In this document: one piece after another, positions 1 through 64,000 of the stretch
Layout of the letters: every line of letters begins with the position of its first letter
Position numbering within the stretch: the stretch's first letter is position 1
Assembly: GCF_000816845.1 (NCBI RefSeq)
Contig: NZ_CP006880.1
Location: forward strand, 2,294,001 to 2,358,000
Direction: 5' to 3'
Source: Rhizobium gallicum bv. gallicum R602sp
GTDB lineage: Bacteria > Pseudomonadota > Alphaproteobacteria > Rhizobiales > Rhizobiaceae
DNA: 64,000 nucleotides
The notes under the pieces: generated by a model
Told to the model about the DNA's origin: nothing
The model's database searches: none
Seen by the model: only the letters and a program-made list of their open reading frames with translations
Translations under genes and position numbers: made by a program

Positions 1-2340
1 ACCGGTTACCGCAAGATCATCGACGCGATCCTGGATGCCGGCGGCGCGCTCGAAAGACCCGCAACGCTAACCGACGGCGGCGTCGGCGCGGCCATTGCCC
101 GTATCGACGGGCTTGCAAAGGTCATGGGCCGGGAGGCCTTCGGCGATGATGTTGCACCCAACGATGCGTGGTCGCTTCGCGTCGTCCGCTCGCCTTATCC
201 GCATGCGGCTTTCGCTTTCGGCGATCTGAAGGCCTGGCGCGACGCCAATCCCGGTGTTGAGCTGGTGCTGACGGCCAAGGACATTCCCGGCAAGAACTGC
301 TTCGGCGTCATCCCGCCCTTTGCCGACCAGCCGGTCTTTGCCGAGAAAGTGGCGCGCTTCCGGGGCGAGGCCGTCGCGGCCGTTGTCGGTGAGGCGAACG
401 CGATCGCCGCACTCGATCTGGAGTGTTTCCCGATCGGCTGGGAAGAGCGCAAGCCGGCAATGACTGTCGCAGAAGCACTTTTGCCGGAGGCAGCCGTCCT
501 CCACGGGAACCGCGCGGGCAACGTGATGTGCAGCGGCTTCGTCAAGCGTGGGGATGTCGAAGCCGGCTTTACCGCCGCCGACATCGTCATTGAGGGCGAT
601 TTTTCAACCGCTTTCGTCGAACACGCCTATATCGAGCCGGAAGCCGGCTATGCTATCCGCATCGGCAATCGGTTGGAAATTTATGGCTGCACGCAGGCAC
701 CCTTCATGGACCGCGACAGCATGGCCGAGATCATGGGACTGTCGCCGGAGGCTGTGCGCGTGGTGCCTTCAGCCTGCGGCGGTGGCTTCGGCTCCAAGCT
801 CGATCTTTCCATACAGCCCTATATCGGTCTTGCCGCCTGGCTCACCAACCGGCCGGTGCGCATGGCCTATTCCCGCACCGAATCCATGCAATCCACCACA
901 AAGCGCCACCCCAGCGAGATCACAATCCGCATCGGTGCGACGCGAGACGGAAAGATCACTGCGCTTGAGTTCAACGGCGATTTCAACACCGGCGCCTATG
1001 CCTCCTGGGGGCCAACGGTCGCCAACCGCGTGCCGGTGCACGCCTCCGGCCCCTACTTGATCGAGAACTATCGCGCGCGGAGCAGGGCGATCCACACCCA
1101 CTGTCCGCCATCCGGCGCGTTCCGCGGATTCGGCGTGCCGCAGGCGGCAATGGCACAGGAGTCCCTGCTCGACGAACTGGCGCTGAAACTTGGCATGGAC
1201 CGCCTGGAACTGCGCCTTCTTAACGCGCTCGACAACGGCCAGCCGACGGTAACGGGCCAGATCTTCGACAAGGGCGTGGGCATCGGCGCCTGTCTGGAGG
1301 CCCTGCAACCCGCCTGGGATCGCGCCGGCCCGGAAGCAAAGGATCGCAACGCCGAAGCCGAACGTTCTGGCAGCCCGCTGCGCTGGGGCATCGGCATCGC
1401 GTCCGGCTGGTACGGCTGCGGCAACACCTCGCTGCCCAATCCCTCGATCATCAAAGCCGGCATTCGCGCCGATGGCACCATCGTCCTGCACCAGGGCGCA
1501 ACCGATATCGGCCAGGGTTCGAACACCGTTATCGCCCAGATTTTCGCGACCGCGCTGGGTGTGCCTGTCTCTGCCTGCATGCTCGTCGGTCCAGATACCT
1601 ACCTGACGCCCGATGCCGGCAAGACCTCCGCCTCCCGACAGACCTATGTTTCTGGCAATGCCGCTAGGCTTTGTGGCGAAGCGCTGAGAACACAGATCCT
1701 AAGGCTCGGCAATGTCTCGGGCGATGCCGAGATTAAGATCGACAACGGCGTCATCCGCCTCGCCGACGGCGAGGTGCGCCGGACGGTTCATCTTGGCGAA
1801 GCTCTGCCTGCCGACGCGGACGGCTACGTCCTCGTGGCCGAGGAAAGCTACGACCCGCCGACAAGACCGCTCGACGAGAACGGCCAGGGCCATCCCTACG
1901 CGGTCTTCGGCTATGCCGCGCAACTGGTCGAACTCAGTGTCGACATGGCGCTCGGCACGGTTAAGCTGCGGAAGTTCACCGCCGCCCATGACGTCGGCAG
2001 GGCGATCAACCCGCTGCTGATCGAGGGACAGATCCAGGGCGGCATCGCTCAGGGTGTGGGTTTTGCGCTGATGGAGGAATTCGTTCCGGGACGCACCGAG
2101 AACCTGCACGATTACCTCATCCCGACCTTCGGCGACATTCCGCCCGTCGAGACCCTGATCGTCGAGGTCGAGGACGGCCATGGACCGTACGGCGCCAAGG
2201 GGCTCGGGGAGCATGTACTGATCCCGACTGCGCCGGCGATCCTCAACGCAATTCGCGATGCTGCGGGCGTGCGCATCCACCACCTGCCAGCGACGCCGGC
2301 GAAGGTGATGGCGGCGATCCGCGCCGCAGTGAAGAACTGA
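1..2340 (+). CDS. Molybdenum hydroxylase (xanthine dehydrogenase family), fused 2Fe-2S + molybdopterin subunit, 5' partial
   Basis: The reading frame is open from base 1, so the start lies outside the window and 779 codons are visible. The first residues (TGYRKIIDAIL) match the end of a CoxS-type 2Fe-2S domain, where CRCTGY ligates the second cluster. A linker then leads into the usual start of a molybdopterin subunit (ARIDGLAKVMGREAFGDD). Later motifs fit the family: GGFGSK near residue 260, GAFRGFGVPQ near residue 370 and KGLGE near the C-terminus, whose Glu is the expected catalytic base. The family hydroxylates N-heterocycles or aldehydes using water. Because a 6-hydroxynicotinate reductase homologue starts 12 bp downstream, a nicotinate-like N-heterocycle is the best guess for substrate. 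An internal ATG at 124 would cut the conserved linker and is not the real start. An FAD subunit, if any, lies upstream. Confidence 0.85.
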   Translation, partial: TGYRKIIDAILDAGGALERPATLTDGGVGAAIARIDGLAKVMGREAFGDDVAPNDAWSLRVVRSPYPHAAFAFGDLKAWRDANPGVELVLTAKDIPGKNCFGVIPPFADQPVFAEKVARFRGEAVAAVVGEANAIAALDLECFPIGWEERKPAMTVAEALLPEAAVLHGNRAGNVMCSGFVKRGDVEAGFTAADIVIEGDFSTAFVEHAYIEPEAGYAIRIGNRLEIYGCTQAPFMDRDSMAEIMGLSPEAVRVVPSACGGGFGSKLDLSIQPYIGLAAWLTNRPVRMAYSRTESMQSTTKRHPSEITIRIGATRDGKITALEFNGDFNTGAYASWGPTVANRVPVHASGPYLIENYRARSRAIHTHCPPSGAFRGFGVPQAAMAQESLLDELALKLGMDRLELRLLNALDNGQPTVTGQIFDKGVGIGACLEALQPAWDRAGPEAKDRNAEAERSGSPLRWGIGIASGWYGCGNTSLPNPSIIKAGIRADGTIVLHQGATDIGQGSNTVIAQIFATALGVPVSACMLVGPDTYLTPDAGKTSASRQTYVSGNAARLCGEALRTQILRLGNVSGDAEIKIDNGVIRLADGEVRRTVHLGEALPADADGYVLVAEESYDPPTRPLDENGQGHPYAVFGYAAQLVELSVDMALGTVKLRKFTAAHDVGRAINPLLIEGQIQGGIAQGVGFALMEEFVPGRTENLHDYLIPTFGDIPPVETLIVEVEDGHGPYGAKGLGEHVLIPTAPAILNAIRDAAGVRIHHLPATPAKVMAAIRAAVKN

Positions 2341-2352
2341 CGGGAAATCCCA

Positions 2353-3846
2353 ATGGTCAAACAAGCGAGCGAAAGCACAATAGATGGCAAGATCCGCTGC
2401 GATGCCTGCCCGGTGATGTGTTACATTTCAGAGGGCAGATCCGGCGCCTGCGATCGCTACGCCAATGTCGGCGGCGACCTCATTCGCGTCGATCCCCTAA
2501 CGATCATCGAGAACCGGAAGGACAATGGCGGCCAGCTCGTTTCCTTCCTGCCGGGCGCCGAAGACAAGGACTGGGACGGCGATCTTGTTCAGGCGAAGCG
2601 CTCCTTCGTCACCGCCGTCGGCGCCGGCACCACCTACCCGGACTATAAGCCTGCCCCCTTCATCGTCTCGCAGCGAGAAGGCGGCGTCGACATGGTGACG
2701 GTCGTCACCGAAGGCATCTTCAGCTACTGCGGCGCCAAGGTGAAAATCGATACCGACCGCTATCTCGGCCCTGAGACCTCTGCCGTGCGCGTTGAAGGCG
2801 AGCCGGTTGGCCATGTCACGACCGGCGAATACGGCTCACAGATGCTCTCGCTCGGCGGCGTCCATCACCTGACCGGCGGGACCAAGAAGGAGGGCCGCCT
2901 CACGTGCGACGCACTTTTGCGACTCTGCAACGGTGAGGCCGTGGCGATGACGATCGACGGCGGCGCGGGGATCGTCGTCAAGGCGGGTACGGCACCGGTC
3001 ATCAACGGCGTCGAGGAACAGCGAATGCGCGTCGGCTGCGGCTCGGCGACGATCGGCATGTTTGCCAAGCAATGGGCGCGGCATGTGGACGAGGTTGTCG
3101 TGGTCGACGACCACATCACCGGCGTTCTTTCCGAACACCAGGCTGGCCGCGTGCTCGACATCCCAGCGACCGGCATCAGGATCAAGGGCCGCCGTTCAAC
3201 CCCGGGTCGCTATTTCCAGGTGGCAGAGCCCGGCACCGGCTGGGGCGGCACCAACATTTCCGATCCGCTCTCGATTCTCGGCGCGTTCGATCCCAAGACC
3301 GCCTATCCCGGCCTGCGCCTCCTGATGGTCTCCACCACGGGTGAGCAATATGGGTACTACATTCTCGACGAAAACCTCGTGCCCGCTCTCCAGACGAGCC
3401 TGCCCGAAGATATCCGCTTATCGGTCGAGCAAATCGCCGAAAATTGCGAGCCGGCCGTCTGCTCGGTGCTTTTCATGGGTGGCGCCGGAGGCAGCTTGCG
3501 CGCAGGGGTCACGCGCAATCCGGTGCAACTCACCCGCTCGGTCAAGGACGCACTGACCTACGTGTCGTGCGGTGGCGCGCCGGCCTATGTCTGGCCCGGC
3601 GGCGGCATTACCGTGATGGCAGACGTGACGCAGATGCCGGCCAATTCCTTCGGCTACGTGCCGACCCCCGCACTCGTCGCGCCAATCGAATTCACTATGC
3701 GGCTTGACGACTACCGTGCGCTCGGCGGCCATATGGAAGCGGTGGTACCGATCGAGGAGGCGCTGAAGGTGGCGGAACGCAAGGTCGCTCAGCGCCAGGA
3801 CGCACCCTGGCCAACCGAAAGCCAAAATTTCAAGTGGCAGGCATGA
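2353..3846 (+). CDS. 6-hydroxynicotinate reductase-like iron-sulfur flavoprotein
   Basis: 497 aa, recognised as a homologue of Eubacterium barkeri Hnr. That enzyme uses reduced ferredoxin to convert 6-hydroxynicotinate to 1,4,5,6-tetrahydro-6-oxonicotinate, and was reported to carry covalently bound flavin, one 2Fe-2S and two 4Fe-4S clusters. Here the N-terminus has a clear cluster motif, Cys16-x2-Cys19-Pro-x2-Cys23-x9-Cys33. Further Cys occur in SYCGAK, VGCGSATIG, NCEPAVC and VSCGGAP. I see no canonical ApbE flavinylation motif (DxxTGAT). The gene lies 12 bp after the Mo hydroxylase and 16 bp before the UPF0280 gene, so one operon is likely. The exact substrate is inferred; another hydroxylated aza-arene is possible. 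Confidence 0.75.
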   Translation: MVKQASESTIDGKIRCDACPVMCYISEGRSGACDRYANVGGDLIRVDPLTIIENRKDNGGQLVSFLPGAEDKDWDGDLVQAKRSFVTAVGAGTTYPDYKPAPFIVSQREGGVDMVTVVTEGIFSYCGAKVKIDTDRYLGPETSAVRVEGEPVGHVTTGEYGSQMLSLGGVHHLTGGTKKEGRLTCDALLRLCNGEAVAMTIDGGAGIVVKAGTAPVINGVEEQRMRVGCGSATIGMFAKQWARHVDEVVVVDDHITGVLSEHQAGRVLDIPATGIRIKGRRSTPGRYFQVAEPGTGWGGTNISDPLSILGAFDPKTAYPGLRLLMVSTTGEQYGYYILDENLVPALQTSLPEDIRLSVEQIAENCEPAVCSVLFMGGAGGSLRAGVTRNPVQLTRSVKDALTYVSCGGAPAYVWPGGGITVMADVTQMPANSFGYVPTPALVAPIEFTMRLDDYRALGGHMEAVVPIEEALKVAERKVAQRQDAPWPTESQNFKWQA

Positions 3847-3862
3847 CACGGACAGTAACGGA

Positions 3863-4852
3863 GTGACGACCTTGGGTCCTCAGGCGAGATACTTGCCGGA
3901 TCAGGACGGATCAGGTGGCAGGCTGCACCTGCAGCACGGCCCGATCGACCTCGTCATCGGCGCCGATGACGGCGCTCGCCTGCGTTGCAACGCGGCAGAT
4001 ATGCGCGCCCGTGCCTTCGAGGTCGCAACTGCGAGGTTCGAAACGGTGCTTGAGGAGCTGACGTCGGAGCTGCCGCTGCTTCGCACCGAAGCGGATCCGG
4101 ACATGTCCGATCCCGGCGGAAGCGTCGCCAGACGGATGGTCGCGGCAGTGAAGCCGCTTTCGCGATACCGTTTCATAACACCGATGGCCGCCGTTGCCGG
4201 CGCCGTCGCGGAGGAAATTCTAGACTCAATGGTTGCCGCTTTTTCACCAGTCGAAAGACCGGCCCGGATCTACGTCAACAATGGCGGCGACATCGCTGTC
4301 CATCTCCACGGTGACGCCTCCTTCCGTGTCCGCATCGCCCGGCTAGACAATGTTTCACTTGGCCATTTCGAGCTGAAGGGCGCCTGCCAGAGCCGCGGTA
4401 TCGCCACCAGCGGCAGGGGGGGCCGCAGCCTCTCGCTCGGCATTGCCGAATCCGTTACCGTCATTGCCCGCACCGCAGCCGAGGCGGATGCCGCCGCGAC
4501 GCTCATCGCCAATGCCGTCGATCTTCCCGGCCATCCTGCAATCGAACGCGTCCGCGCCGTCGATGTCCGCGACGACAGCGATCTCGGAACAAGGCTCGTC
4601 GTGCGCAATTGCGGCAGGCTGGCATCCGACGAGGTCGAGGAAGCTCTGTCACGCGGCGGCGCGGAAGCTGAGCGCTTCATAGCGCTCGGTTTCATCGAAA
4701 GAGCCGCGCTTTTTCTTCAGGATCAGGGGCGCCTGGCAATGGCGTGCGATCAGGACTCCACCGGAAACACAATCATCGCAACGGAGCACGTCAGCCATGG
4801 CCGAACCAAAGATCAGGAAAATCCTTACGGCGGTGGAGGAAATCCGCCATGA
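3863..4852 (+). CDS. UPF0280 family (ApbE-like) protein
   Basis: 329 aa with a GTG start at 3863; a TTG at 3872 is better spaced from the GGAG at 3859-3862 and may be the true start. The core carries ApbE-like signatures: INNGGDIAV-type sequence (VNNGGDIAVHL) near residue 140 and GIATSGRGGRSLSLG near residue 185. ApbE proteins are FAD:protein FMN transferases that attach flavin covalently to Thr/Ser. UPF0280 is a related family without an assigned function that I know of. The last 56 bp overlap the next gene. Its position directly after a reductase whose homologue has covalent flavin suggests a maturation role (inference). Confidence 0.7.
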   Translation: MTTLGPQARYLPDQDGSGGRLHLQHGPIDLVIGADDGARLRCNAADMRARAFEVATARFETVLEELTSELPLLRTEADPDMSDPGGSVARRMVAAVKPLSRYRFITPMAAVAGAVAEEILDSMVAAFSPVERPARIYVNNGGDIAVHLHGDASFRVRIARLDNVSLGHFELKGACQSRGIATSGRGGRSLSLGIAESVTVIARTAAEADAAATLIANAVDLPGHPAIERVRAVDVRDDSDLGTRLVVRNCGRLASDEVEEALSRGGAEAERFIALGFIERAALFLQDQGRLAMACDQDSTGNTIIATEHVSHGRTKDQENPYGGGGNPP

Positions 4853-5381
4853 AGGCGGCACGCCACCTGCAAAGCCGCTGAAGCGCGGCGCCGTGCTTGC
4901 CGTTATCGAAAATCCGTTCGCGGGCGCCTATCATGAGGATATTCAGGGCTTCATGAAGGATCTGGAGCCTCTCGGCCTCGACATGGCGAGGCGGCTGATA
5001 GAAGCGCTCGGCGGCAACGCGGGCGCGATCGAGGGCTATGGCAAGGGCGCGATTGTCGGTCAGGCCGGCGAAGTGGAACATGGCGCCCTATGGCATGTGC
5101 CGGGCGGCTATGCCATGCGCGAGGCATTGGGTAACGCCAAGGCGATCGTTCCCTCGACGAAGAAAGTCGGCGCCGCCGGCACGCGGCTAGACGTTCCCGT
5201 AACCCATATCGATGCGTCCTATGTCCGCAGCCATTTCGACGCCATGGAGGTCGGCCTTGCCGACGCACCGCGCGCTAACGAGATGGTACTGGCGCTGGTA
5301 ATGACCACCGGCGCGCGCATTCACGCCCGCGTCGGCGGACTAAAAGCAGAAGACATCAAGGGAGAGGATGGACTGAGATGA
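4797..5381 (+). CDS. DUF1185 / amino acid synthesis family protein, copy 1
   Basis: 194 aa. ATG at 4797 is preceded by GGAG nine bases upstream, inside the end of the UPF0280 gene. It is clearly paralogous to the next gene: both contain NPFAGxYxED near residue 40, ExYGKxAxVGxxGExEH near residue 80, a VPSxKKxG loop, VRSHFDxMEV and a C-terminal RVGGLK..I.G.DGLR. The family (DUF1185, AA_synth) is small and soluble. Its name rests on a structural guess and no reaction is established to my knowledge. Tight translational coupling with both neighbours implies a role in the same N-heterocycle pathway, perhaps as half of a heteromer with copy 2. Confidence 0.7.
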   Translation: MAEPKIRKILTAVEEIRHEGGTPPAKPLKRGAVLAVIENPFAGAYHEDIQGFMKDLEPLGLDMARRLIEALGGNAGAIEGYGKGAIVGQAGEVEHGALWHVPGGYAMREALGNAKAIVPSTKKVGAAGTRLDVPVTHIDASYVRSHFDAMEVGLADAPRANEMVLALVMTTGARIHARVGGLKAEDIKGEDGLR

Positions 5382-5962
5382 AAGCCGAAATCCGTAAGCT
5401 CGCCGTTTTTCTCGAGGAAACCCATTCTGAAATGGGCCGGACGGTTTCGCCGCCGACCCGCAAGGCGGCCGCAATTGCGGTTATCCGCAACCCCTTTGCC
5501 GGACGCTATGTCGAGGACCTGACGCCGCTGATCGATATCGGCGCCGAACTCGGCGGCCTGCTGGGAGAGAAATGTGTGGTGGCACTGGGCATTGAGCCCT
5601 CCAAGGCCGAGAGCTACGGCAAGGCAGCCATGGTCGGCGAGAACGGTGAGCTGGAACATGCCGCCGCCCTACTGCATCCCGCCATGGGCAAGCCGCTTCG
5701 CGCCGCCGTCGAGAAAGGCGCGGCCCTGGTCCCGTCGTCGAAGAAGCGTGGCGGGCCTGGCCAGACACTCGACATACCCCTCGGCCACAAGGATGCAGCC
5801 TTCGTCCGCTCACACTTCGACGGCATGGAGGTAAGCCTTAACGATTCCCCGCGCGCCGACGAGATCATGGTCGCCGTCGCCGTCACGGACAGCGGCCGGC
5901 CTTTTGCCCGCGTCGGCGGCCTGAAGGTGGACGAGATCGAAGGCAAGGACGGACTGCGCTAG
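5378..5962 (+). CDS. DUF1185 / amino acid synthesis family protein, copy 2
   Basis: 194 aa, the same length as copy 1, starting in an ATGA overlap with it. The shared blocks listed for copy 1 are all present here; the N-terminal 35 residues and the middle differ most. Tandem paralogues with overlapping stop/start codons commonly encode two subunits of one complex, which is my inference. It is the last gene of the rightward operon in this part of the window. No signal peptide or membrane segment is visible. Confidence 0.7.
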   Translation: MKAEIRKLAVFLEETHSEMGRTVSPPTRKAAAIAVIRNPFAGRYVEDLTPLIDIGAELGGLLGEKCVVALGIEPSKAESYGKAAMVGENGELEHAAALLHPAMGKPLRAAVEKGAALVPSSKKRGGPGQTLDIPLGHKDAAFVRSHFDGMEVSLNDSPRADEIMVAVAVTDSGRPFARVGGLKVDEIEGKDGLR

Positions 5963-6273
5963 ATCACGGTGATTTTGATCCATTCCGCCCAAAAATCATA
6001 AATGTGAACGATCTAGAAGGTTAAGGTGTGGTGCCTGCGAAAACCCGCCCACGCCTTTTCTCACTCGGGGCCCCGACAGGAAAGACGGTGCGAAGCGTGG
6101 TCTGATCGTGACGTGTGGAGAAGCTGGTATGGGAGAGCATCCCGGTTAAGGCGCCGAATGTAGACAAGATGGGATTGCCTAGCAACGCGACAATATCAAT
6201 CAAGTTACCTGCTTTCATGAACCACTCGGCACGTCAAAGCGCTGCGGCGATCTGAGTGAAGACCGGCGCTGCG
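5963..6273. other. Intergenic region between convergent operons, no gene seen
   Basis: About 310 bases between the end of the second DUF1185 gene and the end of the enamidase gene on the other strand. A 65-codon open frame on the minus strand has no recognisable content. I see no strong terminator hairpin with a T-run. Confidence 0.5.
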
Positions 6274-7488
6274 TCAGCCATACTGGGCATACCGGCCGAA
6301 GACGATCTCCGGCACCGCCGTGGCCGGCGGCGTGTTGCGGCTTCGCTGTGTCCGGATTACGCCGTCGATGACTGTCATGCCGATCCCGGGCAGGTTGCCG
6401 AGCTTCACGGACTCGAGGAGGGTCGCGCCTGGCGCATGCTGGGCCCGGTCCATGATGACGAAGTCGGCCGTCCTGCCGGGCTCGATGATGCCGCAGTCGA
6501 GATTGCGCTGGCGGGCCGTATTGCCGGTGGCGAAACAGAAGGCCACCTCCGCCGGCGTGTCGGAAAGACTTGCGACCAACGACACCATGCGCAGGATGCC
6601 GAGCGGCTGCACGCCGGAACCCGCCGGTCCATCGGTGCCGAGAATGACCTGATCGAGCTTCTTGAGTTCACGCGCCGTGTTGACCGTCAGCAGCGCCGCA
6701 CGCTCGTTTCCGTTGTGAACGATCTCCAGACCCCGCATGCAGCGCTCGCAGATGCAGACGATCTGGTCGTCCGGCAGCGCCGTATGCCCGCCGTTCAGAT
6801 GGCCGACCACATCGGTATCCGCCTCCAGCACCACATCCTTGTCGATCAGGCCCGAGCCGGGAATCGAAGGACCGCCAGTGTGGATTGTGCTCTGGATGCC
6901 GTATTTGCGCGCCCAGGCCACCATCTGCTTGGCATTGGCGGCGTCCTTGACGCTGCCGAGACCGACTTCGCCGAGCAGCTTGACGCCGGCCTCCGCCAGA
7001 TCCTTGAAATCCTGTTCGACCATGCCCGTCTCGATGACCGGCGCACCGGCATGAACCTTGACCCCTGAGGGACGGAAATTTTCGTAGAACCGCTGCGAGG
7101 CAATCGCATGCGCTTTGAGGCCGACGATGTCGCGCGGACGGCCGGGTGCGTGCACTTCGCCAGCCGAGATCATCGTCGTTACACCGCCGTTGAGCGTCGA
7201 GTCGATCCAGTTCAGTTGCTGCTGGCGCGGTGTGTAGTCGCCGATCACCGGGTGGACGTGGCTGTCGATCAGCCCGGGGGCGACTGTCGTCGCCCTGGCG
7301 TCGACGATCGTCTTGGCGCCTTCCGTGTCGATGTCCTTCTCATAGCCTACTGCGGTGATAATTCCGTCGTCGCAAACGATACAGTCCCCGTCGAGGATCG
7401 GCTGCTCGATCTTGCCGGAAAGGATCAGGCCGATATTCTTGATGACCAGCCTGCCAGCCTTTTCGTTTCCGCCCGCTACATCAGCCAT
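6274..7488 (-). CDS. Enamidase-like amidohydrolase
   Basis: 404 aa from ATG 7488, which has AAGGGGA seven bases upstream; the frame extends further but without support. Amidohydrolase superfamily: the metal motif HVH sits at residues 77-79, then VKLLGEVGLG near residue 175, IHTGG, GHLNGGH and the active-site Asp region LGTDGPAGSG. The sequence is recognised as similar to Eubacterium barkeri enamidase, an Fe/Zn enzyme that opens 1,4,5,6-tetrahydro-6-oxonicotinate to 2-formylglutarate and ammonia. That is exactly the step after Hnr, and the gene faces the Hnr operon. It is probably expressed from the shared region 7489-7690. Other cyclic-amide hydrolases are possible. Confidence 0.75.
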   Translation of the reverse strand: MADVAGGNEKAGRLVIKNIGLILSGKIEQPILDGDCIVCDDGIITAVGYEKDIDTEGAKTIVDARATTVAPGLIDSHVHPVIGDYTPRQQQLNWIDSTLNGGVTTMISAGEVHAPGRPRDIVGLKAHAIASQRFYENFRPSGVKVHAGAPVIETGMVEQDFKDLAEAGVKLLGEVGLGSVKDAANAKQMVAWARKYGIQSTIHTGGPSIPGSGLIDKDVVLEADTDVVGHLNGGHTALPDDQIVCICERCMRGLEIVHNGNERAALLTVNTARELKKLDQVILGTDGPAGSGVQPLGILRMVSLVASLSDTPAEVAFCFATGNTARQRNLDCGIIEPGRTADFVIMDRAQHAPGATLLESVKLGNLPGIGMTVIDGVIRTQRSRNTPPATAVPEIVFGRYAQYG

Positions 7489-7690
7489 TTTCGTCCCCTT
7501 CCTTGATTGTTGCACGCCGGATCCGGCGAAATTTATCTGCGGCACGGTTCGGCGATCCAATTTGCATACGAATGCTAACTTTGCCGGAAATTTCTGTCGA
7601 GCCCAAATCCTTTATTGACAAAAGCGCCGTTTCGGATTTCCATTTCATTCGTACACAAACAAATTATTGTCGATGGAACGGGAAACCCGA
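7489..7690. promoter_or_regulatory. Divergent promoter region of the enamidase and ferredoxin reductase genes
   Basis: About 200 AT-richer bases between two divergent starts. A TTGACA is at 7615-7620 on the plus strand with a weak -10 near 7638. GCATACGAATGC (7564-7575) is a CAT-N4-ATG palindrome, and CATTCGTACA (7646-7655) matches its reverse complement in 9 of 10 bases, making a plausible pair of operator sites. No regulator gene is adjacent. Confidence 0.35.
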
Positions 7691-8533
7691 ATGACCACGC
7701 AATCGACCGGCAAAACCGGCGCAGGAGAGAATGAGGACGCCGACAGGCCGAAATCTCCAGCCCCGGCAGACATCTTTGCTCAGACGGTGACGGCGGTGAA
7801 ACACTACACCGATCGGTTGTTCCATTTCCGCATCACCAGGCCCGCAAGCTTTCGCTTCCGCTCCGGCGAATTCGTCATGATCGGCCTGCCAAATGCGCCA
7901 AAGCCGATATTCCGCGCCTATTCGATGGCCAGCCCCTCTTGGGACGAGGAGATCGAATTCCTTTCGATCAAGGTGCGGGGCGGGCAGTTCACCGAAAACC
8001 TGCAGAAGATCATTCCCGGGGACACGGTGTTGATGCGCAGGAAACCGACTGGTACGCTGGTGCTCGATGCCCTGCTGCCGGGCAAGCGGCTCTACCTCTT
8101 CTCGACCGGAACAGGCGTCGCGCCATTCGCGAGCCTTATCCGCGATCCAGACACCTATGAGAAGTTCGAGGAAGTAATCCTCGTGCAGACCTGCCGAGAA
8201 GTCGCCGAACTCACCTACATCACCGAACTGGTAGACGGACTTAAAAACGATCCGCTGATTGGAGAAGCAGCAAGCGAGAAACTGCGCCTCCATACGACGA
8301 CGACACGCGAAGCCTTCCCCCGCATGGGCCGTGTCACCGATCTCATCCGCAGCGGAGTTTTCTTTCGCGAAACCGGGCTGCCGCTCTTCGATCCGACGCA
8401 GGACCGCGCCATGATCTGCGGCTCGATGGAAATGCTGAAGGACAGCAAGACGGTTCTCGAATCCTTCGGGCTCGTCGAAGGCGCCAACCATGCGCCGGCC
8501 ACTTATGTTGTCGAACGGGCATTCGTCGGTTGA
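7691..8533 (+). CDS. Ferredoxin-NADP reductase family protein
   Basis: 280 aa from ATG 7691; an upstream TTG at 7667 or ATG at 7673 would add up to eight residues. FAD-binding FRAYSMASP near residue 80 (RxYS type), NAD(P)-binding FSTGTGVAPFASLIRDP near residue 145 and MICGS near the C-terminus, ending in a short aromatic-poor VERAFVG tail. A hydrophilic N-terminal extension of about 25 residues precedes the usual start. It moves electrons between NAD(P)H and ferredoxin. Divergent from the enamidase and in the same cluster as an Hnr homologue, it could supply reduced ferredoxin to Hnr (inference). No ferredoxin gene is in this cluster. Confidence 0.8.
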   Translation: MTTQSTGKTGAGENEDADRPKSPAPADIFAQTVTAVKHYTDRLFHFRITRPASFRFRSGEFVMIGLPNAPKPIFRAYSMASPSWDEEIEFLSIKVRGGQFTENLQKIIPGDTVLMRRKPTGTLVLDALLPGKRLYLFSTGTGVAPFASLIRDPDTYEKFEEVILVQTCREVAELTYITELVDGLKNDPLIGEAASEKLRLHTTTTREAFPRMGRVTDLIRSGVFFRETGLPLFDPTQDRAMICGSMEMLKDSKTVLESFGLVEGANHAPATYVVERAFVG

Positions 8534-8880
8534 CTTCAAGCCCGATTATCCGGCACCCGACGGAAACTGAACGCTTGGCAGTCGAGAGCTGGATCCATCA
8601 TGTGCGGGTCCGCGCCTTCATATGCAGCAGCGTGCCGCCATCAGGCATGTTTTCAAGCGGATCAAGTCCGTAGGGTTCGATCAGTCGATAGCTTTCCACG
8701 GTAGTGCGATAGCAAAGCGTGCTTCGGCCTCGCTCGTCGTCCGGGCTCGGGCCTTCAGCTGAGAGCCATGCGCGTCCAGCACCGCGTTGTTGGGAAAAGA
8801 GGTTTTCGTGGCACGACCACCTCACCATATTCGCTGCGCAGACGACATACGGCTTGCACTCTTGAAGGAGGCAACGTCAA
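8534..8880. other. Intergenic region, no gene seen
   Basis: About 350 bases between the ferredoxin reductase and the toxin-antitoxin promoter. A 76-codon minus-strand frame at 8598-8828 has a vague transposase-like tail, but not enough to name. Confidence 0.4.
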
Positions 8881-8907
8881 CTGTCATATATAAAACGACA
8901 GATGACA
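8881..8907 (+). promoter_or_regulatory. Overlapping palindromes at the RES/Xre promoter
   Basis: CTGTC (8881-8885) pairs with GACAG (8897-8901), and TGTCAT (8882-8887) pairs with ATGACA (8902-8907). TATATA lies between them. The antitoxin ATG is 13 bp further on. This is the expected position for an autoregulatory antitoxin operator. Confidence 0.5.
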
Positions 8908-8919
8908 CGGAGATGCACG

Positions 8920-9405
8920 ATGGTGGTCGCGGCGGAAAATATCCTTCCTGAAGGTACAGCCGGGGAACTGCAGAAGGTTGCGGCGCTACTTGGTGGCGCC
9001 CGTATCCTGTCGCGCCGGCTCACGAGTGCGCTCGATGCGCATGAGCTCCTGCTGCATGGCCTGCCGACGTCTGCGGTCGATCATCTGATTGGGCAGCTGG
9101 TGTTTATCGGCAAGACCCAATCTCTGGAAAAGGCCGTCGGCATGAGCCTGCGGACCTGGCAGCGCCGCAAGGATGCGCCTTCCAAACCGCTGAGCCAGGA
9201 GCAGAGCGGCCGGGCCTGGAAGTTTGCCGAGATCCTGGCAAAGGCGACGGATGTCTTCGGAACGCAGGCGGAGGCCGAACAATGGTTGGAGGGTCCGGCG
9301 ATTGGGCTCGACCAACGCCGTCCGATCGATCTTCTCGGCACGCCCGCCGGCGTCGAACTGGTCGAGGACTATCTCGAACGGCTTGAATACGGCGTCTATG
9401 CATGA
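8920..9405 (+). CDS. Xre/MbcA/ParS-type antitoxin (DUF2384)
   Basis: 161 aa from ATG 8920, which has GGAG seven bases upstream; an ATG at 8902 is possible but lacks this site. The middle contains an HTH-like part ending MSLRTWQRRKDAP near residue 90, and the C-terminal half has the MbcA/ParS toxin-binding pattern (RAWKFAEILAKATDVFG, AEQWLEGPAIGLDQRRPIDLL, TPAGVELVEDYLERLEYGVYA). It binds and neutralises the RES toxin encoded next and represses the operon. The genes overlap by an ATGA. Start choice is moderately certain; the family call is firm. Confidence 0.85.
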   Translation: MVVAAENILPEGTAGELQKVAALLGGARILSRRLTSALDAHELLLHGLPTSAVDHLIGQLVFIGKTQSLEKAVGMSLRTWQRRKDAPSKPLSQEQSGRAWKFAEILAKATDVFGTQAEAEQWLEGPAIGLDQRRPIDLLGTPAGVELVEDYLERLEYGVYA

Positions 9406-9911
9406 CGCCACTGCCGATCGCGCTCGGCGGGTCCGAGTTGATTGCCTGGCGGCTTGATCAGGCAAGCTTTGCATCGACATGGGATAGCGGCGAAGGCGCC
9501 TACCGGGTCGGGGGGCGCTGGAACAGCAAAGGCGTTCGAGCTGTCTACTGTTCGATCGACCCGTCGACGGCGATCCTCGAGGTCGCCGTTCACAAGGGTT
9601 TTCGCGCACTCGACATGGTTCCCCATATGCTGACGGCGTCCGTCATCACCGACATCGCCGCTGTGCATGTCGTCGATCCTGCGAATGTTCCCAATCCGAA
9701 TTGGCTGCGTCCGGGTATCCCGAGTGCTGGTCAGCAAGCCTTCGGCGACGATCTGCTTCGGCGGCATCGCTTTATCACGATCCCGAGCGCGGTATCGACG
9801 CACAGCTGGAATCTCATTTTCGTGGCAAGCGTTGCGGCAGGCGCGTATGCGCTCAAGTTCCAGGAGGCCTTCGCCCTCGATACAAGACTACATCCGCCAT
9901 CGACGACATGA
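9402..9911 (+). CDS. RES-domain toxin
   Basis: 169 aa, translationally coupled to the antitoxin. RES features are visible: the Arg in AWRL (residue 17), GGRWNSKG near residue 40, the Glu in AILEVAVH near residue 65 and the Ser region IPSAVSTHSWNLIF near residue 130. Characterised RES toxins degrade intracellular NAD+ (hydrolysis or phosphorolysis), stopping growth. The protein appears full length. No mobile element borders it directly, but gene debris lies on both sides, consistent with an accessory module. Confidence 0.85.
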   Translation: MTPLPIALGGSELIAWRLDQASFASTWDSGEGAYRVGGRWNSKGVRAVYCSIDPSTAILEVAVHKGFRALDMVPHMLTASVITDIAAVHVVDPANVPNPNWLRPGIPSAGQQAFGDDLLRRHRFITIPSAVSTHSWNLIFVASVAAGAYALKFQEAFALDTRLHPPSTT

Positions 9912-10383
9912 CGGCCAACTGCGAGCAGGCACGTGCAGCTGCATGCTCGCGAAGGGTCATGTCGACGATCGCTTTGGTCTTGAGGAGCCGTTCCTAGACG
10001 TCGGTGTCACAACCAGGCGGACGAGGAGATCTCCGCGAACCCCGGCAGGCGACCCTCCTCCGGGCGCGATCAGCGTGACATAGGACAGGAACGCCTCGGA
10101 CGGTCAAATGAGCGCTTACCTTGCTCATGCGATCGAACCGCTTCTAAGCACAGCGCGAGCGCGGGAATGACATTGCCCTGATGACTTCAAGTCGTGAAAG
10201 TGTCGAAGAACTCGGGTCCAGTGTTTTGATATGTGCGAAATTCCATTTTCAGGGGTTTTGCCGCAGGACAAGTCTGCCCTGGCAGCCAAAATCCTTAATC
10301 AAGTGTGGGAAGCCGCGTAGTTGTGATTTGGTTGACAGAGCTCGCGGAGCGGTTCCCGTTGCGATCTTTAAGATAGTCGAGGG
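9912..10383. other. Intergenic region, no gene supported
   Basis: About 470 bases after the RES toxin. Several short frames exist, none with recognisable content. It probably holds decayed sequence, since it runs into a truncated Fic gene. Confidence 0.4.
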
Positions 10384-10746
10384 CAATGGATCGGTGCCCT
10401 CACTAAGGATCGCGAGGTAGCGCCGATAGCTGAACACCCGGCCGCGTTTTCGGCCCGTCACCTCCTCAACAACGCCAGAGCGCTCGAGATCCGCGAGCGC
10501 TGCGTTCACCGTCGGTGCAGAAAGGCCAGCCCTCTGAACAAGTTGATTCGCTGTTAGAAATGGATTCTGCTGAAAGAGGTCGTGGATGCGAAGCGCTGAA
10601 CCAGCCCGGTCGCTCTCGGTGGTGATACGCTCGCGATCCTCCTTGAAGACGTCCACGATGTGAGTTGCTGCATCGAACGCCTGATTGGCAGTGTCAGCCA
10701 CCCCGGTAAGGAAAAAGTCTAGCCAGGCCTCCCAGTTGCCGTGCTC
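10384..10746 (-). pseudogene. Fic family protein, C-terminal remnant
   Basis: The minus-strand frame holds the C-terminal part of a Fic protein: GNWEAWLDFFLTGV, a helix, then a winged-helix segment (FLTANQLVQRAGLSAPTVNAAL, GRVFSYRRYLAIL). The catalytic HxFxDGNGR domain is missing upstream, where the frame starts with unrelated residues, and the usual ending after EGTDPL runs on into other sequence. So about 120 residues of a roughly 370-residue protein remain. No function is expected. Confidence 0.7.
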
Positions 10747-10963
10747 TGACCTCCTGCAGCAGCAAGTGTGCTTTCGCTTAATTAACGACGGCACTAAGAT
10801 AACGACTCTTAAATAGCACCCGGCGACACCTTACCGTGGAGTAGAAAAACGCGTGGATGAGATCAGAACCGCGGACCCGGCTCGGCTCTGTGGCCCTTCT
10901 TCTCCGAAGATCGAGGTTGGAAACGACATCCCCGGCCGAGCGAGCCGGGCCGGGGATGTGCGA

Positions 10964-13183
10964 TCATGCGTTAAGTGTCTTGGCAAAGGGCATGGCGCGA
11001 ATCCGCTTGCCCAGCGCCTTGTAGATTGCGTTGGCAACCGCGGGGCCGATCGGCGGAACGCCCGGTTCACCGATACCCGAGGGCGGATTGGCAGAGGCAA
11101 GGATGTGAACCTCCACCACCGGCATCGCATCGATCCGGAGCGGCGTGTACGTATCGAAGTTGCCCTGATCGACCTTGCCTGAGGTCAAGGTGATTTCCTC
11201 GCCCAGAATGGCGCCGAGACCAAAACCGATACCGCCTTCGACCTGGGCGCGGACCTGGTCCGGATTGACGGCCAAGCCGCAATCTACGGCGGCGACAACG
11301 CGTTCGACTTTGATGCCGCCACTGTCGTCGGTCGAAACTTCCGCAATCTGCGCAACCACCGACCCAAAGCTTTCCGCAACCGAAACGCCGCGGAAACGGC
11401 CTTTCGGCAGCGGTTTGGTCCATTCGGCCTTTTCTGCTGCGAGCTTGAGTACGACCGCGTGGCGCGATTGCGGATCGAGCATCGACAAGCGGTATTCGAT
11501 CGGATCACGCCCTGCCGCTTCGGCGACCTCGTCGATGAAGGTTTCGGCGGCAAAAGCCGTATGCGTCGAACCCACGGAACGCCACCACAGGACAGGTACA
11601 CCGACGTCGGTTGTCGTCAGTCCGACCGCCTGGTTGGGAATGGCATACGGCAGGTTGTTCGCCCCTTCGACCGAAGTCGGGTCGACGCCGTTCTGGATCG
11701 CGCCTTCGAACATTGTCTTTGCCATGATGGACTGACCGACAATGTGGTTGCTCCAGGCCACGAGCTTTCCGTCACCATCGATCCCGGCCTTGAGCGTATG
11801 GACATAGGATGGGCGATATCGGCCGGCGCGCATGTCGTCCTCGCGGGTCCATTGCACCTTCACCGGCGCCCGGAACCCGATAGCCTTGGCGACATAGACG
11901 GACTCGACGACCACATCGCCATCGAACACGGCGCGTCGGCCGAAGCTGCCGCCCGTCTTCATGACATGCAGTTGCACCTTGTCTGGCGTGATGCCGACGA
12001 TCTGGCCGGCCAGCATCTGATAGACGTCGGGGAACTGATGCCCGCCCCAGATTTCCAGCGTGCCGTCGTCATTCCTGCGGGCGACTGCATTGAGCGGTTC
12101 CATCGCCGAATGCGCCAGATAGGGGAACTCGAAGGTCGCCTCGATGACCTTGGCCGCCGCCGCAAAGCCCGCGTCGGGGTCGCCGTCCTTGCGGGCGACC
12201 GCTTTGGGAGCCTTGCCCGCGAGATCCCTGTACATTGCCATGAGTTCGGGCGTGCCGCGTTTTTCCGCCGCCGTCTCGTCCCATACGACCTTGACGGCTT
12301 CGCGGCCCTTGATCGCCGCCCACATATGCTCAGCGACGACGGCGATACCGCGCGGCGTCTCGACCACATCGACGACCCTCTTGACGGCACGCGCCGCGGC
12401 GGCATCGAAGGACTTGACCTTGGCACCGAACATGGGCGGATGGATCATCACCGCCGTCAGCATGCCGGGAAGCTTGACGTCGATCGTGTACTGCTCGGTT
12501 CCGTTGGTCTTGCGGGCACTGTCGAACCGCTTCAGCTTGGCATTGCCGATCAGCTTCCAGTCGGCCGGCTGCTTGAGTTTCACATCAGCCGGCACGGGCA
12601 TGGCCGCGGCCTTGGCGGCAAACGCACCGAAGCCGGCGGTCTTGCCGGACGGATGTGCCAGCACGCCGTTTTCGACGGTGATCTCCGCCGGCTGCACACC
12701 CCATTCGGATGCCGCAGCGGCCACCAGCATGGCGCGCGCCGCCGCGCCTGCTTTTCGATAGCGTTCCCAGGAGGTGACCATCGAGGTGGACCCGCCCGTT
12801 CCCTGAATGGCGCCGCCAAAGGCGACGTTGCCATAGGCCTTCACATTGCCGGCGACGCCCTGGACATCGATGGACGACCAATCGGCGTCGAGTTCTTCCG
12901 CAACGAGCGTTGCAAGACCGTTATAGGAACCCTGTCCCATTTCGAACTGGGACGACAGAACCATGACCCTGCCGTCGCCGTCGATCGTCAGATAAGGGGT
13001 GAAGGCAGCCGCCTTGTTTGCATCCGCCGCAGTTTCGCTCGCGGCGGCAGGCGACGAAGCCAGAATATGGTAGCCGACGGCAACACCGCCACCGGCCGCG
13101 AGCGCGCCAAGCATGAACTGCCGGCGGGATGCCTGCGTCTTTGCCACGGGCAGCACCAGGGATTGCATCAGTTTCGGGATCAT
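10964..13183 (-). CDS. iorB: Isoquinoline 1-oxidoreductase beta-like molybdopterin subunit
   Basis: 739 aa. A twin-arginine signal is visible (SRRQFM with Arg20-Arg21, then an Ala/Gly-rich segment and ASSPAAA), as in IorB-type subunits. Two Mo-domain signatures follow: [19 protein letters not shown] near residue 80 and [12 protein letters not shown] in the middle. The C-terminal [19 protein letters not shown] carries the catalytic Glu. The start is 4 bp after the 2Fe-2S subunit stop. This subfamily oxidises N-heterocycles or aldehydes in the periplasm and often passes electrons to a c-type cytochrome. The substrate cannot be told; the nearby cytochrome c gene is frameshifted. Confidence 0.85.
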
Positions 13184-13186
13184 CGC

Positions 13187-13645
13187 TCAGACCTCCAAAC
13201 GCTTGGCAGCTTCATGAATCCCGGCACGGATTCGGTGATAGGTGGCGCAACGACAGAGATTTCCCGTCATCGCGGCGTCGATATCGTCGTCGGTGGGCTT
13301 TGGATTGTTCGTCAGCAGATCGGTCGCCGATATGATCTGCCCGGACTGACAGTAGCCGCATTGCGGCACATCGAGATCGGCCCAGACCGTCTGCACGGTT
13401 TGTGCCACCTTGCCCGAAAGCCCCTCGATGGTCGTCACTTTCGCGTCGCCAATGTCGCCGACGAATGTTTGACAGGAACGCACTGCCGCGCCGTCCAGCA
13501 GGACGGTGCAGGCGCCGCATTGCGCCATGCCGCAACCGAATTTCGTCCCTGTCAGCCCGACGAGATCGCGGATTGCCCAGAGAAGCGGCATATCCGCCTC
13601 GGCCTCGACCTGATGTTCGTTGCCGTTGATCGTCAAAGTCACCAT
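13187..13645 (-). CDS. iorA: 2Fe-2S subunit of Mo-hydroxylase (IorA-like)
   Basis: 152 aa; ATG 13645 has AGGAGA eight bases upstream. It has the two-cluster layout of the CoxS family: [16 protein letters not shown] near residues 38-60 for the plant-type cluster and CGYCQSGQI ... CRCATY near residues 98-135 for the alpha-helical cluster. It transfers electrons from the Mo centre of IorB. It is the first gene of the iorAB pair, 230 bp downstream of the AraC gene on the same strand, so AraC control is likely but not shown. Confidence 0.9.
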
Positions 13646-13877
13646 GATGTTCTCCTCGCGTTATGACGCGCCATCACGGAGCGCCGGCCCCGGCCATACC
13701 GGTCCGCGCTTCCCTGACGATCGTCATCTGCCGGGCAAGCTTATAAGACGATATTGAAGCCTGATAGAGTCGATCCTGTCGGATTATTGCCCGATCCTGT
13801 CGCATAGATTATTTCTGCCATTTGCAGGATTGAATTTTCGGACGGACCGAGACCGGCCATAAAGGCCGGTGATGGCG

Positions 13878-14822
13878 CTAGCCGACGGAGCTGCGGCTGG
13901 CTGAATCGCCGGCATTGAGGATGGCCCTGACGTCGCGCAGAGGAGGATGACCGAACATGCGGCGATACTCCCGGCTGAACTGCGTCGGGCTCTCATAGCC
14001 AACCTTGAGCGCCGCGGTCGCCGCATCCAGCGAGCCAGACAGCATCAGTTCCCGCGCATGGTGAAGCCGCAGATGCTTCTGGAATTGCAGCGGGCTCATG
14101 GCGGTCATGGCCCGGAAATGATGATGCAGCGTCGAAACGCCCATGTTTGCCATGTCCGCCAACGCCTCGACGCGAAGAGGCATGGCATAGTTCTCCTTCA
14201 GCCAGGCAACCGCTTTTGCCACGCGGTTGCTATTCGTTCCGGCGAGCGCAAAGCGGCGCAGGCGCGCACCATGTTCACCTGTGAGGAGTCGGTAGTAGAT
14301 TTCGTTCTGAATATGGTTCGCCATGAACGGAATATCGTCAGTCGAATTTGCCAGCGAAATCAATCGCCCGAAGGCGTCGTAAAGTTCCGGCGTAACCGTA
14401 CCCACGACGACGCCGCGGTCGCGGTCGGATGTATCCGTCGGATGCAGATCGTGGTTGGCAATCAGACGCCGAAGCGCCTCGAGATCCAGGCGCAACTGGC
14501 CAGCCACATAAGGCTCCACCTTGCTCGCCTCACAGATTTGGCCGGTCATCGGCAGGCCGATGGTCGTGAGGAAGAAGTGTGACGCATCATAGACAAGTGT
14601 TTCGTCCCCGACACGGACGCGCTTGCTCCCGCTGATGATCACCGAGAGACTGGGTTGATACAATGTGAAGAAGGGTCCGGCAGGCTCGACGACGCGATAG
14701 AGCGACAGGCCCGGTATCTCGTGCTTGAAATTGATGCCATCCCACGGCAATTGCGCCAGCACGTCGAGAATCCGCGAACGAATGCCAGCCGTTTGATCCT
14801 GAAAACTCTCCGCGTGGGCCAA
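13878..14822 (-). CDS. AraC family transcriptional regulator
   Basis: 314 aa. The N-terminal two thirds match the AraC_N cupin-like effector domain (LSVIISGSKRVRVGDETLVYDASHFFLT near residues 60-90). The C-terminal 100 residues hold two HTH motifs (RVEALADMANMGVSTLHHHF; AALKVGYESPTQFSREYRRMFG). Members of this subgroup often control small oxidoreductase genes. It lies directly upstream of iorAB on the same strand, its likely target. The start at 14822 fits the usual family length. Confidence 0.85.
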   Translation of the reverse strand: MAHAESFQDQTAGIRSRILDVLAQLPWDGINFKHEIPGLSLYRVVEPAGPFFTLYQPSLSVIISGSKRVRVGDETLVYDASHFFLTTIGLPMTGQICEASKVEPYVAGQLRLDLEALRRLIANHDLHPTDTSDRDRGVVVGTVTPELYDAFGRLISLANSTDDIPFMANHIQNEIYYRLLTGEHGARLRRFALAGTNSNRVAKAVAWLKENYAMPLRVEALADMANMGVSTLHHHFRAMTAMSPLQFQKHLRLHHARELMLSGSLDAATAALKVGYESPTQFSREYRRMFGHPPLRDVRAILNAGDSASRSSVG

Positions 14823-15057
14823 AAATGCTCTCCATCGAACTGGTTTCCCGACTATCTTCTATACGAAGGGAGTACACCAGCATTATCACATTAATTTGAT
14901 TTCCAGAGTATCAGGCAAGAATTCAACAGGAACGAGCTAACGCCTCGCAGAGACCGAGCGCTATGCAGTTTCGGCGCTTGGACACAGCAGCAATGACCGA
15001 GGGCCTGGCTGTACGTGTCGCTCGATCCGGAATCCAAACGAAAGGTTCAATCCCGCC

Positions 15058-15372
15058 ATGAAGGTAATGAAAACTGCAGCAGTCTTCATGCTCGCCGGCC
15101 TAGCACTCTGTCCTTCCGGCGCTGCCGCGGATGGCGACGCGAGCCGGGGAGAAAAGCTCTTTGCCCGCTGCAGCGCCTGTCATTCGGTGAACGGCCAGGA
15201 GAAGATCGGCCCCTCGCTCGCGGGCGTCGTCGGACGAAAGGCCGGGTCCGTCGAGGGCGCGCGCTATTAAGGCGCTCGTCCAGTCGCAGATCGTCTGGAC
15301 CGAACAGAATCTGGACGCCTATCTCAGCGCTCCCGCCACTCTTGTCCGCGGAACAACGATGACCGTGCGGAT
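15058..15372 (+). pseudogene. Class I c-type cytochrome, frameshifted
   Basis: The gene starts with a good signal peptide (MKVMKTAAVFMLAGLALCPSGAAA), then GEKLFARCSACHSVNG with the haem motif CSACH, and IGPSLAGVVGRKAG. A TAA stop follows at 15268-15270. The +1 frame then continues directly with KALVQSQIVWTEQNLDAYLSAPATLVRGTTMT, which is the normal second half including the axial-Met region. One inserted or two deleted bases near 15267 explain this. It would have been the natural electron acceptor for IorAB. Either the gene is dead or the assembly has an indel. Confidence 0.75.
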
Positions 15373-15453
15373 TGAGATCGGCCTGATCCCGAAGGCACGG
15401 CGCTCTGACCACGCCAGACTTAATGCATCTTCAGACACTTGGAGAATCTACGC

Positions 15454-15515
15454 CAAGTGCGACATGCCAATGATTTCAATGGTTTCACCTTGGAGATTTT
15501 GGCATGTCGCACTTG
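15454..15515. repeat. 17-bp perfect inverted repeat with 28-bp loop
   Basis: CAAGTGCGACATGCCAA at 15454-15470 is the exact reverse complement of 15499-15515. The loop is TGATTTCAATG... The sequence CTTGGAGA also occurs just outside the left arm (15438) and in the loop (15489). It sits 25-100 bp downstream of the IS3-like remnant and may be a mobile-element end, a hairpin or a regulator site. Confidence 0.7.
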
Positions 15516-15539
15516 AAAATAGAATGTACCGGCGGTGCC

Positions 15540-15711
15540 GCTTGAGTCTGCTTTGGCGAAAGACGGTTGCAGATGCCACAGGGCTTCCTGTCCATCGCAG
15601 CCCTGGCTGGATCCCTGCCTTGCGGGCAAATCTCCGCCACCGGCACGCCGTGATCACCCCCTGCTTGAGAATGAAAGCCTTCTGGGGGTCCGAAAAATTC
15701 GATGTTCTCAT
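15540..15711 (-). pseudogene. IS3-family OrfA transposase remnant
   Basis: On the minus strand ATG 15711 is preceded by an AGGAG-like site and begins MRTSNFSDPQKAFILKQG, typical of the IS3-family OrfA HTH start. A shift then moves the homology (GVPVAEIC..) to another frame. Nothing recognisable remains of OrfB. It is a short, frameshifted relic. Confidence 0.55.
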
Positions 15712-15853
15712 CGCTTCCGCTCCTGTTCCCAGCCGGCAATCTAGCGCGCAAAACTCCAATCAAAAAAGCGATCCGTTTTTGGAGGATCAGTGCGTTAATA
15801 AGAAGGGGTCTCCTTACATTCGGCGGCTTAGCGGCATTGATGCAGCAACGATT

Positions 15854-16753
15854 TTATCCACGTTGACCCGATAGTAGATCATACTTCTTCAGTATTTCGA
15901 CAATCTTCTTGTCCTGTTCGGCATCGGCAAGCAAGGCCGGCTGGCGGCTGGCGCCGACAGAGGAATCCTGCAGGTAGAGCGCACGCTTGACCATGGCCGG
16001 CGGGAAACCGTGGGCGTAGAGGTCTGTGCGGAAGGCGGTGTAGATTTCCTGCTGACGTTCGGCTTCTGCGATATCGCCCGAGTTGAAGCCACCGACGATG
16101 CCGGCCAAGACGTCCGGCATGGCGTTCCCGAGACCGGAAATGCAGCCGGCAGCACCATTCTGCAGCGACCACAGGACCAAGTGGTCGGGACCGGAATAGA
16201 CTTCGAAACCTTCGACTTCCTTGGAGACCTGAAGATAGGCAGCCAAGGTTTCCTGCGCGCCGCCGGAATCCTTGATGCCGGCGATGTTGCCGTGGGTGGC
16301 CAGCTTGCGGGCAGTTTCCGGCTCGATGTGATTCTGGGTGCGGGCCGGGATGTCGTAAAGATAGACCGGTGTGTTGACGGCGTCTGCCACCGTCGAGAAG
16401 TGGCGGATCAAGCCATCCTGCGCGCAGGCGATAAAGAAGGGGGTGATGACGGCGATGCCGCTGACACCGATGCGGTCGAATTCTTTCGCCAGCTGCAGGG
16501 TTTCGAACGTGGCGGGCATACCGGCATTGACGATGACATCGACCTTACCGCCGACTTCATCGACCACTTCCTCCAGCAGCTTGACCTTTTCGCCGTGGGT
16601 GAGTGCGGAAAAGTCACCATTGGTCCCGGCGCACATGATGTTGTTGCCGGCCGCGACCTGCCGGCGCACCTGGGCGCGGGTGGCTTCGTAATTGATGGTC
16701 TCGTCGTCGTTGAAGCATGTCACTATTGCGACGAAAGCTTTCTTGGTCATCAT
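15854..16753 (-). CDS. DapA/N-acetylneuraminate lyase superfamily protein
   Basis: 299 aa, complete. GTNGDFS (residues 43-49) corresponds to the GTTGE substrate-carboxylate loop, Tyr133 is in YLYDIP, and the Schiff-base Lys161 is in GIKDSGG. Members are pyruvate-dependent aldolases or dehydratases of keto acids. It is the last gene of the leftward ABC importer operon (18 bp after the ATPase gene), so it probably acts on the imported compound or its product. The substrate is not identifiable: keto-deoxy sugar acids are a plausible class, and true DHDPS is unlikely from context. Confidence 0.8.
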   Translation of the reverse strand: MMTKKAFVAIVTCFNDDETINYEATRAQVRRQVAAGNNIMCAGTNGDFSALTHGEKVKLLEEVVDEVGGKVDVIVNAGMPATFETLQLAKEFDRIGVSGIAVITPFFIACAQDGLIRHFSTVADAVNTPVYLYDIPARTQNHIEPETARKLATHGNIAGIKDSGGAQETLAAYLQVSKEVEGFEVYSGPDHLVLWSLQNGAAGCISGLGNAMPDVLAGIVGGFNSGDIAEAERQQEIYTAFRTDLYAHGFPPAMVKRALYLQDSSVGASRQPALLADAEQDKKIVEILKKYDLLSGQRG

Positions 16754-16771
16754 TCTACCCCGGTATCAATA

Positions 16772-18391
16772 TCAGGAAACGCTTGCGAGGCGGGCGTTGC
16801 GGCTTGCGGCCTGCACGTCCGGGTCGGGATCGAGGCTGGCAGCGAGAAGCGCCTGCGTATAGGGCTTTTGCGGGTTGTCGAAGACTTGCGCGACGGTGCC
16901 AAGCTCGACGACCTCGCCCTTCTGCATGACCATCACGTAATCGGCGAAATCGCGCACCAGCGGCAAGTCGTGAGCAATGAAGATGAAGGCGATGCCCATC
17001 TCCTTGCGCAGCTTGTCGAGAAGCGTGATCACCTGCGCCTGTACCGACACGTCGAGCGCTGACACGGCCTCGTCGCAGACGATCAACTGCGGTTCGAGCG
17101 CTAGTGCGCGGGCGATGGCGATACGCTGGCGCTGGCCGCCGGAGAACTGGTGCGGGTAACGCCCCACGTGCTCCGGAGAGAGGCCGACCTGACCGAGCAG
17201 TTCGCCAACGCGTTCGCGCCATTTGTCCTTGGGCATGATTTCCGGGTGGATGACCCAGGCCTCGGAAATCAGCTGATAGACCGTCATGCGCGGGTTGAGC
17301 GACTGGGTGGGGTCCTGAAACACCATCTGCAGGTCGCGGCGCAGCTTGAATAAGTCACCCGGCGACATGGTGAAAAGGTCTTTTCCCTTCCAATAAGCGG
17401 TGCCGCCATCCGGCTCCTCCAGGCGCAAAAGGATGCGGGCAAGCGTCGATTTTCCCGAGCCACTTTCGCCGACAACGGCGACGGTTTCACCCTGCTTGAG
17501 GTCGAAGGAAACGCCCTTAAGCGCCTCGAAGTCGCCGTAAGACTTGCGGGCGTCCTTGACGCTGAGGATCGGTTCGCCTTGTGCTTCCGGCTCGTGCATT
17601 TCGCCCTTCCCGGGGGCGGCGGCGATCAGCTTTTTCGTATAGGCGTGCTGCGGGTTGCGGTAGACGTCGCGCACCGTGCCGCTTTCGACCAACTGGCCCT
17701 TTTCCATGACGACGACGCGATCTGCGACTTCCGAGACAACGCCGAGATCGTGGGTGATGATGAGAACGCCCATTCCTGTTTCGCGCTGCAGTTCCTTCAG
17801 AAGCGCTAGCACTTCCGCCTGCACGGTTACATCGAGTGCGGTGGTCGGCTCGTCTGCAATCAGCAGGTCGGGTTTCAGCGCCAGCGCCATAGCGATCATG
17901 ACGCGTTGGCGCTGACCGCCGGAAAACTCGTGCGGGTATTTGTCGAGCGCCCGTTCGGGGTCCGGCAGCGCAACGCGCTTGAAAAGGCGCAGCGCTTCGG
18001 CCTGTGCCTGCTTAGTGCTGATGCCGTGGGTCTTCAGCGCCTCGCGCATCTGCCAGCCGACCGTATAGACCGGGTTGAGGTGGCTGAGCGGGTCCTGAAA
18101 GATCATGGCGATGCGGCGGCCGTTCACCTCGCGGCGGGCTTCGGCCGACATTTTCAGCAGATCTTTGCCGTCGAGAAGAATCTCGCCGGATGTGATCTTG
18201 CCCGGCGGCATGTCGATCAAGTTCATGATCGCCGATGACGATACCGATTTGCCCGAACCGCTCTCGCCGAGGATGGCAAGCGTTTCGCCACGGTCGAGAT
18301 AGTAGGAGATGTTGCGCACGGCGTGAACGGTGCCGGTGACGGTGTGGAAGTCGACGGAGAGGTTGCGGACTTCGAGAAGATGATCAGCCAT
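16772..18391 (-). CDS. Dipeptide/oligopeptide-type ABC transporter, double ATP-binding protein (DppD-DppF fusion)
   Basis: 539 aa with two complete nucleotide-binding domains. Domain 1 has Walker A GESGSGKS near residue 38 and signature [11 protein letters not shown]. Domain 2 has GESGSGKST near residue 312 and [14 protein letters not shown]. Each has Walker B (LLIADEP; LIVCDEA) and a His-switch (ITHDLG; IAHDLP). In many bacteria these are separate DppD and DppF subunits; here they are fused. It overlaps the upstream permease by 8 bp and powers import of whatever the binding protein captures. Confidence 0.92.
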
Positions 18392-19319
18392 TTTTCGGTC
18401 CTTTCATTTCCAGACGCCAGCGCTGGACGGGGTCGAGCGCAATACGCAGCCAATTGGACAGAAGGTTGAGCGAGAGCGTAGTAAGAATGATCGCCAGACC
18501 TGGCCAGAACGATAGCCACCAGGCATTGGTGAGGTACTGGCGGCCCTGGGAGATCATCAAGCCCCAGGTGATTTCCGGCGGCTGGATGCCGATGCCGAGG
18601 AAGGAAAGCGCGCTTTCCGCCAGCATGACATAGGCGAAATCAAGCGTGGCAAGCGTCGTCAGCGTCGGGAAAACAACGGGCAGGATGTGGCGGAAGAGAA
18701 TGCGCTTGGACGATGCGCCCATGACACGGGCGGCCTGCACGAACATGCGGCTCTTGATTTCCAGAACCTCGGCTCGGGTGGTGCGCAGATAGACCGGGAT
18801 ACGGGTGATCGAAAGGACCAGCATCAGGTTGAGGATGGACGAGCCGAGAATATAGAGCACGATCACCGCGACCAGTAGCGACGGGAAGGACATGATGACG
18901 TCGGCAAGACGCATGATGATCTGACTGGTTCGCTCCGACGCGAAGCCGGCGATCAGGCCGAGCAGCGTGCCGACGACAGACGAGATCAGCACGGCGCCGG
19001 CAGCGACCATGATGGTGTTCTGAGTGGCGACGATGATGCGTGGCCAGAGCGGGCGGCCCAGCGCATCGGCGCCGAGCCACATGAACCATTCGCGGCTGAA
19101 GTCGAATGGGGCGAGGTTACGGCCGCGCAGGTTCTGCTTGGTGGCGAGATCATGGAGAATGGTCGGGCCGATGATCGCCATGACAATGACGAAGATAAGG
19201 AAGATGGCGGCGCAGAGCGCGAACTTGTCCGCCCATAGCATGCGCGCCATGCGTACGAAGGCGCTTGGCTCGGCGGCGACGGTGTTGTCGGTCGTGTGAG
19301 ATGGGATGGCCATGGTCAT
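18384..19319 (-). CDS. Dipeptide-type ABC transporter permease (DppC-like)
   Basis: 311 aa. A cytoplasmic N-terminus precedes a first membrane segment near residues 32-55 (DKFALCAAIFLIFVIVMAIIGP), a soluble loop, and five more membrane helices. The EAA-type loop occurs around ARVMGASSKRILFRHILPVVFP. It follows the other permease by 8 bp and overlaps the ATPase gene. It forms the channel with the DppB-like protein in the inner membrane. Confidence 0.9.
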   Translation of the reverse strand: MTMAIPSHTTDNTVAAEPSAFVRMARMLWADKFALCAAIFLIFVIVMAIIGPTILHDLATKQNLRGRNLAPFDFSREWFMWLGADALGRPLWPRIIVATQNTIMVAAGAVLISSVVGTLLGLIAGFASERTSQIIMRLADVIMSFPSLLVAVIVLYILGSSILNLMLVLSITRIPVYLRTTRAEVLEIKSRMFVQAARVMGASSKRILFRHILPVVFPTLTTLATLDFAYVMLAESALSFLGIGIQPPEITWGLMISQGRQYLTNAWWLSFWPGLAIILTTLSLNLLSNWLRIALDPVQRWRLEMKGPKNG

Positions 19320-19327
19320 GTAGACCC

Positions 19328-20242
19328 TCAGTAGCGGATGCGCGGATCGAGCAGAGCGTAGGCGAGATCGATCACGAGGTTCATGAGGAAAATGGCGAAA
19401 GCTGTGACGAGGATCGCCGCCAGCACGACGTTGAAGTCACGCTGCAAGATGCTGTCGATCATCAATTTGCCGACGCCGGGGAAACCAAAGATGGTCTCGA
19501 TGACGACTGCGCCGTTCAAGAGGCTGGCGGCCTGGTCGCCGATGACGGTGATGACCGGCAGCATGGCGTTGCGCAGTGCGTGGACAAAGATGATCGGCCC
19601 GGATTTGACGCCCTTGGCGCGGGCCGTCTTCACGTAAGCGGAAGAGAGCGCCGAAATCATTGAGCCGCGCACCACCTGAACGATGATGCCGAAGGGACGT
19701 ACGAACAGCACGCAGATCGGCAGGATCCAATGCGACAGCGTACCTGTGCCAGATGTCGGCAACCAGGACAGCTGGATGGCAAAGACCACGATCGCGACGA
19801 TGGCGAGCCAGAAATCAGGGACGGAAGCGCCGATCAGCGACACTATCGAGGAAAACCGGTCGAAGAAACCGCCGGTGCGGAAGGCGGCAAGCGAGCCGAC
19901 GACGATAGCCGCGACGGTGACCAGCGTCATGGTGATGATGGCGAGCCACAGCGTCCAGATGAAGGCTTCGAGAACGACATCAAGTGCCGGGCGGGCTTTG
20001 CGCAGGCTTTCGCCGAGGTCGCCGGTCACCACATTGCCGACATACTGGCCGAACTGCACGAGAAGCGGCTGGTCGAGGCCGTGCAGTGCACGGAACTCGG
20101 CCTTCATTTCGGCGGATGCTTCGACGGGGAGGAACAGGGAAGCCGGGTCGCCTGTCAGGCGCGACAGGAAGAAGACCATGACCAGCAGGCCGACGAGCGA
20201 GATGAGGCTGGCGAAGGCGCGCTTGCGAATGAAAGTGAGCAT
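19328..20242 (-). CDS. Dipeptide-type ABC transporter permease (DppB-like)
   Basis: 304 aa from ATG 20242, preceded by GAGGT; an upstream ATG in the same frame adds 16 residues with no support. Typical DppB start (MLTFIRKRAFASLISLVGLLVMVFFLSRLTGDPA), a periplasmic loop, then five membrane helices. The EAA loop is in TARAKGVKSGPIIFVHALRNAMLPV. It pairs with the DppC-like gene downstream. Confidence 0.9.
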   Translation of the reverse strand: MLTFIRKRAFASLISLVGLLVMVFFLSRLTGDPASLFLPVEASAEMKAEFRALHGLDQPLLVQFGQYVGNVVTGDLGESLRKARPALDVVLEAFIWTLWLAIITMTLVTVAAIVVGSLAAFRTGGFFDRFSSIVSLIGASVPDFWLAIVAIVVFAIQLSWLPTSGTGTLSHWILPICVLFVRPFGIIVQVVRGSMISALSSAYVKTARAKGVKSGPIIFVHALRNAMLPVITVIGDQAASLLNGAVVIETIFGFPGVGKLMIDSILQRDFNVVLAAILVTAFAIFLMNLVIDLAYALLDPRIRY

Positions 20243-20339
20243 GGTGACCTCGATCTTGCTGGAATGGACGCCGGCAGGACCGCCGCCCATTTTGCTTCGA
20301 TTGGGGCGGTTGGGTCGCCCTTCAGATTATGGTCCGGGG

Positions 20340-21857
20340 TTAGTTCTTGATGCCAATCTCGGAGAGCTGCAGCATCGAGTTCGTGGCGATACTGGGCTTG
20401 AAGTCCAGACGTTCGGACACGCGGGAATAACCGACCATGTGGAAGAGCAGCACATCGGCGACGAGATCGTCGTGGACATAGGCGATCAATTCCGACCATA
20501 GCTTTGCACGTTCATCACCGGTGGCGGCCGAAGCGCGGGCGATGAGATCATCGACCTTCGGATCGGAGTAACCCGACTGGGTGCCCTTCGAGTGGTACTT
20601 GAAGAACATGGTGAAGGACGGGTCACCCTTGGAATTGTCGTGCATGGCGGCAACGATCTGCGGACCACGACCTTCCTTGAACGGCTTCGAGTAATAGACC
20701 TCATGCTCGGCCACCTCGACGAAGCGCAGGTCGATCTTGAAGCCGACGTCCTGCAACTGTGTCTGGATGGCTTCCATAATTTCCGTCACGTTCGGGAAGT
20801 TTGCCGTGCGGGCGACAACAGTGATCGGGGTATCGACCGCAACGCCGTCAGCCTTTGCTTCTTCAAGCAGTTTCTTGGCCTGATCCGGTTCGTAGGGGAA
20901 AACCTTTACGTCCGGGTTCCAGCCGAGCGTCGTCGGCGGCACCAGAGCCGTTGCCAGGACCGCGTCCTGTGGCACGAGCGTGCCGATGAAGGCCTGACGG
21001 TCGATGGCGAGGTTCAGCGCCTTGCGGACACGGATATCATTGAGCGGCGCGATGTTGCCATCGATGCGCAGATACACCGTTTCGCTGTCGAGATAGGAGA
21101 AGTCGGTCTTGTCGTTGGTGGCTTCGACCTGCGAGATCGACGGAGCGAGATCGGCTTCACCAGCCTGAACCATGGCGGCGCGGACGGCCGGATCGGCACG
21201 GAAGAGATAGGTGGCCTTGGTGACGGCGGGCTTCTTGCCCCAATAGTCGTCGCGCGCGTCGAGAACGATCTGCTGGCCAGGCGTCCAGTTGGACAGCTTG
21301 TAGGGGCCGGTGCCGACCGGCTCGCGGACGAACTCCAGCGGCGTGCCTTCCGGAACGATGGTGACGAGCGACAGCAACAGCGGCAGGATCGGCTGAATCG
21401 GCTCGACCTTGAAATCGATGGTGTTGTCGTCGACGACCTTCACGTCGAACTTCATGCCGCCGAAATAACGGCGGGATTCGCAGACGTTCTTGTCGCTGAA
21501 AATGCGATCGAAGCTGTATTTGACATCTTTGGCGCCAAAGGCCTTACCGTCGGAGAATTTTACGCCCTGACGCAACTGGAAACGCCAGGCGCCATCGCCG
21601 GTCTGTTCCCATTTTTCAGCGAGGCGGGGCATGACGCCCTGTTTACCGCGCACATCGAGCTCGGTCAGCGTTTCACTGACATTCTCCATGATGACGCGGC
21701 CGATATTGGAGCGCGTCGCCATGCAGGGCTCGAGCAAGTCGGCTTCTTCCGGCAAAACGATCTTGATTTCGCTCGACGCGGCCTGTGCCGGAGCGATGCC
21801 GGTACCGAGTGCGAGGACAGAGCCCAGAATGGCTCCAAATAGGTGCGAGGTTTTCAT
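20340..21857 (-). CDS. ABC transporter substrate-binding protein, family 5 (SBP_bac_5)
   Basis: 505 aa with a signal peptide (MKTSHLFGAILGSVLALGTGIAPAQA). Mature features of the DppA/OppA family are seen: VSETLTELD, GDGAWRFQLRQGVKFSDGKAFGAKDVKYSFDR near residues 90-120 and VPPTTLGWNPD in the second lobe. It captures ligand in the periplasm for the DppBC/DppDF-like transporter. In rhizobia this family also carries opines, sugars and oligosaccharides as well as peptides, and the neighbouring sugar-acid enzymes favour such a ligand (inference). Confidence 0.9.
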   Translation of the reverse strand: MKTSHLFGAILGSVLALGTGIAPAQAASSEIKIVLPEEADLLEPCMATRSNIGRVIMENVSETLTELDVRGKQGVMPRLAEKWEQTGDGAWRFQLRQGVKFSDGKAFGAKDVKYSFDRIFSDKNVCESRRYFGGMKFDVKVVDDNTIDFKVEPIQPILPLLLSLVTIVPEGTPLEFVREPVGTGPYKLSNWTPGQQIVLDARDDYWGKKPAVTKATYLFRADPAVRAAMVQAGEADLAPSISQVEATNDKTDFSYLDSETVYLRIDGNIAPLNDIRVRKALNLAIDRQAFIGTLVPQDAVLATALVPPTTLGWNPDVKVFPYEPDQAKKLLEEAKADGVAVDTPITVVARTANFPNVTEIMEAIQTQLQDVGFKIDLRFVEVAEHEVYYSKPFKEGRGPQIVAAMHDNSKGDPSFTMFFKYHSKGTQSGYSDPKVDDLIARASAATGDERAKLWSELIAYVHDDLVADVLLFHMVGYSRVSERLDFKPSIATNSMLQLSEIGIKN

Positions 21858-22209
21858 GTCATTCTCCTCCCTTTGGGTGCAGATCGCACCGCTTGCTGTT
21901 CATCTCGTCAATGGCCTTTTAGCTGTGCGGCCTAAAGTCATTCCTCCTTGAGGCCCCTGTGCGTCGGTCGGGATGCCTCCGTCCTTTTCGTCGCCATGAG
22001 CGAGCTGGCGCAGACCATCGGATTTCTGGGCAAGTTTGTCAAATTAAATATTCGGAACTATCATTTTGTACAAAATTGGCCCACAGAAAACTAATTAATT
22101 TCAAATACATGTGTCGATAATTCGGATCGTCAACGGCAAATGTGTGAGTTTTTCAAACTTGACAACTTTTCTATTTTGGTGATTTTCATGGTGTTAAGAG
22201 GAGACCCCG
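21858..22209. promoter_or_regulatory. Divergent promoter region with 14-bp palindrome
   Basis: This 350-bp AT-rich region separates the leftward importer operon from the rightward sialidase-like operon. ATTTTGTACAAAAT at 22063-22076 is a perfect 14-bp palindrome, resembling TTGTACAA-type sites used by FCD-class GntR regulators, one of which is encoded at 25662-26366. TTGACA at 22159-22164 with a weak -10 near 22182 could drive the rightward operon. Confidence 0.5.
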
Positions 22210-23400
22210 ATGACGCCTGAACAGATTGCCACCGTCATGACCGGCACAGTGAAAGCCGCCGGAAACGGACGACACGAGGCCATGCTGACCTCACCGATGA
22301 TCCAGAACCACGCATCCTTCCTGCACCTCGCGGTGGATGGCTCCCTGATCTGTGCTTGGTTCGGCGGCACATTGGAAGGAAAGTCGGATATCTCGATCTT
22401 TGCTTCGGTTCTGGCGGCGGGGTCAGATAGATGGGGTGAACCGCAGCGGCTGAGTTTCGATCCTGACCATTCCGAGCAAAACCCGGTTCTGTTTGCGGCC
22501 CCCGGTGGCGGCCTGTTTCTGTTCCATACCTCGCAACCTTCCGGCAATCAGGACGAATGCCGCATCCGAATGGCTGAGGTAACGCGCGATGCCTCCGATC
22601 AGACAAAGCTGACAGCGGGCGAAGGGCGTTACCTCGACCTTCCGCGGGGCTGTTTCGTTCGCGCACCGCTGACGATTCGCGACGATGGCGCTTGGCTTCT
22701 GCCGATCTTTCGCTGCATCCAGCGGCCGGACCAGAAGTGGAACGGCAGCCATGACCACGCCGCCGTCGGCGTTTCCGAAGATGGCGGCAAGACCTGGCGT
22801 CTGGAAGATCTTGAGCACTCGATCGGCTGCGTACACATGAGTCCGGTGTCCATTGGCGACGGAAAATTTGCCGCCGTGTTCCGTCGCAGGCAGGCGGATT
22901 TTGTCTATCGTACCGAGAGCGCCGATGGCGGGCGTACGTGGTCTGTGCCGCAGGCGACCGACGTGCCCAACAACAATTCGTCGATCGCCGCGATCCGCCT
23001 GAAAGATGGCCGCATCGCAATGATCTGCAACCCGATCAATGCGGACATGTCCACAGATCGCCGCGCCTCGCTTTACGACGAGCTGGGCGAGCACGACGAC
23101 CGGCCGGATGCTAACCCGGATGGCGGCTGCGTGCCGATCTGGGGCGTGCCGCGCGCACCGGTCAGCGTCTGCATTTCCGATGACGGGGCAAAGAGTTTTT
23201 CGCAACGAATCATCATCGAGGAAGGTCTGGGCACCTGCCTGTCGAACAATTCGATCGACGGTCACAACAAGGAAATGTCCTATCCGTGGCTGCTCGAGGG
23301 AACCGACGGCAGTCTTCACATCGCCTATACATACTACAGGCGCGCCATCAAATACGTTCGTCTGGCGCCAGGCTGGGCCAGTGCAGTAGCCGGAGAATAA
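22210..23400 (+). CDS. Sialidase-like BNR-repeat protein, apparently cytoplasmic
   Basis: 396 aa; ATG 22210 has AGAGGAG nine bases upstream. Three Asp-box motifs are visible: SEDGGKTW near residue 190, SADGGRTW near 238 and SDDGAKSF near 325. Early [20 protein letters not shown] and a late [21 protein letters not shown] fit the six-bladed BNR_2 sialidase family. There is no signal peptide. Classical sialidases are exported, so this is probably an intracellular hydrolase or lyase of an imported glycoside or acid. It is followed after 2 bp by PdxA2. Substrate unknown. Confidence 0.75.
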
Positions 23401-23402
23401 TC

Positions 23403-24362
23403 ATGAGCAATATCATCGGCATCACCATGGGCGACCCGTGCGGCGTCGGACCAGAAATCACGGTGCGGGCGCTGGCCGAAATGGGCGACGCGGACCGTGC
23501 CGCCACCCGCATCTACGGCAACCTGCCGACGCTGGAAGCGGCCCGCAAGGCGCTGAACGTCGATATCGATCTTGCGCCCTATGTCGTTGATCTGCCGATC
23601 GAAGGTGCACCGCTGCCATGGGGCCAGTTGTCGCCGGTCGCCGGTGATGCGGCTTTCCGTTTCATCGAAAAGGCGGTCCGCGATGCCGAAGCTGGGGTGA
23701 TCGGCTGCATCGTCACCGCGCCAATCAACAAGGAAGCGCTAAACCTTGCCGGCCATCATTACGACGGCCATACCGGCATGCTGCGCAGCCTGACGAAATC
23801 GGCAGCCGCCTATATGCTGCTGGCGTCCGAGAAGCTGAAGGTCATCCACGTTTCCACCCACGTCTCGCTGCAGGAGGCGATCCGTCGCGCGACCAAGGAG
23901 CGGGTGCTGGCGACCATCAAAGCCGGCAACGACCACCTAAAGCGCACCGGTTACGAGCGCCCGCGCATCGCGGTTGCGGGCATCAACCCGCATTGCGGCG
24001 AGAACGGCTTGTTCGGCACCGAGGATGACGACCAGATCGCGCCGGCCGTGGCCGCCGCCCGAGCCGAAGGCATCGATGCTTATGGTCCGATCTCGGCCGA
24101 CACGGTGTTCCACCGGGCCTATTCCGGCGGCTTCGATCTCGTTGTCGCGCAATATCATGACCAGGGCCATATCCCGATTAAGCTCGTCGCCTTCGATACA
24201 GCCGTTAACGTCTCCGTCGACCTGACGATCGACCGCACCTCAGTCGATCATGGCACCGCCTTCGACATCGCCGGCAAGGGCGTTGCCAACCACGGTAACA
24301 TGTTGTCGGCCATCGCCTACGCCCGCAAGCTGGTTGCAGGCGGCAAAGGAGAGCAGGCATGA
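23403..24362 (+). CDS. pdxA2: PdxA family 4-phospho-sugar-acid dehydrogenase (PdxA2-like)
   Basis: 319 aa from ATG 23403, two bases after the preceding stop. Conserved PdxA features: [12 protein letters not shown] at the N-terminus, metal-ligand His in [23 protein letters not shown] and [13 protein letters not shown] near the end. PdxA proper oxidises 4-phosphohydroxy-L-threonine. PdxA2 paralogues linked to DUF1537 kinases oxidise 4-phospho-D-threonate or -erythronate to dihydroxyacetone phosphate and CO2. A DUF1537 gene is present at 26370-27398, which favours the second role. It overlaps the next gene by ATGA. Confidence 0.85.
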
Positions 24363-25480
24363 GCAGCGTTCCCGTCATCATCCTGCATCAGCCGAAACGG
24401 CTTATCGTCGGCGCCGGAACGATCGGCGAGGTCTGCACCTGGGCCGGAGAGGTTTCCTCGACGCTGGTGATCGCTACGCCGATCACCGCGGGCTTCGTCG
24501 ACCGGCTGAAACTGCCGGGCAAGGTCGCCGTGTTCGATGCCATTCCCGGCGAGCCGGAGATTGCAACGCTCGACGCTGCGCTGGCAGCGGCGCGTGCGGC
24601 AACGCCGGATCTGGTGGTCGGTCTCGGTGGCGGTTCCGTCATGGACGTTGCCAAGCTGCTCGCTGCCCTTTGGGACAGCGAGCAGACGCTGGCCGATGTC
24701 GCCGGCTCCAACAAGGTAGCAGGACGCAGCACGCGTCTGGCGCAGATCGCCACCACGGCCGGCACCGGTTCGGAAGCGGGCATCCGTTCGCTAATCACCG
24801 ACCCGATCAAGGGCGCCAAGATTGCGGTCGAAAGCCCGCATCTGATCGCCGATCTTGCCGTGCTCGACCCGGAACTCACCTATTCGGTGCCGCCGGCCGT
24901 GACCGCTGCAACCGGCGTGGATGCCATGGCCCATTGCGTCGAGGCATTTACCAGCAAGCGCGCGCATCCGATGATCGACGGCTTTGCCCGCATGGGCTTT
25001 CACCTCGTCGGCAAATATCTCGCCCGCGCTGTGAGGGATGGATCCGACCACGAAGCCCGCGAGGGGCTGATGCTGGCGTCCTATTACGGGGGCATCTGCC
25101 TCGGCCCGGTAAATACGGCGGCGGGTCATGCCATCGCCTATCCGCTCGGCACGCTATTGCACCTGCCACACGGGCTCGCCAATGCCATCGTGTTTCCGCA
25201 CGTGCTCGCCTTCAACGAGCCAGTGGCGCAGGAAAAGACCGCAGAGGTGGCGCAGGCGCTGGGCCTCGGTCACGGTCTTTCGCAGGCGAACCTGCGCGCA
25301 GAGGCCATTGGTTTCTGTGCCGATCTCGGCATCGAGATGTCACTGGCGAAACACGGCGCGACCGAAGCCGACCTGCCGCGCTTTGCCGCGGATGCGCATG
25401 CCATCCGCCGCCTGATGGACAACAACCCGGCCGATATGAGCGTCGATGACGTTCTGGGAATATATCGGGCCAGCTTCTGA
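24359..25480 (+). CDS. Iron-containing alcohol dehydrogenase
   Basis: 373 aa, translationally coupled to pdxA2. NAD-binding [11 protein letters not shown] near residue 100 and [10 protein letters not shown] near 140. The metal ligands are in [25 protein letters not shown] and HLPHGLANA (Asp and three His in this family). It probably oxidises a hydroxy acid or reduces a keto acid in the same pathway. Which substrate cannot be told. A terminator follows 22 bp after the stop. Confidence 0.85.
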
Positions 25481-25502
25481 GACGCCAGCCTTGAGGGTGA
25501 AG

Positions 25503-25534
25503 GCGGTGCAGTGATGCGCCGCTTTTTTGTTTTT
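25503..25534 (+). terminator. Rho-independent terminator after the sialidase-like operon
   Basis: GCGGTGCA (25503-25510) pairs with TGCGCCGC (25515-25522) with one G-T pair and a GTGA loop, followed by TTTTTTGTTTTT. Confidence 0.85.
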
Positions 25535-25661
25535 GGGAAGTGGATCGTATTGGAGGGCTAATCTGGGCGAATAGTCGAGGCCCAATTGAGGCAAGCGGTG
25601 ACCGCCCCCTCGTGATGGGGCCGAAGGGCGACGACAGGCCAGAGGGGACCTGCCAACCGCC

Positions 25662-26366
25662 CTACTGATGTGACGACTGGAACAGCCTTTCACGCGAGCC
25701 CTTCAGATGCTCCAGCATCAAGCGTCGCGCTTCGTCCTCGTCGCGGTTGGCGATGGCTGTCGCAATCGCTTCATGTTCGGCGAACACGCGGGACAGGCCG
25801 GATGCTTCTCGTTTGATCGAGGCGCCGTGGAACTTCATGCCGACAGCAATGTGGTCCTTCAGCGCTTCCATGGCAGTGGAGAAGTAGTTGTTCTGCGCGG
25901 CGCGGGCGATGGCGAGATGGAACTGGAAGTCAGCGTCCTCACGATGCGATTGGCGGTTCGTGGCATCGCGCAGCAGTTCCAGCGCCTGACGGATCGCTTT
26001 CAGACTGTCGGCATCGTGGCGGATTGCGGCGGCCGCGGCGGCTGTTGGTTCCATCGTCAGGCGGAACTCGTAACAGTTGAGGAGGTCGGCGACATTTTCC
26101 AGCTGGCCGAAACCGAGCGGATTTCGCAGGCCGACCGAGCGGACGAAGCTGCCGGCACCGCGACGCGAATAGATCAGGCTCTGGTCCCGCAGGCGTTTCA
26201 GCGCTTCGCGGATGACCGGGCGAGAAACCTCGAATTCTGCAGCAAGATCATGTTCGGTCGGCAGGCGCTCGTCGGGCTTGTAGGCACCAGACTTGATGGC
26301 GCGCAGCATGCGTTCGAATACGATATCGGCGAGCCCCCTTCGGACGGTTCCAGTTTCCAGTCCCAT
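25662..26366 (-). CDS. FadR/FCD-class GntR transcriptional regulator
   Basis: 234 aa. The GntR winged helix spans residues 10-75 (ADIVFERMLRAIKSG, LPTEHDLAAEFEVSRPVIREALKRL, RRGAGSFV). The FCD ligand domain follows, with RLTMEPTAAAAAA, DADFQFHLAIARAAQN and FAEHEAIATAIANRDEDEARRLMLEHL, which hold the usual metal-binding Asp/His. It begins 4 bp after the kinase stop. It probably represses the local operons until a sugar-acid intermediate appears; the palindrome at 22063-22076 is a candidate operator. Confidence 0.9.
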   Translation of the reverse strand: MGLETGTVRRGLADIVFERMLRAIKSGAYKPDERLPTEHDLAAEFEVSRPVIREALKRLRDQSLIYSRRGAGSFVRSVGLRNPLGFGQLENVADLLNCYEFRLTMEPTAAAAAAIRHDADSLKAIRQALELLRDATNRQSHREDADFQFHLAIARAAQNNYFSTAMEALKDHIAVGMKFHGASIKREASGLSRVFAEHEAIATAIANRDEDEARRLMLEHLKGSRERLFQSSHQ

Positions 26367-26369
26367 ATC

Positions 26370-27398
26370 TCAACCCGCCTTCCGCAGCACCATTTCTGCA
26401 ATGTTCTTCAACGTGTCCGGCTGACCAAATCCGCCGGATTTGGCAATGATGCAACGTCCATTTGCGGACACTAGACCGAGACCCGGCAGGCATTCGCCAT
26501 GCAGCCGCATTCGCGACAGCCCAAGTCGGCGCAGCACTGCTTCCGCCGTTGCTCCTCCAGACAAAAGAAGTGTACCGTCATTGCGGACAAGGTATTCTAG
26601 CACGCCCTCGGCCAACGCATCCGCCACGGCTTTCGGACTCACGCCTTCTGAGCCTGGCGTCGCCTGAAGGAGCGTTAATTCGGCATCGGTTGCCGGGGAT
26701 CCGTTAAAGATACCGTTCGGGGCTGGCAAATATTGTAAGGCCAAGTTCATGCGCAAGTGCTCGACCTGCGCAAGCGTGATCGGGTCCCGCGAGCCGATCA
26801 CAAAGGTGATCCGGCCGGCCGGGATGGTTGCCGCTTGCGCCTTGGCCATCGTCGTCATCCGGCACGCGAGTGCTTCGGCAAGGCCACGCGCGCCAACCAA
26901 TAGGTCTGTGCCGTCGGTTTCTGCAATCTGGAGAACGGCCTCCATGTCAGCGGACGAACGGGTATCCGGCGCACTCGCACGACCGGCATGCGCCCCAAGC
27001 CTGTCGGCAATGTCGATCGGCGTAGCGACACCGAAACCTGTAACTCTGCCGGCGTCGACGAAACGATCAAATTGAGGAATTGCCGGTGCAACAACGGCCC
27101 GAGAATAAGGTATTGCGTCAAGTTCGGCGGCGATATTGCCCTTGAGCCGCGAGTCGACTTTCTTGAACAACCGCGTTCCCGCCGGCAACAGAGCGACGAC
27201 GGCAGCGGTAGCTGCCCGCGCTTCGTCCGGACTAATCTCACGAGTATCAAGGTTAATTGAAAGGACGTCGGGGGCGCTCTTCACGATGTCGGCGATAGCT
27301 TCCTGATGAAGAGCAACTTCCGTGTAGAGACCCCGGCCGGCAAACGGCGCTGCCGAGTCTAGCGCGCCGGTCAGATCGTCTGCGAGGATCGCTAGCAT
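26370..27398 (-). CDS. Four-carbon acid sugar kinase family protein (DUF1537)
   Basis: 342 aa. The N-terminus MLAILADDLTGALDSAAPFAGRG is the hallmark of the family, followed by KKVDSRLKGNIAAEL near residue 90 and, in the C-terminal nucleotide-binding half, LLLSGGATAEAVLRRL and AKSGGFGQPDTL. Characterised relatives phosphorylate D-threonate, D-erythronate or 3-oxo derivatives at C4. It is shorter than the roughly 420 residues I expect for the family, the loss being between the two domains. Paired functionally with pdxA2 although on the opposite strand. Confidence 0.85.
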   Translation of the reverse strand: MLAILADDLTGALDSAAPFAGRGLYTEVALHQEAIADIVKSAPDVLSINLDTREISPDEARAATAAVVALLPAGTRLFKKVDSRLKGNIAAELDAIPYSRAVVAPAIPQFDRFVDAGRVTGFGVATPIDIADRLGAHAGRASAPDTRSSADMEAVLQIAETDGTDLLVGARGLAEALACRMTTMAKAQAATIPAGRITFVIGSRDPITLAQVEHLRMNLALQYLPAPNGIFNGSPATDAELTLLQATPGSEGVSPKAVADALAEGVLEYLVRNDGTLLLSGGATAEAVLRRLGLSRMRLHGECLPGLGLVSANGRCIIAKSGGFGQPDTLKNIAEMVLRKAG

Positions 27399-27419
27399 TC
27401 ACTTCATCTCACACCATGT

Positions 27420-27434
27420 TGTAATCTTTATACA
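27420..27434. promoter_or_regulatory. Possible operator upstream of the kinase-regulator pair
   Basis: TGTA-N7-TACA, 22-36 bp upstream of the kinase ATG. It contains the same TGTA/TACA half-sites as the 22063-22076 palindrome but at different spacing. Weak evidence. Confidence 0.2.
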
Positions 27435-27590
27435 TACGGCTGGCGCTTAAATGTCAACGCCTTCGGCGTCGAGAATTACATATCCCTCGGCTTTCGCACC
27501 TGCAGATATCCATGCTCACCCTCGTACACTGGGCGTTTTAGTCCCGGGGTGTGATGGCGTATTCTTGTCGCGATCACAGAGGGAGTTTCT

Positions 27591-27728
27591 ATGGGCAATT
27601 TCTTCACGGGCAGCGCCAAGACCACGCACACCGTTCGAGCAGAGCCACCGTTATCCGAAGCTTCAACCGCTGCGCTTGCACGGCGATACGGCACCAACGA
27701 GAGAGCCGTGAGGAAATGGCGATCGTGA
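27591..27728 (+). pseudogene. IS481-family transposase, N-terminal remnant
   Basis: ATG 27591 begins MGNFFTGSAKTTHTVRAEPP, followed by a LARRYGTNERAVRKWR helix-turn-helix, matching the first 45 residues of IS481-type transposases (MGQxLHGSATTT...RYGINxKTVxKW). A stop follows at once, and the DDE domain is absent downstream. Confidence 0.65.
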
Positions 27729-28207
27729 CCAAGCGAGCTCGTCGGCGCTCCGAATATTAAGCTCGGCCCGATCACAGTATTGGGATGTTCCGGTTCGCCG
27801 GCTTCGTAGAGCAGGTCGCCATTTGCGACCGCTTAGTTCCCATTTCTTTTTGTTAGGAAGCAGTGAAACTCATATTGCGATACTCCAATATATCGCTTTC
27901 GAAGAATATATTTACCCACCAAGTGCCTCCGCGCAGAGGCATGGGTCGTGCTATTTCCTGGTCATGTTCCAGACCTCCGTTTTTTTCGAGGAGGCCGCGC
28001 CCATCGCGGCCCCGTCGCGGAGGGCCGATTGCAGGAGCGACAGAAGGGACGGGCCACGATAGCGCCTGCCTCTCGCATCGATTTCTTTCTCGTTCACCTC
28101 TTCTGATGCGACTTCACCGCGATGTCGACACACGAAAGCCGCCGCCCGTGAGGTGACGGCTTGTTCCCGGTACGATGAAGGGGAGCCGAAGCTCCGCCAG
28201 GTCGGTC
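27729..28207. other. Intergenic debris, no gene seen
   Basis: About 480 bases between an IS481 relic and truncated genes. Only short frames without recognisable content. Confidence 0.4.
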
Positions 28208-28560
28208 TCAATCGAAGGCCGACATCTGCGCCGCGGCGGCCTTGCGGTCGAGCCTCTCACCGGGTTTGTCGATCGGACGATCGAAAGGCTTCCAGGCTTC
28301 ACCTACGATCTGCTCGTAGGCGGCCACAGTGCCTTCGGCAGCCATCCGGAGCGCATGCGCATGGACGCCCATGTCGGCTGCGAACTCGCGCTTGCGCTGG
28401 GCAGCGCTGTCATAGCCGACGGGACCGTCGAGATCCTCGTCGCGGGCGTCGGCAGATCCCTTGGCGGTGGCGTCACGCGCCTCGGTGACGGCCCGGGAGT
28501 AGAACTGGCCGGCACCGTGGGCCGATCCGACATAGGCACCGACGATGCGCTGGAAGTGGA
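28208..28560 (-). pseudogene. Unknown protein, 5'-truncated remnant
   Basis: Reading the minus strand from the junction near 28560 to the TGA at 28208-28210 gives about 115 residues of uninterrupted, protein-like sequence: HFQRIVGAYVGSAHGAGQFYSRAV, YDSAAQRKREFAADMG, AAYEQIVGEAWKPFDRPIDKPGERLDRKAAA. There is no start codon at the 5' end, where it abuts Fic sequence in the opposite orientation. I do not recognise the family. The longer plus-strand frame over the same bases is a shadow. Confidence 0.5.
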
Positions 28561-29047
28561 GGACGGCAATGGCCGTATCGGCCGTGCGATCGCCGAAAAC
28601 GCACTTGCACGAGCGATCTCCACCCCGACTTTCAGCGCATTATCGAAATCGCTGCTGAGACACCGCAAGGACTATTACGCGATGCTGGAGGCGGCGAGCT
28701 CCACGCTCGTCATCGATGACTGGCTCTCATGGTTCGCGGATCGGGCGCTCGAAGCCCAGATGTCAGCGGACGAATTGGTCCGCTTCCTGATCGAAAAGAC
28801 GCGCTTCATGGACGGGCTGCGTGGCGCGCTGAACGAGCGACAGGAGAACGTCCTTCTTCGCATGCTGGCCGAGGGGCCTGAATGTTTCACCGGGGGTTTG
28901 AGCGCCGGCAACTACGCCACGATCACCGGCGCTCCGCCCTCGACTATAACCCGCGACCTTGCCGACCTGGTCGAGAAGGGCGCATTGCTACGCACCGGCG
29001 AGCGCAAGGCGACGCGCTACCGGCTGAATCTCGCAACCGACACATAG
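28555..29047 (+). pseudogene. Fic family protein, 5'-truncated remnant
   Basis: From about 28555 the plus frame reads EDGNGRIGRAIAENALA, the second half of the Fic catalytic motif HxFxDGNGRxxR, but HPF is replaced by LEV at the junction. Then comes a normal Fic C-terminus with helices (FSALSKSLLRHRKDYYAML, TRFMDGLRGALNERQENVLLRML) and a winged helix (YATITGAPPSTITRDLADLVEKGALLRTG). It lacks about the first 200 residues and the catalytic His, so it should be inactive. It differs from the Fic remnant near 10.4 kb. Confidence 0.7.
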
Positions 29048-29083
29048 GCGAGCTGGTCGAGGCGTTGCGTCAGCAAAAGCGGA

Positions 29084-29386
29084 TCAGGCCGCAATATTCT
29101 GCGCCTTAGTGTCATCGCAAGCGGATTGCGCCAAGGCCTCCTCCACCTTGGCGCACACAGACATGAGTAGGTCACGCGTGCGCTCCGCCCGGGGCATGAT
29201 CGAGAGCTCGACGTTGACGCGCGGATCCAGCACGGCGTACACGGGCAGCATGGCGAACTGGCAGGCGGGCACATCGACCGAAAGTTCATGGCACAGCATG
29301 TCGCGTACCGGCCCCAAGGTCTTCGCCAACTGCTCGCGTACGCTGGGGTAGAGTGTTTCGTCAGTTCGGGATGGTGCGTCCTTCAC
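29084..29386 (-). CDS. Small protein coupled to hydroxyquinol dioxygenase, unknown
   Basis: 100 aa from a GTG at 29384-29386 that overlaps the dioxygenase stop as GTGA, the classic translational coupling pattern. It is soluble. The second half (FAMLPVYAVLDPRVNVELSI, then a charged helix RTRDLLMSVCAKVEEAL) has the beta-strand/helix look of tautomerase/MIF-like proteins, which would suit isomerisation of a ring-cleavage product. I do not firmly recognise it. Confidence 0.5.
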   Translation of the reverse strand: MKDAPSRTDETLYPSVREQLAKTLGPVRDMLCHELSVDVPACQFAMLPVYAVLDPRVNVELSIMPRAERTRDLLMSVCAKVEEALAQSACDDTKAQNIAA

Positions 29387-30222
29387 ACCGGGGTCAACAC
29401 GAAATCGAATGGCGACCGCCACAGCGTATCGGCCCCGTCAAGCCGCTCGAACGGCGCGATCAGTGTCTGTTTCACGCCGAAGACCGCATCGCTTTCGAGA
29501 TAGCTGTCGTCCCCGACGAATGTGTGAGTCACCAGCTTCTGAAAGCCCGGCGCGGTGACAAGGAAATGCATGTGTGCGGGGCGATAGGGGTGGCGCCCCA
29601 TTTTACCGAGCATTTTTCCAACCGGCCCGTCGTTCGGGATCGGGTAGGAGGTCGGCTTGATTCCGCGGAAGGCATAGGCACCGTCTTCGCCGGTGAGGAA
29701 GCGGCCACGGTTGTTCCATTTGGGCTGGATGCCTGGCTGCTGCACGTCATAGAAGCCATCGGCATTGTCTGACCAGACATCGACGCATGCCCTTTCGATC
29801 GGGTTACCGTGAAGGTCGATCACCTTACCTTCGAATAAACAGGGCTCGCCCTTCCCATCCAGAGAAATGTTCTCGCCCATCTCACGGACGGGGGCATTCT
29901 CGACGTGAAACGGTCCGAAGACAGTGTTCTCCGTCGCCCCTGCGGGACGGCGATTGTTGATGGCGTCGACCAGCATGGAAAAGCCCAGCACGTCAGAAAG
30001 CAGGATGAATTCCTGGCGCTCGCCCGAGCAGATTTTTCCGGTCTTGGTCAGGAAGTCGATGCCGATCTCCCATTCCGCCTGCGTCAGGTGGATTTCCTTC
30101 GCAAAGGCGTGCAGGTGCTTGACCAGACAAGCCATTACCTCCGCCATGCGCGGCGAGACCTCGCCACCCATGCGGGCGTTGACCGTTTCGACCGAGCTTT
30201 CTTCTGAGAAATAGTGGATCAT
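29383..30222 (-). CDS. Hydroxyquinol 1,2-dioxygenase (intradiol)
   Basis: 279 aa; ATG 30222 has GGGAGGA upstream. The N-terminal helical dimerisation domain (residues 1-100, VMACLVKHLHAFAKEIHLTQAEWEIGIDFLT) and the catalytic beta-sandwich follow the family layout: TVFGPFHVENAP, GEPCLFEGKVIDLHGNPIE, VDVWSDNADGFYDVQQ with a ligand Tyr, YPIPNDGPVG with the second Tyr, and RPAHMHFLVTAPGF with the two His. It cleaves 1,2,4-trihydroxybenzene to maleylacetate, the substrate of the reductase encoded at 33063. Catechol dioxygenase is the alternative, but the reductase partner argues for hydroxyquinol. Confidence 0.85.
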   Translation of the reverse strand: MIHYFSEESSVETVNARMGGEVSPRMAEVMACLVKHLHAFAKEIHLTQAEWEIGIDFLTKTGKICSGERQEFILLSDVLGFSMLVDAINNRRPAGATENTVFGPFHVENAPVREMGENISLDGKGEPCLFEGKVIDLHGNPIERACVDVWSDNADGFYDVQQPGIQPKWNNRGRFLTGEDGAYAFRGIKPTSYPIPNDGPVGKMLGKMGRHPYRPAHMHFLVTAPGFQKLVTHTFVGDDSYLESDAVFGVKQTLIAPFERLDGADTLWRSPFDFVLTPV

Positions 30223-30395
30223 GGTCGGTCCTCCCTAACGTTCGTCAGTAAATGCTGCGGAAGCGAGGGTTGCTAGTCCAGCCCAATGCGGTGTGTAGTC
30301 GTACTCCGGAACCCGCAGCGGGCAAAGTGTCTGCAAGCGACGCCAAGGCGGCCGGCACGATCACGGTGGATCGTGCTGTGGGCACCAGAGCGCCC

Positions 30396-31256
30396 TCAGA
30401 CCTTGGCGAATTGAGCCATGGACGACTCGAAAACGCGGCGAGCCATTTCATCGAGACCACGCTTCCTGTGGTCCGCCGAAAGGACTTCGGTGCCATAGAC
30501 GCCATCATAGCCCGCGGCCTTTACTGCGCGCAGGAAGGCCGGCACGTCCAGCTCCCCTTCGCCCGGAAGCATCCGGTGATGGATAGTGTCATCCCAGATA
30601 TTCTCAACAGGCGGCTCCCGCAAAGCATCATCGATCTCGATGGCCTTGATGAAGTGCGCCGGAATCTTGCTGATGTCGGCGTAAGGGATGTTCCCGCGCG
30701 CCATGTGCCAGATGTCGAGCAGCAGGCCGCCGTTGTTCCGGTTCGCGACCTCCATGATGCCGACGCCGGCTTCGATCGTGCGGACGTTGGACCAGGGCAT
30801 GATTTCCAGGACGACCTCAGTTCCGGTGGCCGCCGCCTGGTCGCAAAGCTTGCCGAACTCTTCGCCCATCAATTCGATGTTGGGTTCGCCTCCCTCAAAG
30901 CCGGGAAGCGCCTTGATGTCGCGCATGCCGAGCTCGTTCACCGCTTCGAAAATCTGGGCGCGAAGCAGGTCGGCCTTGGCGCGCTCCTCGCCCGTCTTGT
31001 ACCAGTCGACGACGGCCTCGATCTCGAGATACTTGATCCCGTTGGCCTCGATAATGCGGCGCATCTCGGCATAGCCGATCTGGTCCCTCGTCGCCGTCAC
31101 GTCGTCAGGATGAAGGCCAAAGCCTACGAAACCGGCACGCGCGGCAGCTTCCACGCGATCCTTGAACGGGAGCGGGCTGATTTCGGTGGGTCCAAAGGGG
31201 TGAACGTCGCCAGATATGGCGAAATACGAAATTAGGAGTTCAACACCCGCGGCCAT
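30396..31256 (-). CDS. Sugar phosphate isomerase/epimerase family TIM-barrel protein
   Basis: 286 aa; ATG 31256 has AAAGGGA upstream. AP-endonuclease-2/xylose-isomerase-like barrel: GFVGFGLHPDDV near residue 40, YLEIEAVVDWY, VVLEIMPWSNV near 150, GLLLDIWHMARG near 180, KAIEIDDA, and the C-terminal VYGTEVLS with a metal-ligand Glu. Such proteins isomerise, epimerise or eliminate on keto sugars and cyclitols. It is first in the leftward unit with the dioxygenase, so it likely processes a carbohydrate-like precursor of the ring substrate (inference). Confidence 0.75.
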   Translation of the reverse strand: MAAGVELLISYFAISGDVHPFGPTEISPLPFKDRVEAAARAGFVGFGLHPDDVTATRDQIGYAEMRRIIEANGIKYLEIEAVVDWYKTGEERAKADLLRAQIFEAVNELGMRDIKALPGFEGGEPNIELMGEEFGKLCDQAAATGTEVVLEIMPWSNVRTIEAGVGIMEVANRNNGGLLLDIWHMARGNIPYADISKIPAHFIKAIEIDDALREPPVENIWDDTIHHRMLPGEGELDVPAFLRAVKAAGYDGVYGTEVLSADHRKRGLDEMARRVFESSMAQFAKV

Positions 31257-31389
31257 GATAGTCCCTTTCTTACATAGGCAAGGCTGGCAAACCCCAGCGT
31301 GATCGATCCGTCATACATCCCTGGCATCATTGGGAAAAAGCGCCGGTCTTTGGAAACTGTGTTGCACCCGGCGCAAAAAGCACCTTGCT

Positions 31390-32322
31390 TCAACTCATCC
31401 ACACCGCCTCGAAGTCATGGGTGCGGAAATGCTCGACCAGAAAATCAAGGAACAGCCTCGTGCGGGCAGGGAGAAACGCCTTCGTCGGAAAGGCGGCATT
31501 CATGGTCAATACAGGCAGGTGCCAGTCATCCAGAACGCGAACCAGACGCCCGGCCTCAAGGTCATTTTGAATGATGTAGGTTGGCTGCGCCAATATCCCG
31601 AGGCCCTTCAGGGCTGCTTCGCGGATTAATTGTCCGTCGTTTGCGTTAATGATGCCGTCGACTTCGACCTTCACGGACTGATCGTCTTTTTTGAAGTGCA
31701 GTTCGTTCCAGTTATCGGCGAGTGTGTACAGAATAAGATCGTGTTGATGCAGGTCGTTTGGATGTTGCGGGATGCCCTTCCGCTCCAGATATTCAGGAGA
31801 GGCCGCCAGCAATCGGCGACACCTTGCAAGCCTGCGGATGGTGATCGAGCTGTCAGCCTCTACCCGTCTCAATCGGATGGCCAGATCCAGTCCGTTTTCG
31901 ATGATGTCATAGTAGCGGTTTGATGCGACTATTTCGACCAGAACACTTGGGTATCGGTTCCGGAACAGCTCCACGACGGGCATAAGCTGAAGCAATGAAA
32001 ACGACAACGATGCTCCGATCCTCAGTCGGCCGGTGGGAGCATGCGCTCTGGACGCGACGCCTGCTTCGGCTTCATCCCAGCTGGCCATCAGTTCCTTGGC
32101 ATTGACGAAGAACTGTTCGCCTTCGCTCGTCAGGCTCAATTTCCGGGTCGAGCGTTGAATCAAGCGGATTCCAAGCCTTCGTTCGAGAGCCATGAGGTTT
32201 CTGCTCACGCTCGACACGGAGACACCGAGAACATCAGCAGCACGGGTCATGCTGAGTTCGCTAGCAACGGTTACAAAAAACTCGATCTCGGCCCAACGGT
32301 CGACTTTACTCCTGACGCTCAT
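31390..32322 (-). CDS. LysR family transcriptional regulator
   Basis: 310 aa. HTH at residues 10-65 (MTRAADVLGVSVSSVSRNLMALERRLGIRLIQRSTRKLSLTSEGE region), then a LysR substrate domain (GRLRIGASLSFS, DLAIRLRRVEADSSI, LKGLGILAQPTYI). It faces the Dabb/YciI/maleylacetate reductase operon across a short gap and lies upstream of the isomerase-dioxygenase pair. Aromatic ring-cleavage operons are often controlled by LysR proteins, so it is the probable local activator. Confidence 0.9.
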   Translation of the reverse strand: MSVRSKVDRWAEIEFFVTVASELSMTRAADVLGVSVSSVSRNLMALERRLGIRLIQRSTRKLSLTSEGEQFFVNAKELMASWDEAEAGVASRAHAPTGRLRIGASLSFSLLQLMPVVELFRNRYPSVLVEIVASNRYYDIIENGLDLAIRLRRVEADSSITIRRLARCRRLLAASPEYLERKGIPQHPNDLHQHDLILYTLADNWNELHFKKDDQSVKVEVDGIINANDGQLIREAALKGLGILAQPTYIIQNDLEAGRLVRVLDDWHLPVLTMNAAFPTKAFLPARTRLFLDFLVEHFRTHDFEAVWMS

Positions 32323-32435
32323 TTTTGCCCCCAGTGAAAAAGACTTTTGGCAAATCTACAGTTCATCGCGTGAAGAGCAAATGCGAACATGTGCCGAGCC
32401 AAACGTTTCGAATGCTGAAAGAGATGGACCGAACT

Positions 32436-32768
32436 ATGGATATGCGAAACGATGCTCGGGTGAAGCACATCGTAATGTGGAACCTTCTCGCCGATCCCGC
32501 GGGGCAAAAGACCGCGTCCATCGAAGCCGTGAAAACGAAATTCGAAGCGCTGCGGGGTGTCGTACCGGGCCTTCTTCACGTCGAAGTGGGCGTCGATTTC
32601 AGCCGCGTGGATTATGCTTGCGACGTGGTGCTGTACACGGAATTCGAGAATGCAGAGGCGCTCGCCGCTTACGCGGAACACCCAGCGCATCTGAAAATCC
32701 GTGATGAACTCCAGGGGGTTCGGGTTCAGCGCTATCAGGTTGATTACACACCAAACGCGGGAGAGTGA
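32436..32768 (+). CDS. Dabb (stress-responsive A/B barrel) family protein
   Basis: About 110 aa. The start is uncertain: ATG 32436 with GAGATGG eight bases upstream is preferred; the frame is open further up to 32325. The family core is VKHIVMWNLL at the start, then VVPGLLHVEVGVDFSR, CDVVLYTEFENAEALAAYAEHPAHLKI. Ferredoxin-like fold dimers of this kind include enzymes acting on polyketide-like or ring-opened compounds as well as proteins of unknown role. First gene of the rightward operon, 2 bp before the YciI gene. Confidence 0.8.
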   Translation: MDMRNDARVKHIVMWNLLADPAGQKTASIEAVKTKFEALRGVVPGLLHVEVGVDFSRVDYACDVVLYTEFENAEALAAYAEHPAHLKIRDELQGVRVQRYQVDYTPNAGE

Positions 32769-32770
32769 CG

Positions 32771-33058
32771 ATGCACGTTGCCGTTCACTGTGTCGATTTT
32801 CCGGACGCCCTCGAGCGGCGCCTCGAAAACTATGCTGCGCACCGGGCATACCTTGCGGCGGGAAGCGTTAAGACCGTGATCTCCGGTCCTCTTCTCGCTC
32901 CCGACGGGACCACAATGATTGGTTCCTTGTTCGTCTTTGATGCTTCGAGCGTTGCAGAAGTCGAAGCCTTCAACAGGGCCGACCCTTTCAATCAGGCCAA
33001 TGTCTGGAAGGCAATTTCCATCCATCCATTCAGCCTGCGTGTCGACAACCGGGAGTAA
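32771..33058 (+). CDS. YciI-like protein
   Basis: 95 aa from ATG 32771, which has GGGAGAG upstream and begins 2 bp after the Dabb stop. YciI family pattern: an early His/Asp pair (HCVDFPDAL), RRLENYAAHRAYL, SGPLLAPDG, GSLFVFDASSVAEVEAFNRADPFNQANVW and a C-terminal strand. YciI proteins are ferredoxin-like dimers with a putative His-Asp active site, sometimes fused to ring-cleavage pathway enzymes. Likely an isomerase or dehalogenase-like helper here, but unproven. Confidence 0.8.
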   Translation: MHVAVHCVDFPDALERRLENYAAHRAYLAAGSVKTVISGPLLAPDGTTMIGSLFVFDASSVAEVEAFNRADPFNQANVWKAISIHPFSLRVDNRE

Positions 33059-33062
33059 GAAG

Positions 33063-34139
33063 ATGCAGAGCCTATCGAACCGTTTTGTCTACAACGCGAA
33101 CCCGTCGCGTGTTGTCTTCGGGACAGGCACGATCGAAAGCCTGCCGTCCGAGGTCGAACGACTTGACCTCAAGCGAGTGCTGGTCCTGTCCACACCCCAG
33201 CAGGTGGAACTGGCCGAGGCGCTCTCCTCCCGGTTGGGAGACAAGGCGGCCGGTATCTTCAGCGGCGCCACGATGCACACACCTGTCGCGGTGACAGAGG
33301 AAGCGATGAAGGTCGCCGCGGAGACTGGCGCTGACGGGATCCTTGCCGCCGGCGGTGGATCAACCACGGGTCTGGGCAAGGCGCTGGCGTTGCGCACCGG
33401 TCTTCCGCAGATCATCATTCCGACGACATATTCCGGTTCCGAAATGACCCCGATCCTCGGCGAAACAGCGGATGGCGTGAAGAAGACCGTCACGACGCCG
33501 AAGGTCCTTCCGAACGTCGTGATCTATGACGTTGACCTGACCATGTCTCTGCCGGCATCGCTCTCAGGGACGAGCGGCATCAACGCAATCGCGCATGCCG
33601 TCGAGGCTCTCTACGCAAGGGATAAGAACCCGATCATCGACCTCATGGCGAGCGAGTCGATCGCCGCTCTCGCTGGAGCGCTTCCGGCGATTAGCCTCGA
33701 TCCAGGTAACACGGACGCTCGACGCAAGGCTCTGTATGGCGCATGGCTTGCCGGCGTTTGCCTCGGCGCGGTCGGCATGTCGCTGCACCACAAGCTATGT
33801 CACACACTCGGCGGTACTTACGATCTTCCCCATGCCGAGACGCACACGATCGTCTTACCGCATGCCCTCGCCTACAATGCATCGGCCATCCCCGACGTCA
33901 TCGACCGCCTTCGCGGCGTTCTGGGTTCCGAGAACCCTGCCCTCGCGCTCTACGACCTCGCCGGCGCCGTTGGTGCGCGCAGAGCGTTGAAGGATATCGG
34001 AATGCCGGAGGACGGCATTTCGGAAGCCTGCTCGATCGCCCTTTCCAATCCCTACTGGAACCCGCGTCCGCTCGAAGGTGAGCCGTTGGAACGCTTGCTT
34101 CAGCGGGCTTGGGCCGGCTCCCCCCCGGTTATGGAGTAA
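33063..34139 (+). CDS. Maleylacetate reductase
   Basis: 358 aa from ATG 33063, with GGAGTAAGAAG just upstream. Iron-ADH superfamily: FGTGTIESLPSEVERL at the start, GGGSTTGLGKALA near residue 95, PTTYSGSEMTPI near 125, and metal or active-site His in HAVEALYA, SLHHKLCHTLGG and LPHAETHTIVLPHALAYN. The last two are typical of maleylacetate reductases (MacA/TfdF/GraC type). It reduces maleylacetate to 3-oxoadipate with NAD(P)H, the step after the hydroxyquinol dioxygenase at 29383-30222. Confidence 0.9.
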   Translation: MQSLSNRFVYNANPSRVVFGTGTIESLPSEVERLDLKRVLVLSTPQQVELAEALSSRLGDKAAGIFSGATMHTPVAVTEEAMKVAAETGADGILAAGGGSTTGLGKALALRTGLPQIIIPTTYSGSEMTPILGETADGVKKTVTTPKVLPNVVIYDVDLTMSLPASLSGTSGINAIAHAVEALYARDKNPIIDLMASESIAALAGALPAISLDPGNTDARRKALYGAWLAGVCLGAVGMSLHHKLCHTLGGTYDLPHAETHTIVLPHALAYNASAIPDVIDRLRGVLGSENPALALYDLAGAVGARRALKDIGMPEDGISEACSIALSNPYWNPRPLEGEPLERLLQRAWAGSPPVME

Positions 34140-34143
34140 GGTT

Positions 34144-34929
34144 ATGCCATCCATTCAATTCTCGCTTCCCGATACTGTTGTTGTCACCGGCACGGCGTCC
34201 GGCCTCGGACTCGATGTGGGACGGCTCTTGCTGGCCCAGGGCTGCCGCGTTGTCGGGGTCGACACCGCGACATCGGAGCTCGAAGGACGGGCTGGCTACC
34301 AGCAGGTGACCGCGTCCATTGCCGAAAGCGAAACCTGGGATCGCGTGACCTCGGCCATCGATAGCGCCGGCCCTGGCTCACTGGGCCTTGTGTCCTGCGC
34401 GGCGATCCTCGACGTGGCCGCCGTTCCCAGCTTGAGCCGGGCGACCATCGACAAGGTGATGGCCGTCAACCTAACTGGCACGGCGCTCGGAATGGCGGCG
34501 CTCATCCCTCGCATGGAGGCGGCAGGCGGCGGATCCATTGTCGCAGTCGCGTCGATCAATGCCAGCCTCGCCGAGCAGCAGCTCGCGATCTACAACGCCT
34601 CCAAGGCGGCGGTTCGCCAACTGGCAAGAACGGCGGCTCTCGATCATGCCCGCAAGGGCGTTCGCATCAATGTGTTGAGCCCCGGGCCCATGATGGCAGG
34701 ACTTTTCAAGCGCCACGCCGAAAGCGCGACCGACACCGAGAAGTTTGTCGCGACGCGGGCCAACCGACAACCGCAAGGGAGGATCCTGGAGGCCGAGGAA
34801 GTTGCGCGTGCAGCTCTCTTCCTTCTGTCCGACGGGGCGTCCGCATTGCTGGGTGCGGACATCATTGCTGACGGCGGGCTGACCACCGGCTTCGACTTCC
34901 GGACCGGCGCCGAAGGCGCCTCAGTCTGA
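34144..34929 (+). CDS. SDR family oxidoreductase
   Basis: 261 aa from ATG 34144, 4 bp after the reductase. Rossmann motif TGTASGLGLDVG near residue 14, CAAILD region in place of NNAG, catalytic Ser in VASIN and YNASK (Tyr-x3-Lys) near 150, then LSPGPMMAGLF. It is an NAD(P)-dependent alcohol dehydrogenase of unknown substrate. A second SDR follows, suggesting successive oxidations of a polyol or cyclitol-like compound. Confidence 0.88.
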   Translation: MPSIQFSLPDTVVVTGTASGLGLDVGRLLLAQGCRVVGVDTATSELEGRAGYQQVTASIAESETWDRVTSAIDSAGPGSLGLVSCAAILDVAAVPSLSRATIDKVMAVNLTGTALGMAALIPRMEAAGGGSIVAVASINASLAEQQLAIYNASKAAVRQLARTAALDHARKGVRINVLSPGPMMAGLFKRHAESATDTEKFVATRANRQPQGRILEAEEVARAALFLLSDGASALLGADIIADGGLTTGFDFRTGAEGASV

Positions 34930-34954
34930 GAGCTATTTTTTATAGGAGGAAAAA

Positions 34955-35755
34955 ATGGAATCTGGGCTCAGCGGCAAGAAGGTCATAATCACCGGGGCGG
35001 CCAACGGTATCGGGCGCGCTACAGCTCTCGCCTTCGCCAAGGAGGGCGCGATTGTTGGCCTTCTCGATATCGACGCCAAAGGCCTCGACGAAGTGGCCGG
35101 ACGGGTACGGCAGCACGATGGCGCGGCGATAACCGCGGAGGCGGATCTTTCGACCGCGAATGGCGTCGATGGCGGCATGAGCGAGCTTTTGGAGGCGCTC
35201 GACGGCCATGTCGACATACTCGTCAACAATGTCGGCGCCGGCGCGGTTCGCAGCTTCGACGACGTCGACGATGATGCCTGGCAGTCGACCCTGTCGCTCA
35301 ACTTCATGAGCTACGTTCGGGCAATCCGGAAGGCGCTGCCGATCCTCCGCGAAAATGGTGGCGTGATCATCAACAACGCTTCGGATCTCGCCCGCCAGCC
35401 CGAACCGGTTCCCGTTGACTACTCTGTTTCCAAGGCTGCGATTCTCGCCCTGACCAAGGCGTTGGCTCGCGCAGAAGCACCCAAGATCCGCGTCAACGCA
35501 GTGGCGCCCGGTCCCATCTGGTCGCCCTTCTGGGACAAGCCCGGCGGGTTCGCCGAGACCATGGGCAAGTATCACAAGATGGAACCGCATGCTGCCGTCG
35601 AGCACGAGATGAAGCTTCGCCAGCTGCCGTTGCAGCGCCTCGGCACTCCGGAAGAGGTCGCCAACGTCGTCGTGTTCCTGGCTTCCGATCTGGCGTCCTA
35701 TGTGACGTCCTCCGTCTGGGGCGTCGATGGCGGCTCTGTCCGCTCCATCGTCTGA
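34955..35755 (+). CDS. SDR family oxidoreductase
   Basis: 266 aa; ATG 34955 follows a strong AGGAGGAAAAA site. TGAANGIGRATALAFAKEG near residue 12, NNVGAG near 93, Ser in NNASDLA, YSVSK near 154 and APGPIWSPFW. Only partly similar to the preceding SDR. Its 3' end lies 1 bp from the MFS gene start. Probably a second dehydrogenation step of the pathway. Confidence 0.88.
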   Translation: MESGLSGKKVIITGAANGIGRATALAFAKEGAIVGLLDIDAKGLDEVAGRVRQHDGAAITAEADLSTANGVDGGMSELLEALDGHVDILVNNVGAGAVRSFDDVDDDAWQSTLSLNFMSYVRAIRKALPILRENGGVIINNASDLARQPEPVPVDYSVSKAAILALTKALARAEAPKIRVNAVAPGPIWSPFWDKPGGFAETMGKYHKMEPHAAVEHEMKLRQLPLQRLGTPEEVANVVVFLASDLASYVTSSVWGVDGGSVRSIV

Positions 35756-35756
35756 C

Positions 35757-36977
35757 ATGACCCCCTCTGGTTCGGCCGCTCGAATCGCGGGCGGTCTCGA
35801 GTTCATCATCGCGGGCGTCTGCGGCGCGATCGTCGCCAACCTATATTTCGCGCAGCCTGTGGTCGGCGAAATCGGCGCCGCTCTAGGCCTGTCACCCGAG
35901 CGGGCAGGCCTGATCGTCACCCTTACCCAGCTGGGCTACTGCTGCGGCTTGCTGCTGCTCGTCCCTCTCGGAGACATCCTCGAGAACCGCCGACTGGCGC
36001 TTTCGGTGCTGGCCATCGGCTTCATCGCGGCCGTGACAATGGCCGTCACGAAATCGCACATCGTTTTTCTGCTGGCATCCATCGGGCTCGGCGTTGGTTC
36101 GGTATCGGTGCAAATTCTTCTGCCCTACGCTGCGGCTCTGGCGGACCCGCAGCGACAAGGCGTGGTTGTCGGGCGGGTTATGGCGGGGATCCTGACCGGC
36201 ATAATGTTGTCCCGGCCCGTCTCCGCGCTGATCGCCGGCGCGCTCGGATGGCGATCGGTCTTCGGGCTGGCGGCGGTCGTCTGCGTCCTCGCGGCCGTTT
36301 CGATCTGGCGGCGCATGCCGCCTCGGAAGCCGGACAGTACGACAAACTATGCCGGCATCATCCGATCCCTGTTCTCTGCGGCCACGAACAACCGGCTATT
36401 GCAGCGTCGCGCGGCCTACCAGTTCCTCATGTTCTACTCCTATACGCTCTTCTGGACCGCGCTACCCTTGCTGTTGTTCGGGTCGGCTTATGGAATGAAC
36501 CATTTGCAGGTCAGTCTGATCGCGCTCGCGGGAGCGAGCGGCGCCGCCATGTCTCCCGTTGCCGGCAAGATTGCCGATCGCGGACTCATCATTCCCGGTA
36601 CGACGATCGCCCTCGCGGTCGGGGTTCTGGCCTGGGTCATCGTGGCATTCGGTGCATCCGGCGGCGCAATCGGTGTCATCGTCCTGACGCTTGGGGCAAT
36701 CGTGCTCGACGGCGCCGTGCCGGTCTCTCTGGTGATGAGCCAGCGTGAACTTTTCTCTGCTCATCCCGAACAGCGCTCCCGTCTCAACGGGCTGTTTATG
36801 GCAATGTTCTTTGTCGGGGGCGCACTTGGTGCGAGCGTAGGCGTCTGGGCGTTCGAGAGCCAGGGTTGGCTTGGAGTGGTGGTTGCCGGCGCTGCTGGTC
36901 CAGCCGCGGCGCTGGTGCTTCATTTGATTTCCACGGCCAGGCGGTCGACCACTATTGTAGGAGGAACCTCGAAATGA
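35757..36977 (+). CDS. MFS transporter
   Basis: 406 aa from ATG 35757, directly after the SDR stop. Twelve hydrophobic segments in two halves with a charged central loop (RRMPPRKPDSTTN) near residue 190. An early FAQPVVGEIGAALGLSPERAG segment resembles the DHA1-type exporters. It may export a toxic intermediate or import the aromatic substrate. Its stop overlaps the next ATG. Confidence 0.85.
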   Translation: MTPSGSAARIAGGLEFIIAGVCGAIVANLYFAQPVVGEIGAALGLSPERAGLIVTLTQLGYCCGLLLLVPLGDILENRRLALSVLAIGFIAAVTMAVTKSHIVFLLASIGLGVGSVSVQILLPYAAALADPQRQGVVVGRVMAGILTGIMLSRPVSALIAGALGWRSVFGLAAVVCVLAAVSIWRRMPPRKPDSTTNYAGIIRSLFSAATNNRLLQRRAAYQFLMFYSYTLFWTALPLLLFGSAYGMNHLQVSLIALAGASGAAMSPVAGKIADRGLIIPGTTIALAVGVLAWVIVAFGASGGAIGVIVLTLGAIVLDGAVPVSLVMSQRELFSAHPEQRSRLNGLFMAMFFVGGALGASVGVWAFESQGWLGVVVAGAAGPAAALVLHLISTARRSTTIVGGTSK

Positions 36978-38044
36978 AAGCAGCTCGTTTCTATGCCAAA
37001 GGCGATGTACGTGTCGAAGATATCGACAAGCCAATGGCGCTCCAACCGGACGAGGTGCTCGTTCGGAACAAGTTCTGCGGCATTTGCGGTACCGACCTGC
37101 ATGAGTTCGCCGATGGCCCACATTTCATCTCGGACGTGCCGAACGCCTTTTCCGGGGCCTCCATCCCGGCGATCCTGGGGCATGAACTCAGCGGCGAGAT
37201 CGAAGCTGTCGGCGCAGACGTCAAACACCTGCGTCCTGGCGACCGTGTTGCGATCCAGCCCCACATGGGACCGGCCGACGGATACTTCGGGGTACGCGGC
37301 CTGCATTTCCTGGGGACGCGGGGCGCTGCCACCGGCCTGACCTGGAACTGGGGTGGCTTTGCCGATTATGCGGTCATGAAGGCCTACGCCACGGTGAAAA
37401 TGCCGGACGGGCTGAGCTACGAACAGGGTGCAATGGTCGAGCCTGCTGCGGTTGCGGTGACGGCCATCGACAGAAGCGGCCTGGAGCCTGGGGGGGCGAT
37501 CCTGATCACCGGCGGCGGCCCGATCGGCGCCCTCGCCGTCATGGCGGCGCACGTCGCTGGCGCCGGCAAGATCGTCGTGAGCGAACCCAACGCTACCCGG
37601 CGCGAGCGCATCGAGAACCTTGGTATCACGGTCGTCACGGTGGATCCCACCGCAGTTTCGCTTGGGCAGTTCGCCCGCGACAACACGTTCGAAGGCCTCG
37701 GCTTCGATGCCGCCATCGAGTGTGCAGGCAATCCTCGCGCCATAACCGATTGCATCAAGGCGGTCCGCCCGCAGGCGACGGTGGTCCTTATTGGGCTCAC
37801 AAATGCGAAGGTGGAGTTCACTCCGTTCGACCTCATCACCCGCGACATTCGTCTGCAGGGGTCCCTGTGTTATCCGACGACGCTGTGGCCAAGGATCTAC
37901 TCGATGATCGAGAGCGGACGCCTGCCTGTAGAGCGCCTGATCGACGAAACGATCTCCGTCGACGATATCATCGAGAAGGGATTCCAGCCCCTCCTCGATC
38001 CGTCCGGCATCAAGATGAAGATCCTCGTGCAACTGAACGCCTAG
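36974..38044 (+). CDS. Zinc-type medium-chain alcohol dehydrogenase
   Basis: 356 aa, start overlapping the MFS stop (ATGA). Catalytic zinc motif GICGTDLHEF (Cys40 region) and ILGHELSGEIEAVG, cofactor motif ITGGGPIGALAVMAA near residue 178. The structural-zinc four-Cys lobe is absent: PHMGPADGYFGVRGLHF stands in its place. It is closest in look to 2,3-butanediol/sorbitol-type dehydrogenases. Last gene of the rightward operon, followed by a terminator hairpin. Confidence 0.88.
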   Translation: MKAARFYAKGDVRVEDIDKPMALQPDEVLVRNKFCGICGTDLHEFADGPHFISDVPNAFSGASIPAILGHELSGEIEAVGADVKHLRPGDRVAIQPHMGPADGYFGVRGLHFLGTRGAATGLTWNWGGFADYAVMKAYATVKMPDGLSYEQGAMVEPAAVAVTAIDRSGLEPGGAILITGGGPIGALAVMAAHVAGAGKIVVSEPNATRRERIENLGITVVTVDPTAVSLGQFARDNTFEGLGFDAAIECAGNPRAITDCIKAVRPQATVVLIGLTNAKVEFTPFDLITRDIRLQGSLCYPTTLWPRIYSMIESGRLPVERLIDETISVDDIIEKGFQPLLDPSGIKMKILVQLNA

Positions 38045-38059
38045 ATGAAATGACGCCGG

Positions 38060-38086
38060 GGTGTGCCGCTGTCGCTGCGGCACACC
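38060..38086 (+). terminator. Terminator-like hairpin after the maleylacetate reductase operon
   Basis: GGTGTGCCGC (38060-38069), 7-base loop, GCGGCACACC (38077-38086): a perfect 10-bp stem 15 bp after the stop. No T-run follows. Confidence 0.6.
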
Positions 38087-38322
38087 TGAATGGTTCCTAG
38101 CCATGACACGGTTGAAGAGACCGCTCACGACTCCTATCAAAATAACGGTGCTGATCCGTGAACTCTTTCGCCTTTCCAGACAGAGTGCTTAGCAGCTTCG
38201 GTAGCGTTTTCCGGCCAGAAATCAAAGGTACAAATTTCGGCCCGGCAAGACTGTACGGTCAGTTTCGCATGCGCGTTCGGAGCAGCGGAGAACCTGTCCA
38301 TAGGACGATGCTCAAACTCCCC

Positions 38323-38367
38323 AAAAAAGAGCGAGGCTGCACGCCCCCCGAGGGGTGCTGCCTCGCT
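38323..38367 (-). terminator. Rho-independent terminator for the leftward MocA unit
   Basis: A long stem between 38330 and 38367 (AGCGAGGC..GCAC..CCCC against GGGGTGCTGCCTCGCT, one mismatch and one bulge), with TTTTTT on the minus strand at 38328-38323. It faces the leftward genes ending at 38560. The remaining 200 bases up to that gene hold no feature I recognise. Confidence 0.8.
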
Positions 38368-38559
38368 GATGCGCCTGGGAGGACGCGAGCTAAATAGGTT
38401 TCAAAACGAAGTCGAATGTGGCTTCTCCTTTCGACTTTGCGCTCGCGAACGGCACGAAATCGATGATGAGAAGGCAGCCCGATCACGGCGCTCCGCGCCA
38501 CGGCCTGGTGCACCACACAAGCCCGATGCCGAAGACCCCGGGCTTGGTAATTGTTGGAC

Positions 38560-39651
38560 TCAGACGGCGACCTCCACTTCGGCGCCGGACAGAGCGGACG
38601 ACTTGAACAGGGCCTCGAGCAAGTGGTTCACGTTGTGCGCCTGTGTCGCCGAAACGGCCGCGGCCGACCCAGACCTCAGCGACCCGACGAAAGCTGCTGC
38701 CTCCCGGTCGAAGTAGATCGGGTTGCCGATCTCTGCGATCTCCGGCGAGTACACGGTCTTCTTGGTGGCCCAGATTTCCGGAAAGCTCGTCTCACGCCAC
38801 TCCGTCCAACCCTGCTGGAACCCGTTCCTGCCACTGTCATAGATCTTGTAGGACGAGGGCAAGGGACAAGAGTGCATGATGCCCTCCGTTCCATATGCCG
38901 ACAGATCCCAGCTTTCGGTCCAGGACAGAGGATCCCACGACATGAAGTCGACGGTGACGAGCTTGTCGGCATAATTGAGGATCGCACCGCCGGCGTCCTC
39001 GCGGGAGTTGCTCCCGAAAGCCGATGCGAATTTTGTAATCCGCGCGTTCACGCTTTGGGGCACGCCGAAGTGGAGCAGAATCCGATCGATCAGGTGGCAG
39101 GCAATAACGAACATTGCGCCGCCAATATCTCCGGGCTGGTTCATGTGCGGCGTGGCGGCTTCATTGTGCGAGCAGCCCGCATGCGCCCTCACCTGCAGCA
39201 CCTTGCCGAGCCGGCCGCTCGAAAGAACCTCCTGCATCTTGTCCACCGAAGGAGCAAAACGCCAACAGTAACCAACCTGGAACAGTCCGCCCGTCCGCTC
39301 AACGGCCTCGACGATCCGGGCGGTATCGGCAGACCCCCGTCCCGCTGGCTTCTCGCACAACACGGCCTTGCCGGCCTCAAGCGCCTCGATGGTCAGGTTG
39401 GCCATGCTGTGGCTCTTGGGATGCACGAGGACCGCGTGGACGCCGGGATCGGCGAGGATCGCTTCCTTTGTTCTGGCTTCCAGCCCGAGAGCGTCGACGA
39501 AGGGGGTGAGCAGCGGACTGTCGTCGTACGCTCCCATCAGCCGAGCTCCGGGCATGCGCTGAAATGCCTTCACGCGTCCCGAGGTGTGCGGATGCGTGAT
39601 GCCCAGGCAGGCGATACCAAATTCAGCACTTTCGCCGATCGCGTAGGTCAT
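38560..39651 (-). CDS. Gfo/Idh/MocA family oxidoreductase
   Basis: 363 aa from ATG 39651, which has GGGAGAAGG upstream. Family motif CEKPAG near residue 97 carries the catalytic Lys, and GGLFQVGYCWRFAPSV and the HLIDRILLHFG helix follow. The N-terminal nucleotide loop is unusual: GIACLGITHPHTSGRV rather than a GxGxxG with basic residues. These enzymes oxidise sugars or inositols with tightly bound NAD(P). It lies 190 bp downstream of the sugar ABC importer on the same strand, so a cyclitol or glycoside substrate is likely. Confidence 0.85.
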   Translation of the reverse strand: MTYAIGESAEFGIACLGITHPHTSGRVKAFQRMPGARLMGAYDDSPLLTPFVDALGLEARTKEAILADPGVHAVLVHPKSHSMANLTIEALEAGKAVLCEKPAGRGSADTARIVEAVERTGGLFQVGYCWRFAPSVDKMQEVLSSGRLGKVLQVRAHAGCSHNEAATPHMNQPGDIGGAMFVIACHLIDRILLHFGVPQSVNARITKFASAFGSNSREDAGGAILNYADKLVTVDFMSWDPLSWTESWDLSAYGTEGIMHSCPLPSSYKIYDSGRNGFQQGWTEWRETSFPEIWATKKTVYSPEIAEIGNPIYFDREAAAFVGSLRSGSAAAVSATQAHNVNHLLEALFKSSALSGAEVEVAV

Positions 39652-39842
39652 TTCCTTCTCCCTGAAACGACGGAATGGCGCCACTGACGGTCATCCCTTC
39701 CAAAAACCCGCAAATCTTCGGGGGCGGTCAAACCTTGTTGAACTGCACCCTCGACGAGGTGACGAGCGATGTCATCCACCTCGCCAGCTATGCCTCAACC
39801 GTATGGTGTTTTTCCCTCGGTCGGGCATTTCGATCGGAAACG

Positions 39843-40625
39843 CTACACCGTCTTTCCGAGCGAGGCTTCGAGCTCGGCGAGCTCCTGCCCGCCTGCCATC
39901 AGGCTTTGAAGCTCCTCGGAGGAAATATGGCCGCGATCGGCCGTGCCGAGGGTCTTGCCACGATTGAGGACGGTAAAGCGATCGCCGACAGCAAGGGCAT
40001 GTCGGACGTTGTGGGTGATGAACACCACCCCTACCCCCTTCTTCCGCACACGGTCGATGGTCGACAGGACATTGGCCGTCTGACGCACGCCTAGGGCAGA
40101 TGTCGGCTCATCCAAAATGAGAACCTTGGCGCCGAAATAGACCGCGCGAGCGATTGCCACCGTCTGACGCTCGCCGCCCGAGAGCGTCCCGACGGCTTGT
40201 CCGGGCTCACGCAGGTTGATGCCCATTTCGCGCATCTGTTCGAACGTGATTGCATCGGCCTTCTTGAAGTCGATCCGTTTGAAAGGGCCAAAGCCGGTTT
40301 CGGGTTCGCGGCCAAGCCAGAAATTGCGGCTCACGCTCATCAGCGGGATCATTGCCAGGTCCTGGTAGACCGTTGCGATTCCCGCGGCCAGCGCCGCCCG
40401 GGGGCTGGTGAAGTGGACCGGCTCGCCTTCAACTTTCATCTCGCCGTGCGTGGGAGCATGTACACCGGACATCGTCTTGATGAACGTCGATTTGCCCGCG
40501 CCATTATCGCCGAGCAGGCAGTGACACTCGCCTGCCTTGACATCGAAGGACACGCCCGAGAGGGCAATAATGTGACCGAAGTGCTTCTGGATATCGGTCA
40601 TTTCAAGAATTGGTGCGGACATCAT
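39843..40625 (-). CDS. Sugar ABC transporter ATP-binding protein (FrcA-like)
   Basis: 260-261 aa; the start is one of two adjacent ATGs (40625 or 40622), the first overlapping the permease stop. A single nucleotide-binding domain, as in the fructose-type FrcA, rather than the double RbsA: Walker [19 protein letters not shown] near residue 38, signature [14 protein letters not shown], Walker B VLILDEP. It energises the import of a monosaccharide or cyclitol together with the adjacent permease and binding protein. Confidence 0.9.
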
Positions 40626-41734
40626 CGCTCTCCGGTGATCGCGCGGCGGATGTAAGTGTTGGCGATAACGGCGGCGAGGAGGATCGATCCGAGAAATACC
40701 CGGAACAGGGAACTCTCGACATTGGTAAAGAACAGACCCTGCTGCACGACGCCGAAGATGACGGCCCCCAGCGCGGCGCCAATAACGGAGCCATATCCGC
40801 CCGTTAACAAAGCACCCCCAATGACCACGCAAATGATTGCCTCGAACTCCTTCATCATGCCCCGGTCGGAGGCAGCCGAGCCGAACTCCACCGCCTGGGA
40901 AATTCCCAAGAGCGTGGCGCACAACGCCGCAACGATGAACATCGCCACCTTTACGCGGGCGACAGGTACGCCGATATACCGCGCAGCCTGAGGGTCGCCA
41001 CCGGCCGCATAGATCCAGTTACCGAACCTAGTCCTGGTGAGCACCCACTGGCCGACGATCACCATAACGATAGCCCAAATGATCAACATCGGGATGCCGT
41101 CAACGATCGGCTGTCCCATTCGGGTGCCGCGGGTATAGGTCGCAATCCACCCCTGCTCTCCGAGCCATGCGAACAGCGCTCCGAGTGCCTTGCCGCCAAA
41201 AAGCCAGGCTACGGGATCACCTGCGGAGATATCGGCAATCCCCGACACGACCGGCTGCTTATTGAAGGTGATCGCGCTCCAGATCGTCAAGCCGCGCAAA
41301 ATGAACATGAAGGCCAGCGTGACGATAAACGAAGGCAGTCCGGTCCGAATGACCAGCAGGCCATTGATCGCCCCGATCAGACCGCAAGCTAGTACGGTGA
41401 CGCCTATGGCCGCCCACGCAGGCAAGCCAACATAGACAGCCAGCAGACCGAACATCATGCCGGAGAAGCCGACCATCGAACCTAGCGAGAGATCGAACTC
41501 GCCGGTGATCATCAGCAGCGAGACGCCGACAGCGAGGACGACGAATTGCGCCGAAACGGTGCTCCAGTTCATGATCCCGTCCAAGGCGAACATCTGCGTG
41601 TTGCCGGCAAGGATGATGAAGAATGCGAACACCGCGATGGTGCCGCCCATGGCTCCAAGCTCGGGACGGACGAGCGCCCGGCGGACAGTTGACGTGTGTT
41701 TAACGCGCTCGTCAGCGCCGATTGTCGTGGTCAT
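40622..41734 (-). CDS. Sugar ABC transporter permease (RbsC/FrcC-like)
   Basis: 370 aa with about ten hydrophobic segments. Conserved [16 protein letters not shown] near residue 80 and [27 protein letters not shown] near 130 identify the ribose/fructose permease family, as does the late [24 protein letters not shown] hydrophilic segment and [18 protein letters not shown] near 245 correspond to the ATPase contact loop. It is the middle gene of the binding protein-permease-ATPase unit. Confidence 0.9.
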
Positions 41735-41780
41735 TGCGATACCCTGAAGCTGTCGTAAGTTCCAAACGGAGGTCGTTCGC

Positions 41781-42734
41781 TTACCGGTATTTGCCGGCGA
41801 GCGACTCGACGAGAGCCAGGTTGTCCTTGGTCACGAAGCCGGGACCGGACAACACCGAGTTCGCCTGCAGGACGCCGTAGCGAAGGTCGTTGGTGAGGGT
41901 GATCACCGGCAGATAGCCCTGAAGGAACGGCTGCTGGTCGATGGCGAAGTTGATGACGCCATCCTTGATCGCCTGCGAGATCTCCGGAGTGAGGTCGAAG
42001 GTCGCAAAAAAGATCGTGCCGGCCAAACCGGTATCCTTGAGCGCCTTGATCGTCGGCAGGGCGGTCATCGGCCCCAGAGTCAGAACAGCGCCCGTATCCG
42101 GGTGGTTGGAAAGGTACGCCTTCACACGGTTTGCGATTTCGGTCGCGTCGGTACCCGAGTCGATCATCTGATCGCCGAGCGGCACACCCAGGCCTGCCGC
42201 AAAGCCCTCGCAACGCTGCTGCCCCGCGATGTTGGGGAAGAGGCTGTTGACGCAGAGAAACGAAGTGATGCCGGCGGCCTTCGCGCGCTCCCCGGCACCC
42301 TTGCCTGCGTCGAATTCGGGCTGTCCGACATGAAGCAGGGCGCCGAGCTTCTTGGATTCTTCTGCCGTGCCGGTGTTCATCGTGACTACGGGGATGCCCT
42401 TGGCAACCGCGTCTTCGATGGCGCCGCCGACCGTCTCGACATCGGGAATAGTGACGATGATCCCGTCCGGCTTTTCGGCGGCGGTCTGCTGGATGATGCG
42501 CACCATGTCAGCCAGGTCGCCGGTCGGCGGGTTGCGGAAGGTCACGGTCGCTCCGACATTTTCGGCGGCCAAGCTGGCACCGTTCTTCACGGTGTTCCAG
42601 AACGTCTCACTGTCAGGCGAATGATGGATGAGAACGTATTTCTCCCCATCCGCCAGAGCAGTTCCGGCAAAGCCCAGAGTGGCCGAGACAGCCAAACCAG
42701 CAAGCAACGCCGCCTTCAATACACGATTTTTCAT
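41781..42734 (-). CDS. Sugar ABC transporter substrate-binding protein (FrcB/RbsB-like)
   Basis: 317 aa with a signal peptide (MKNRVLKAALLAGLAVSATLGFAGTALA). Periplasmic-binding family 4 features: YVLIHHSPDSETFWNTVKNGA at the start of the mature domain, KPDGIIVTIPDVET near residue 95, GIPVVTMNTG near 118 and AIDQQPFLQGYLPV near 270. First gene of the leftward importer operon. The ligand is a sugar or cyclitol and cannot be specified further. Confidence 0.9.
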   Translation of the reverse strand: MKNRVLKAALLAGLAVSATLGFAGTALADGEKYVLIHHSPDSETFWNTVKNGASLAAENVGATVTFRNPPTGDLADMVRIIQQTAAEKPDGIIVTIPDVETVGGAIEDAVAKGIPVVTMNTGTAEESKKLGALLHVGQPEFDAGKGAGERAKAAGITSFLCVNSLFPNIAGQQRCEGFAAGLGVPLGDQMIDSGTDATEIANRVKAYLSNHPDTGAVLTLGPMTALPTIKALKDTGLAGTIFFATFDLTPEISQAIKDGVINFAIDQQPFLQGYLPVITLTNDLRYGVLQANSVLSGPGFVTKDNLALVESLAGKYR

Positions 42735-43032
42735 ATGTTCCTCCTCATGGTGACCAAGAGCGGTCTGTTTGGCAGCTGGCCGGGTGCGGCTGCATCACCG
42801 TCTTCTTTTCTCCAACTCCGAGACAACGTTATGCATTTCTATCCACTCGGGATGAACCGGGAGCGAAACAAAACACTATTGCATTGGCTGCAAAAATCTT
42901 CCGCTGATTGAACGGGCGGCCGGGTCATCTGAGGCGACGGGATCGCTCCCTATCCACAGCTACTACCCCCAAGTCAGACGAGTAAGACTGGCTATAACGG
43001 TCAGCGTCCTTAGATTCGGTTTCGAAAAGCGT
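42735..43032. other. Promoter side of the sugar importer, no gene seen
   Basis: About 300 bases upstream of the binding-protein gene, running into an IS5 relic. An ACAACGTTAT near 42823 resembles the core of LacI-type operators, but this alone is weak. Confidence 0.3.
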
Positions 43033-43448
43033 TCAACGATATCCACACCTTGCCAGCCGTCGTGTGATCAGACGGATGTGGGCGATCATGATCCACGCTT
43101 CGGATGATGCGATGGAGCGTTCGACGTCCTTGGCCAACCTGCGGCATCTGCCGAGCCAGGCGAAGTTCCGTTCGATCCCCCATCGACGCGACAGAACCTC
43201 AAAGCCTTTCGCGTCGTCCGAGCCGGCATAGCCACCATCGGCGAAGACATGCAGCAACCATGGTCACCTGTGGCGGATGGTTCTCAGGAGATCGGGAGCA
43301 CCGTCGCGATCCTAAATGTCGGGCGCTGTGCACCGGCATATTGCCGGCGGGTGATTTTGGTCCAGGCCATTGTGTTCTCCATCGAGTCTCGCAAATCCGA
43401 AGGAGTCATAACCTGTTGAAATCAATCACATCTTTTTGAGGCAGCCTT
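43033..43448 (-). mobile_element. IS5-family insertion sequence relic, internally deleted
   Basis: On the minus strand MAWTKITRRQY (ATG 43380) is a typical IS5-group transposase start. It jumps, after about 15 residues, to RDGAPDLLRTIRHR, a stop, then LLHVFADGGYAGSDDAKGFEVLSRRWGIERNFAWLGRCRRLAKD and IASSEAWIMIAHIRLITRRLARC, the normal C-terminus with the DDE-domain Glu (GIERNFAWL). So the middle is deleted and a stop interrupts it. GGCTGCCTCAAAAA at the outer edge (43446-43433, minus strand) looks like the terminal repeat; I could not find the partner. Confidence 0.75.
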
Positions 43449-44026
43449 AGAGACAATGCGCCAGTACAGCACACCGTGCAAGGAGGCCGCACAAACGGTG
43501 GCAGATGATTTCCTCCGTCTCCTGAATGGGGCGATCATCGGCGCTATCGACGTAAGTGGAGGCACGGTCGATTAAGATATCGAGATAGCCTCCGCGGTTC
43601 CGTGCCGGGATTGACCCGAACGGCACAGCGACAGAGGAATGTCATCCAGAGCGCCGCATTGATCACCACAGGAGCGGACGAAGATGGTATAGCCCTCGAC
43701 CCGACCACAACGCTGCCCCCTCTCGCCTTGAAAGGAGTCGAACTACAGACCCGCATGTTCCAGATTGCAGCATTTCGTTTCTCTATGAAGATTGCGATGT
43801 CGGAGTTGCTGGCGACCTTCTGCTTGGGAGGCGGCCTTTTGATGAACCGATCGAACATGGTGCGATCGAAAGCATAACCTGCAAATCCTGAAGCTCTTGA
43901 AAGGATTCGAACCTATCGCGACGCCGTCCAATGGATTAGATATTTGATTTAGCGATGAAATTCTGAGCGGCTTCGGTCAGACGGCCAAATCCCTTAACTC
44001 AATCGCATTTCGCAAACTTTCAGTTA
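43449..44026. other. Intergenic region, no gene supported
   Basis: About 580 bases between the IS5 relic and a toxin-antitoxin promoter. A 104-codon minus frame (43544-43858) and a 91-codon plus frame (43602-43877) overlap each other and neither is recognisable. Confidence 0.4.
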
Positions 44027-44078
44027 TTGCAGTTACCGGCTGTGGGCACTATATTGGCGATATCAGGAGATATCGCCA
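44027..44078 (+). promoter_or_regulatory. Promoter and operator palindrome of the PIN toxin-antitoxin operon
   Basis: TTGCAG (44027-44032) and TATATT (44050-44055) are separated by 17 bp, a good sigma-70-type promoter. Directly after, TGGCGATATC (44055-44064) and GATATCGCCA (44069-44078) form a perfect 10-bp inverted repeat around AGGA. The loop plus one base is the ribosome-binding site AGGAG, and the last A is the A of the start codon. The palindrome covers the expected transcription start. Confidence 0.75.
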
Positions 44079-44524
44079 TGGCCAGCCAAATCGTTCACTT
44101 CGCCGGACTGTCGGATCGCGATCGCAAGGCAGCCTCGCCTCTGCCGAAACTGGGCGCAGGCGACAGGCTGGAACTTCATGTTCGTCATGAAGGCGGGAAG
44201 GAACAGACGCTCTCGATACCGCCCTCGGCCGCCGCGGCAGTTGAGGCGCTTTTGGCGCACATGCTGCGCGGCGAACGTGTTGCCGTGCTGGCCGAAGATC
44301 AAGAACTGAGCCCGACCGAGGCGGCGGCTATTCTCGGCATCTCTCGTCCCCTCGTCGTCCTGCGCATGGATCGGGGCGATCTGCCATTCCGCTACGTGGG
44401 CAAACACCGCCGTGCTCTTCTAAAGGATGTGCTCGGGCTGAAATCCAGGCTCGACGTCCGTCAAGCGGCGGTTGACGCGCTTGCCGAAGATACCGAGGAC
44501 CTGATCCAGACCCATGGCCTCTAA
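44078..44524 (+). CDS. Antitoxin with excisionase-type HTH (HTH_17)
   Basis: 148 aa from ATG 44078 (AGGAG eight bases upstream); the frame is open a little further upstream, inside the promoter, so this start is firm. The N-terminal half is an uncharacterised beta-rich segment (LGAGDRLELHVRHEGGKEQTL). The middle has the excisionase/MerR-like motif LSPTEAAAILGISRPLVVLRMDRGDLPFRYVGKHRRALLKDVLGL near residues 85-125, as in antitoxins paired with PIN toxins. It overlaps the toxin gene by 11 bp. Confidence 0.85.
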   Translation: MASQIVHFAGLSDRDRKAASPLPKLGAGDRLELHVRHEGGKEQTLSIPPSAAAAVEALLAHMLRGERVAVLAEDQELSPTEAAAILGISRPLVVLRMDRGDLPFRYVGKHRRALLKDVLGLKSRLDVRQAAVDALAEDTEDLIQTHGL

Positions 44525-45092
44525 ACCGCCTGTCGCGGTCTATGATGCCTGCGTCCTCTATCCATTTCATCTGCGGAATGTCCTGATCCAGTGCGCCTTT
44601 GATGGCCTTGTCGAGGCGCGCTGGACCGACGATATCCACGGCGAGTGGATGCGCAATCTCGCCGCTAACACTCCGGGTTTGCCCATGGAACGCCTGGAGC
44701 TCACGCGCGACCGTATGAAGGCCGTCCTCCCGGAGGCGGACGTGGTGAATTATCGTCCGTTGATCGAGGATCTTAAACTAGCTGACCATGACGATCGGCA
44801 TGTACTCGCCGCTGCCATTGTTGGAAAAGCTTCTACCATCGTCACATGGAACCTCAAGGATTTCCCGCGACGAGACCTGCGGCCTTACGGCGTGACGAGC
44901 AAGTCGCCAGATGATTTCCTGGCTGACCTTCATAATACGTTTCCCGAGGCGCTTCTTTCGAGTGTCAGACTTGCGCGGCTTAATCTGCGCAAGACAACGC
45001 CAACGGTTGAAGGTTTCATCGACGCGCTTCAGCAAAATGGGCTGAAGAAATTTGCAAGGATGCTCCGCCAGAACATCACCTCGCTGGACTGA
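44514..45092 (+). CDS. PIN-domain toxin (ribonuclease)
   Basis: 192 aa. PIN features: the first acidic residue in VAVYDACVLYPFHLRN (Asp11), the Glu in DDIHGEWMRNL near residue 44, and the third acidic group in DHDDRHVLAAAIVGKASTIVTWNLKDFP near 95-115. A C-terminal helical extension of about 60 residues (LHNTFPEALLSSVRLARL) is typical for this VapC-like subgroup. VapC-type toxins cleave tRNA or rRNA. It is complete and has an intact antitoxin, so probably functional. Confidence 0.85.
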   Translation: MASKPPVAVYDACVLYPFHLRNVLIQCAFDGLVEARWTDDIHGEWMRNLAANTPGLPMERLELTRDRMKAVLPEADVVNYRPLIEDLKLADHDDRHVLAAAIVGKASTIVTWNLKDFPRRDLRPYGVTSKSPDDFLADLHNTFPEALLSSVRLARLNLRKTTPTVEGFIDALQQNGLKKFARMLRQNITSLD

Positions 45093-45138
45093 TCCGGATG
45101 ATCCGATCAACTTGCCGCAGTCGTCGCCTTCATTGCTT

Positions 45139-45357
45139 AAAGCAGTTCTCGCGATGCCACCTGAGGAACTGGGGATGCGGCCGCTCGAAGGACTGAGCGA
45201 GGGGTTGATCACAGCGTCGCTATGCCATCCCCTCGACAAGATGCCAGCCGAGCTTGTCGACGTCATGCTTCGCTTAATCGATCGCCGCGACGCGCATTCT
45301 ATCGAACAACGCATCGTTCCGTTTGATATTCTTACGCCAGAAAGTTTGTGGACATAA
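45139..45357 (+). pseudogene. LacI-type regulator, C-terminal remnant (tentative)
   Basis: The frame contains LKAVLAMPPEELGMRPLEGL, GLITASLCHPLDKMPAELVDVMLRLI and RIVPFDILTPESLW, which together look like the last 70 residues of a LacI/periplasmic-binding-type regulator. No start, HTH or first lobe is present upstream, where the PIN toxin gene ends. The assignment rests on pattern only. Confidence 0.4.
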
Positions 45358-46146
45358 GTGACTGATGAGACCATCGAAAATCGCAACGGTGATCTGCCGA
45401 TTTGATCGAGCTCCTTGATGCCTGCGACATAAGCAAGCCTCTGATCAGAGTAGCGGCTGTCAGCGCCGCTGCTGGCGCCGATTGCGGCCTCCCGGTCTTG
45501 GCCTGATATGCGTGTGCCGCTGACCGCATCGAAGAGATCGACGAAACGCAGTTAAGCGCATCAATTCCCGCTTCGCGCCGGCGGCTCTGGTGGTTTAGCG
45601 ATAACTGGCCTGACGAGAGAAGGTCACCGACGTCTGTTTGGGCAGTTTCGGCAAGACTTCCGTCGGCTTTTCAGCTGATGGCATGCCAATAAGCCTCGCG
45701 CCAAATCGCGAGTACCGAGTGCTCACTGCATTATTGGATTTCTCAGTTGCGCCTGCCATTCAGGCTCGTTTGACCTCCCATGGGGTAACTGCCTGGATTT
45801 CCAGGTTCCAAACAATGGGCGATATCAAAGTGCCGAATCGATCTGCCAAGGAACGAACTCGACAGTTACCAAAAGCCCACCTGCTCGCTTTTGGGCCGCT
45901 CTCCCAGTGCGGTGGCGACGATATACCTATACATCTCGCGCCTTTTCGGTTCTATCGACGTGCCTTGGACTATGTCGCCGCAGGATTGGCTCGGCAGATT
46001 AAGCGCAGCGAGCGGTTGACCGAGCGACAGGCGCTCTTCTCGATTCAGCGTGAAAATCCGCAACCCCGTCGATTGGAATGCCGCCCGTAACATGCGGATG
46101 CGAGCTCTGCATAGAGAGTCCTGCCATCCTCATTGAGCGCGACGCA
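45358..46146. other. Intergenic region, no gene supported
   Basis: About 790 bases. A 150-codon plus frame (45638-46090) starts in a low-complexity context, has no clear ribosome site and no recognisable domain. A minus frame of 75 codons overlaps it. I treat both as chance. Confidence 0.4.
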
Positions 46147-46183
46147 TTGACATACTGCTGGGTTTATGAATACTACTTGGTAT
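46147..46183 (+). promoter_or_regulatory. Promoter with ATAC-N6-GTAT palindrome (site A)
   Basis: TTGACA at 46147-46152 and AATACT at 46169-46174 (16-bp spacer) form a promoter for the metallo-hydrolase gene. ATAC-TACTTG-GTAT (46170-46183) overlaps the -10 element. The layout is the same as at site B near 50.9 kb, where even the flanks match: GAATAC...GTATCTGAAA. Confidence 0.65.
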
Positions 46184-46310
46184 CTGAAAGTGGAGGAGAG
46201 CCTGGGACACCGCTACACACAAACCAGTTCGACGACTTCTGCTTCACAGAAAAACTCACAAAAGAGGCCGCGACTACCTCGTTCAAAAGTCGTAATTGGA
46301 GGAGGAGAGT

Positions 46311-47300
46311 ATGTTTAGAAGAATCGCCATCGCGCTGACTTTGGTCGTCACGTTCGCTACTAGCGGATCGCCCATGTGGGCTCAGTCAACCGCACCTACC
46401 GACGATGACCTGAAAGTCACTTTACTTGGAACCGGCACTCCCACATTCAACATCAGGCGGTTCGGGTTTGCAAATCTTGTACAGGCCGGTGGCATGAACA
46501 TTATGATCGACAGTGGCAGGGGCGCTGGAATACGCCTGTTCCAAGCCGGCGTGTCGCCTGGAGCCATTGAGGCGATCTTTCTCACACACCTCCATTCCGA
46601 TCACATCACTGGCCTGCCGGATATCCTCGCGACGGGTTATCTGGGTTGGAAGCTCATTGGCGGCAGAAAGTCGGGCTTGAACATCTACGGACCCAAAGGG
46701 ACCGCCGAGATGTCTAGGGGCCTCTCGATGTTCTTCGCCGCAGATTCCGCAATCCGTTCCGCCGACGAAGGACTGAAGGCTGAAGCAATGGGTGTGAATG
46801 CGGTCGAGATCGAGGCCGGCTTGGTGTTCGAGAAGAACGGACTGAGGGTGACCGCCTTTCCCGTGAACCACGGGGAGAAGATTAAGTCGGCTTTTGGCTA
46901 TCGCATCGACTACAACGGACATTCCGTCGTCTTTAGCGGCGACACGAAATACGACGAGAAGGTCGTTGCAAACGCGAAAGGCGCGGATTTATTGATCCAC
47001 GAGTTCGCGGCGTCCCCGCAGGATATGCTCGACGATCCCGTCTATCAGAAAATTCTTGACCACCACACGACGCCGCGCGAGGCGGGAAAGGTTTTTGCGG
47101 AGTCCGCAGCTAAGCTTGTCGTCTTCTCTCATCAGGGATTGCTGCCGGGCAAGAATGGTCTTCCGAGTTGGGATGAAGTCGTCGCGCAAGTGCGTGAGAG
47201 CTATACTGGAGAACTCGTGATCGGCGAAGACCTGATGCAATTCCAAATCGGACAAGGCGGTAGGACCATCTTGATGAAGGGGGCGGAATGGCCCCGATAA
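46311..47300 (+). CDS. Exported metallo-beta-lactamase-fold hydrolase (RNase Z/arylsulfatase-like subgroup)
   Basis: 329 aa from ATG 46311, preceded by GGAGGAGGAGAG. A signal peptide (MFRRIAIALTLVVTFATSGSPMWAQS) is followed by VTLLGTGTP, IMIDSGRG, the metal motif THLHSDHITGLPD near residue 95, FPVNHGEK, VVFSGDTKYDEK and a late FSHQGL. This subgroup includes RNase Z-like and alkylsulfatase-like hydrolases; with a signal peptide it acts in the periplasm, so not as an RNase Z. Site A upstream links it to the TetR regulon. Substrate unknown. Confidence 0.85.
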   Translation: MFRRIAIALTLVVTFATSGSPMWAQSTAPTDDDLKVTLLGTGTPTFNIRRFGFANLVQAGGMNIMIDSGRGAGIRLFQAGVSPGAIEAIFLTHLHSDHITGLPDILATGYLGWKLIGGRKSGLNIYGPKGTAEMSRGLSMFFAADSAIRSADEGLKAEAMGVNAVEIEAGLVFEKNGLRVTAFPVNHGEKIKSAFGYRIDYNGHSVVFSGDTKYDEKVVANAKGADLLIHEFAASPQDMLDDPVYQKILDHHTTPREAGKVFAESAAKLVVFSHQGLLPGKNGLPSWDEVVAQVRESYTGELVIGEDLMQFQIGQGGRTILMKGAEWPR

Positions 47301-47682
47301 AGCGACTGCCAAGGATGGATTGCTCTTCGGACTAATTTAAACAGTCGATCGTTGCGCGCCCGGCCTGCCGACGCCAGGAATCAGGCGAAGAGAGTGCTGG
47401 GGCGCCATGCGATTCCGGGAAACCTCGGAGCGTGCGGCCCCCTGCGGACATATTCACTGAACCTTGGATTTGCGAAGGATTTTATGGTGGATCCGTTGCT
47501 TTTGTGGGCGCCCATCGTCGCGTTTGCGTCCTGTAGCGGTCGAAGGCCCGCAACATAATCTTGGACACATTGGCGGCCTCCGGGATTGCAACGAGGCTTA
47601 GTCACTCCGCCGAAGAACCCTGCATGCGTTCTCCAGTCCGCTCCGAAAATTCGATGAATTCTCGACGCACTTCTGTGGTCAG
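47301..47682. other. Intergenic region, no gene seen
   Basis: About 380 bases between the metallo-hydrolase and a LysR remnant. Only short overlapping frames. No hairpin with a T-run noticed. Confidence 0.4.
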
Positions 47683-47892
47683 TCAGGCGCGGAAAGCCTC
47701 CAGCAGCGGATAATTGGCACGCGATTGCGGCCAGACCGACCAATAGACCCCCGACCCAGGCACCGATCTCTCCAAGATCGGCACCAGCCGTCCTTCGGCG
47801 ATTTCACTGCCGGCGAGATAATCCGGAAGAAGAGCGACACCGAGACCGGAGATCGCGTCTTGTGTCATCGTCGCGAACTGATCGAAGAGCAT
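47683..47892 (-). pseudogene. LysR regulator, C-terminal remnant
   Basis: The 69 residues match the end of a LysR effector domain: FATMTQDAISGLGVALLPDYLAGSEIAEGRLVPIL and VYWSVWPQSRANYPLLEAF. The HTH and first lobe are missing; upstream the sequence passes directly into the end of gfa. Probably inactive. Confidence 0.7.
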
Positions 47893-47920
47893 GCCTGGCG
47901 GCGGCCCGGCTCTTGATCAT

Positions 47921-48493
47921 CTATGCTGCCAGAACGCCGTTCGTCTTCGCCGTCCAAGTGGCGATGTAATCCATCAAGCTGGGAGAGAGGCAATCGTAAG
48001 GCTCGAGGTTCAGCTCGCGAAGGCGAGCGCGGACAGTGTCCATTTGCGTCGGATCGGAACCGCTCTCGATGATGGAAGACACGAATGCCGCAAAACCAGG
48101 GGCCGCCCAGCGCTCTTCCTCGAAGCGCTCCGGATGCAGAAACGAGAGACCCTTGAACGGATGTTCGCGCTCGACCGGTCCATGCATGTGAACGCCGCAT
48201 TCCTTGCAGGCATGCCGCTGGATGAGGGCATTGGCGTCGACGACGGCAAGCTTGTCGCCATTCTCGATCACCTCAACGTTTTCAGACGGAGCGACTGCAA
48301 CGATCGAAAAGGCCGCGCCCTTTGGCTTCCAGCACTTGGTGCAGCCGCAGGCGTGATTGTGGGCGATATCGCCCATGATCTTCACTTTCACCGGATTCTT
48401 CGTGCATTCGCAGACCAGCGTGCCTCCCGCAAAGGGCACCGCACCGTTCTTCAATCCGCCATCGAGATGGGGGTGTATGCCGATATTTGCCAT
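47921..48493 (-). CDS. gfa: S-(hydroxymethyl)glutathione synthase (glutathione-dependent formaldehyde-activating enzyme)
   Basis: 190 aa. Zinc-binding Cys motifs of the GFA family: [12 protein letters not shown] near residue 28, [11 protein letters not shown] near 47-55 and [15 protein letters not shown] near 95, plus [12 protein letters not shown] and [21 protein letters not shown] near the C-terminus, which is the diagnostic Gfa tail. It accelerates condensation of formaldehyde with glutathione. It is last in the leftward unit after fghA, a complete formaldehyde-oxidation set together with the class III dehydrogenase at 54.2 kb. Confidence 0.92.
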
Positions 48494-48553
48494 TGCTTCT
48501 TCCTTCGGTTTTGCCGGACACCATGCCCGGCCTTCTGACGGCTTTGCGGCAGA

Positions 48554-49390
48554 TCAGCGGTTGAACCGCTCAGGGTGCCGCTTCAAATGGTCTTCCATGA
48601 AAGTCGAAATGAAATAATAGGAATGGCCATAGCCCTCCTGCATCCGAAGGTTCAGGCGAATGCCCGCTTGCTCGCAGGCTCTCTGCAGCTCAGAGGGACG
48701 CAGCCCGTCCTCGAGGAACGCGTCTGCCGCGCCCTGATCGACGAGGAGCTCGGGAAAACGGAAGCCATCTTCGATGAGCGCACAACTGTCGTACTGCCGC
48801 CAGGCGCCTTCGTCAGTGCCGAGATAACGCTCGAAGGCGGGTCGAGACCACCCAGCCACCGTGGGCCTCGCAATTGGCGCGAATGCAGAGCAGCTGCGGA
48901 AGCGATCGGGATGCTTCAGGGCGAGCGTAATCGCACCATGGCCCCCCATGGAATGTCCAAACACGCCCTGGCGGTCCATGTCCGCCGGGAATTCCGACGC
49001 AATAAGATGGGGAAGTTCCTCCGAGACGTAGGAATACATGCGGTAGTTCACATCGAACGGCGGGCATGTCGCGTCGAGGTAAAAGCCGGCGCCACTTCCA
49101 AACTGCCAATTGCCGGGATCGTCCGGTACGTCGTCGCCTCTGGGGCCTGTATCAGGACAGACGACAATCAGTCCCAGCAGTGCAGCGGCCCGCCTGTATT
49201 CGCCTTTTTCCATGACATTGGCATGGGTGCAGGTCAGTCCCGACAGATACCAGACCACCGGGCACGGACGCTCTTGCGCTTGCGGCGGCAGATAGACGGC
49301 GAAGGTCATATCGCAGTTGCAGGTGTCGGAGCGATGGGCGTAGACACCTTGGGTTCCGCCATACGACCGTTCGAGCGAAATTGTCTTCAT
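48554..49390 (-). CDS. fghA: S-formylglutathione hydrolase
   Basis: 278 aa from ATG 49390 with GAGGAC upstream; the frame extends 14 residues more without support. Esterase D family: VWYLSGLTCTHANVMEKGEYRRAA near residue 46, PDTGPRGDDVPDD near 80 and the nucleophile Ser147 in GHSMGG; C-terminal HSYYFISTFMEDHL holds the catalytic His. It hydrolyses S-formylglutathione to formate and glutathione, the last step of the pathway. Cotranscribed with gfa and the upstream DUF3861 gene. Confidence 0.93.
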   Translation of the reverse strand: MKTISLERSYGGTQGVYAHRSDTCNCDMTFAVYLPPQAQERPCPVVWYLSGLTCTHANVMEKGEYRRAAALLGLIVVCPDTGPRGDDVPDDPGNWQFGSGAGFYLDATCPPFDVNYRMYSYVSEELPHLIASEFPADMDRQGVFGHSMGGHGAITLALKHPDRFRSCSAFAPIARPTVAGWSRPAFERYLGTDEGAWRQYDSCALIEDGFRFPELLVDQGAADAFLEDGLRPSELQRACEQAGIRLNLRMQEGYGHSYYFISTFMEDHLKRHPERFNR

Positions 49391-49442
49391 GTCATAGTCC
49401 TCAATTGCCTCCGGTTGCGCCGCAGTCCGCACGGAAGCGGTT

Positions 49443-49718
49443 TCAGCGCTTCAGAGACTTCATAAAGCTGCCGATATGCGGGAACAGTTCCTTGAAGGGC
49501 GTATCCGCTCGGTGCCTCATGAGAACCTCTGCGAACAGCTTCAATCCGATGGTGAACTCCGCCGTCTCATCGTCAGGCAGCAGCTGCTTTTGGCGAACTG
49601 CCGAGATGATTTTGAACAGGTCGTCGTGATTGGTGGTTTGGAAAACGAGAGCTTCGTCGGCAGTGGAAGGGACGTCGCCCTCCAGCCGCTCCACCGTGAC
49701 CCGGTAATTGTGAGCCAT
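49443..49718 (-). CDS. DUF3861 family protein
   Basis: 91 aa from ATG 49718 (GGAG upstream); upstream codons in the same frame belong to the spacer. MAHNYRVTVERLEGD at the start, ALVFQTTNHDDLFKIISAVRQKQLLPDDETAEFTIGLKLFAEVLM in the centre and FKELFPHIGSFMKSLK at the end match the small DUF3861 family, of unknown role. Located between a zinc dehydrogenase and fghA in one transcription unit. Confidence 0.75.
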   Translation of the reverse strand: MAHNYRVTVERLEGDVPSTADEALVFQTTNHDDLFKIISAVRQKQLLPDDETAEFTIGLKLFAEVLMRHRADTPFKELFPHIGSFMKSLKR

Positions 49719-49728
49719 TGGCGCCTCC

Positions 49729-50835
49729 TTACAGTTCGACGGCGTAGTAAGTGAACCCGCCCTCGTCCTTCCCAACGCCGGAGATCGCCTCATTGATCTT
49801 TTCCAACGGCCACACCATTGGCGACATGACCGACATGTCGATGATGCCCGCCTCGACCATTGCGGCGATTTCCATGCCTTCCGCGGCAGTGAACCAGACG
49901 GAGCCGATCAGTTCCATCTGCTCGTCCATCCACCACTTGACGTCGACAGGCAAAGGTCCAGACGTTCCGCCGATGTTGACGACGCGACCGCCCCGTTTGA
50001 CGCCGCCCATCGCGTCCAGCATGGAGTCGAGAGGTGCTTTCGCGCCGAGCGTATCGAGCATGAGGTCGGCGCCGCTTCCGTTGGTCTGCTCTTTGACGAA
50101 GCTTCCCGACGATCCATTGACATTCGAAAAGGTGACGATCCGGTCGGGAGCGATCGCCTTCAGCCGCTCAAGGAGCTTCTCGCCCCTGGCGACGGCGAAG
50201 ACCTTTGCGATGCCCATGGCCAGCGCGAACAGCGTGGCCCCGAGCCCCAGCGTGCCGGTCGCGCCGTTAATGATCAGGGTCTTGCCCATTAGCGGCCCGC
50301 ATTTCTTGAGGGCGGCGTAGGAGGTGCCAAGATAACCAAGGCGAGAGCCTTGAACGAAACTCATACTATCGGGGATCTTGATAACCTGCGCCTGCGGAGC
50401 GAGCATGAATTCGCCGAAGCCGCCGTAAGGATAGCGCGCGAACATCTCCAGGCTTTTCTGATTGTAGCCGAAGTAGCCGCCTAGGGTCCAATGTTCGCAG
50501 GCCTGCGGCTTGCCCGACGAACAATGGTGGCAAGTGCCGCAGAATCGACCCGGGTTCACATACACCCTGTCGCCAGGCTTGATGTTGACGACCTGAGGGC
50601 CGACCTCATGGACGATCCCGCTGGGATCGAGGCCATGGATTGCCGGGCGCGGCGGGAGTGGCATCTGCGGATACCAGGTTTCCCAGTTGGCCAGGACGTT
50701 CGCCAAATTCGGAACCATTCCGCAGGCTTTCACGCGGACGACGACGTCGCTTCCTGTTGCCTTCGGCCGCTCAACTTCATCAATCCTCATCGGTTGACCA
50801 ACGGAATGCAGGCGCGCAGCACGCATCATTTCCAT
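49729..50835 (-). CDS. Zinc-dependent alcohol dehydrogenase family protein
   Basis: About 368 aa (ATG 50835; internal ATGs at residues 3 and 4 are equally possible). A structural-zinc lobe CGTCHHCSSGKPQAC near residue 98 and the Rossmann motif NGATGTLGLGATLFA near 190 are clear. The catalytic Cys is in KACGMVPNLANV, and HGLDPSG replaces the usual GHE. Substrate unknown. It is the first gene of the leftward dehydrogenase-DUF3861-fghA-gfa unit, and its upstream region carries site B 60 bp away. Confidence 0.85.
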   Translation of the reverse strand: MEMMRAARLHSVGQPMRIDEVERPKATGSDVVVRVKACGMVPNLANVLANWETWYPQMPLPPRPAIHGLDPSGIVHEVGPQVVNIKPGDRVYVNPGRFCGTCHHCSSGKPQACEHWTLGGYFGYNQKSLEMFARYPYGGFGEFMLAPQAQVIKIPDSMSFVQGSRLGYLGTSYAALKKCGPLMGKTLIINGATGTLGLGATLFALAMGIAKVFAVARGEKLLERLKAIAPDRIVTFSNVNGSSGSFVKEQTNGSGADLMLDTLGAKAPLDSMLDAMGGVKRGGRVVNIGGTSGPLPVDVKWWMDEQMELIGSVWFTAAEGMEIAAMVEAGIIDMSVMSPMVWPLEKINEAISGVGKDEGGFTYYAVEL

Positions 50836-50871
50836 AAGCTTTACCCTCCCAAACTCAGAGATCGCAACGTA

Positions 50872-50908
50872 TTGACATCCTATATGGATTGTGAATACCG
50901 TTTAGTAT
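50872..50908. promoter_or_regulatory. Divergent promoter with ATAC-N6-GTAT palindrome (site B)
   Basis: TTGACA (50872-50877) and AATACC (50894-50899) are 16 bp apart and point to doxX-tetR. ATAC-CGTTTA-GTAT lies at 50895-50908, on the -10. On the minus strand TTGCTT and TATTCA, 17 bp apart, straddle the same palindrome and could serve the leftward dehydrogenase operon. One operator could thus control both directions. Confidence 0.65.
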
Positions 50909-50976
50909 CTGAAAAAGCAAGCGGGGATTGTCAACTATCCTCGCGAACGCGGCAAAGGTCGCTTCAAGGAGGAGAC

Positions 50977-51327
50977 ATGGACTTCGTATTGATTGACTGG
51001 CTCCGCATTCTCTGCGGCGCCTGGTTTATTCCTCATCTCATCGGCAAGGGACTGCACTACGAGAAGGCTGGCGGAACATTTGAAGCGGCTGGCTTTAGGC
51101 CTGGGAAGCTGTTCGTTGGGCTTACAATGGTTGCGGAGGTGTGCGCGGCCGTTGGCATGGTTTTCTCGATATACCCCCGGGTCGCAGCCCTTTTCGGCGT
51201 GTTGGTATTGCTGGGCGCGGGCTACGCAGTTGTGAAAATCAATGGCAAAAATTGGCGCTGGCAGAAGATGGGTCCCGAGTATCCGATTTTCTGGGCACTC
51301 GTTTGTCTTCTAACGGCTCTTGTGTGA
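50977..51327 (+). CDS. DoxX family membrane protein
   Basis: 116 aa from ATG 50977, preceded by AAGGAGGAG. Four hydrophobic segments: residues 5-20 (IDWLRILCGAWFIPHLI), 45-65, 68-85 and 100-115. GKGLHYEKAGGTFEAAGFRPG after the first helix is typical for DoxX/DoxD-like proteins. Their role is usually linked to thiol or quinone redox balance in the membrane. It is 55 bp upstream of tetR, likely cotranscribed. Confidence 0.8.
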   Translation: MDFVLIDWLRILCGAWFIPHLIGKGLHYEKAGGTFEAAGFRPGKLFVGLTMVAEVCAAVGMVFSIYPRVAALFGVLVLLGAGYAVVKINGKNWRWQKMGPEYPIFWALVCLLTALV

Positions 51328-51382
51328 CGACCACCTTTGAGGTACGCCTCGGTGTCTGGATACGCACGAAACGGATTCGCGA

Positions 51383-52000
51383 ATGGCACGACTGACACGT
51401 GAGCAAAGTCAGGCTCGAACAAAGGAAAAGCTTTTGGCCTCCGCTTATGAAGTCATGGCACGGTACGGCTATGCCGGGGCTTCGATTGAACGCATCGCTG
51501 AAGAGGCAGGCTACTCGAAGGGGGCGTTCTATTCGAATTTCGCCAACAAGGAAGATATCTTCTTACAGCTTCTTGCTGGCAACGCGGGTGGCGACGTCGT
51601 TCAGCTAACCGAGCTTCTCGGAAAACACGATGACCCAATGGGACTGATCGATGTCTTGGCGGCGTGGGCTAACGACCGCGGCGACGACCGCCGGTGGGGC
51701 ATGCTGGCGATAGAGCTTCTTCGAATGGCCCAGCATGACCACACACTTGGAGACCGGCATGTAAAACTGTTCAGGGATCAGTGGGAAGGTGTCGGCAAGA
51801 TTCTGATCGACAAGCTGAACCTTGTTCTGCAGCCGCCGGCGAGCCCATTCTACATCGGCGGTATCGTTCTTGAACTCACCTATGGCGGTATTTCGAGCTT
51901 CCTCAAGGACGGGGCATCCGGGGACATGGTCCGGGTCGTGCTGCGGGAAATGTACCGATCTTCACGAGCGGCAACGCCAGCCGCGCGGGCCACTGCCTAG
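51383..52000 (+). CDS. TetR family transcriptional regulator
   Basis: 205 aa. N-terminal HTH (residues 10-58): ARTKEKLLASAYEVMARYGYAGASIERIAEEAGYSKGAFYSNFANKEDIF. The ligand domain is variable and gives no effector clue. Downstream of doxX and thus behind site B, so probably autoregulated. It is the only intact DNA-binding regulator between 46 and 58 kb, and is the natural candidate to bind the ATAC-N6-GTAT sites. Confidence 0.9.
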   Translation: MARLTREQSQARTKEKLLASAYEVMARYGYAGASIERIAEEAGYSKGAFYSNFANKEDIFLQLLAGNAGGDVVQLTELLGKHDDPMGLIDVLAAWANDRGDDRRWGMLAIELLRMAQHDHTLGDRHVKLFRDQWEGVGKILIDKLNLVLQPPASPFYIGGIVLELTYGGISSFLKDGASGDMVRVVLREMYRSSRAATPAARATA

Positions 52001-52127
52001 CCTAAATTATCGGGCCAAAATGCCGTGAGAAGCGCACGGCGCCAGCGCGTGCGCTAAGCATGACCTATGGTTTTACGCCAAAAATTTTGTGTGCGTGCGA
52101 AAGACAAAGGTCTCTTCGCAAAGCAAC

Positions 52128-52196
52128 TTGACATCGTCAATTTCAAAGACTAGCGTTAATCCAGAAACTATCTAGTATTCGAAAACTAGATAGTAT
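52128..52196 (+). promoter_or_regulatory. Promoter region with 28-bp near-perfect palindrome (site C)
   Basis: TTGACA at 52128-52133 is followed by a poor -10. ACTATCTAGT (52167-52176) pairs with ACTAGATAGT (52185-52194) around a central TTCGAA, so only one base pair of the 28 is mismatched. Read on the minus strand it contains two ATAC-N6-GTTT elements (ATACTATCTAGTTT and ATACTAGATAGTTT), near-matches to sites A, B and D. It precedes the membrane protein-YceI pair. Confidence 0.55.
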
Positions 52197-52374
52197 TTAA
52201 CCCGCACGTGGCGACCGCTGTTGAGGAGCAGCGGGTTATGGGGGGATCATGGACAAAGTCATCGCGATAACAACCTTTCGGAGCGCGTAAGCCCGAGGGT
52301 AAGAACCTGCCCGGTTTGCAGGTCGCACACGTCGGCGACGCGCCATTAAACACTCACAGTTCGGAAATCACTGC
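52197..52374. other. Leader region with a tiny reading frame
   Basis: ATG 52249 after GGGGGGATC opens a 13-codon frame (MDKVIAITTFRSA) ending at 52290. It resembles the first residues of quinone-oxidoreductase-type proteins and may be a deletion scar or a leader peptide. No other content seen. Confidence 0.3.
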
Positions 52375-53229
52375 ATGCTTGGATTTGGCAACTCCCCGCA
52401 GGAGGCGCTGGTCGCGTCCCTGCTCGCCCTGGCGCTGGTCGGCGTTTTAGCATCGAGCCTGATGCGTTGGCACGGCCTGGCCCGTCTCACCGACCTCCTG
52501 ATGCCCGCAGCGCTGGTGGCAGCCTATTGGCTCACCTACAACAAGGTGCCGACATTCCCGCCTGTCGGTGCGGTCAACAAGGTGTTTTACGTGATCGCTG
52601 TCGGGACGGCGATCGGTTTTGCCGCTAAGATAGCGGCCCCACGCGCCGTGCGCTTTCTCGCGCTGCTGCAGCCAGTCGCGGCCGCATTCTATGTCGGTGC
52701 GCCGCGATTGGGGACAGCGTCCTGGGAAGTGGCGCTCGCCTCCGTCGCCGGAGTGGCGGTCATGGGGATGGTTTTCTTGCGCCGGGCAACGGGCGCAGAA
52801 GACGACGTGAAGCGGGGCGGCATCGTTGCCGTACTTGCTCTCGGCTTTGCACCGATCGCCCTTCTGGGCGCATCGTCTTCCTCGTTTCAGCTCTGCCTGA
52901 TGTTTGCGGGTGGATGTTTCGGAATCCTGGTCATCCACGCCGCAAAACCTGCCTTCCGTTTTGGCGGCGCCTCGTCGATCGGCGCCTTGGGCGGCATGAT
53001 CGCCATTGCCGATACCGTCGTGCTGATCACACGCAAAGCCGATCTCATCGCACTTGCGGCTCTCGCTCTCTGCGTCGTGCTGCCGGCATTTTCGGAGCGT
53101 GTCTACCAAATGTTCGGGCTGTCTCGGCCATTTCCGCGCCTTTTCATCCATGTCGTCTTGGCTGCACTGCCGGCCGCCGCGGCCTTTGCCATCGCATTGG
53201 TCGATTATGGATCAAGCTTTCCAGTTTAA
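52375..53229 (+). CDS. Multi-pass membrane protein of unknown function
   Basis: 284 aa, very hydrophobic, with about nine predicted membrane segments beginning with LVASLLALALVGVLASSLM near residues 13-31. Charged patches occur near residue 138 (RRATGAEDDVKRGG) and 240. I do not recognise the family. No clear ribosome site was found for ATG 52375, so the start is uncertain. It ends 13 bp before yceI, with which it is probably cotranscribed; some YceI genes are paired with cytochrome b561-type membrane proteins, but this protein shows no obvious haem His pattern. Confidence 0.6.
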   Translation: MLGFGNSPQEALVASLLALALVGVLASSLMRWHGLARLTDLLMPAALVAAYWLTYNKVPTFPPVGAVNKVFYVIAVGTAIGFAAKIAAPRAVRFLALLQPVAAAFYVGAPRLGTASWEVALASVAGVAVMGMVFLRRATGAEDDVKRGGIVAVLALGFAPIALLGASSSSFQLCLMFAGGCFGILVIHAAKPAFRFGGASSIGALGGMIAIADTVVLITRKADLIALAALALCVVLPAFSERVYQMFGLSRPFPRLFIHVVLAALPAAAAFAIALVDYGSSFPV

Positions 53230-53242
53230 CACCAGGAGGAGA

Positions 53243-53833
53243 ATGAAAATGAAATACCGACTTGCAGCATTGCTACTTTCGATGACGGCGCTCGCTGGCG
53301 CAGTGTCGCCCGCCCGGGCTGCGAAATTCGACATCGATCCGGTCCATTCGGGCATTGCGTTCTACATCGACCATCTGGGATTCTCGAAAGTGATCGGCGT
53401 CGCGCAAGAGTTCTCCGGCGCGTTCGATTTCGACGTTTCCAAGCCAGACGCCAGCAGCCTCGATGTCAAGGTCAGCGTCGCTTCGATCTCGACGAACAAC
53501 AAGCAGCGTGATGGGGACATTCAGGGAGCCGACTGGCTCAATGCTACCGAATTTCCGGAGATCACCTTTGTCGGCAAGGAGTTCAAAAAGACGACCGGCA
53601 ACAAGGGACAGATCGTCGGAGACCTGACGATAGCGGGGGTCACGAAATCCACGACGTTGGACGTCACGTTCAACAAGGAAGGCCAGAACCCCTGGGATAA
53701 GAGCCACGTTGTCGGTTTCAGCGCCACGACCAAAGTCAAACGCAGCGATTTCGGCATGAAGGCTGCACTCGGCATGATCGGCGACGAGGTCGATCTCGTG
53801 ATCCAGGTGGAAGGTCGCGAACACCAGGGATAA
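53243..53833 (+). CDS. YceI family periplasmic protein
   Basis: 196 aa from ATG 53243 after AGGAGGAG. Signal peptide (MKMKYRLAALLLSMTALAGAVSPARA). The mature lipocalin-like barrel shows the family pattern FDIDPVHSGIAFYIDHLGFSKVIG, SLDVKVSVASI, WLNATEFPEITFVGKEF, GDLTIAGVTKSTTLDVTFN and RSDFGMKA. YceI proteins bind polyisoprenoids such as ubiquinone or similar lipids. Member of the proposed TetR regulon through site C. Confidence 0.9.
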   Translation: MKMKYRLAALLLSMTALAGAVSPARAAKFDIDPVHSGIAFYIDHLGFSKVIGVAQEFSGAFDFDVSKPDASSLDVKVSVASISTNNKQRDGDIQGADWLNATEFPEITFVGKEFKKTTGNKGQIVGDLTIAGVTKSTTLDVTFNKEGQNPWDKSHVVGFSATTKVKRSDFGMKAALGMIGDEVDLVIQVEGREHQG

Positions 53834-53860
53834 TACAAGACCGTCAGGTCGCCTCCCGAC

Positions 53861-53892
53861 AAAGGCGCCGTCGTATTATCGCGACGCCTTTT
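53861..53892 (+). terminator. Terminator-like hairpin after yceI
   Basis: AAAGGCG-CC-GTCG pairs with CGACGCCTTTT with a two-base bulge, ending in TTTT at 53889-53892. Confidence 0.5.
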
Positions 53893-53970
53893 CCGTTGAG
53901 GGGACCTCAGGCTGCTCGCGACCGGCCAAATCTGGTGATCGACCGATTGGTGCATCGGGCGTTACTAAAG

Positions 53971-53984
53971 ATACTTTTTAGTAT
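53971..53984. promoter_or_regulatory. ATAC-N6-GTAT palindrome upstream of the class III dehydrogenase (site D)
   Basis: ATAC-TTTTTA-GTAT, with flanks AG and GC. It lies 235 bp before the dehydrogenase ATG in a 385-bp gene-free region. I could not place a convincing promoter around it. Confidence 0.5.
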
Positions 53985-54218
53985 GCAGATGCGTTTCGGT
54001 ATGTTAACGAAGGCCGGTGCGGCTGGAGGGTGTTGAAGAAGTTGCCGCGCCGACCTGAGGGAGAGCTACGATTTTCACGATTGCGAACTCGATCACGGTT
54101 GCTCCCGCTATGTTTGTCCGGGCGCGGCTACTCCACCTCGCTCCCTATTCCTCCGACATTGGACATTGATCAATGCTCCGTCGAGGCGGGCTTGGTTTTC
54201 ATCGAAAGGAAATTCTAA

Positions 54219-55346
<1,128 letters not shown>

Positions 55347-55456
55347 GGCCAATCGTCAGATTGCGACGCGAAGGTTTTCATTGGTTCGGCCTCAGCCGCA
55401 CCGACACCAAGCGTCGCTTAGACATCAAGTGACTTTCTATAATCAAGGAGGGATAC

Positions 55457-57031
55457 GTGCTGATAGGATCGCCTCGAGAGAGGCTCGAAGGAGAGGCGCG
55501 CGTTGCAATGACGCCCGACAGCGCCAGACAGCTTCAGAAACTCGGATATCGATGCGCCATCGAAACCGGCGCCGGCAAACGTGCGGGCTTCTCGGACGAT
55601 GCCTACCGTGCTGCCGGGGTGACGGTTGTCGACAGCGCCGAAATGCTCTTTGCAAGCGCCGACGTGATCGCCAAGGTGCGGCCGCCGGAACCGAGCGAAG
55701 TGGCGAGGCTTTCGAGCGGAACGACGCTGATCTCGCTCTTCTATCCGGCACAGAATAAAGATCTTCTGGACCAGGCGAAAGCGACCGGTGCCAACGTGAT
55801 TGCCATGGATATGGTGCCGCGCATTTCTCGCGCCCAAAAGATGGACGCTCTCTCTTCCATGGCCAATATCGCTGGCTATCGCGCCGTGATCGAGGCGGCT
55901 AACAATTTCGGCCGCTTCTTCACCGGCCAGGTGACGGCCGCCGGCAAGATCCCGCCGGCCAAGGTCCTGGTCATCGGTGCGGGCGTTGCCGGTCTTGCCG
56001 CGGTTGGCACCAGCGTTTCGCTCGGCGCTATCACCTATGCCTTCGACGTGCGGCCGGAAGTCGCCGAGCAGATCGAATCCATGGGCGCGGAATTCGTCTT
56101 CCTCGACTTCGAGGAACAGCAGCAAGACGGCGCTGCGATGGGCGGCTATGCCGCGCCCTCCTCGCCCGAGTTCCGCGAGGCGCAACTGAAGAAGTTCCGC
56201 GAAATCGCGCCTGACATCGACATCGTCATCACAACGGCGCTGATCCCCGGCCGCGACGCGCCGAAGCTCTGGCTTGCCGACATGGTGGCCGTGATGAAGC
56301 CGGGCTCGGTCATCATCGACCTTGCCGCCGAGCGCGGCGGCAATTGCGACCTGACCGTACCGGACCAGAAGATCATCTCGGACAACGGCGTCACCGTCAT
56401 CGGCTATACCGACTTCCCAAGCCGCATGGCTGCACAGTCGTCGACGCTTTATTCGACCAACATCCGCCACATGATGACGGATCTGACCCCTAAGAAGGAT
56501 GGCGTCATCGTCCACAACATGGAAGACGACGTGATCCGCGGTGCGACGGTCGCTTTCCAGGGCGAAATTACCTATCCGCCGCCGCCGCCCAAGATCCAGG
56601 CGATCGCGGCGCAGAAACCCAAGGAAAAGGCCAAGGAGCTGACTCCTGAACAAAAGCGGGCCGCAGAGGCCGCCGGCTTCAAGGCTGCGACGCGAAATCA
56701 GGTCGGGCTTCTGATCGTCGGCGGGCTGGCCATGCTCCTCATCGGTGCCTTTGCGCCGCCGGCATTCATGGGCCATTTCACCGTTTTCGCACTTGCCTGC
56801 TTCGTCGGGTTCCAGGTGATCTGGGGCGTTTCGCACTCGCTGCATACGCCGCTCATGGCCGTCACCAACGCCATCTCCGGCATCATCATCATCGGCGCGC
56901 TCTTGCAGATCACGGCGGGCGGTTGGTTGGTGACCGCTCTTGCGGCCACTTCCGTGGCGATCGCGACGATCAATATCGTCGGCGGCTTCATGGTGACGCG
57001 CCGCATGCTGAACATGTTCCAGAAGTCCTGA
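55457..57031 (+). CDS. pntA: Proton-translocating NAD(P) transhydrogenase, alpha subunit
   Basis: 524 aa from a GTG start at 55457 that has AAGGAGGG upstream. This is the undivided PntA type: domain I with [46 protein letters not shown] near residue 118 and [11 protein letters not shown] near 172, then a Pro/Lys-rich linker and three to four membrane helices after residue 415. With PntB it uses the proton gradient to make NADPH from NADH. Placed 110 bp after adhC, it may convert NADH from formaldehyde oxidation into NADPH. Confidence 0.95.
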
Positions 57032-57053
57032 TCGGGGCGCGGGGGATTTTACA

Positions 57054-58427
57054 ATGTCTATCGGTATCCAGACCGCCGCTTATATAGCGGCTTCGGTTCT
57101 CTTTATCCTCGCGCTTGGCGGGCTTTCGGGCCAGGAAAGCGCCAAGCGCGCCGTATGGTACGGCATCGTCGGCATGGCGATCGCCGCCATTGCGACGGTC
57201 TTCGGGCCGGGCGTTGGCCTTTCGACGGTGCTCATCGGCATGCTCGTGTTCGGTGCGGTCATTGGCGCGGTCATGGCGCGGCGTGTCGAAATGACCGGCA
57301 TGCCGCAGCTCGTGGCGGCCCTTCACTCCTTCGTCGGCCTCGCCGCGGTCTTTATCGGCCTTAACTCCGATATGACGGTGCATGAATTCGCGACGCATGC
57401 CGAACAGATCATCCACGAGGTGGAGATCTTCCTCGGAGTCTTCATCGGTGCCGTGACCTTCACCGGTTCGATCATCGCCTATGGCAAGCTTTCGGGCCGT
57501 ATCGGCGGTAAAGCGCTGATCCTGCCCGGCCGCCATGCCTTCAACGGCGCGATGGTCGCAGCCTCCTTCGTCCTCTTGCTGCTCTACATGAGCGGTGCCG
57601 GCTCATGGACGCTTTATCTGATGACGTTGATTGCCTTCATCATCGGCGCGCATCTCGTCATGGCGATCGGCGGGGCCGACATGCCGGTCGTGGTTTCCAT
57701 GCTCAACTCCTATTCGGGCTGGGCAGCGGCTGCGACCGGCTTCCTGCTCGGAAACGATCTTCTGATCGTCACCGGCGCCCTCGTCGGCTCCTCCGGAGCA
57801 ATCCTCTCCTACATCATGTGCAAAGCCATGAACCGGCAGTTCCTGTCGGTGATCCTCGGCGGTTTCGGCAATGCCTCTGGCCCGGCGATGGCTGTCGAGG
57901 GCGAACAAGTTGCGATTGACGCCGAAGGCGCTGCCGCCGCCCTTAACGATGCCGATTCAGTCATCATCGTGCCCGGCTACGGGATGGCGGTCGCACAGGC
58001 GCAGAGTGCAGTCTCCGAGCTTACCCGGAAGCTGCGTGCAACCGGCAAGGACGTACGCTTCGCCATTCATCCGGTTGCTGGCCGCCTGCCCGGCCACATG
58101 AACGTGCTTCTGGCCGAGGCAAAGGTGCCCTACGACATCGTGTTGGAAATGGACGAAATCAACAACGATTTTCCGAATACGGATGTCGTCATCGTCATCG
58201 GTTCCAACGACATCGTCAATCCGGCCGCACAGGAAGATCCGAATTCGCCGATCGCCGGCATGCCGGTTCTGGAAGTGTGGAAAGCCAAGCAGGTGTTTGT
58301 TTCCAAGCGTGGCCAAGGCACCGGTTACTCGGGCATCGAGAACCCGTTGTTCTACAAGGAAAATACTCGAATGTATTACGGCGATGCAAAGGATTCGATC
58401 AACAAGCTGCTGCCGATAATCAACTGA
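57054..58427 (+). CDS. pntB: Proton-translocating NAD(P) transhydrogenase, beta subunit
   Basis: 457 aa, 22 bp after pntA. The N-terminal half has eight to nine membrane helices ([27 protein letters not shown] at the start; [13 protein letters not shown]). The C-terminal NADP-binding domain III starts near residue 290, with [47 protein letters not shown] and [24 protein letters not shown], all hallmarks of PntB. Complete. Confidence 0.95.
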
Positions 58428-58612
58428 CCCGTTCTCGTTTTTCCTGGAGGGTGGGATGCTTTGCCCGCATGGCGGCTTCACTCCCCACGGGAGCGCAATG
58501 CGCGGATTGCCAGAACCCGATAGCGATCCAACTGCCGCATTGCAGAATCGTAAGGACGGCTCACCATTCATCATTCCGGTTGCGGCGACAGCTCAAGCAA
58601 TTCGGCAGCAAA

Positions 58613-58765
58613 ATGCCAACATTACCCTTTGAGGGGCTTCTGATTGCTTCAGCGGGAGGCGCGCAAATTGGAGAAGTCACGGACTTTGGGACCGCGGATA
58701 AGCCATTTCTCATTGCCTATGCTCGCGATCCAGAGGGAAATCTCCTCGAGCCTGAGCAGATCTAG
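58613..58765 (+). pseudogene. VOC/glyoxalase-family protein, C-terminal remnant
   Basis: The short frame reads GLLIASAGGAQIGEVTDFGTADKPF and FLIAYARDPEGNLLEPEQI, the characteristic last strand of vicinal-oxygen-chelate proteins with the metal Glu. The remaining 100 residues upstream are missing. Confidence 0.6.
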
Positions 58766-59043
58766 AACCGACCACGATGCAGATCCGCAATTGTCGTAAA
58801 CTGGCAATAATCCGACGGCGATGCGAACACGGAATTTTGGTCGGCGACGAACGCAAAAACTGCAGAGGTTATTTCACGGTGCCTGATTGGCGAGGGTTGG
58901 AGCCTATTGCGCCGTGTCGTCCGGTCGCAAATTGCGGGGAAAGGACGCCTTCCCATTACCATATCTCAGAGGCAGCACCCGTCGTCACAGCATGAATGTG
59001 AGAGCATAGGGTCAGTCACACCCAGCTGTCGCCGGGTCCGTTA
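58766..59043. other. Intergenic region, no gene seen
   Basis: About 280 bases between the VOC remnant and the terminator hairpin of the leftward lig operon. Short frames only. Confidence 0.4.
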
Positions 59044-59068
59044 CCCGGGCGTTGTTCAACCGCCCGGG
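59044..59068 (-). terminator. Terminator-like hairpin after the leftward lig operon
   Basis: CCCGGGCG (59044-59051) and CGCCCGGG (59061-59068) form a perfect 8-bp GC stem with a 9-base loop, 50 bp downstream of the ferredoxin stop. No T-run. Confidence 0.5.
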
Positions 59069-59117
59069 CTGTTGCGAGATTAGCGTGCGACATCCTCTGT
59101 CCGAAAGGGACCTCCCT

Positions 59118-59438
59118 CTAGTCTTCGGGTGCAATTCCGATGACGATACCACTGAGTGTCTCATCGAACGGTATCTGACAGGAAAGCCGGGAGTTCTCCT
59201 GGCGGTAATCGGATCCCTCGATCAGCTCTGTCTCATCTATAGAGGGAATCGGTAGACTTGCGCTCGCCGGAAGCTCCTCGACAAACACGTGGCAGGTTGC
59301 GCAGGACAGGCAGCCACCGCACATCGCCAAAAGTTCATCAAACCCACCGTTCCGGATATTCTCCATGAGCGAGGCGCCTACCCGTCCTTCGAAGCTATGG
59401 AGCTCTCCGTCCCGGGTTCGTACTGATATGGTAGCCAT
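59118..59438 (-). CDS. 2Fe-2S ferredoxin (putidaredoxin/oxygenase type)
   Basis: 106 aa; ATG 59438 has GGAGG upstream. Cluster motif CGGCLSCATCHVFVEE near residues 40-55 and the fourth Cys in SRLSCQIPF near 87. The acidic character and C-terminal IVIGIAPED fit adrenodoxin/putidaredoxin-like ferredoxins serving Rieske oxygenases or P450s. It is paired with the reductase 30 bp upstream. The terminal oxygenase is not in the window and is probably upstream beyond 64 kb. Confidence 0.9.
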   Translation of the reverse strand: MATISVRTRDGELHSFEGRVGASLMENIRNGGFDELLAMCGGCLSCATCHVFVEELPASASLPIPSIDETELIEGSDYRQENSRLSCQIPFDETLSGIVIGIAPED

Positions 59439-59468
59439 TTTTCCTCCACTTTTCTGCGCCTTGACGTC

Positions 59469-60710
59469 TCACGAGGTGACGAGGTCGATTTCCTTGAGTT
59501 GTCTCGATGTGTTCGCCAAAGCGGCGGGATCGATCCTCGCCGCGCTGTCGACAAGCTTTCGCCCCTGCACGTAATCGCGTGGTGAGTTGATGCAATCGAG
59601 GGCGAGAACTGCTCCGTTTTTCAGATAGATGACACTGAAGCTTCGGGAGACGGGATCACCTCTCGTGACAACGCTGTCGAAGCCGAAATTGAGGCCAACG
59701 GTCTGCATCTTCAGGTCGTACTGATTGGACCAGAACCACGGCATTGCGTCGTATGCCCTGAGCTCACCGCAGATAGCCTTGGCAGCGGTGGTCGCCTGAT
59801 CGGTCGCATTCTGCACCGATTCAATGCGGATACCCGCACCGTTTTTGAGGCGGGCGCAGTCGCCGATGCAATAGATGTCGGGCAAGGACGTACGGCAAAA
59901 CGGATCGACATCGATACCGTTTGCGCCCTCAGCTCCGGCGGCGATCAGAGGGCCGACCGACGGGATGATGCCGATTCCGACGACGACGATGTCGGCTGCA
60001 ATCCTCCCCCCGGATGCAAGAATGACATTCGAGACGCGGCCGTTCACGCCCTCCAAAGAAGCAACATTGCTGTTGAGGCGGATGTCGACGCCGCGCGCCC
60101 GATGCTCGTTTTCGTAAAAGCGTGATATTGGCTCCCCTGCCACACGGGCCAGCACACGGTCAAGGGACTCGACCAGGGTCACGTCCTTGCCGATCTCCCG
60201 GAACACTGCCGCCGCTTCCAGGCCGACGTAACCGCCGCCAATGATCACGATCCTCTGGGCGTCCGGAAGCACGTTGATCAGGGCGTCGCAATCCGCCTTG
60301 CTGCGGATATAGAAAATTCCTGCCATGTCGCTGCCGGGACAGGATAGCTTCCGCGGATCGCCGCCGGCGGCCCAGACCATCTGGCCGTAGGAGAAATACT
60401 CGCCGCGATCGGTCATCACGGTGCGGGCCGTGGGATCGACCGCGCTCACATGCCGGCCAAGCAACAATTCAACCTCACGCGCACCCCAGAAATCCTGCGG
60501 GCGCAGATGCATTCTGTCGAACGTCTTCTTGCCGGCCAGGTAGTCCTTCGAAAGCGAGGGGCGGTCGTAGGGAATTTCCGGTTCAGCGCCAATCAGCGCG
60601 ATGCTTCCCGTAAAGCCGGACTGCCTGAGTGCGGCCGCCGTCTGCGAACCGCCATGTCCGGCGCCGACGATCACGCAGTCGAAAGATCGGGTGAGGTTGT
60701 CCGGTGTCAT
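59469..60710 (-). CDS. FAD-dependent ferredoxin reductase
   Basis: 413 aa from ATG 60710; an upstream open stretch belongs to the cupin gene. FAD motif CVIVGAGHGGSQTAAALRQSGF near residue 13, the EIPYDRPSLSKDYL block near 50, NAD motif VIIGGGYVGLEAAAVFREIG near 155, and IYCIGDCARLKNG near 285. The C-terminal reductase domain ends near residue 410. It transfers electrons from NADH to the ferredoxin encoded next, as in three-component oxygenases. Confidence 0.92.
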   Translation of the reverse strand: MTPDNLTRSFDCVIVGAGHGGSQTAAALRQSGFTGSIALIGAEPEIPYDRPSLSKDYLAGKKTFDRMHLRPQDFWGAREVELLLGRHVSAVDPTARTVMTDRGEYFSYGQMVWAAGGDPRKLSCPGSDMAGIFYIRSKADCDALINVLPDAQRIVIIGGGYVGLEAAAVFREIGKDVTLVESLDRVLARVAGEPISRFYENEHRARGVDIRLNSNVASLEGVNGRVSNVILASGGRIAADIVVVGIGIIPSVGPLIAAGAEGANGIDVDPFCRTSLPDIYCIGDCARLKNGAGIRIESVQNATDQATTAAKAICGELRAYDAMPWFWSNQYDLKMQTVGLNFGFDSVVTRGDPVSRSFSVIYLKNGAVLALDCINSPRDYVQGRKLVDSAARIDPAALANTSRQLKEIDLVTS

Positions 60711-60711
60711 G

Positions 60712-61266
60712 TCACGACCTTCTTTCGGCACCGATGAGGACGAAGCACATCGTGGCAGGCTTGTCGCCCTTGTTGCGCCAGGCGTGGCGGGTGCCACACT
60801 GGACCACGACGTCGCCCTGCTTCAGCAAGGTTTCAGCGCCGTCGTCGAGCTCGAGCCAGACCTCGCCGTCGAGAACTATGTCGTAGTCGACTGTGTCGGT
60901 GGTGTGCATGCCCGGTGCGTCAGGCTCGAATGCCTGAATCAGGCCGGGGATGTGGACGGCCTGCTCCTCGAACGCGGAGGCTGGATCGACGGTCGCAAAT
61001 ACCGAATCCGGCGGGAAGACGACGATCATGAGTTTCGTCGCGCCGTGCTCAGGCGTGATCAGCATTTGCGGCGGTGCCTGCTCCGCATGGTCCTGCGGCA
61101 GGGCGGGTTTCGCGCCGGTGGCGTAAAGAACCGAGGTCAAATGTCCCGGCACAGAATCGTAGGCGTGGGCGTTGGGCGTCGGGCCATCGCTGACAAACAC
61201 CGACTTGCCGTTCCTGATGCCGGTGACGACGCGGCGAGGAATGCGCAGTTCAGTAGCCCTATTCAT
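60712..61266 (-). CDS. Cupin-domain protein
   Basis: 184 aa, overlapping the aldolase gene by 8 bp. The cupin barrel occupies residues 110-175 ([52 protein letters not shown]), with a metal-ligand-like Thr/Asp/Glu set and a His in the second motif. A long N-terminal part of about 100 residues is shared with cupins of aromatic catabolic operons. It may be a small metal-dependent isomerase or regulator. Unassigned role. Confidence 0.8.
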
Positions 61267-61927
61267 AGATCAGGCCTTTCGCCTCGAGCTGCACACGCAT
61301 GTTGTTGATGTCGAGGCTGAGCTTGCCGGACTCGTAAAGGCCGCGCTTTTCGTCTTCCATCTGCTGTCGCTTGCGGGCCTTCTCAAGCACCTGAGCTGCC
61401 TCGCCGCGTTTGACGACGCAGACACCGTCGTCGTCGGCGACGATGACGTCGCCGGGTTCGATGTATGCTCCGGCGCAGACCACGGGCACCTGGACGTTCG
61501 CCAACGTTTCCTTGACGGTGCCCTGCGCCGATATGGCCTTGGCCCATACCGGGAACTTCATCGCGCGCAGGTCAGCCACATCTCGGACGCCGGCGTCGGT
61601 CACCAGACCTAGAATTCCTCGAGCCTTGCAAGAGGTGGCGAGCAGGTCGCCGAAATAGCCGTCGGTGCATGGTGAGGTCGGTGCGACAACCAGGATGTCC
61701 CCCGGCTGGGCCATCTCGAGCGCCACATGAATCATCCAGTTGTCGCCGGGCGGAACCTCGCAGGTCAGCGCCGTGCCACCGATGCGCGCGCCGTCGATTA
61801 CCGGACGCAGGTGCGGCGCCAGCAGCCCTTTCCGTCCCTGAGCTTCATGAACCGTGGCGACGCCGAGCTTACCCAGCGCCTCACATATTTCGCGGTCAGT
61901 CCGCGGGGTCTTTGTCATTACTTTCAT
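61259..61927 (-). CDS. ligK: 4-carboxy-4-hydroxy-2-oxoadipate aldolase (LigK/RraA-fold)
   Basis: 222 aa. RraA-fold class II aldolase: [15 protein letters not shown] near residue 23, the metal and substrate motif [34 protein letters not shown] near 83-117 with Asp and Arg residues, and a C-terminal helical hook ([22 protein letters not shown]) typical of LigK/HMG-CHA aldolases rather than RraA. It cleaves CHA to pyruvate and oxaloacetate in the protocatechuate 4,5-cleavage and gallate pathways. It follows ligJ in the same operon, one gene apart. Confidence 0.9.
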
Positions 61928-61972
61928 CGAAAATCTCCTGGTGTGACCATGGAACGCGCCTCAACAGATCGC

Positions 61973-62887
61973 TTAGCTGGATGCAGCTTCGAGGAGACCG
62001 CGATCGAACACGTCCCCCGCTAGAGGCCTGGCGGCTTCGTCAAGCAGGTTCGCGCGGATCATAAGGTCGATGGTGGTGTCCATCGCAGCTTGTGGAATGG
62101 CCAGGTCACTCGGCCACATACCCATGTCGCGCATATAGCGAAGGCCATGTGTCGCAAGATCGGCGTCGTCCTTCGTGGTGATCCGCTGGAAAATCGGAAG
62201 CGTGACATCTTCTCGACTGGGATCGTTGGTGATCGCATAGGCATCGATGAGCGCCCGCAGGAAACGGATAACGATGTCGCGGTTGCCATCAAGCCAGCTC
62301 TTGCGGCCGATAACGGCGGCGAAGACGATTTCAGGGATGACGTCGTTGATCTCGCCGATCAGGTTGAAGCCGTCCCGCTCGGCCAGGAAATTCCAGGGTG
62401 CCGGCTGCGGCGCGCAGTCGATCTCTCCTGCCTGGAGTGCTTCCCAGCGCTTGGTGTGGATGCCGGCGAGTTCGAATTCATAGTCTCCTGGATAATGCAG
62501 CCCATCCCTGGCGAGCAGCATCTGCGTATAGATCGCGGTGCCTTCGGTGAGCGACGACGTACCGACCTTCTTGCCATTGAGGTCCTTGATCGACTTGATC
62601 GAAGGCTGCGCGACGAGCGACATCGGCAGGCGGTTCGAGTTCGAAGCGATCACACGCAATTCGCCGCCCTTGACGAAGTCGGCGACCGCGCCTTCCGGCG
62701 GCGTGATGGCGAGGTCTGCTTCACCCTCGAGTACGGCACTGGTCGCCTTGTCGACGGTACCCATCTTTTTGTATTCGATGGACAGCCCATGTTTGGCAAA
62801 AATGCCGAGTTCTTCGGCGACGAAGATCGGTAGCCAGTTGAACCCTTGCGCCCCGCCCGCGAGGCTCAGATGTTGGCTCGAAGCCAT
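61973..62887 (-). CDS. NMT1/SsuA-type substrate-binding protein without signal peptide
   Basis: 304 aa from ATG 62887. Periplasmic-binding fold type II: the first strand LSLAGGAQGFNWLPIFVAEELGIFAKHGLSIEYKKMG, EADLAITPPEGAVADFVKGGELRVIAS near residue 75, KSIKDLNGKKVGTSSLTEGT, and a C-terminal helical region. There is no hydrophobic signal sequence, even in the longer open frame to 62989. No transporter genes accompany it in the window. So it is either a cytoplasmic ligand-binding or catalytic protein of this fold, or depends on an unusual export route. Confidence 0.75.
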   Translation of the reverse strand: MASSQHLSLAGGAQGFNWLPIFVAEELGIFAKHGLSIEYKKMGTVDKATSAVLEGEADLAITPPEGAVADFVKGGELRVIASNSNRLPMSLVAQPSIKSIKDLNGKKVGTSSLTEGTAIYTQMLLARDGLHYPGDYEFELAGIHTKRWEALQAGEIDCAPQPAPWNFLAERDGFNLIGEINDVIPEIVFAAVIGRKSWLDGNRDIVIRFLRALIDAYAITNDPSREDVTLPIFQRITTKDDADLATHGLRYMRDMGMWPSDLAIPQAAMDTTIDLMIRANLLDEAARPLAGDVFDRGLLEAASS

Positions 62888-62915
62888 TTGATTTCTCCCT
62901 GATAGTTGCGAGGCT

Positions 62916-63941
62916 TCAAAGGCCGCGCTCGCGTAGTCTCTTGTCCAACAGCGGGTAGACTCGCCGCGCGTTTCCTTCGAAGACCGCATGTCTTTGGTCG
63001 TCGTCGAGCGCGAGCTGATCGATGTATCTCTTGGTATCGTCGAACGGATGCCCGGTCTCGGGATCGATCGCCTTGACCGCGCCGAGCAGCTCCGAGCCGA
63101 AGAGGATGTTTTTGACGTCGACGACGTTGAATAGCGTGTCGATGCCTGCCTGATGGTAGACGCAGGTGTCGAAGAACAGGTTGTTCATCAGATGCGTGTC
63201 GAGGCTGGGCTTTTCGAGCATGATCGACAGTCCGCGGTAACGGCCCCAATGGTAAGGGGCAGCCCCGCCGCCGTGCGGGATGATCAGCTTGAGCTCCGGG
63301 TGACGCTCGAACAGATCTCCCTGGATGAGCTGCATGAATACCGCGGTGTCGGCGTTGATGTAATGCGCTCCCGTCATGTGAAGGCAGCGTTCGCAGGAGC
63401 TTGACACGTGGATCATCGCGGGAACCTGGAGGGCGACCATGGCCTCCCACATCGGGTCCCACCACGGATCGTAGATCGGAGGGGCGCTCCACCGTCCGCC
63501 CGAGGGATCGGGATTGAGATTACAGCCGACGAAGCCGTTTTCGACGCATCGCTGCAACTCGTCGATGACCGCAGAAAGGTCGCCGTCGACGGTCTGCGGA
63601 AGCTGGCAGACGGCAGCAAAGTTGTCGGGGAACATGTCGACGATCCGGCCGACATTGTCGTTCGACAGACGCGACCAGTCCTTGGCCACTGCCAGACCTG
63701 GAACGTGGTGGCCCATGCCGGAGGCGCGCGGGCTTAAGAGCGTCACATGCGAACCGCGCTCGCGCTGTATCTTCAGCTGGTTTGCCTCGATGATGTCATG
63801 GAGCTGCTTGTCCGGGATGGCAGGATAGATGGGCTGCTCTAAGGATTTGCCTTCCGCATAAGCGACCTGCGCCGTTCGGAAGGCATGATGCTCCGGCGGT
63901 TCCGTGGTGAAGTGGCCGTGGCAGTCGATGATGAGCGACAT
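62916..63941 (-). CDS. ligJ: 4-oxalomesaconate hydratase (LigJ-like amidohydrolase family)
   Basis: 341 aa from ATG 63941, the same length as I recall for Sphingobium LigJ. Amidohydrolase_2 family: the metal motif IDCHGHF at residues 5-11, LLSPRASGMGHHV near 68, GFVGCNLNPDPSGGRWSAPPIYDPWWDPMWEAM near 135-167, MIHVSSSCERC, LKLIIPHGGGAAPYHWGR near 220 and the Asp-equivalent region ILFGSELLGAVKA. LigJ hydrates 4-oxalomesaconate to CHA, the substrate of the LigK-type aldolase two genes on. Gallate or protocatechuate meta-cleavage would supply it. Confidence 0.9.
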   Translation of the reverse strand: MSLIIDCHGHFTTEPPEHHAFRTAQVAYAEGKSLEQPIYPAIPDKQLHDIIEANQLKIQRERGSHVTLLSPRASGMGHHVPGLAVAKDWSRLSNDNVGRIVDMFPDNFAAVCQLPQTVDGDLSAVIDELQRCVENGFVGCNLNPDPSGGRWSAPPIYDPWWDPMWEAMVALQVPAMIHVSSSCERCLHMTGAHYINADTAVFMQLIQGDLFERHPELKLIIPHGGGAAPYHWGRYRGLSIMLEKPSLDTHLMNNLFFDTCVYHQAGIDTLFNVVDVKNILFGSELLGAVKAIDPETGHPFDDTKRYIDQLALDDDQRHAVFEGNARRVYPLLDKRLRERGL

Positions 63942-64000
63942 TATGCGTTCCACTTCGCGGGCAGATCGGAGATGCCGCGGAACCGCCAACCCTTGCCCTT
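63941..64000 (-). CDS. Unidentified gene, 3' end only (window edge)
   Basis: On the minus strand the last 19 codons of a gene are visible (KGKGWRFRGISDLPAKWNA), with its TAA overlapping the ligJ ATG as TAATG. This coupling puts it in the same operon. Too short to identify; another enzyme of the ring-cleavage pathway, such as the dioxygenase, is likely from context. Confidence 0.5.
   Translation of the reverse strand, partial: KGKGWRFRGISDLPAKWNA

Follow-up and report, generated by a model that had tools for sequence, protein, structure and literature searches.

We analyzed a stretch of 64,000 nucleotides from Rhizobium gallicum bv. gallicum R602sp, referred to here as the window. Its genes were defined as open reading frames (ORFs) with family or PDB matches in Pfam, NCBIfam, and PDB sequence searches. 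The genes considered here lie within positions 1 to 8533 and directly to the left, where coordinates are those of the flanking locus L004:

L004:5141-9927, left of the window: five-gene branched-chain-type ABC transporter (annotated orthologues in a related locus, L013 of Neorhizobium NCHU2750)
L004:9930-10409, minus strand, left of the window: MarR gene (annotated orthologue in L013)
L004:10514-11557, directly left of the window: FAD subunit
1..2340, plus strand: XDH-family hydroxylase fusion subunit, C-terminal 779 aa (Pfam MoCoBD_1/2, Ald_Xan_dh_C)
2353..3846, plus strand: Hnr, 6-hydroxynicotinate reductase homologue, 497 aa (named via homologues)
3863..4852, plus strand: UPF0280 protein (COG2122-type) with an ApbE-like fold, putative Hnr maturation factor (NCBIfam NF003322, AF2 model)
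4797..5381, plus strand: DUF1185a, subfamily a of PF06684 (240.6 bits, subfamily tree)
5378..5962, plus strand: DUF1185b, enamidase-linked subfamily of PF06684 (245.8 bits; PDB 2qtp, E 1.2e-96)
6274..7560, minus strand: enamidase homologue, ATG start probably at 7488 (PDB 2vun ENAMIDASE, E 1.2e-106)
7667..8533, plus strand: ferredoxin-NADP reductase-like protein (FNR), ATG at 7691 (FAD_binding_6)

The window start truncates the gene for the Mo hydroxylase subunit, which in its uncut form is a 928-aa [2Fe-2S]+MoCoBD fusion (L004:11554-14340). The FAD, [2Fe-2S], and Mo parts of this XDH-type hydroxylase all adjoin Hnr, according to ORFs and family matches. A preliminary description of this DNA had listed the same seven genes in the window, with the FNR starting at 7691, and had pointed to the left of the window for an FAD subunit and a transporter. 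The ORFs and their matches bear out the list, the ATG at 7691 lies inside the FNR ORF, and both the FAD subunit and the transporter are present on the left. The same description held that the genes acting after 2-formylglutarate are missing; in agreement, we recognized none of the Eubacterium barkeri type by eye in the ORF lists for 12 kb to the left and 16 kb to the right. Of the 62 Hnr loci that span 20 kb or more, most show the order Hnr, then UPF0280, then DUF1185, and the cluster is therefore more than a chance arrangement.

Gene content, homology, and a published cluster support the reductive nicotinate pathway that had been proposed for this region, but its status as a candidate does not stand, because PMC3511419 already describes clusters of this kind. 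That paper reports the nicotinate cluster in Azorhizobium caulinodans, Bradyrhizobium, Rhodopseudomonas, and strain SG-6C, and the legend of its Fig. 4 gives the loci as A. caulinodans ORS571 AZC_2804-2790, Bradyrhizobium USDA110, R. palustris HaA2, and SG-6C. In these clusters, as in R602sp, the genes for the first three steps are grouped with an ABC transporter and with conserved but uncharacterized proteins, and an aerobe takes the tetrahydro-oxonicotinate route, which is predicted for R602sp as well. The Bradyrhizobium and Afipia loci in our own set have a NicB-type hydroxylase, whereas the window has the XDH-type fusion, like many Rhodobacterales loci; the four published loci are compared through their description. 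There is good support for the core reading, in which the R602sp cluster gives an aerobe reductive nicotinate catabolism of the E. barkeri/Azorhizobium type. The E. barkeri fermentation has the same first three enzymes; E. barkeri differs in being an anaerobe and in its downstream genes, which were not recognized by eye beside the window. In that fermentation (Alhapel 2006), pyruvate and propionate are reportedly formed by way of 2-(hydroxymethyl)glutarate.

In the pathway we propose for this secondary replicon of Rhizobium, nicotinate, a B vitamin, would be imported by the ABC transporter encoded left of the window and converted to 6-hydroxynicotinate by the Mo hydroxylase. Hnr would then reduce 6-hydroxynicotinate to 1,4,5,6-tetrahydro-6-oxonicotinate, with electrons possibly arriving via ferredoxin and FNR, and the enamidase would open this lactam to give 2-formylglutarate and ammonia. 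Carbon would exit by a glutarate route, as in Azorhizobium, whose nicotinate route passes through glutarate in the account of PMC3511419. We infer, in line with the preliminary description, that nicotinate is the substrate of the cluster in R602sp and that the pathway is oxygen tolerant in this organism. It is quite unlikely that the cluster instead breaks down another N-heterocyclic acid, such as a substituted pyridine or diazine carboxylate, by the same chemistry: A. caulinodans and SG-6C, which use nicotinate, have such clusters (PMC3511419), the ring opener in the window closely resembles the enamidase of known structure (PDB 2vun), and in other loci the XDH type beside Hnr is replaced by NicB-type hydroxylases, annotated nicA/nicB in L013. 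Such an alternative would nevertheless fit the NCBIfam matches of the XDH-type hydroxylase, which all fall under the curated cut-offs and come from a sequence that cannot tell substrate range. It would also fit the addition of a Rieske oxygenase in 12 of the 62 Hnr loci, relatives in which the entry compound may differ.

The window enamidase aligns with 2vun over residues 37-418, and the HxH, E, H, H, and D positions, which we take to be the metal ligands, are identical. Our genome searches covered Alphaproteobacteria and the genomes of the fetched loci. Among the 38 Hnr genomes, 14 have the enamidase, 23 have a caprolactamase-like HyuA instead, none has both, and one (70% complete) has neither. 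HyuAB, found in relatives and not in the window, belongs to the caprolactamase CapAB/5-oxoprolinase family and is nearest by family to lactam hydrolases. In the HyuB of L013, the residues that bind metal in CapB (D, H, D, H) are retained, but HyuAB reaches only 482.5 and 309.2 bits where the caprolactamase equivalog models each require 1000. Comparison with the relatives points to their HyuA as a second, caprolactamase-like and ATP-dependent ring opener, unrelated to the enamidase, that would often stand in for it.

Were the enamidase and HyuAB clusters to act on two different substrates, HyuAB would not be a stand-in, and Hnr might be expected to split into two clades. On the Hnr tree, however, the ring-opener label changes eight times on the best tree and at least four times on well-supported (starred) branches, and the window Hnr, with its enamidase label, has ten HyuAB rows as its sister group, the closest of them 82% identical. 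This tree omits 22 of 114 candidate loci that had no ring-opening label or a match under about 380 residues; the enamidase labels of six rows (L046, L055, L060, L061, L097, and L102) come from a genome-wide search rather than the locus, and the class-sample rows took their enamidase and HyuA labels from the searches of the sampled genomes, likewise not from the locus. Both ring openers are also found with both Mo hydroxylase types, and the nearest families of HyuAB, as noted, are lactam hydrolases. We therefore consider two separate substrates rather improbable, although that explanation would account for the difference in more than one gene (DUF1185b goes with enamidase, not with HyuAB), for the four genomes (G190, G203 in part, G258, and G293) that, among the 202 lacking Hnr, have a HyuA relative at 55% identity or more, and for the location of HyuA away from Hnr in 6 of 23 genomes (coordinates, counted by hand).

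Many of the 120 listed Hnr homologues carry the source name "6-hydroxynicotinate reductase." At E 0.001, neither Pfam nor NCBIfam gave a family for the window Hnr, and a PDB sequence search gave nothing under E 0.3; the only Pfam matches at E up to 10, GCV_T_C (0.029) and DUF374 (0.14), were taken as chance. Eight cysteines are conserved, with C16, C19, C23, C33, C126, C229, and C365 kept in 93 of 93 rows and C185 in 92. The FNR exceeds the FAD_binding_6 cut-off and falls under the NF008178 equivalog cut-off (117.5 bits versus 390). In 27 of the 62 loci, an FNR is encoded no farther than 10-12 kb from Hnr, and R602sp has a second copy elsewhere in the genome (contig C1, 64% identical). It is possible that FNR belongs to the electron donor chain of Hnr, the role in which the preliminary description had cast it.

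UPF0280, which we take to be the same as COG2122, scores 354.3 bits against the NF003322 cut-off of 290. Across 240 alphaproteobacterial genomes, Hnr and UPF0280 are present in the identical 38. In a fold comparison, the AF2 model of UPF0280 shows the ApbE flavin-transferase fold and matches flavin transferases as a group, and a profile alignment shows that it has kept the ATSG and ADA..T stretches of ApbE. Unlike the ApbE/Ftp flavin transferases, UPF0280 has no HxxDPRTG loop: this loop, which reads HxxDPRSG in a consensus of ten ApbE proteins, is missing from alignment A2 of 31 sequences, and the profile alignment has a gap at its position. In a scan of four UPF0280 proteins with E allowed up to 10, all stay under the PF02424 (ApbE) cut-off of 25.6 bits (window and L037, no score; L072, 15.3; L097, 16.7). 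A canonical ApbE is unlikely to be the general flavinylator of Hnr, as 19 of the 38 Hnr genomes have none. Hnr is reported to carry a covalent flavin. Inspected by eye for what we take to be the ApbE acceptor motif, Hnr shows no conserved instance, the nearest being CGSAT, with T in 75 of 93 rows.

Our best reading is that UPF0280 would be a dedicated maturation factor of Hnr, in the simplest version attaching its covalent flavin. It is also fairly plausible, if less likely than not, that UPF0280 matures Hnr without flavin chemistry, by Fe-S or persulfide delivery or as a structural partner. The missing loop and the eight Hnr cysteines are in keeping with this, as is PMC5764234, which finds that homocysteine synthesis needs COG2122 together with DUF39 and a NIL/ferredoxin protein, quotes a persulfide role, and indicates that the likeness of COG2122 to ApbE seems not to reach the flavin-binding region. 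The modeled fold, the preserved ATSG and ADA..T stretches, and the covalent flavin of Hnr argue instead for flavin attachment.

Both DUF1185 proteins score well over the PF06684 (DUF1185, AA_synth) cut-off of 27. DUF1185b is present in 14 of 14 sampled enamidase genomes versus 3 of 23 HyuA genomes, and in every one of the 56 enamidase loci that span 12 kb or more; on the tree, the link between enamidase and DUF1185b is not significant (median p 0.5), with only four independent pairs on starred branches usable. The preliminary description had given UPF0280 and DUF1185 no role; these genome comparisons suggest roles tied to Hnr for UPF0280 and to the enamidase for DUF1185b. The two ring-opener variants do not generally share DUF1185 as a step, because four of the 23 HyuA genomes (G142, G260, G272, and G309) have no PF06684 match. 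Nor is subfamily a tied to HyuAB, as it also accompanies the enamidase and, among the 31 HyuA loci of 12 kb or more, is absent from 9.

Our best reading is that DUF1185b acts on the open-chain enamidase product, an enamine or formyl diacid, by a deamination, tautomerisation, or decarboxylation. Against this reading, a paper on a DUF1185 structure (PMC2954203) suggests amino-acid metabolism instead, DUF1185 also turns up in sets of genes that show no evident nitrogen chemistry (L019 and L022, with FAH- and VOC-family neighbors), and the negative result for HcdD given below weighs against it as well. One specific alternative, possible but doubtful, is that the glutarate route starts with a decarboxylation of 2-formylglutarate by DUF1185b, which would yield glutarate semialdehyde, and that TgnF, also a DUF1185 protein, acts likewise on 2-formylsuccinate in trigonelline breakdown. 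Glutarate lies on the Azorhizobium route (PMC3511419), TgnF is cited in PMC7913881 as stimulating succinic semialdehyde oxidation, and DUF1185 a, b, and a TgnF-like protein share invariant polar residues, including Arg 108, 144, 174, and 178 (b numbering). However, the same decarboxylation would be expected in the HyuA genomes, 20 of 23 of which have no subfamily b and four no DUF1185 at all, and a helper effect of another DUF1185 protein, HcdD, was sought and not found, according to PMC7913881 as well.

Taken as a whole, we think it probable that a secondary replicon encodes a reductive nicotinate pathway in which UPF0280 matures Hnr and DUF1185b acts on the open-chain enamidase product. Much more tentatively, UPF0280/COG2122 may be a second flavin-attaching class that lacks the HxxDPRTG loop and serves Hnr specifically and, extending the idea, the DUF39 proteins of methanogens and Desulfovibrio. 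In the same reading, the pathway would have two ring openers that can replace each other: the enamidase, which needs no ATP and works with DUF1185b, and the HyuAB lactamase, which depends on ATP. The cluster itself is already known; the roles of UPF0280, DUF1185b, and the second ring opener are testable hypotheses. With Hnr and UPF0280 in exactly the same sampled genomes, this is a tractable aerobic system for finding the function of UPF0280/COG2122, a question that bears also on how methanogens and sulfate reducers make homocysteine. The exchange of enamidase and HyuAB, together with the tie between DUF1185b and the enamidase, offers a concrete substrate to test for the structurally known PF06684, and the exchange could correct the annotation of HyuAB in relatives as N-methylhydantoinase or acetophenone carboxylase.

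The genes that the preliminary description listed at window 1..8533 all lie where it placed them, as judged from ORFs and from family and PDB matches. Its reading of them as a reductive nicotinate pathway is supported by the cluster around Hnr (the 6-hydroxynicotinate reductase homologue) described in PMC3511419, and is therefore already published rather than new. According to that paper, the cluster is conserved in A. caulinodans, Bradyrhizobium, Rhodopseudomonas, and strain SG-6C; it refers to Alhapel 2006, Kitts 1989, and Kitts 1992 for the pathways of E. barkeri and Azorhizobium. The FAD subunit and transporter that had been sought left of the window are both present: the FAD subunit directly left, together with a MarR gene and branched-chain-type genes for a substrate-binding protein, two permeases, and two ATPases (transporter and MarR names taken from annotated orthologues in L013, a Neorhizobium NCHU2750 locus). 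The Mo subunit extends left beyond the window into a [2Fe-2S] domain, for a total of 928 aa. The genome comprises 7.3 Mb in 4 contigs, and the window lies on C4 (2.47 Mb), which is probably a secondary replicon; the nearest relatives of its Hnr in the plasmid collection are those of Rhizobium sp. 007 (98.4%) and R. etli 8C-3 (96.6%). Further features in and beside the window are as follows:

L004 (left of the window):2848-4425, protein, membrane-bound by eye
window 8902-9405 and 9402-9911, just right of the cluster, overlapping small genes, by eye an Xre-type antitoxin and RES-domain toxin pair
window 10964-13645 and 13878-14822, minus strand, second Mo hydroxylase and AraC-type regulator-like gene, named by eye

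Of 62 Hnr loci (at least 20 kb each), 10 contain a member of the first protein's family, and the L013 member has no Pfam match. The second Mo hydroxylase, with subunits of 739 aa (large) and 152 aa ([2Fe-2S]), stands apart from the nicotinate genes.

No Hnr locus carried both enamidase and HyuAB, the caprolactamase-like candidate for an alternative ring opener: among the 62 loci, 40 had enamidase, 12 had HyuA with HyuB, and 10 had neither. Across the 38 Hnr genomes, found among 240 alphaproteobacterial genomes, 14 had enamidase (64% identity or more), 23 had HyuA (56% or more), none had both, and only G302 (70% complete) had neither; without correction for kinship, the probability of zero overlap by chance is 1.6e-9. 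Hand counting placed HyuA no more than 10 kb from Hnr in 17 of 23 genomes and enamidase in 11 of 14; where the contig was broken, the cluster's UPF0280 served as the reference instead. Several findings speak against the exclusion being strict. Five enamidase genomes carry HyuA paralogues (41-46%), and HyuA genome G180 has an enamidase-like gene (39%). Of the 202 genomes without Hnr, four have HyuA of 55-66% (one in part), G158 carries an enamidase of 73%, and G136 and G278 carry enamidase-like genes (38-41%). Another 11 genomes of HyuAB type (eight from the named loci plus G002, G030, and G046) were searched genome-wide (E 1e-30), and 10 had no enamidase; the exception, G061, has an enamidase of 56% identity beside its own DUF1185 pair (G061:C4:423377-425804).

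A quick, plain-model tree was built from 93 Hnr proteins, 65 of the enamidase and 28 of the HyuAB type, sampled from Proteobacteria and nearly all from Alphaproteobacteria. On it the ring-opener label has to switch 8 times, with 4 or more switches falling on starred branches. The window Hnr, an enamidase type, has ten HyuAB-type rows (98) as its sister group (99). The Mo hydroxylase of Hnr clusters comes in two builds, an XDH-type FAD subunit with fusion versus a NicB type with cytochrome c domains, which occur with the two ring openers in all four combinations (e.g., L013, L023-L029, and L078-L088 versus L030-L067). In 12 of 62 loci (L014, L031, L049, L058, L061, L062, L065-L067, L072, L092, and L095), Hnr has as a neighbour a Rieske oxygenase, of the VanA_C type in L014, which is perhaps an N-demethylase admitting a methylated pyridine.

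The HyuA and HyuB of L013 scored best against the caprolactamase subunits (482.5 and 309.2 bits, both below the cutoff of 1000 each), and the four metal ligands of CapB, as given in PMC8453981, are conserved in the HyuB alignment. According to PMC11033972, the oxoprolinase pair OplAB hydrolyses delta-valerolactam; tetrahydro-oxonicotinate is itself a delta-lactam, an unsaturated one. Within the open library searched, papers looked for as tying hydantoinase or oxoprolinase to nicotinate or 6-hydroxynicotinate were all unrelated, as judged from titles and abstracts.

The two DUF1185 genes of the window belong to separate subfamilies, a and b. In a similarly quick tree (65 of 177 rows), b forms one supported group (96), while a includes members from other contexts. 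Because 11 polar residues (N38, K82, E91, E93, H94, H100, R108, R144, E162, R174, and R178 in b numbering) are invariant over all 177 rows, three of them TgnF-like, both proteins look competent from their sequences. DUF1185b was present in 56 of 56 enamidase loci versus 13 of 31 HyuA loci (loci of at least 12 kb), the latter 13 mostly from Rhizobiaceae. When the 38 Hnr genomes were searched in full, b at or above 58% identity, a line set post hoc with the values already seen, occurred in 14 of 14 enamidase genomes versus 3 of 23 HyuA genomes (G156, G180, and G271; Fisher 1e-7, without kinship correction). Remoter genes nearest to b occur in HyuA genomes G155, G157, G169, and G263 (46-51%); enamidase genomes G083, G147, and G261 also have such genes (48-56%), there in addition to a true b. 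Enamidase rows L046 and L055 have no b in the locus, but have one within about 2.2 kb of an enamidase elsewhere in the genome, and G158, an enamidase genome without Hnr, carries b as well, on another contig.

DUF1185 genes also occur in other contexts. A third one in this genome lies beside genes for a luciferase-type monooxygenase, flavin reductase, alpha/beta hydrolase, and aldehyde dehydrogenase:

L005 (C4:1922001-1942000), about 5.8-10.7 kb, set around the third DUF1185 gene

The same set occurs on a Leisingera plasmid (L021), and we take it to resemble the trigonelline (N-methylnicotinate; tgn) genes. L233 (G286:C1) has a distant second enamidase-like gene (about 40% identity), also beside one or more DUF1185 genes; together with G061, this suggests that the pair of enamidase-like and DUF1185 proteins also works outside the Hnr cluster. 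PMC7913881 describes TgnF as a homologue of its DUF1185 protein HcdD and, citing Perchat 2018, credits TgnF with a stimulation of succinic semialdehyde oxidation; it reports that this effect could not be seen with HcdD. PMC2954203 proposes amino-acid metabolism for DUF1185. An open-chain formyl diacid, or the corresponding enamine, is the common thread that we see in these contexts; counter to it, DUF1185 also occurs in gene sets without obvious nitrogen chemistry. We would place DUF1185b, from its gene associations, at a step just after enamidase.
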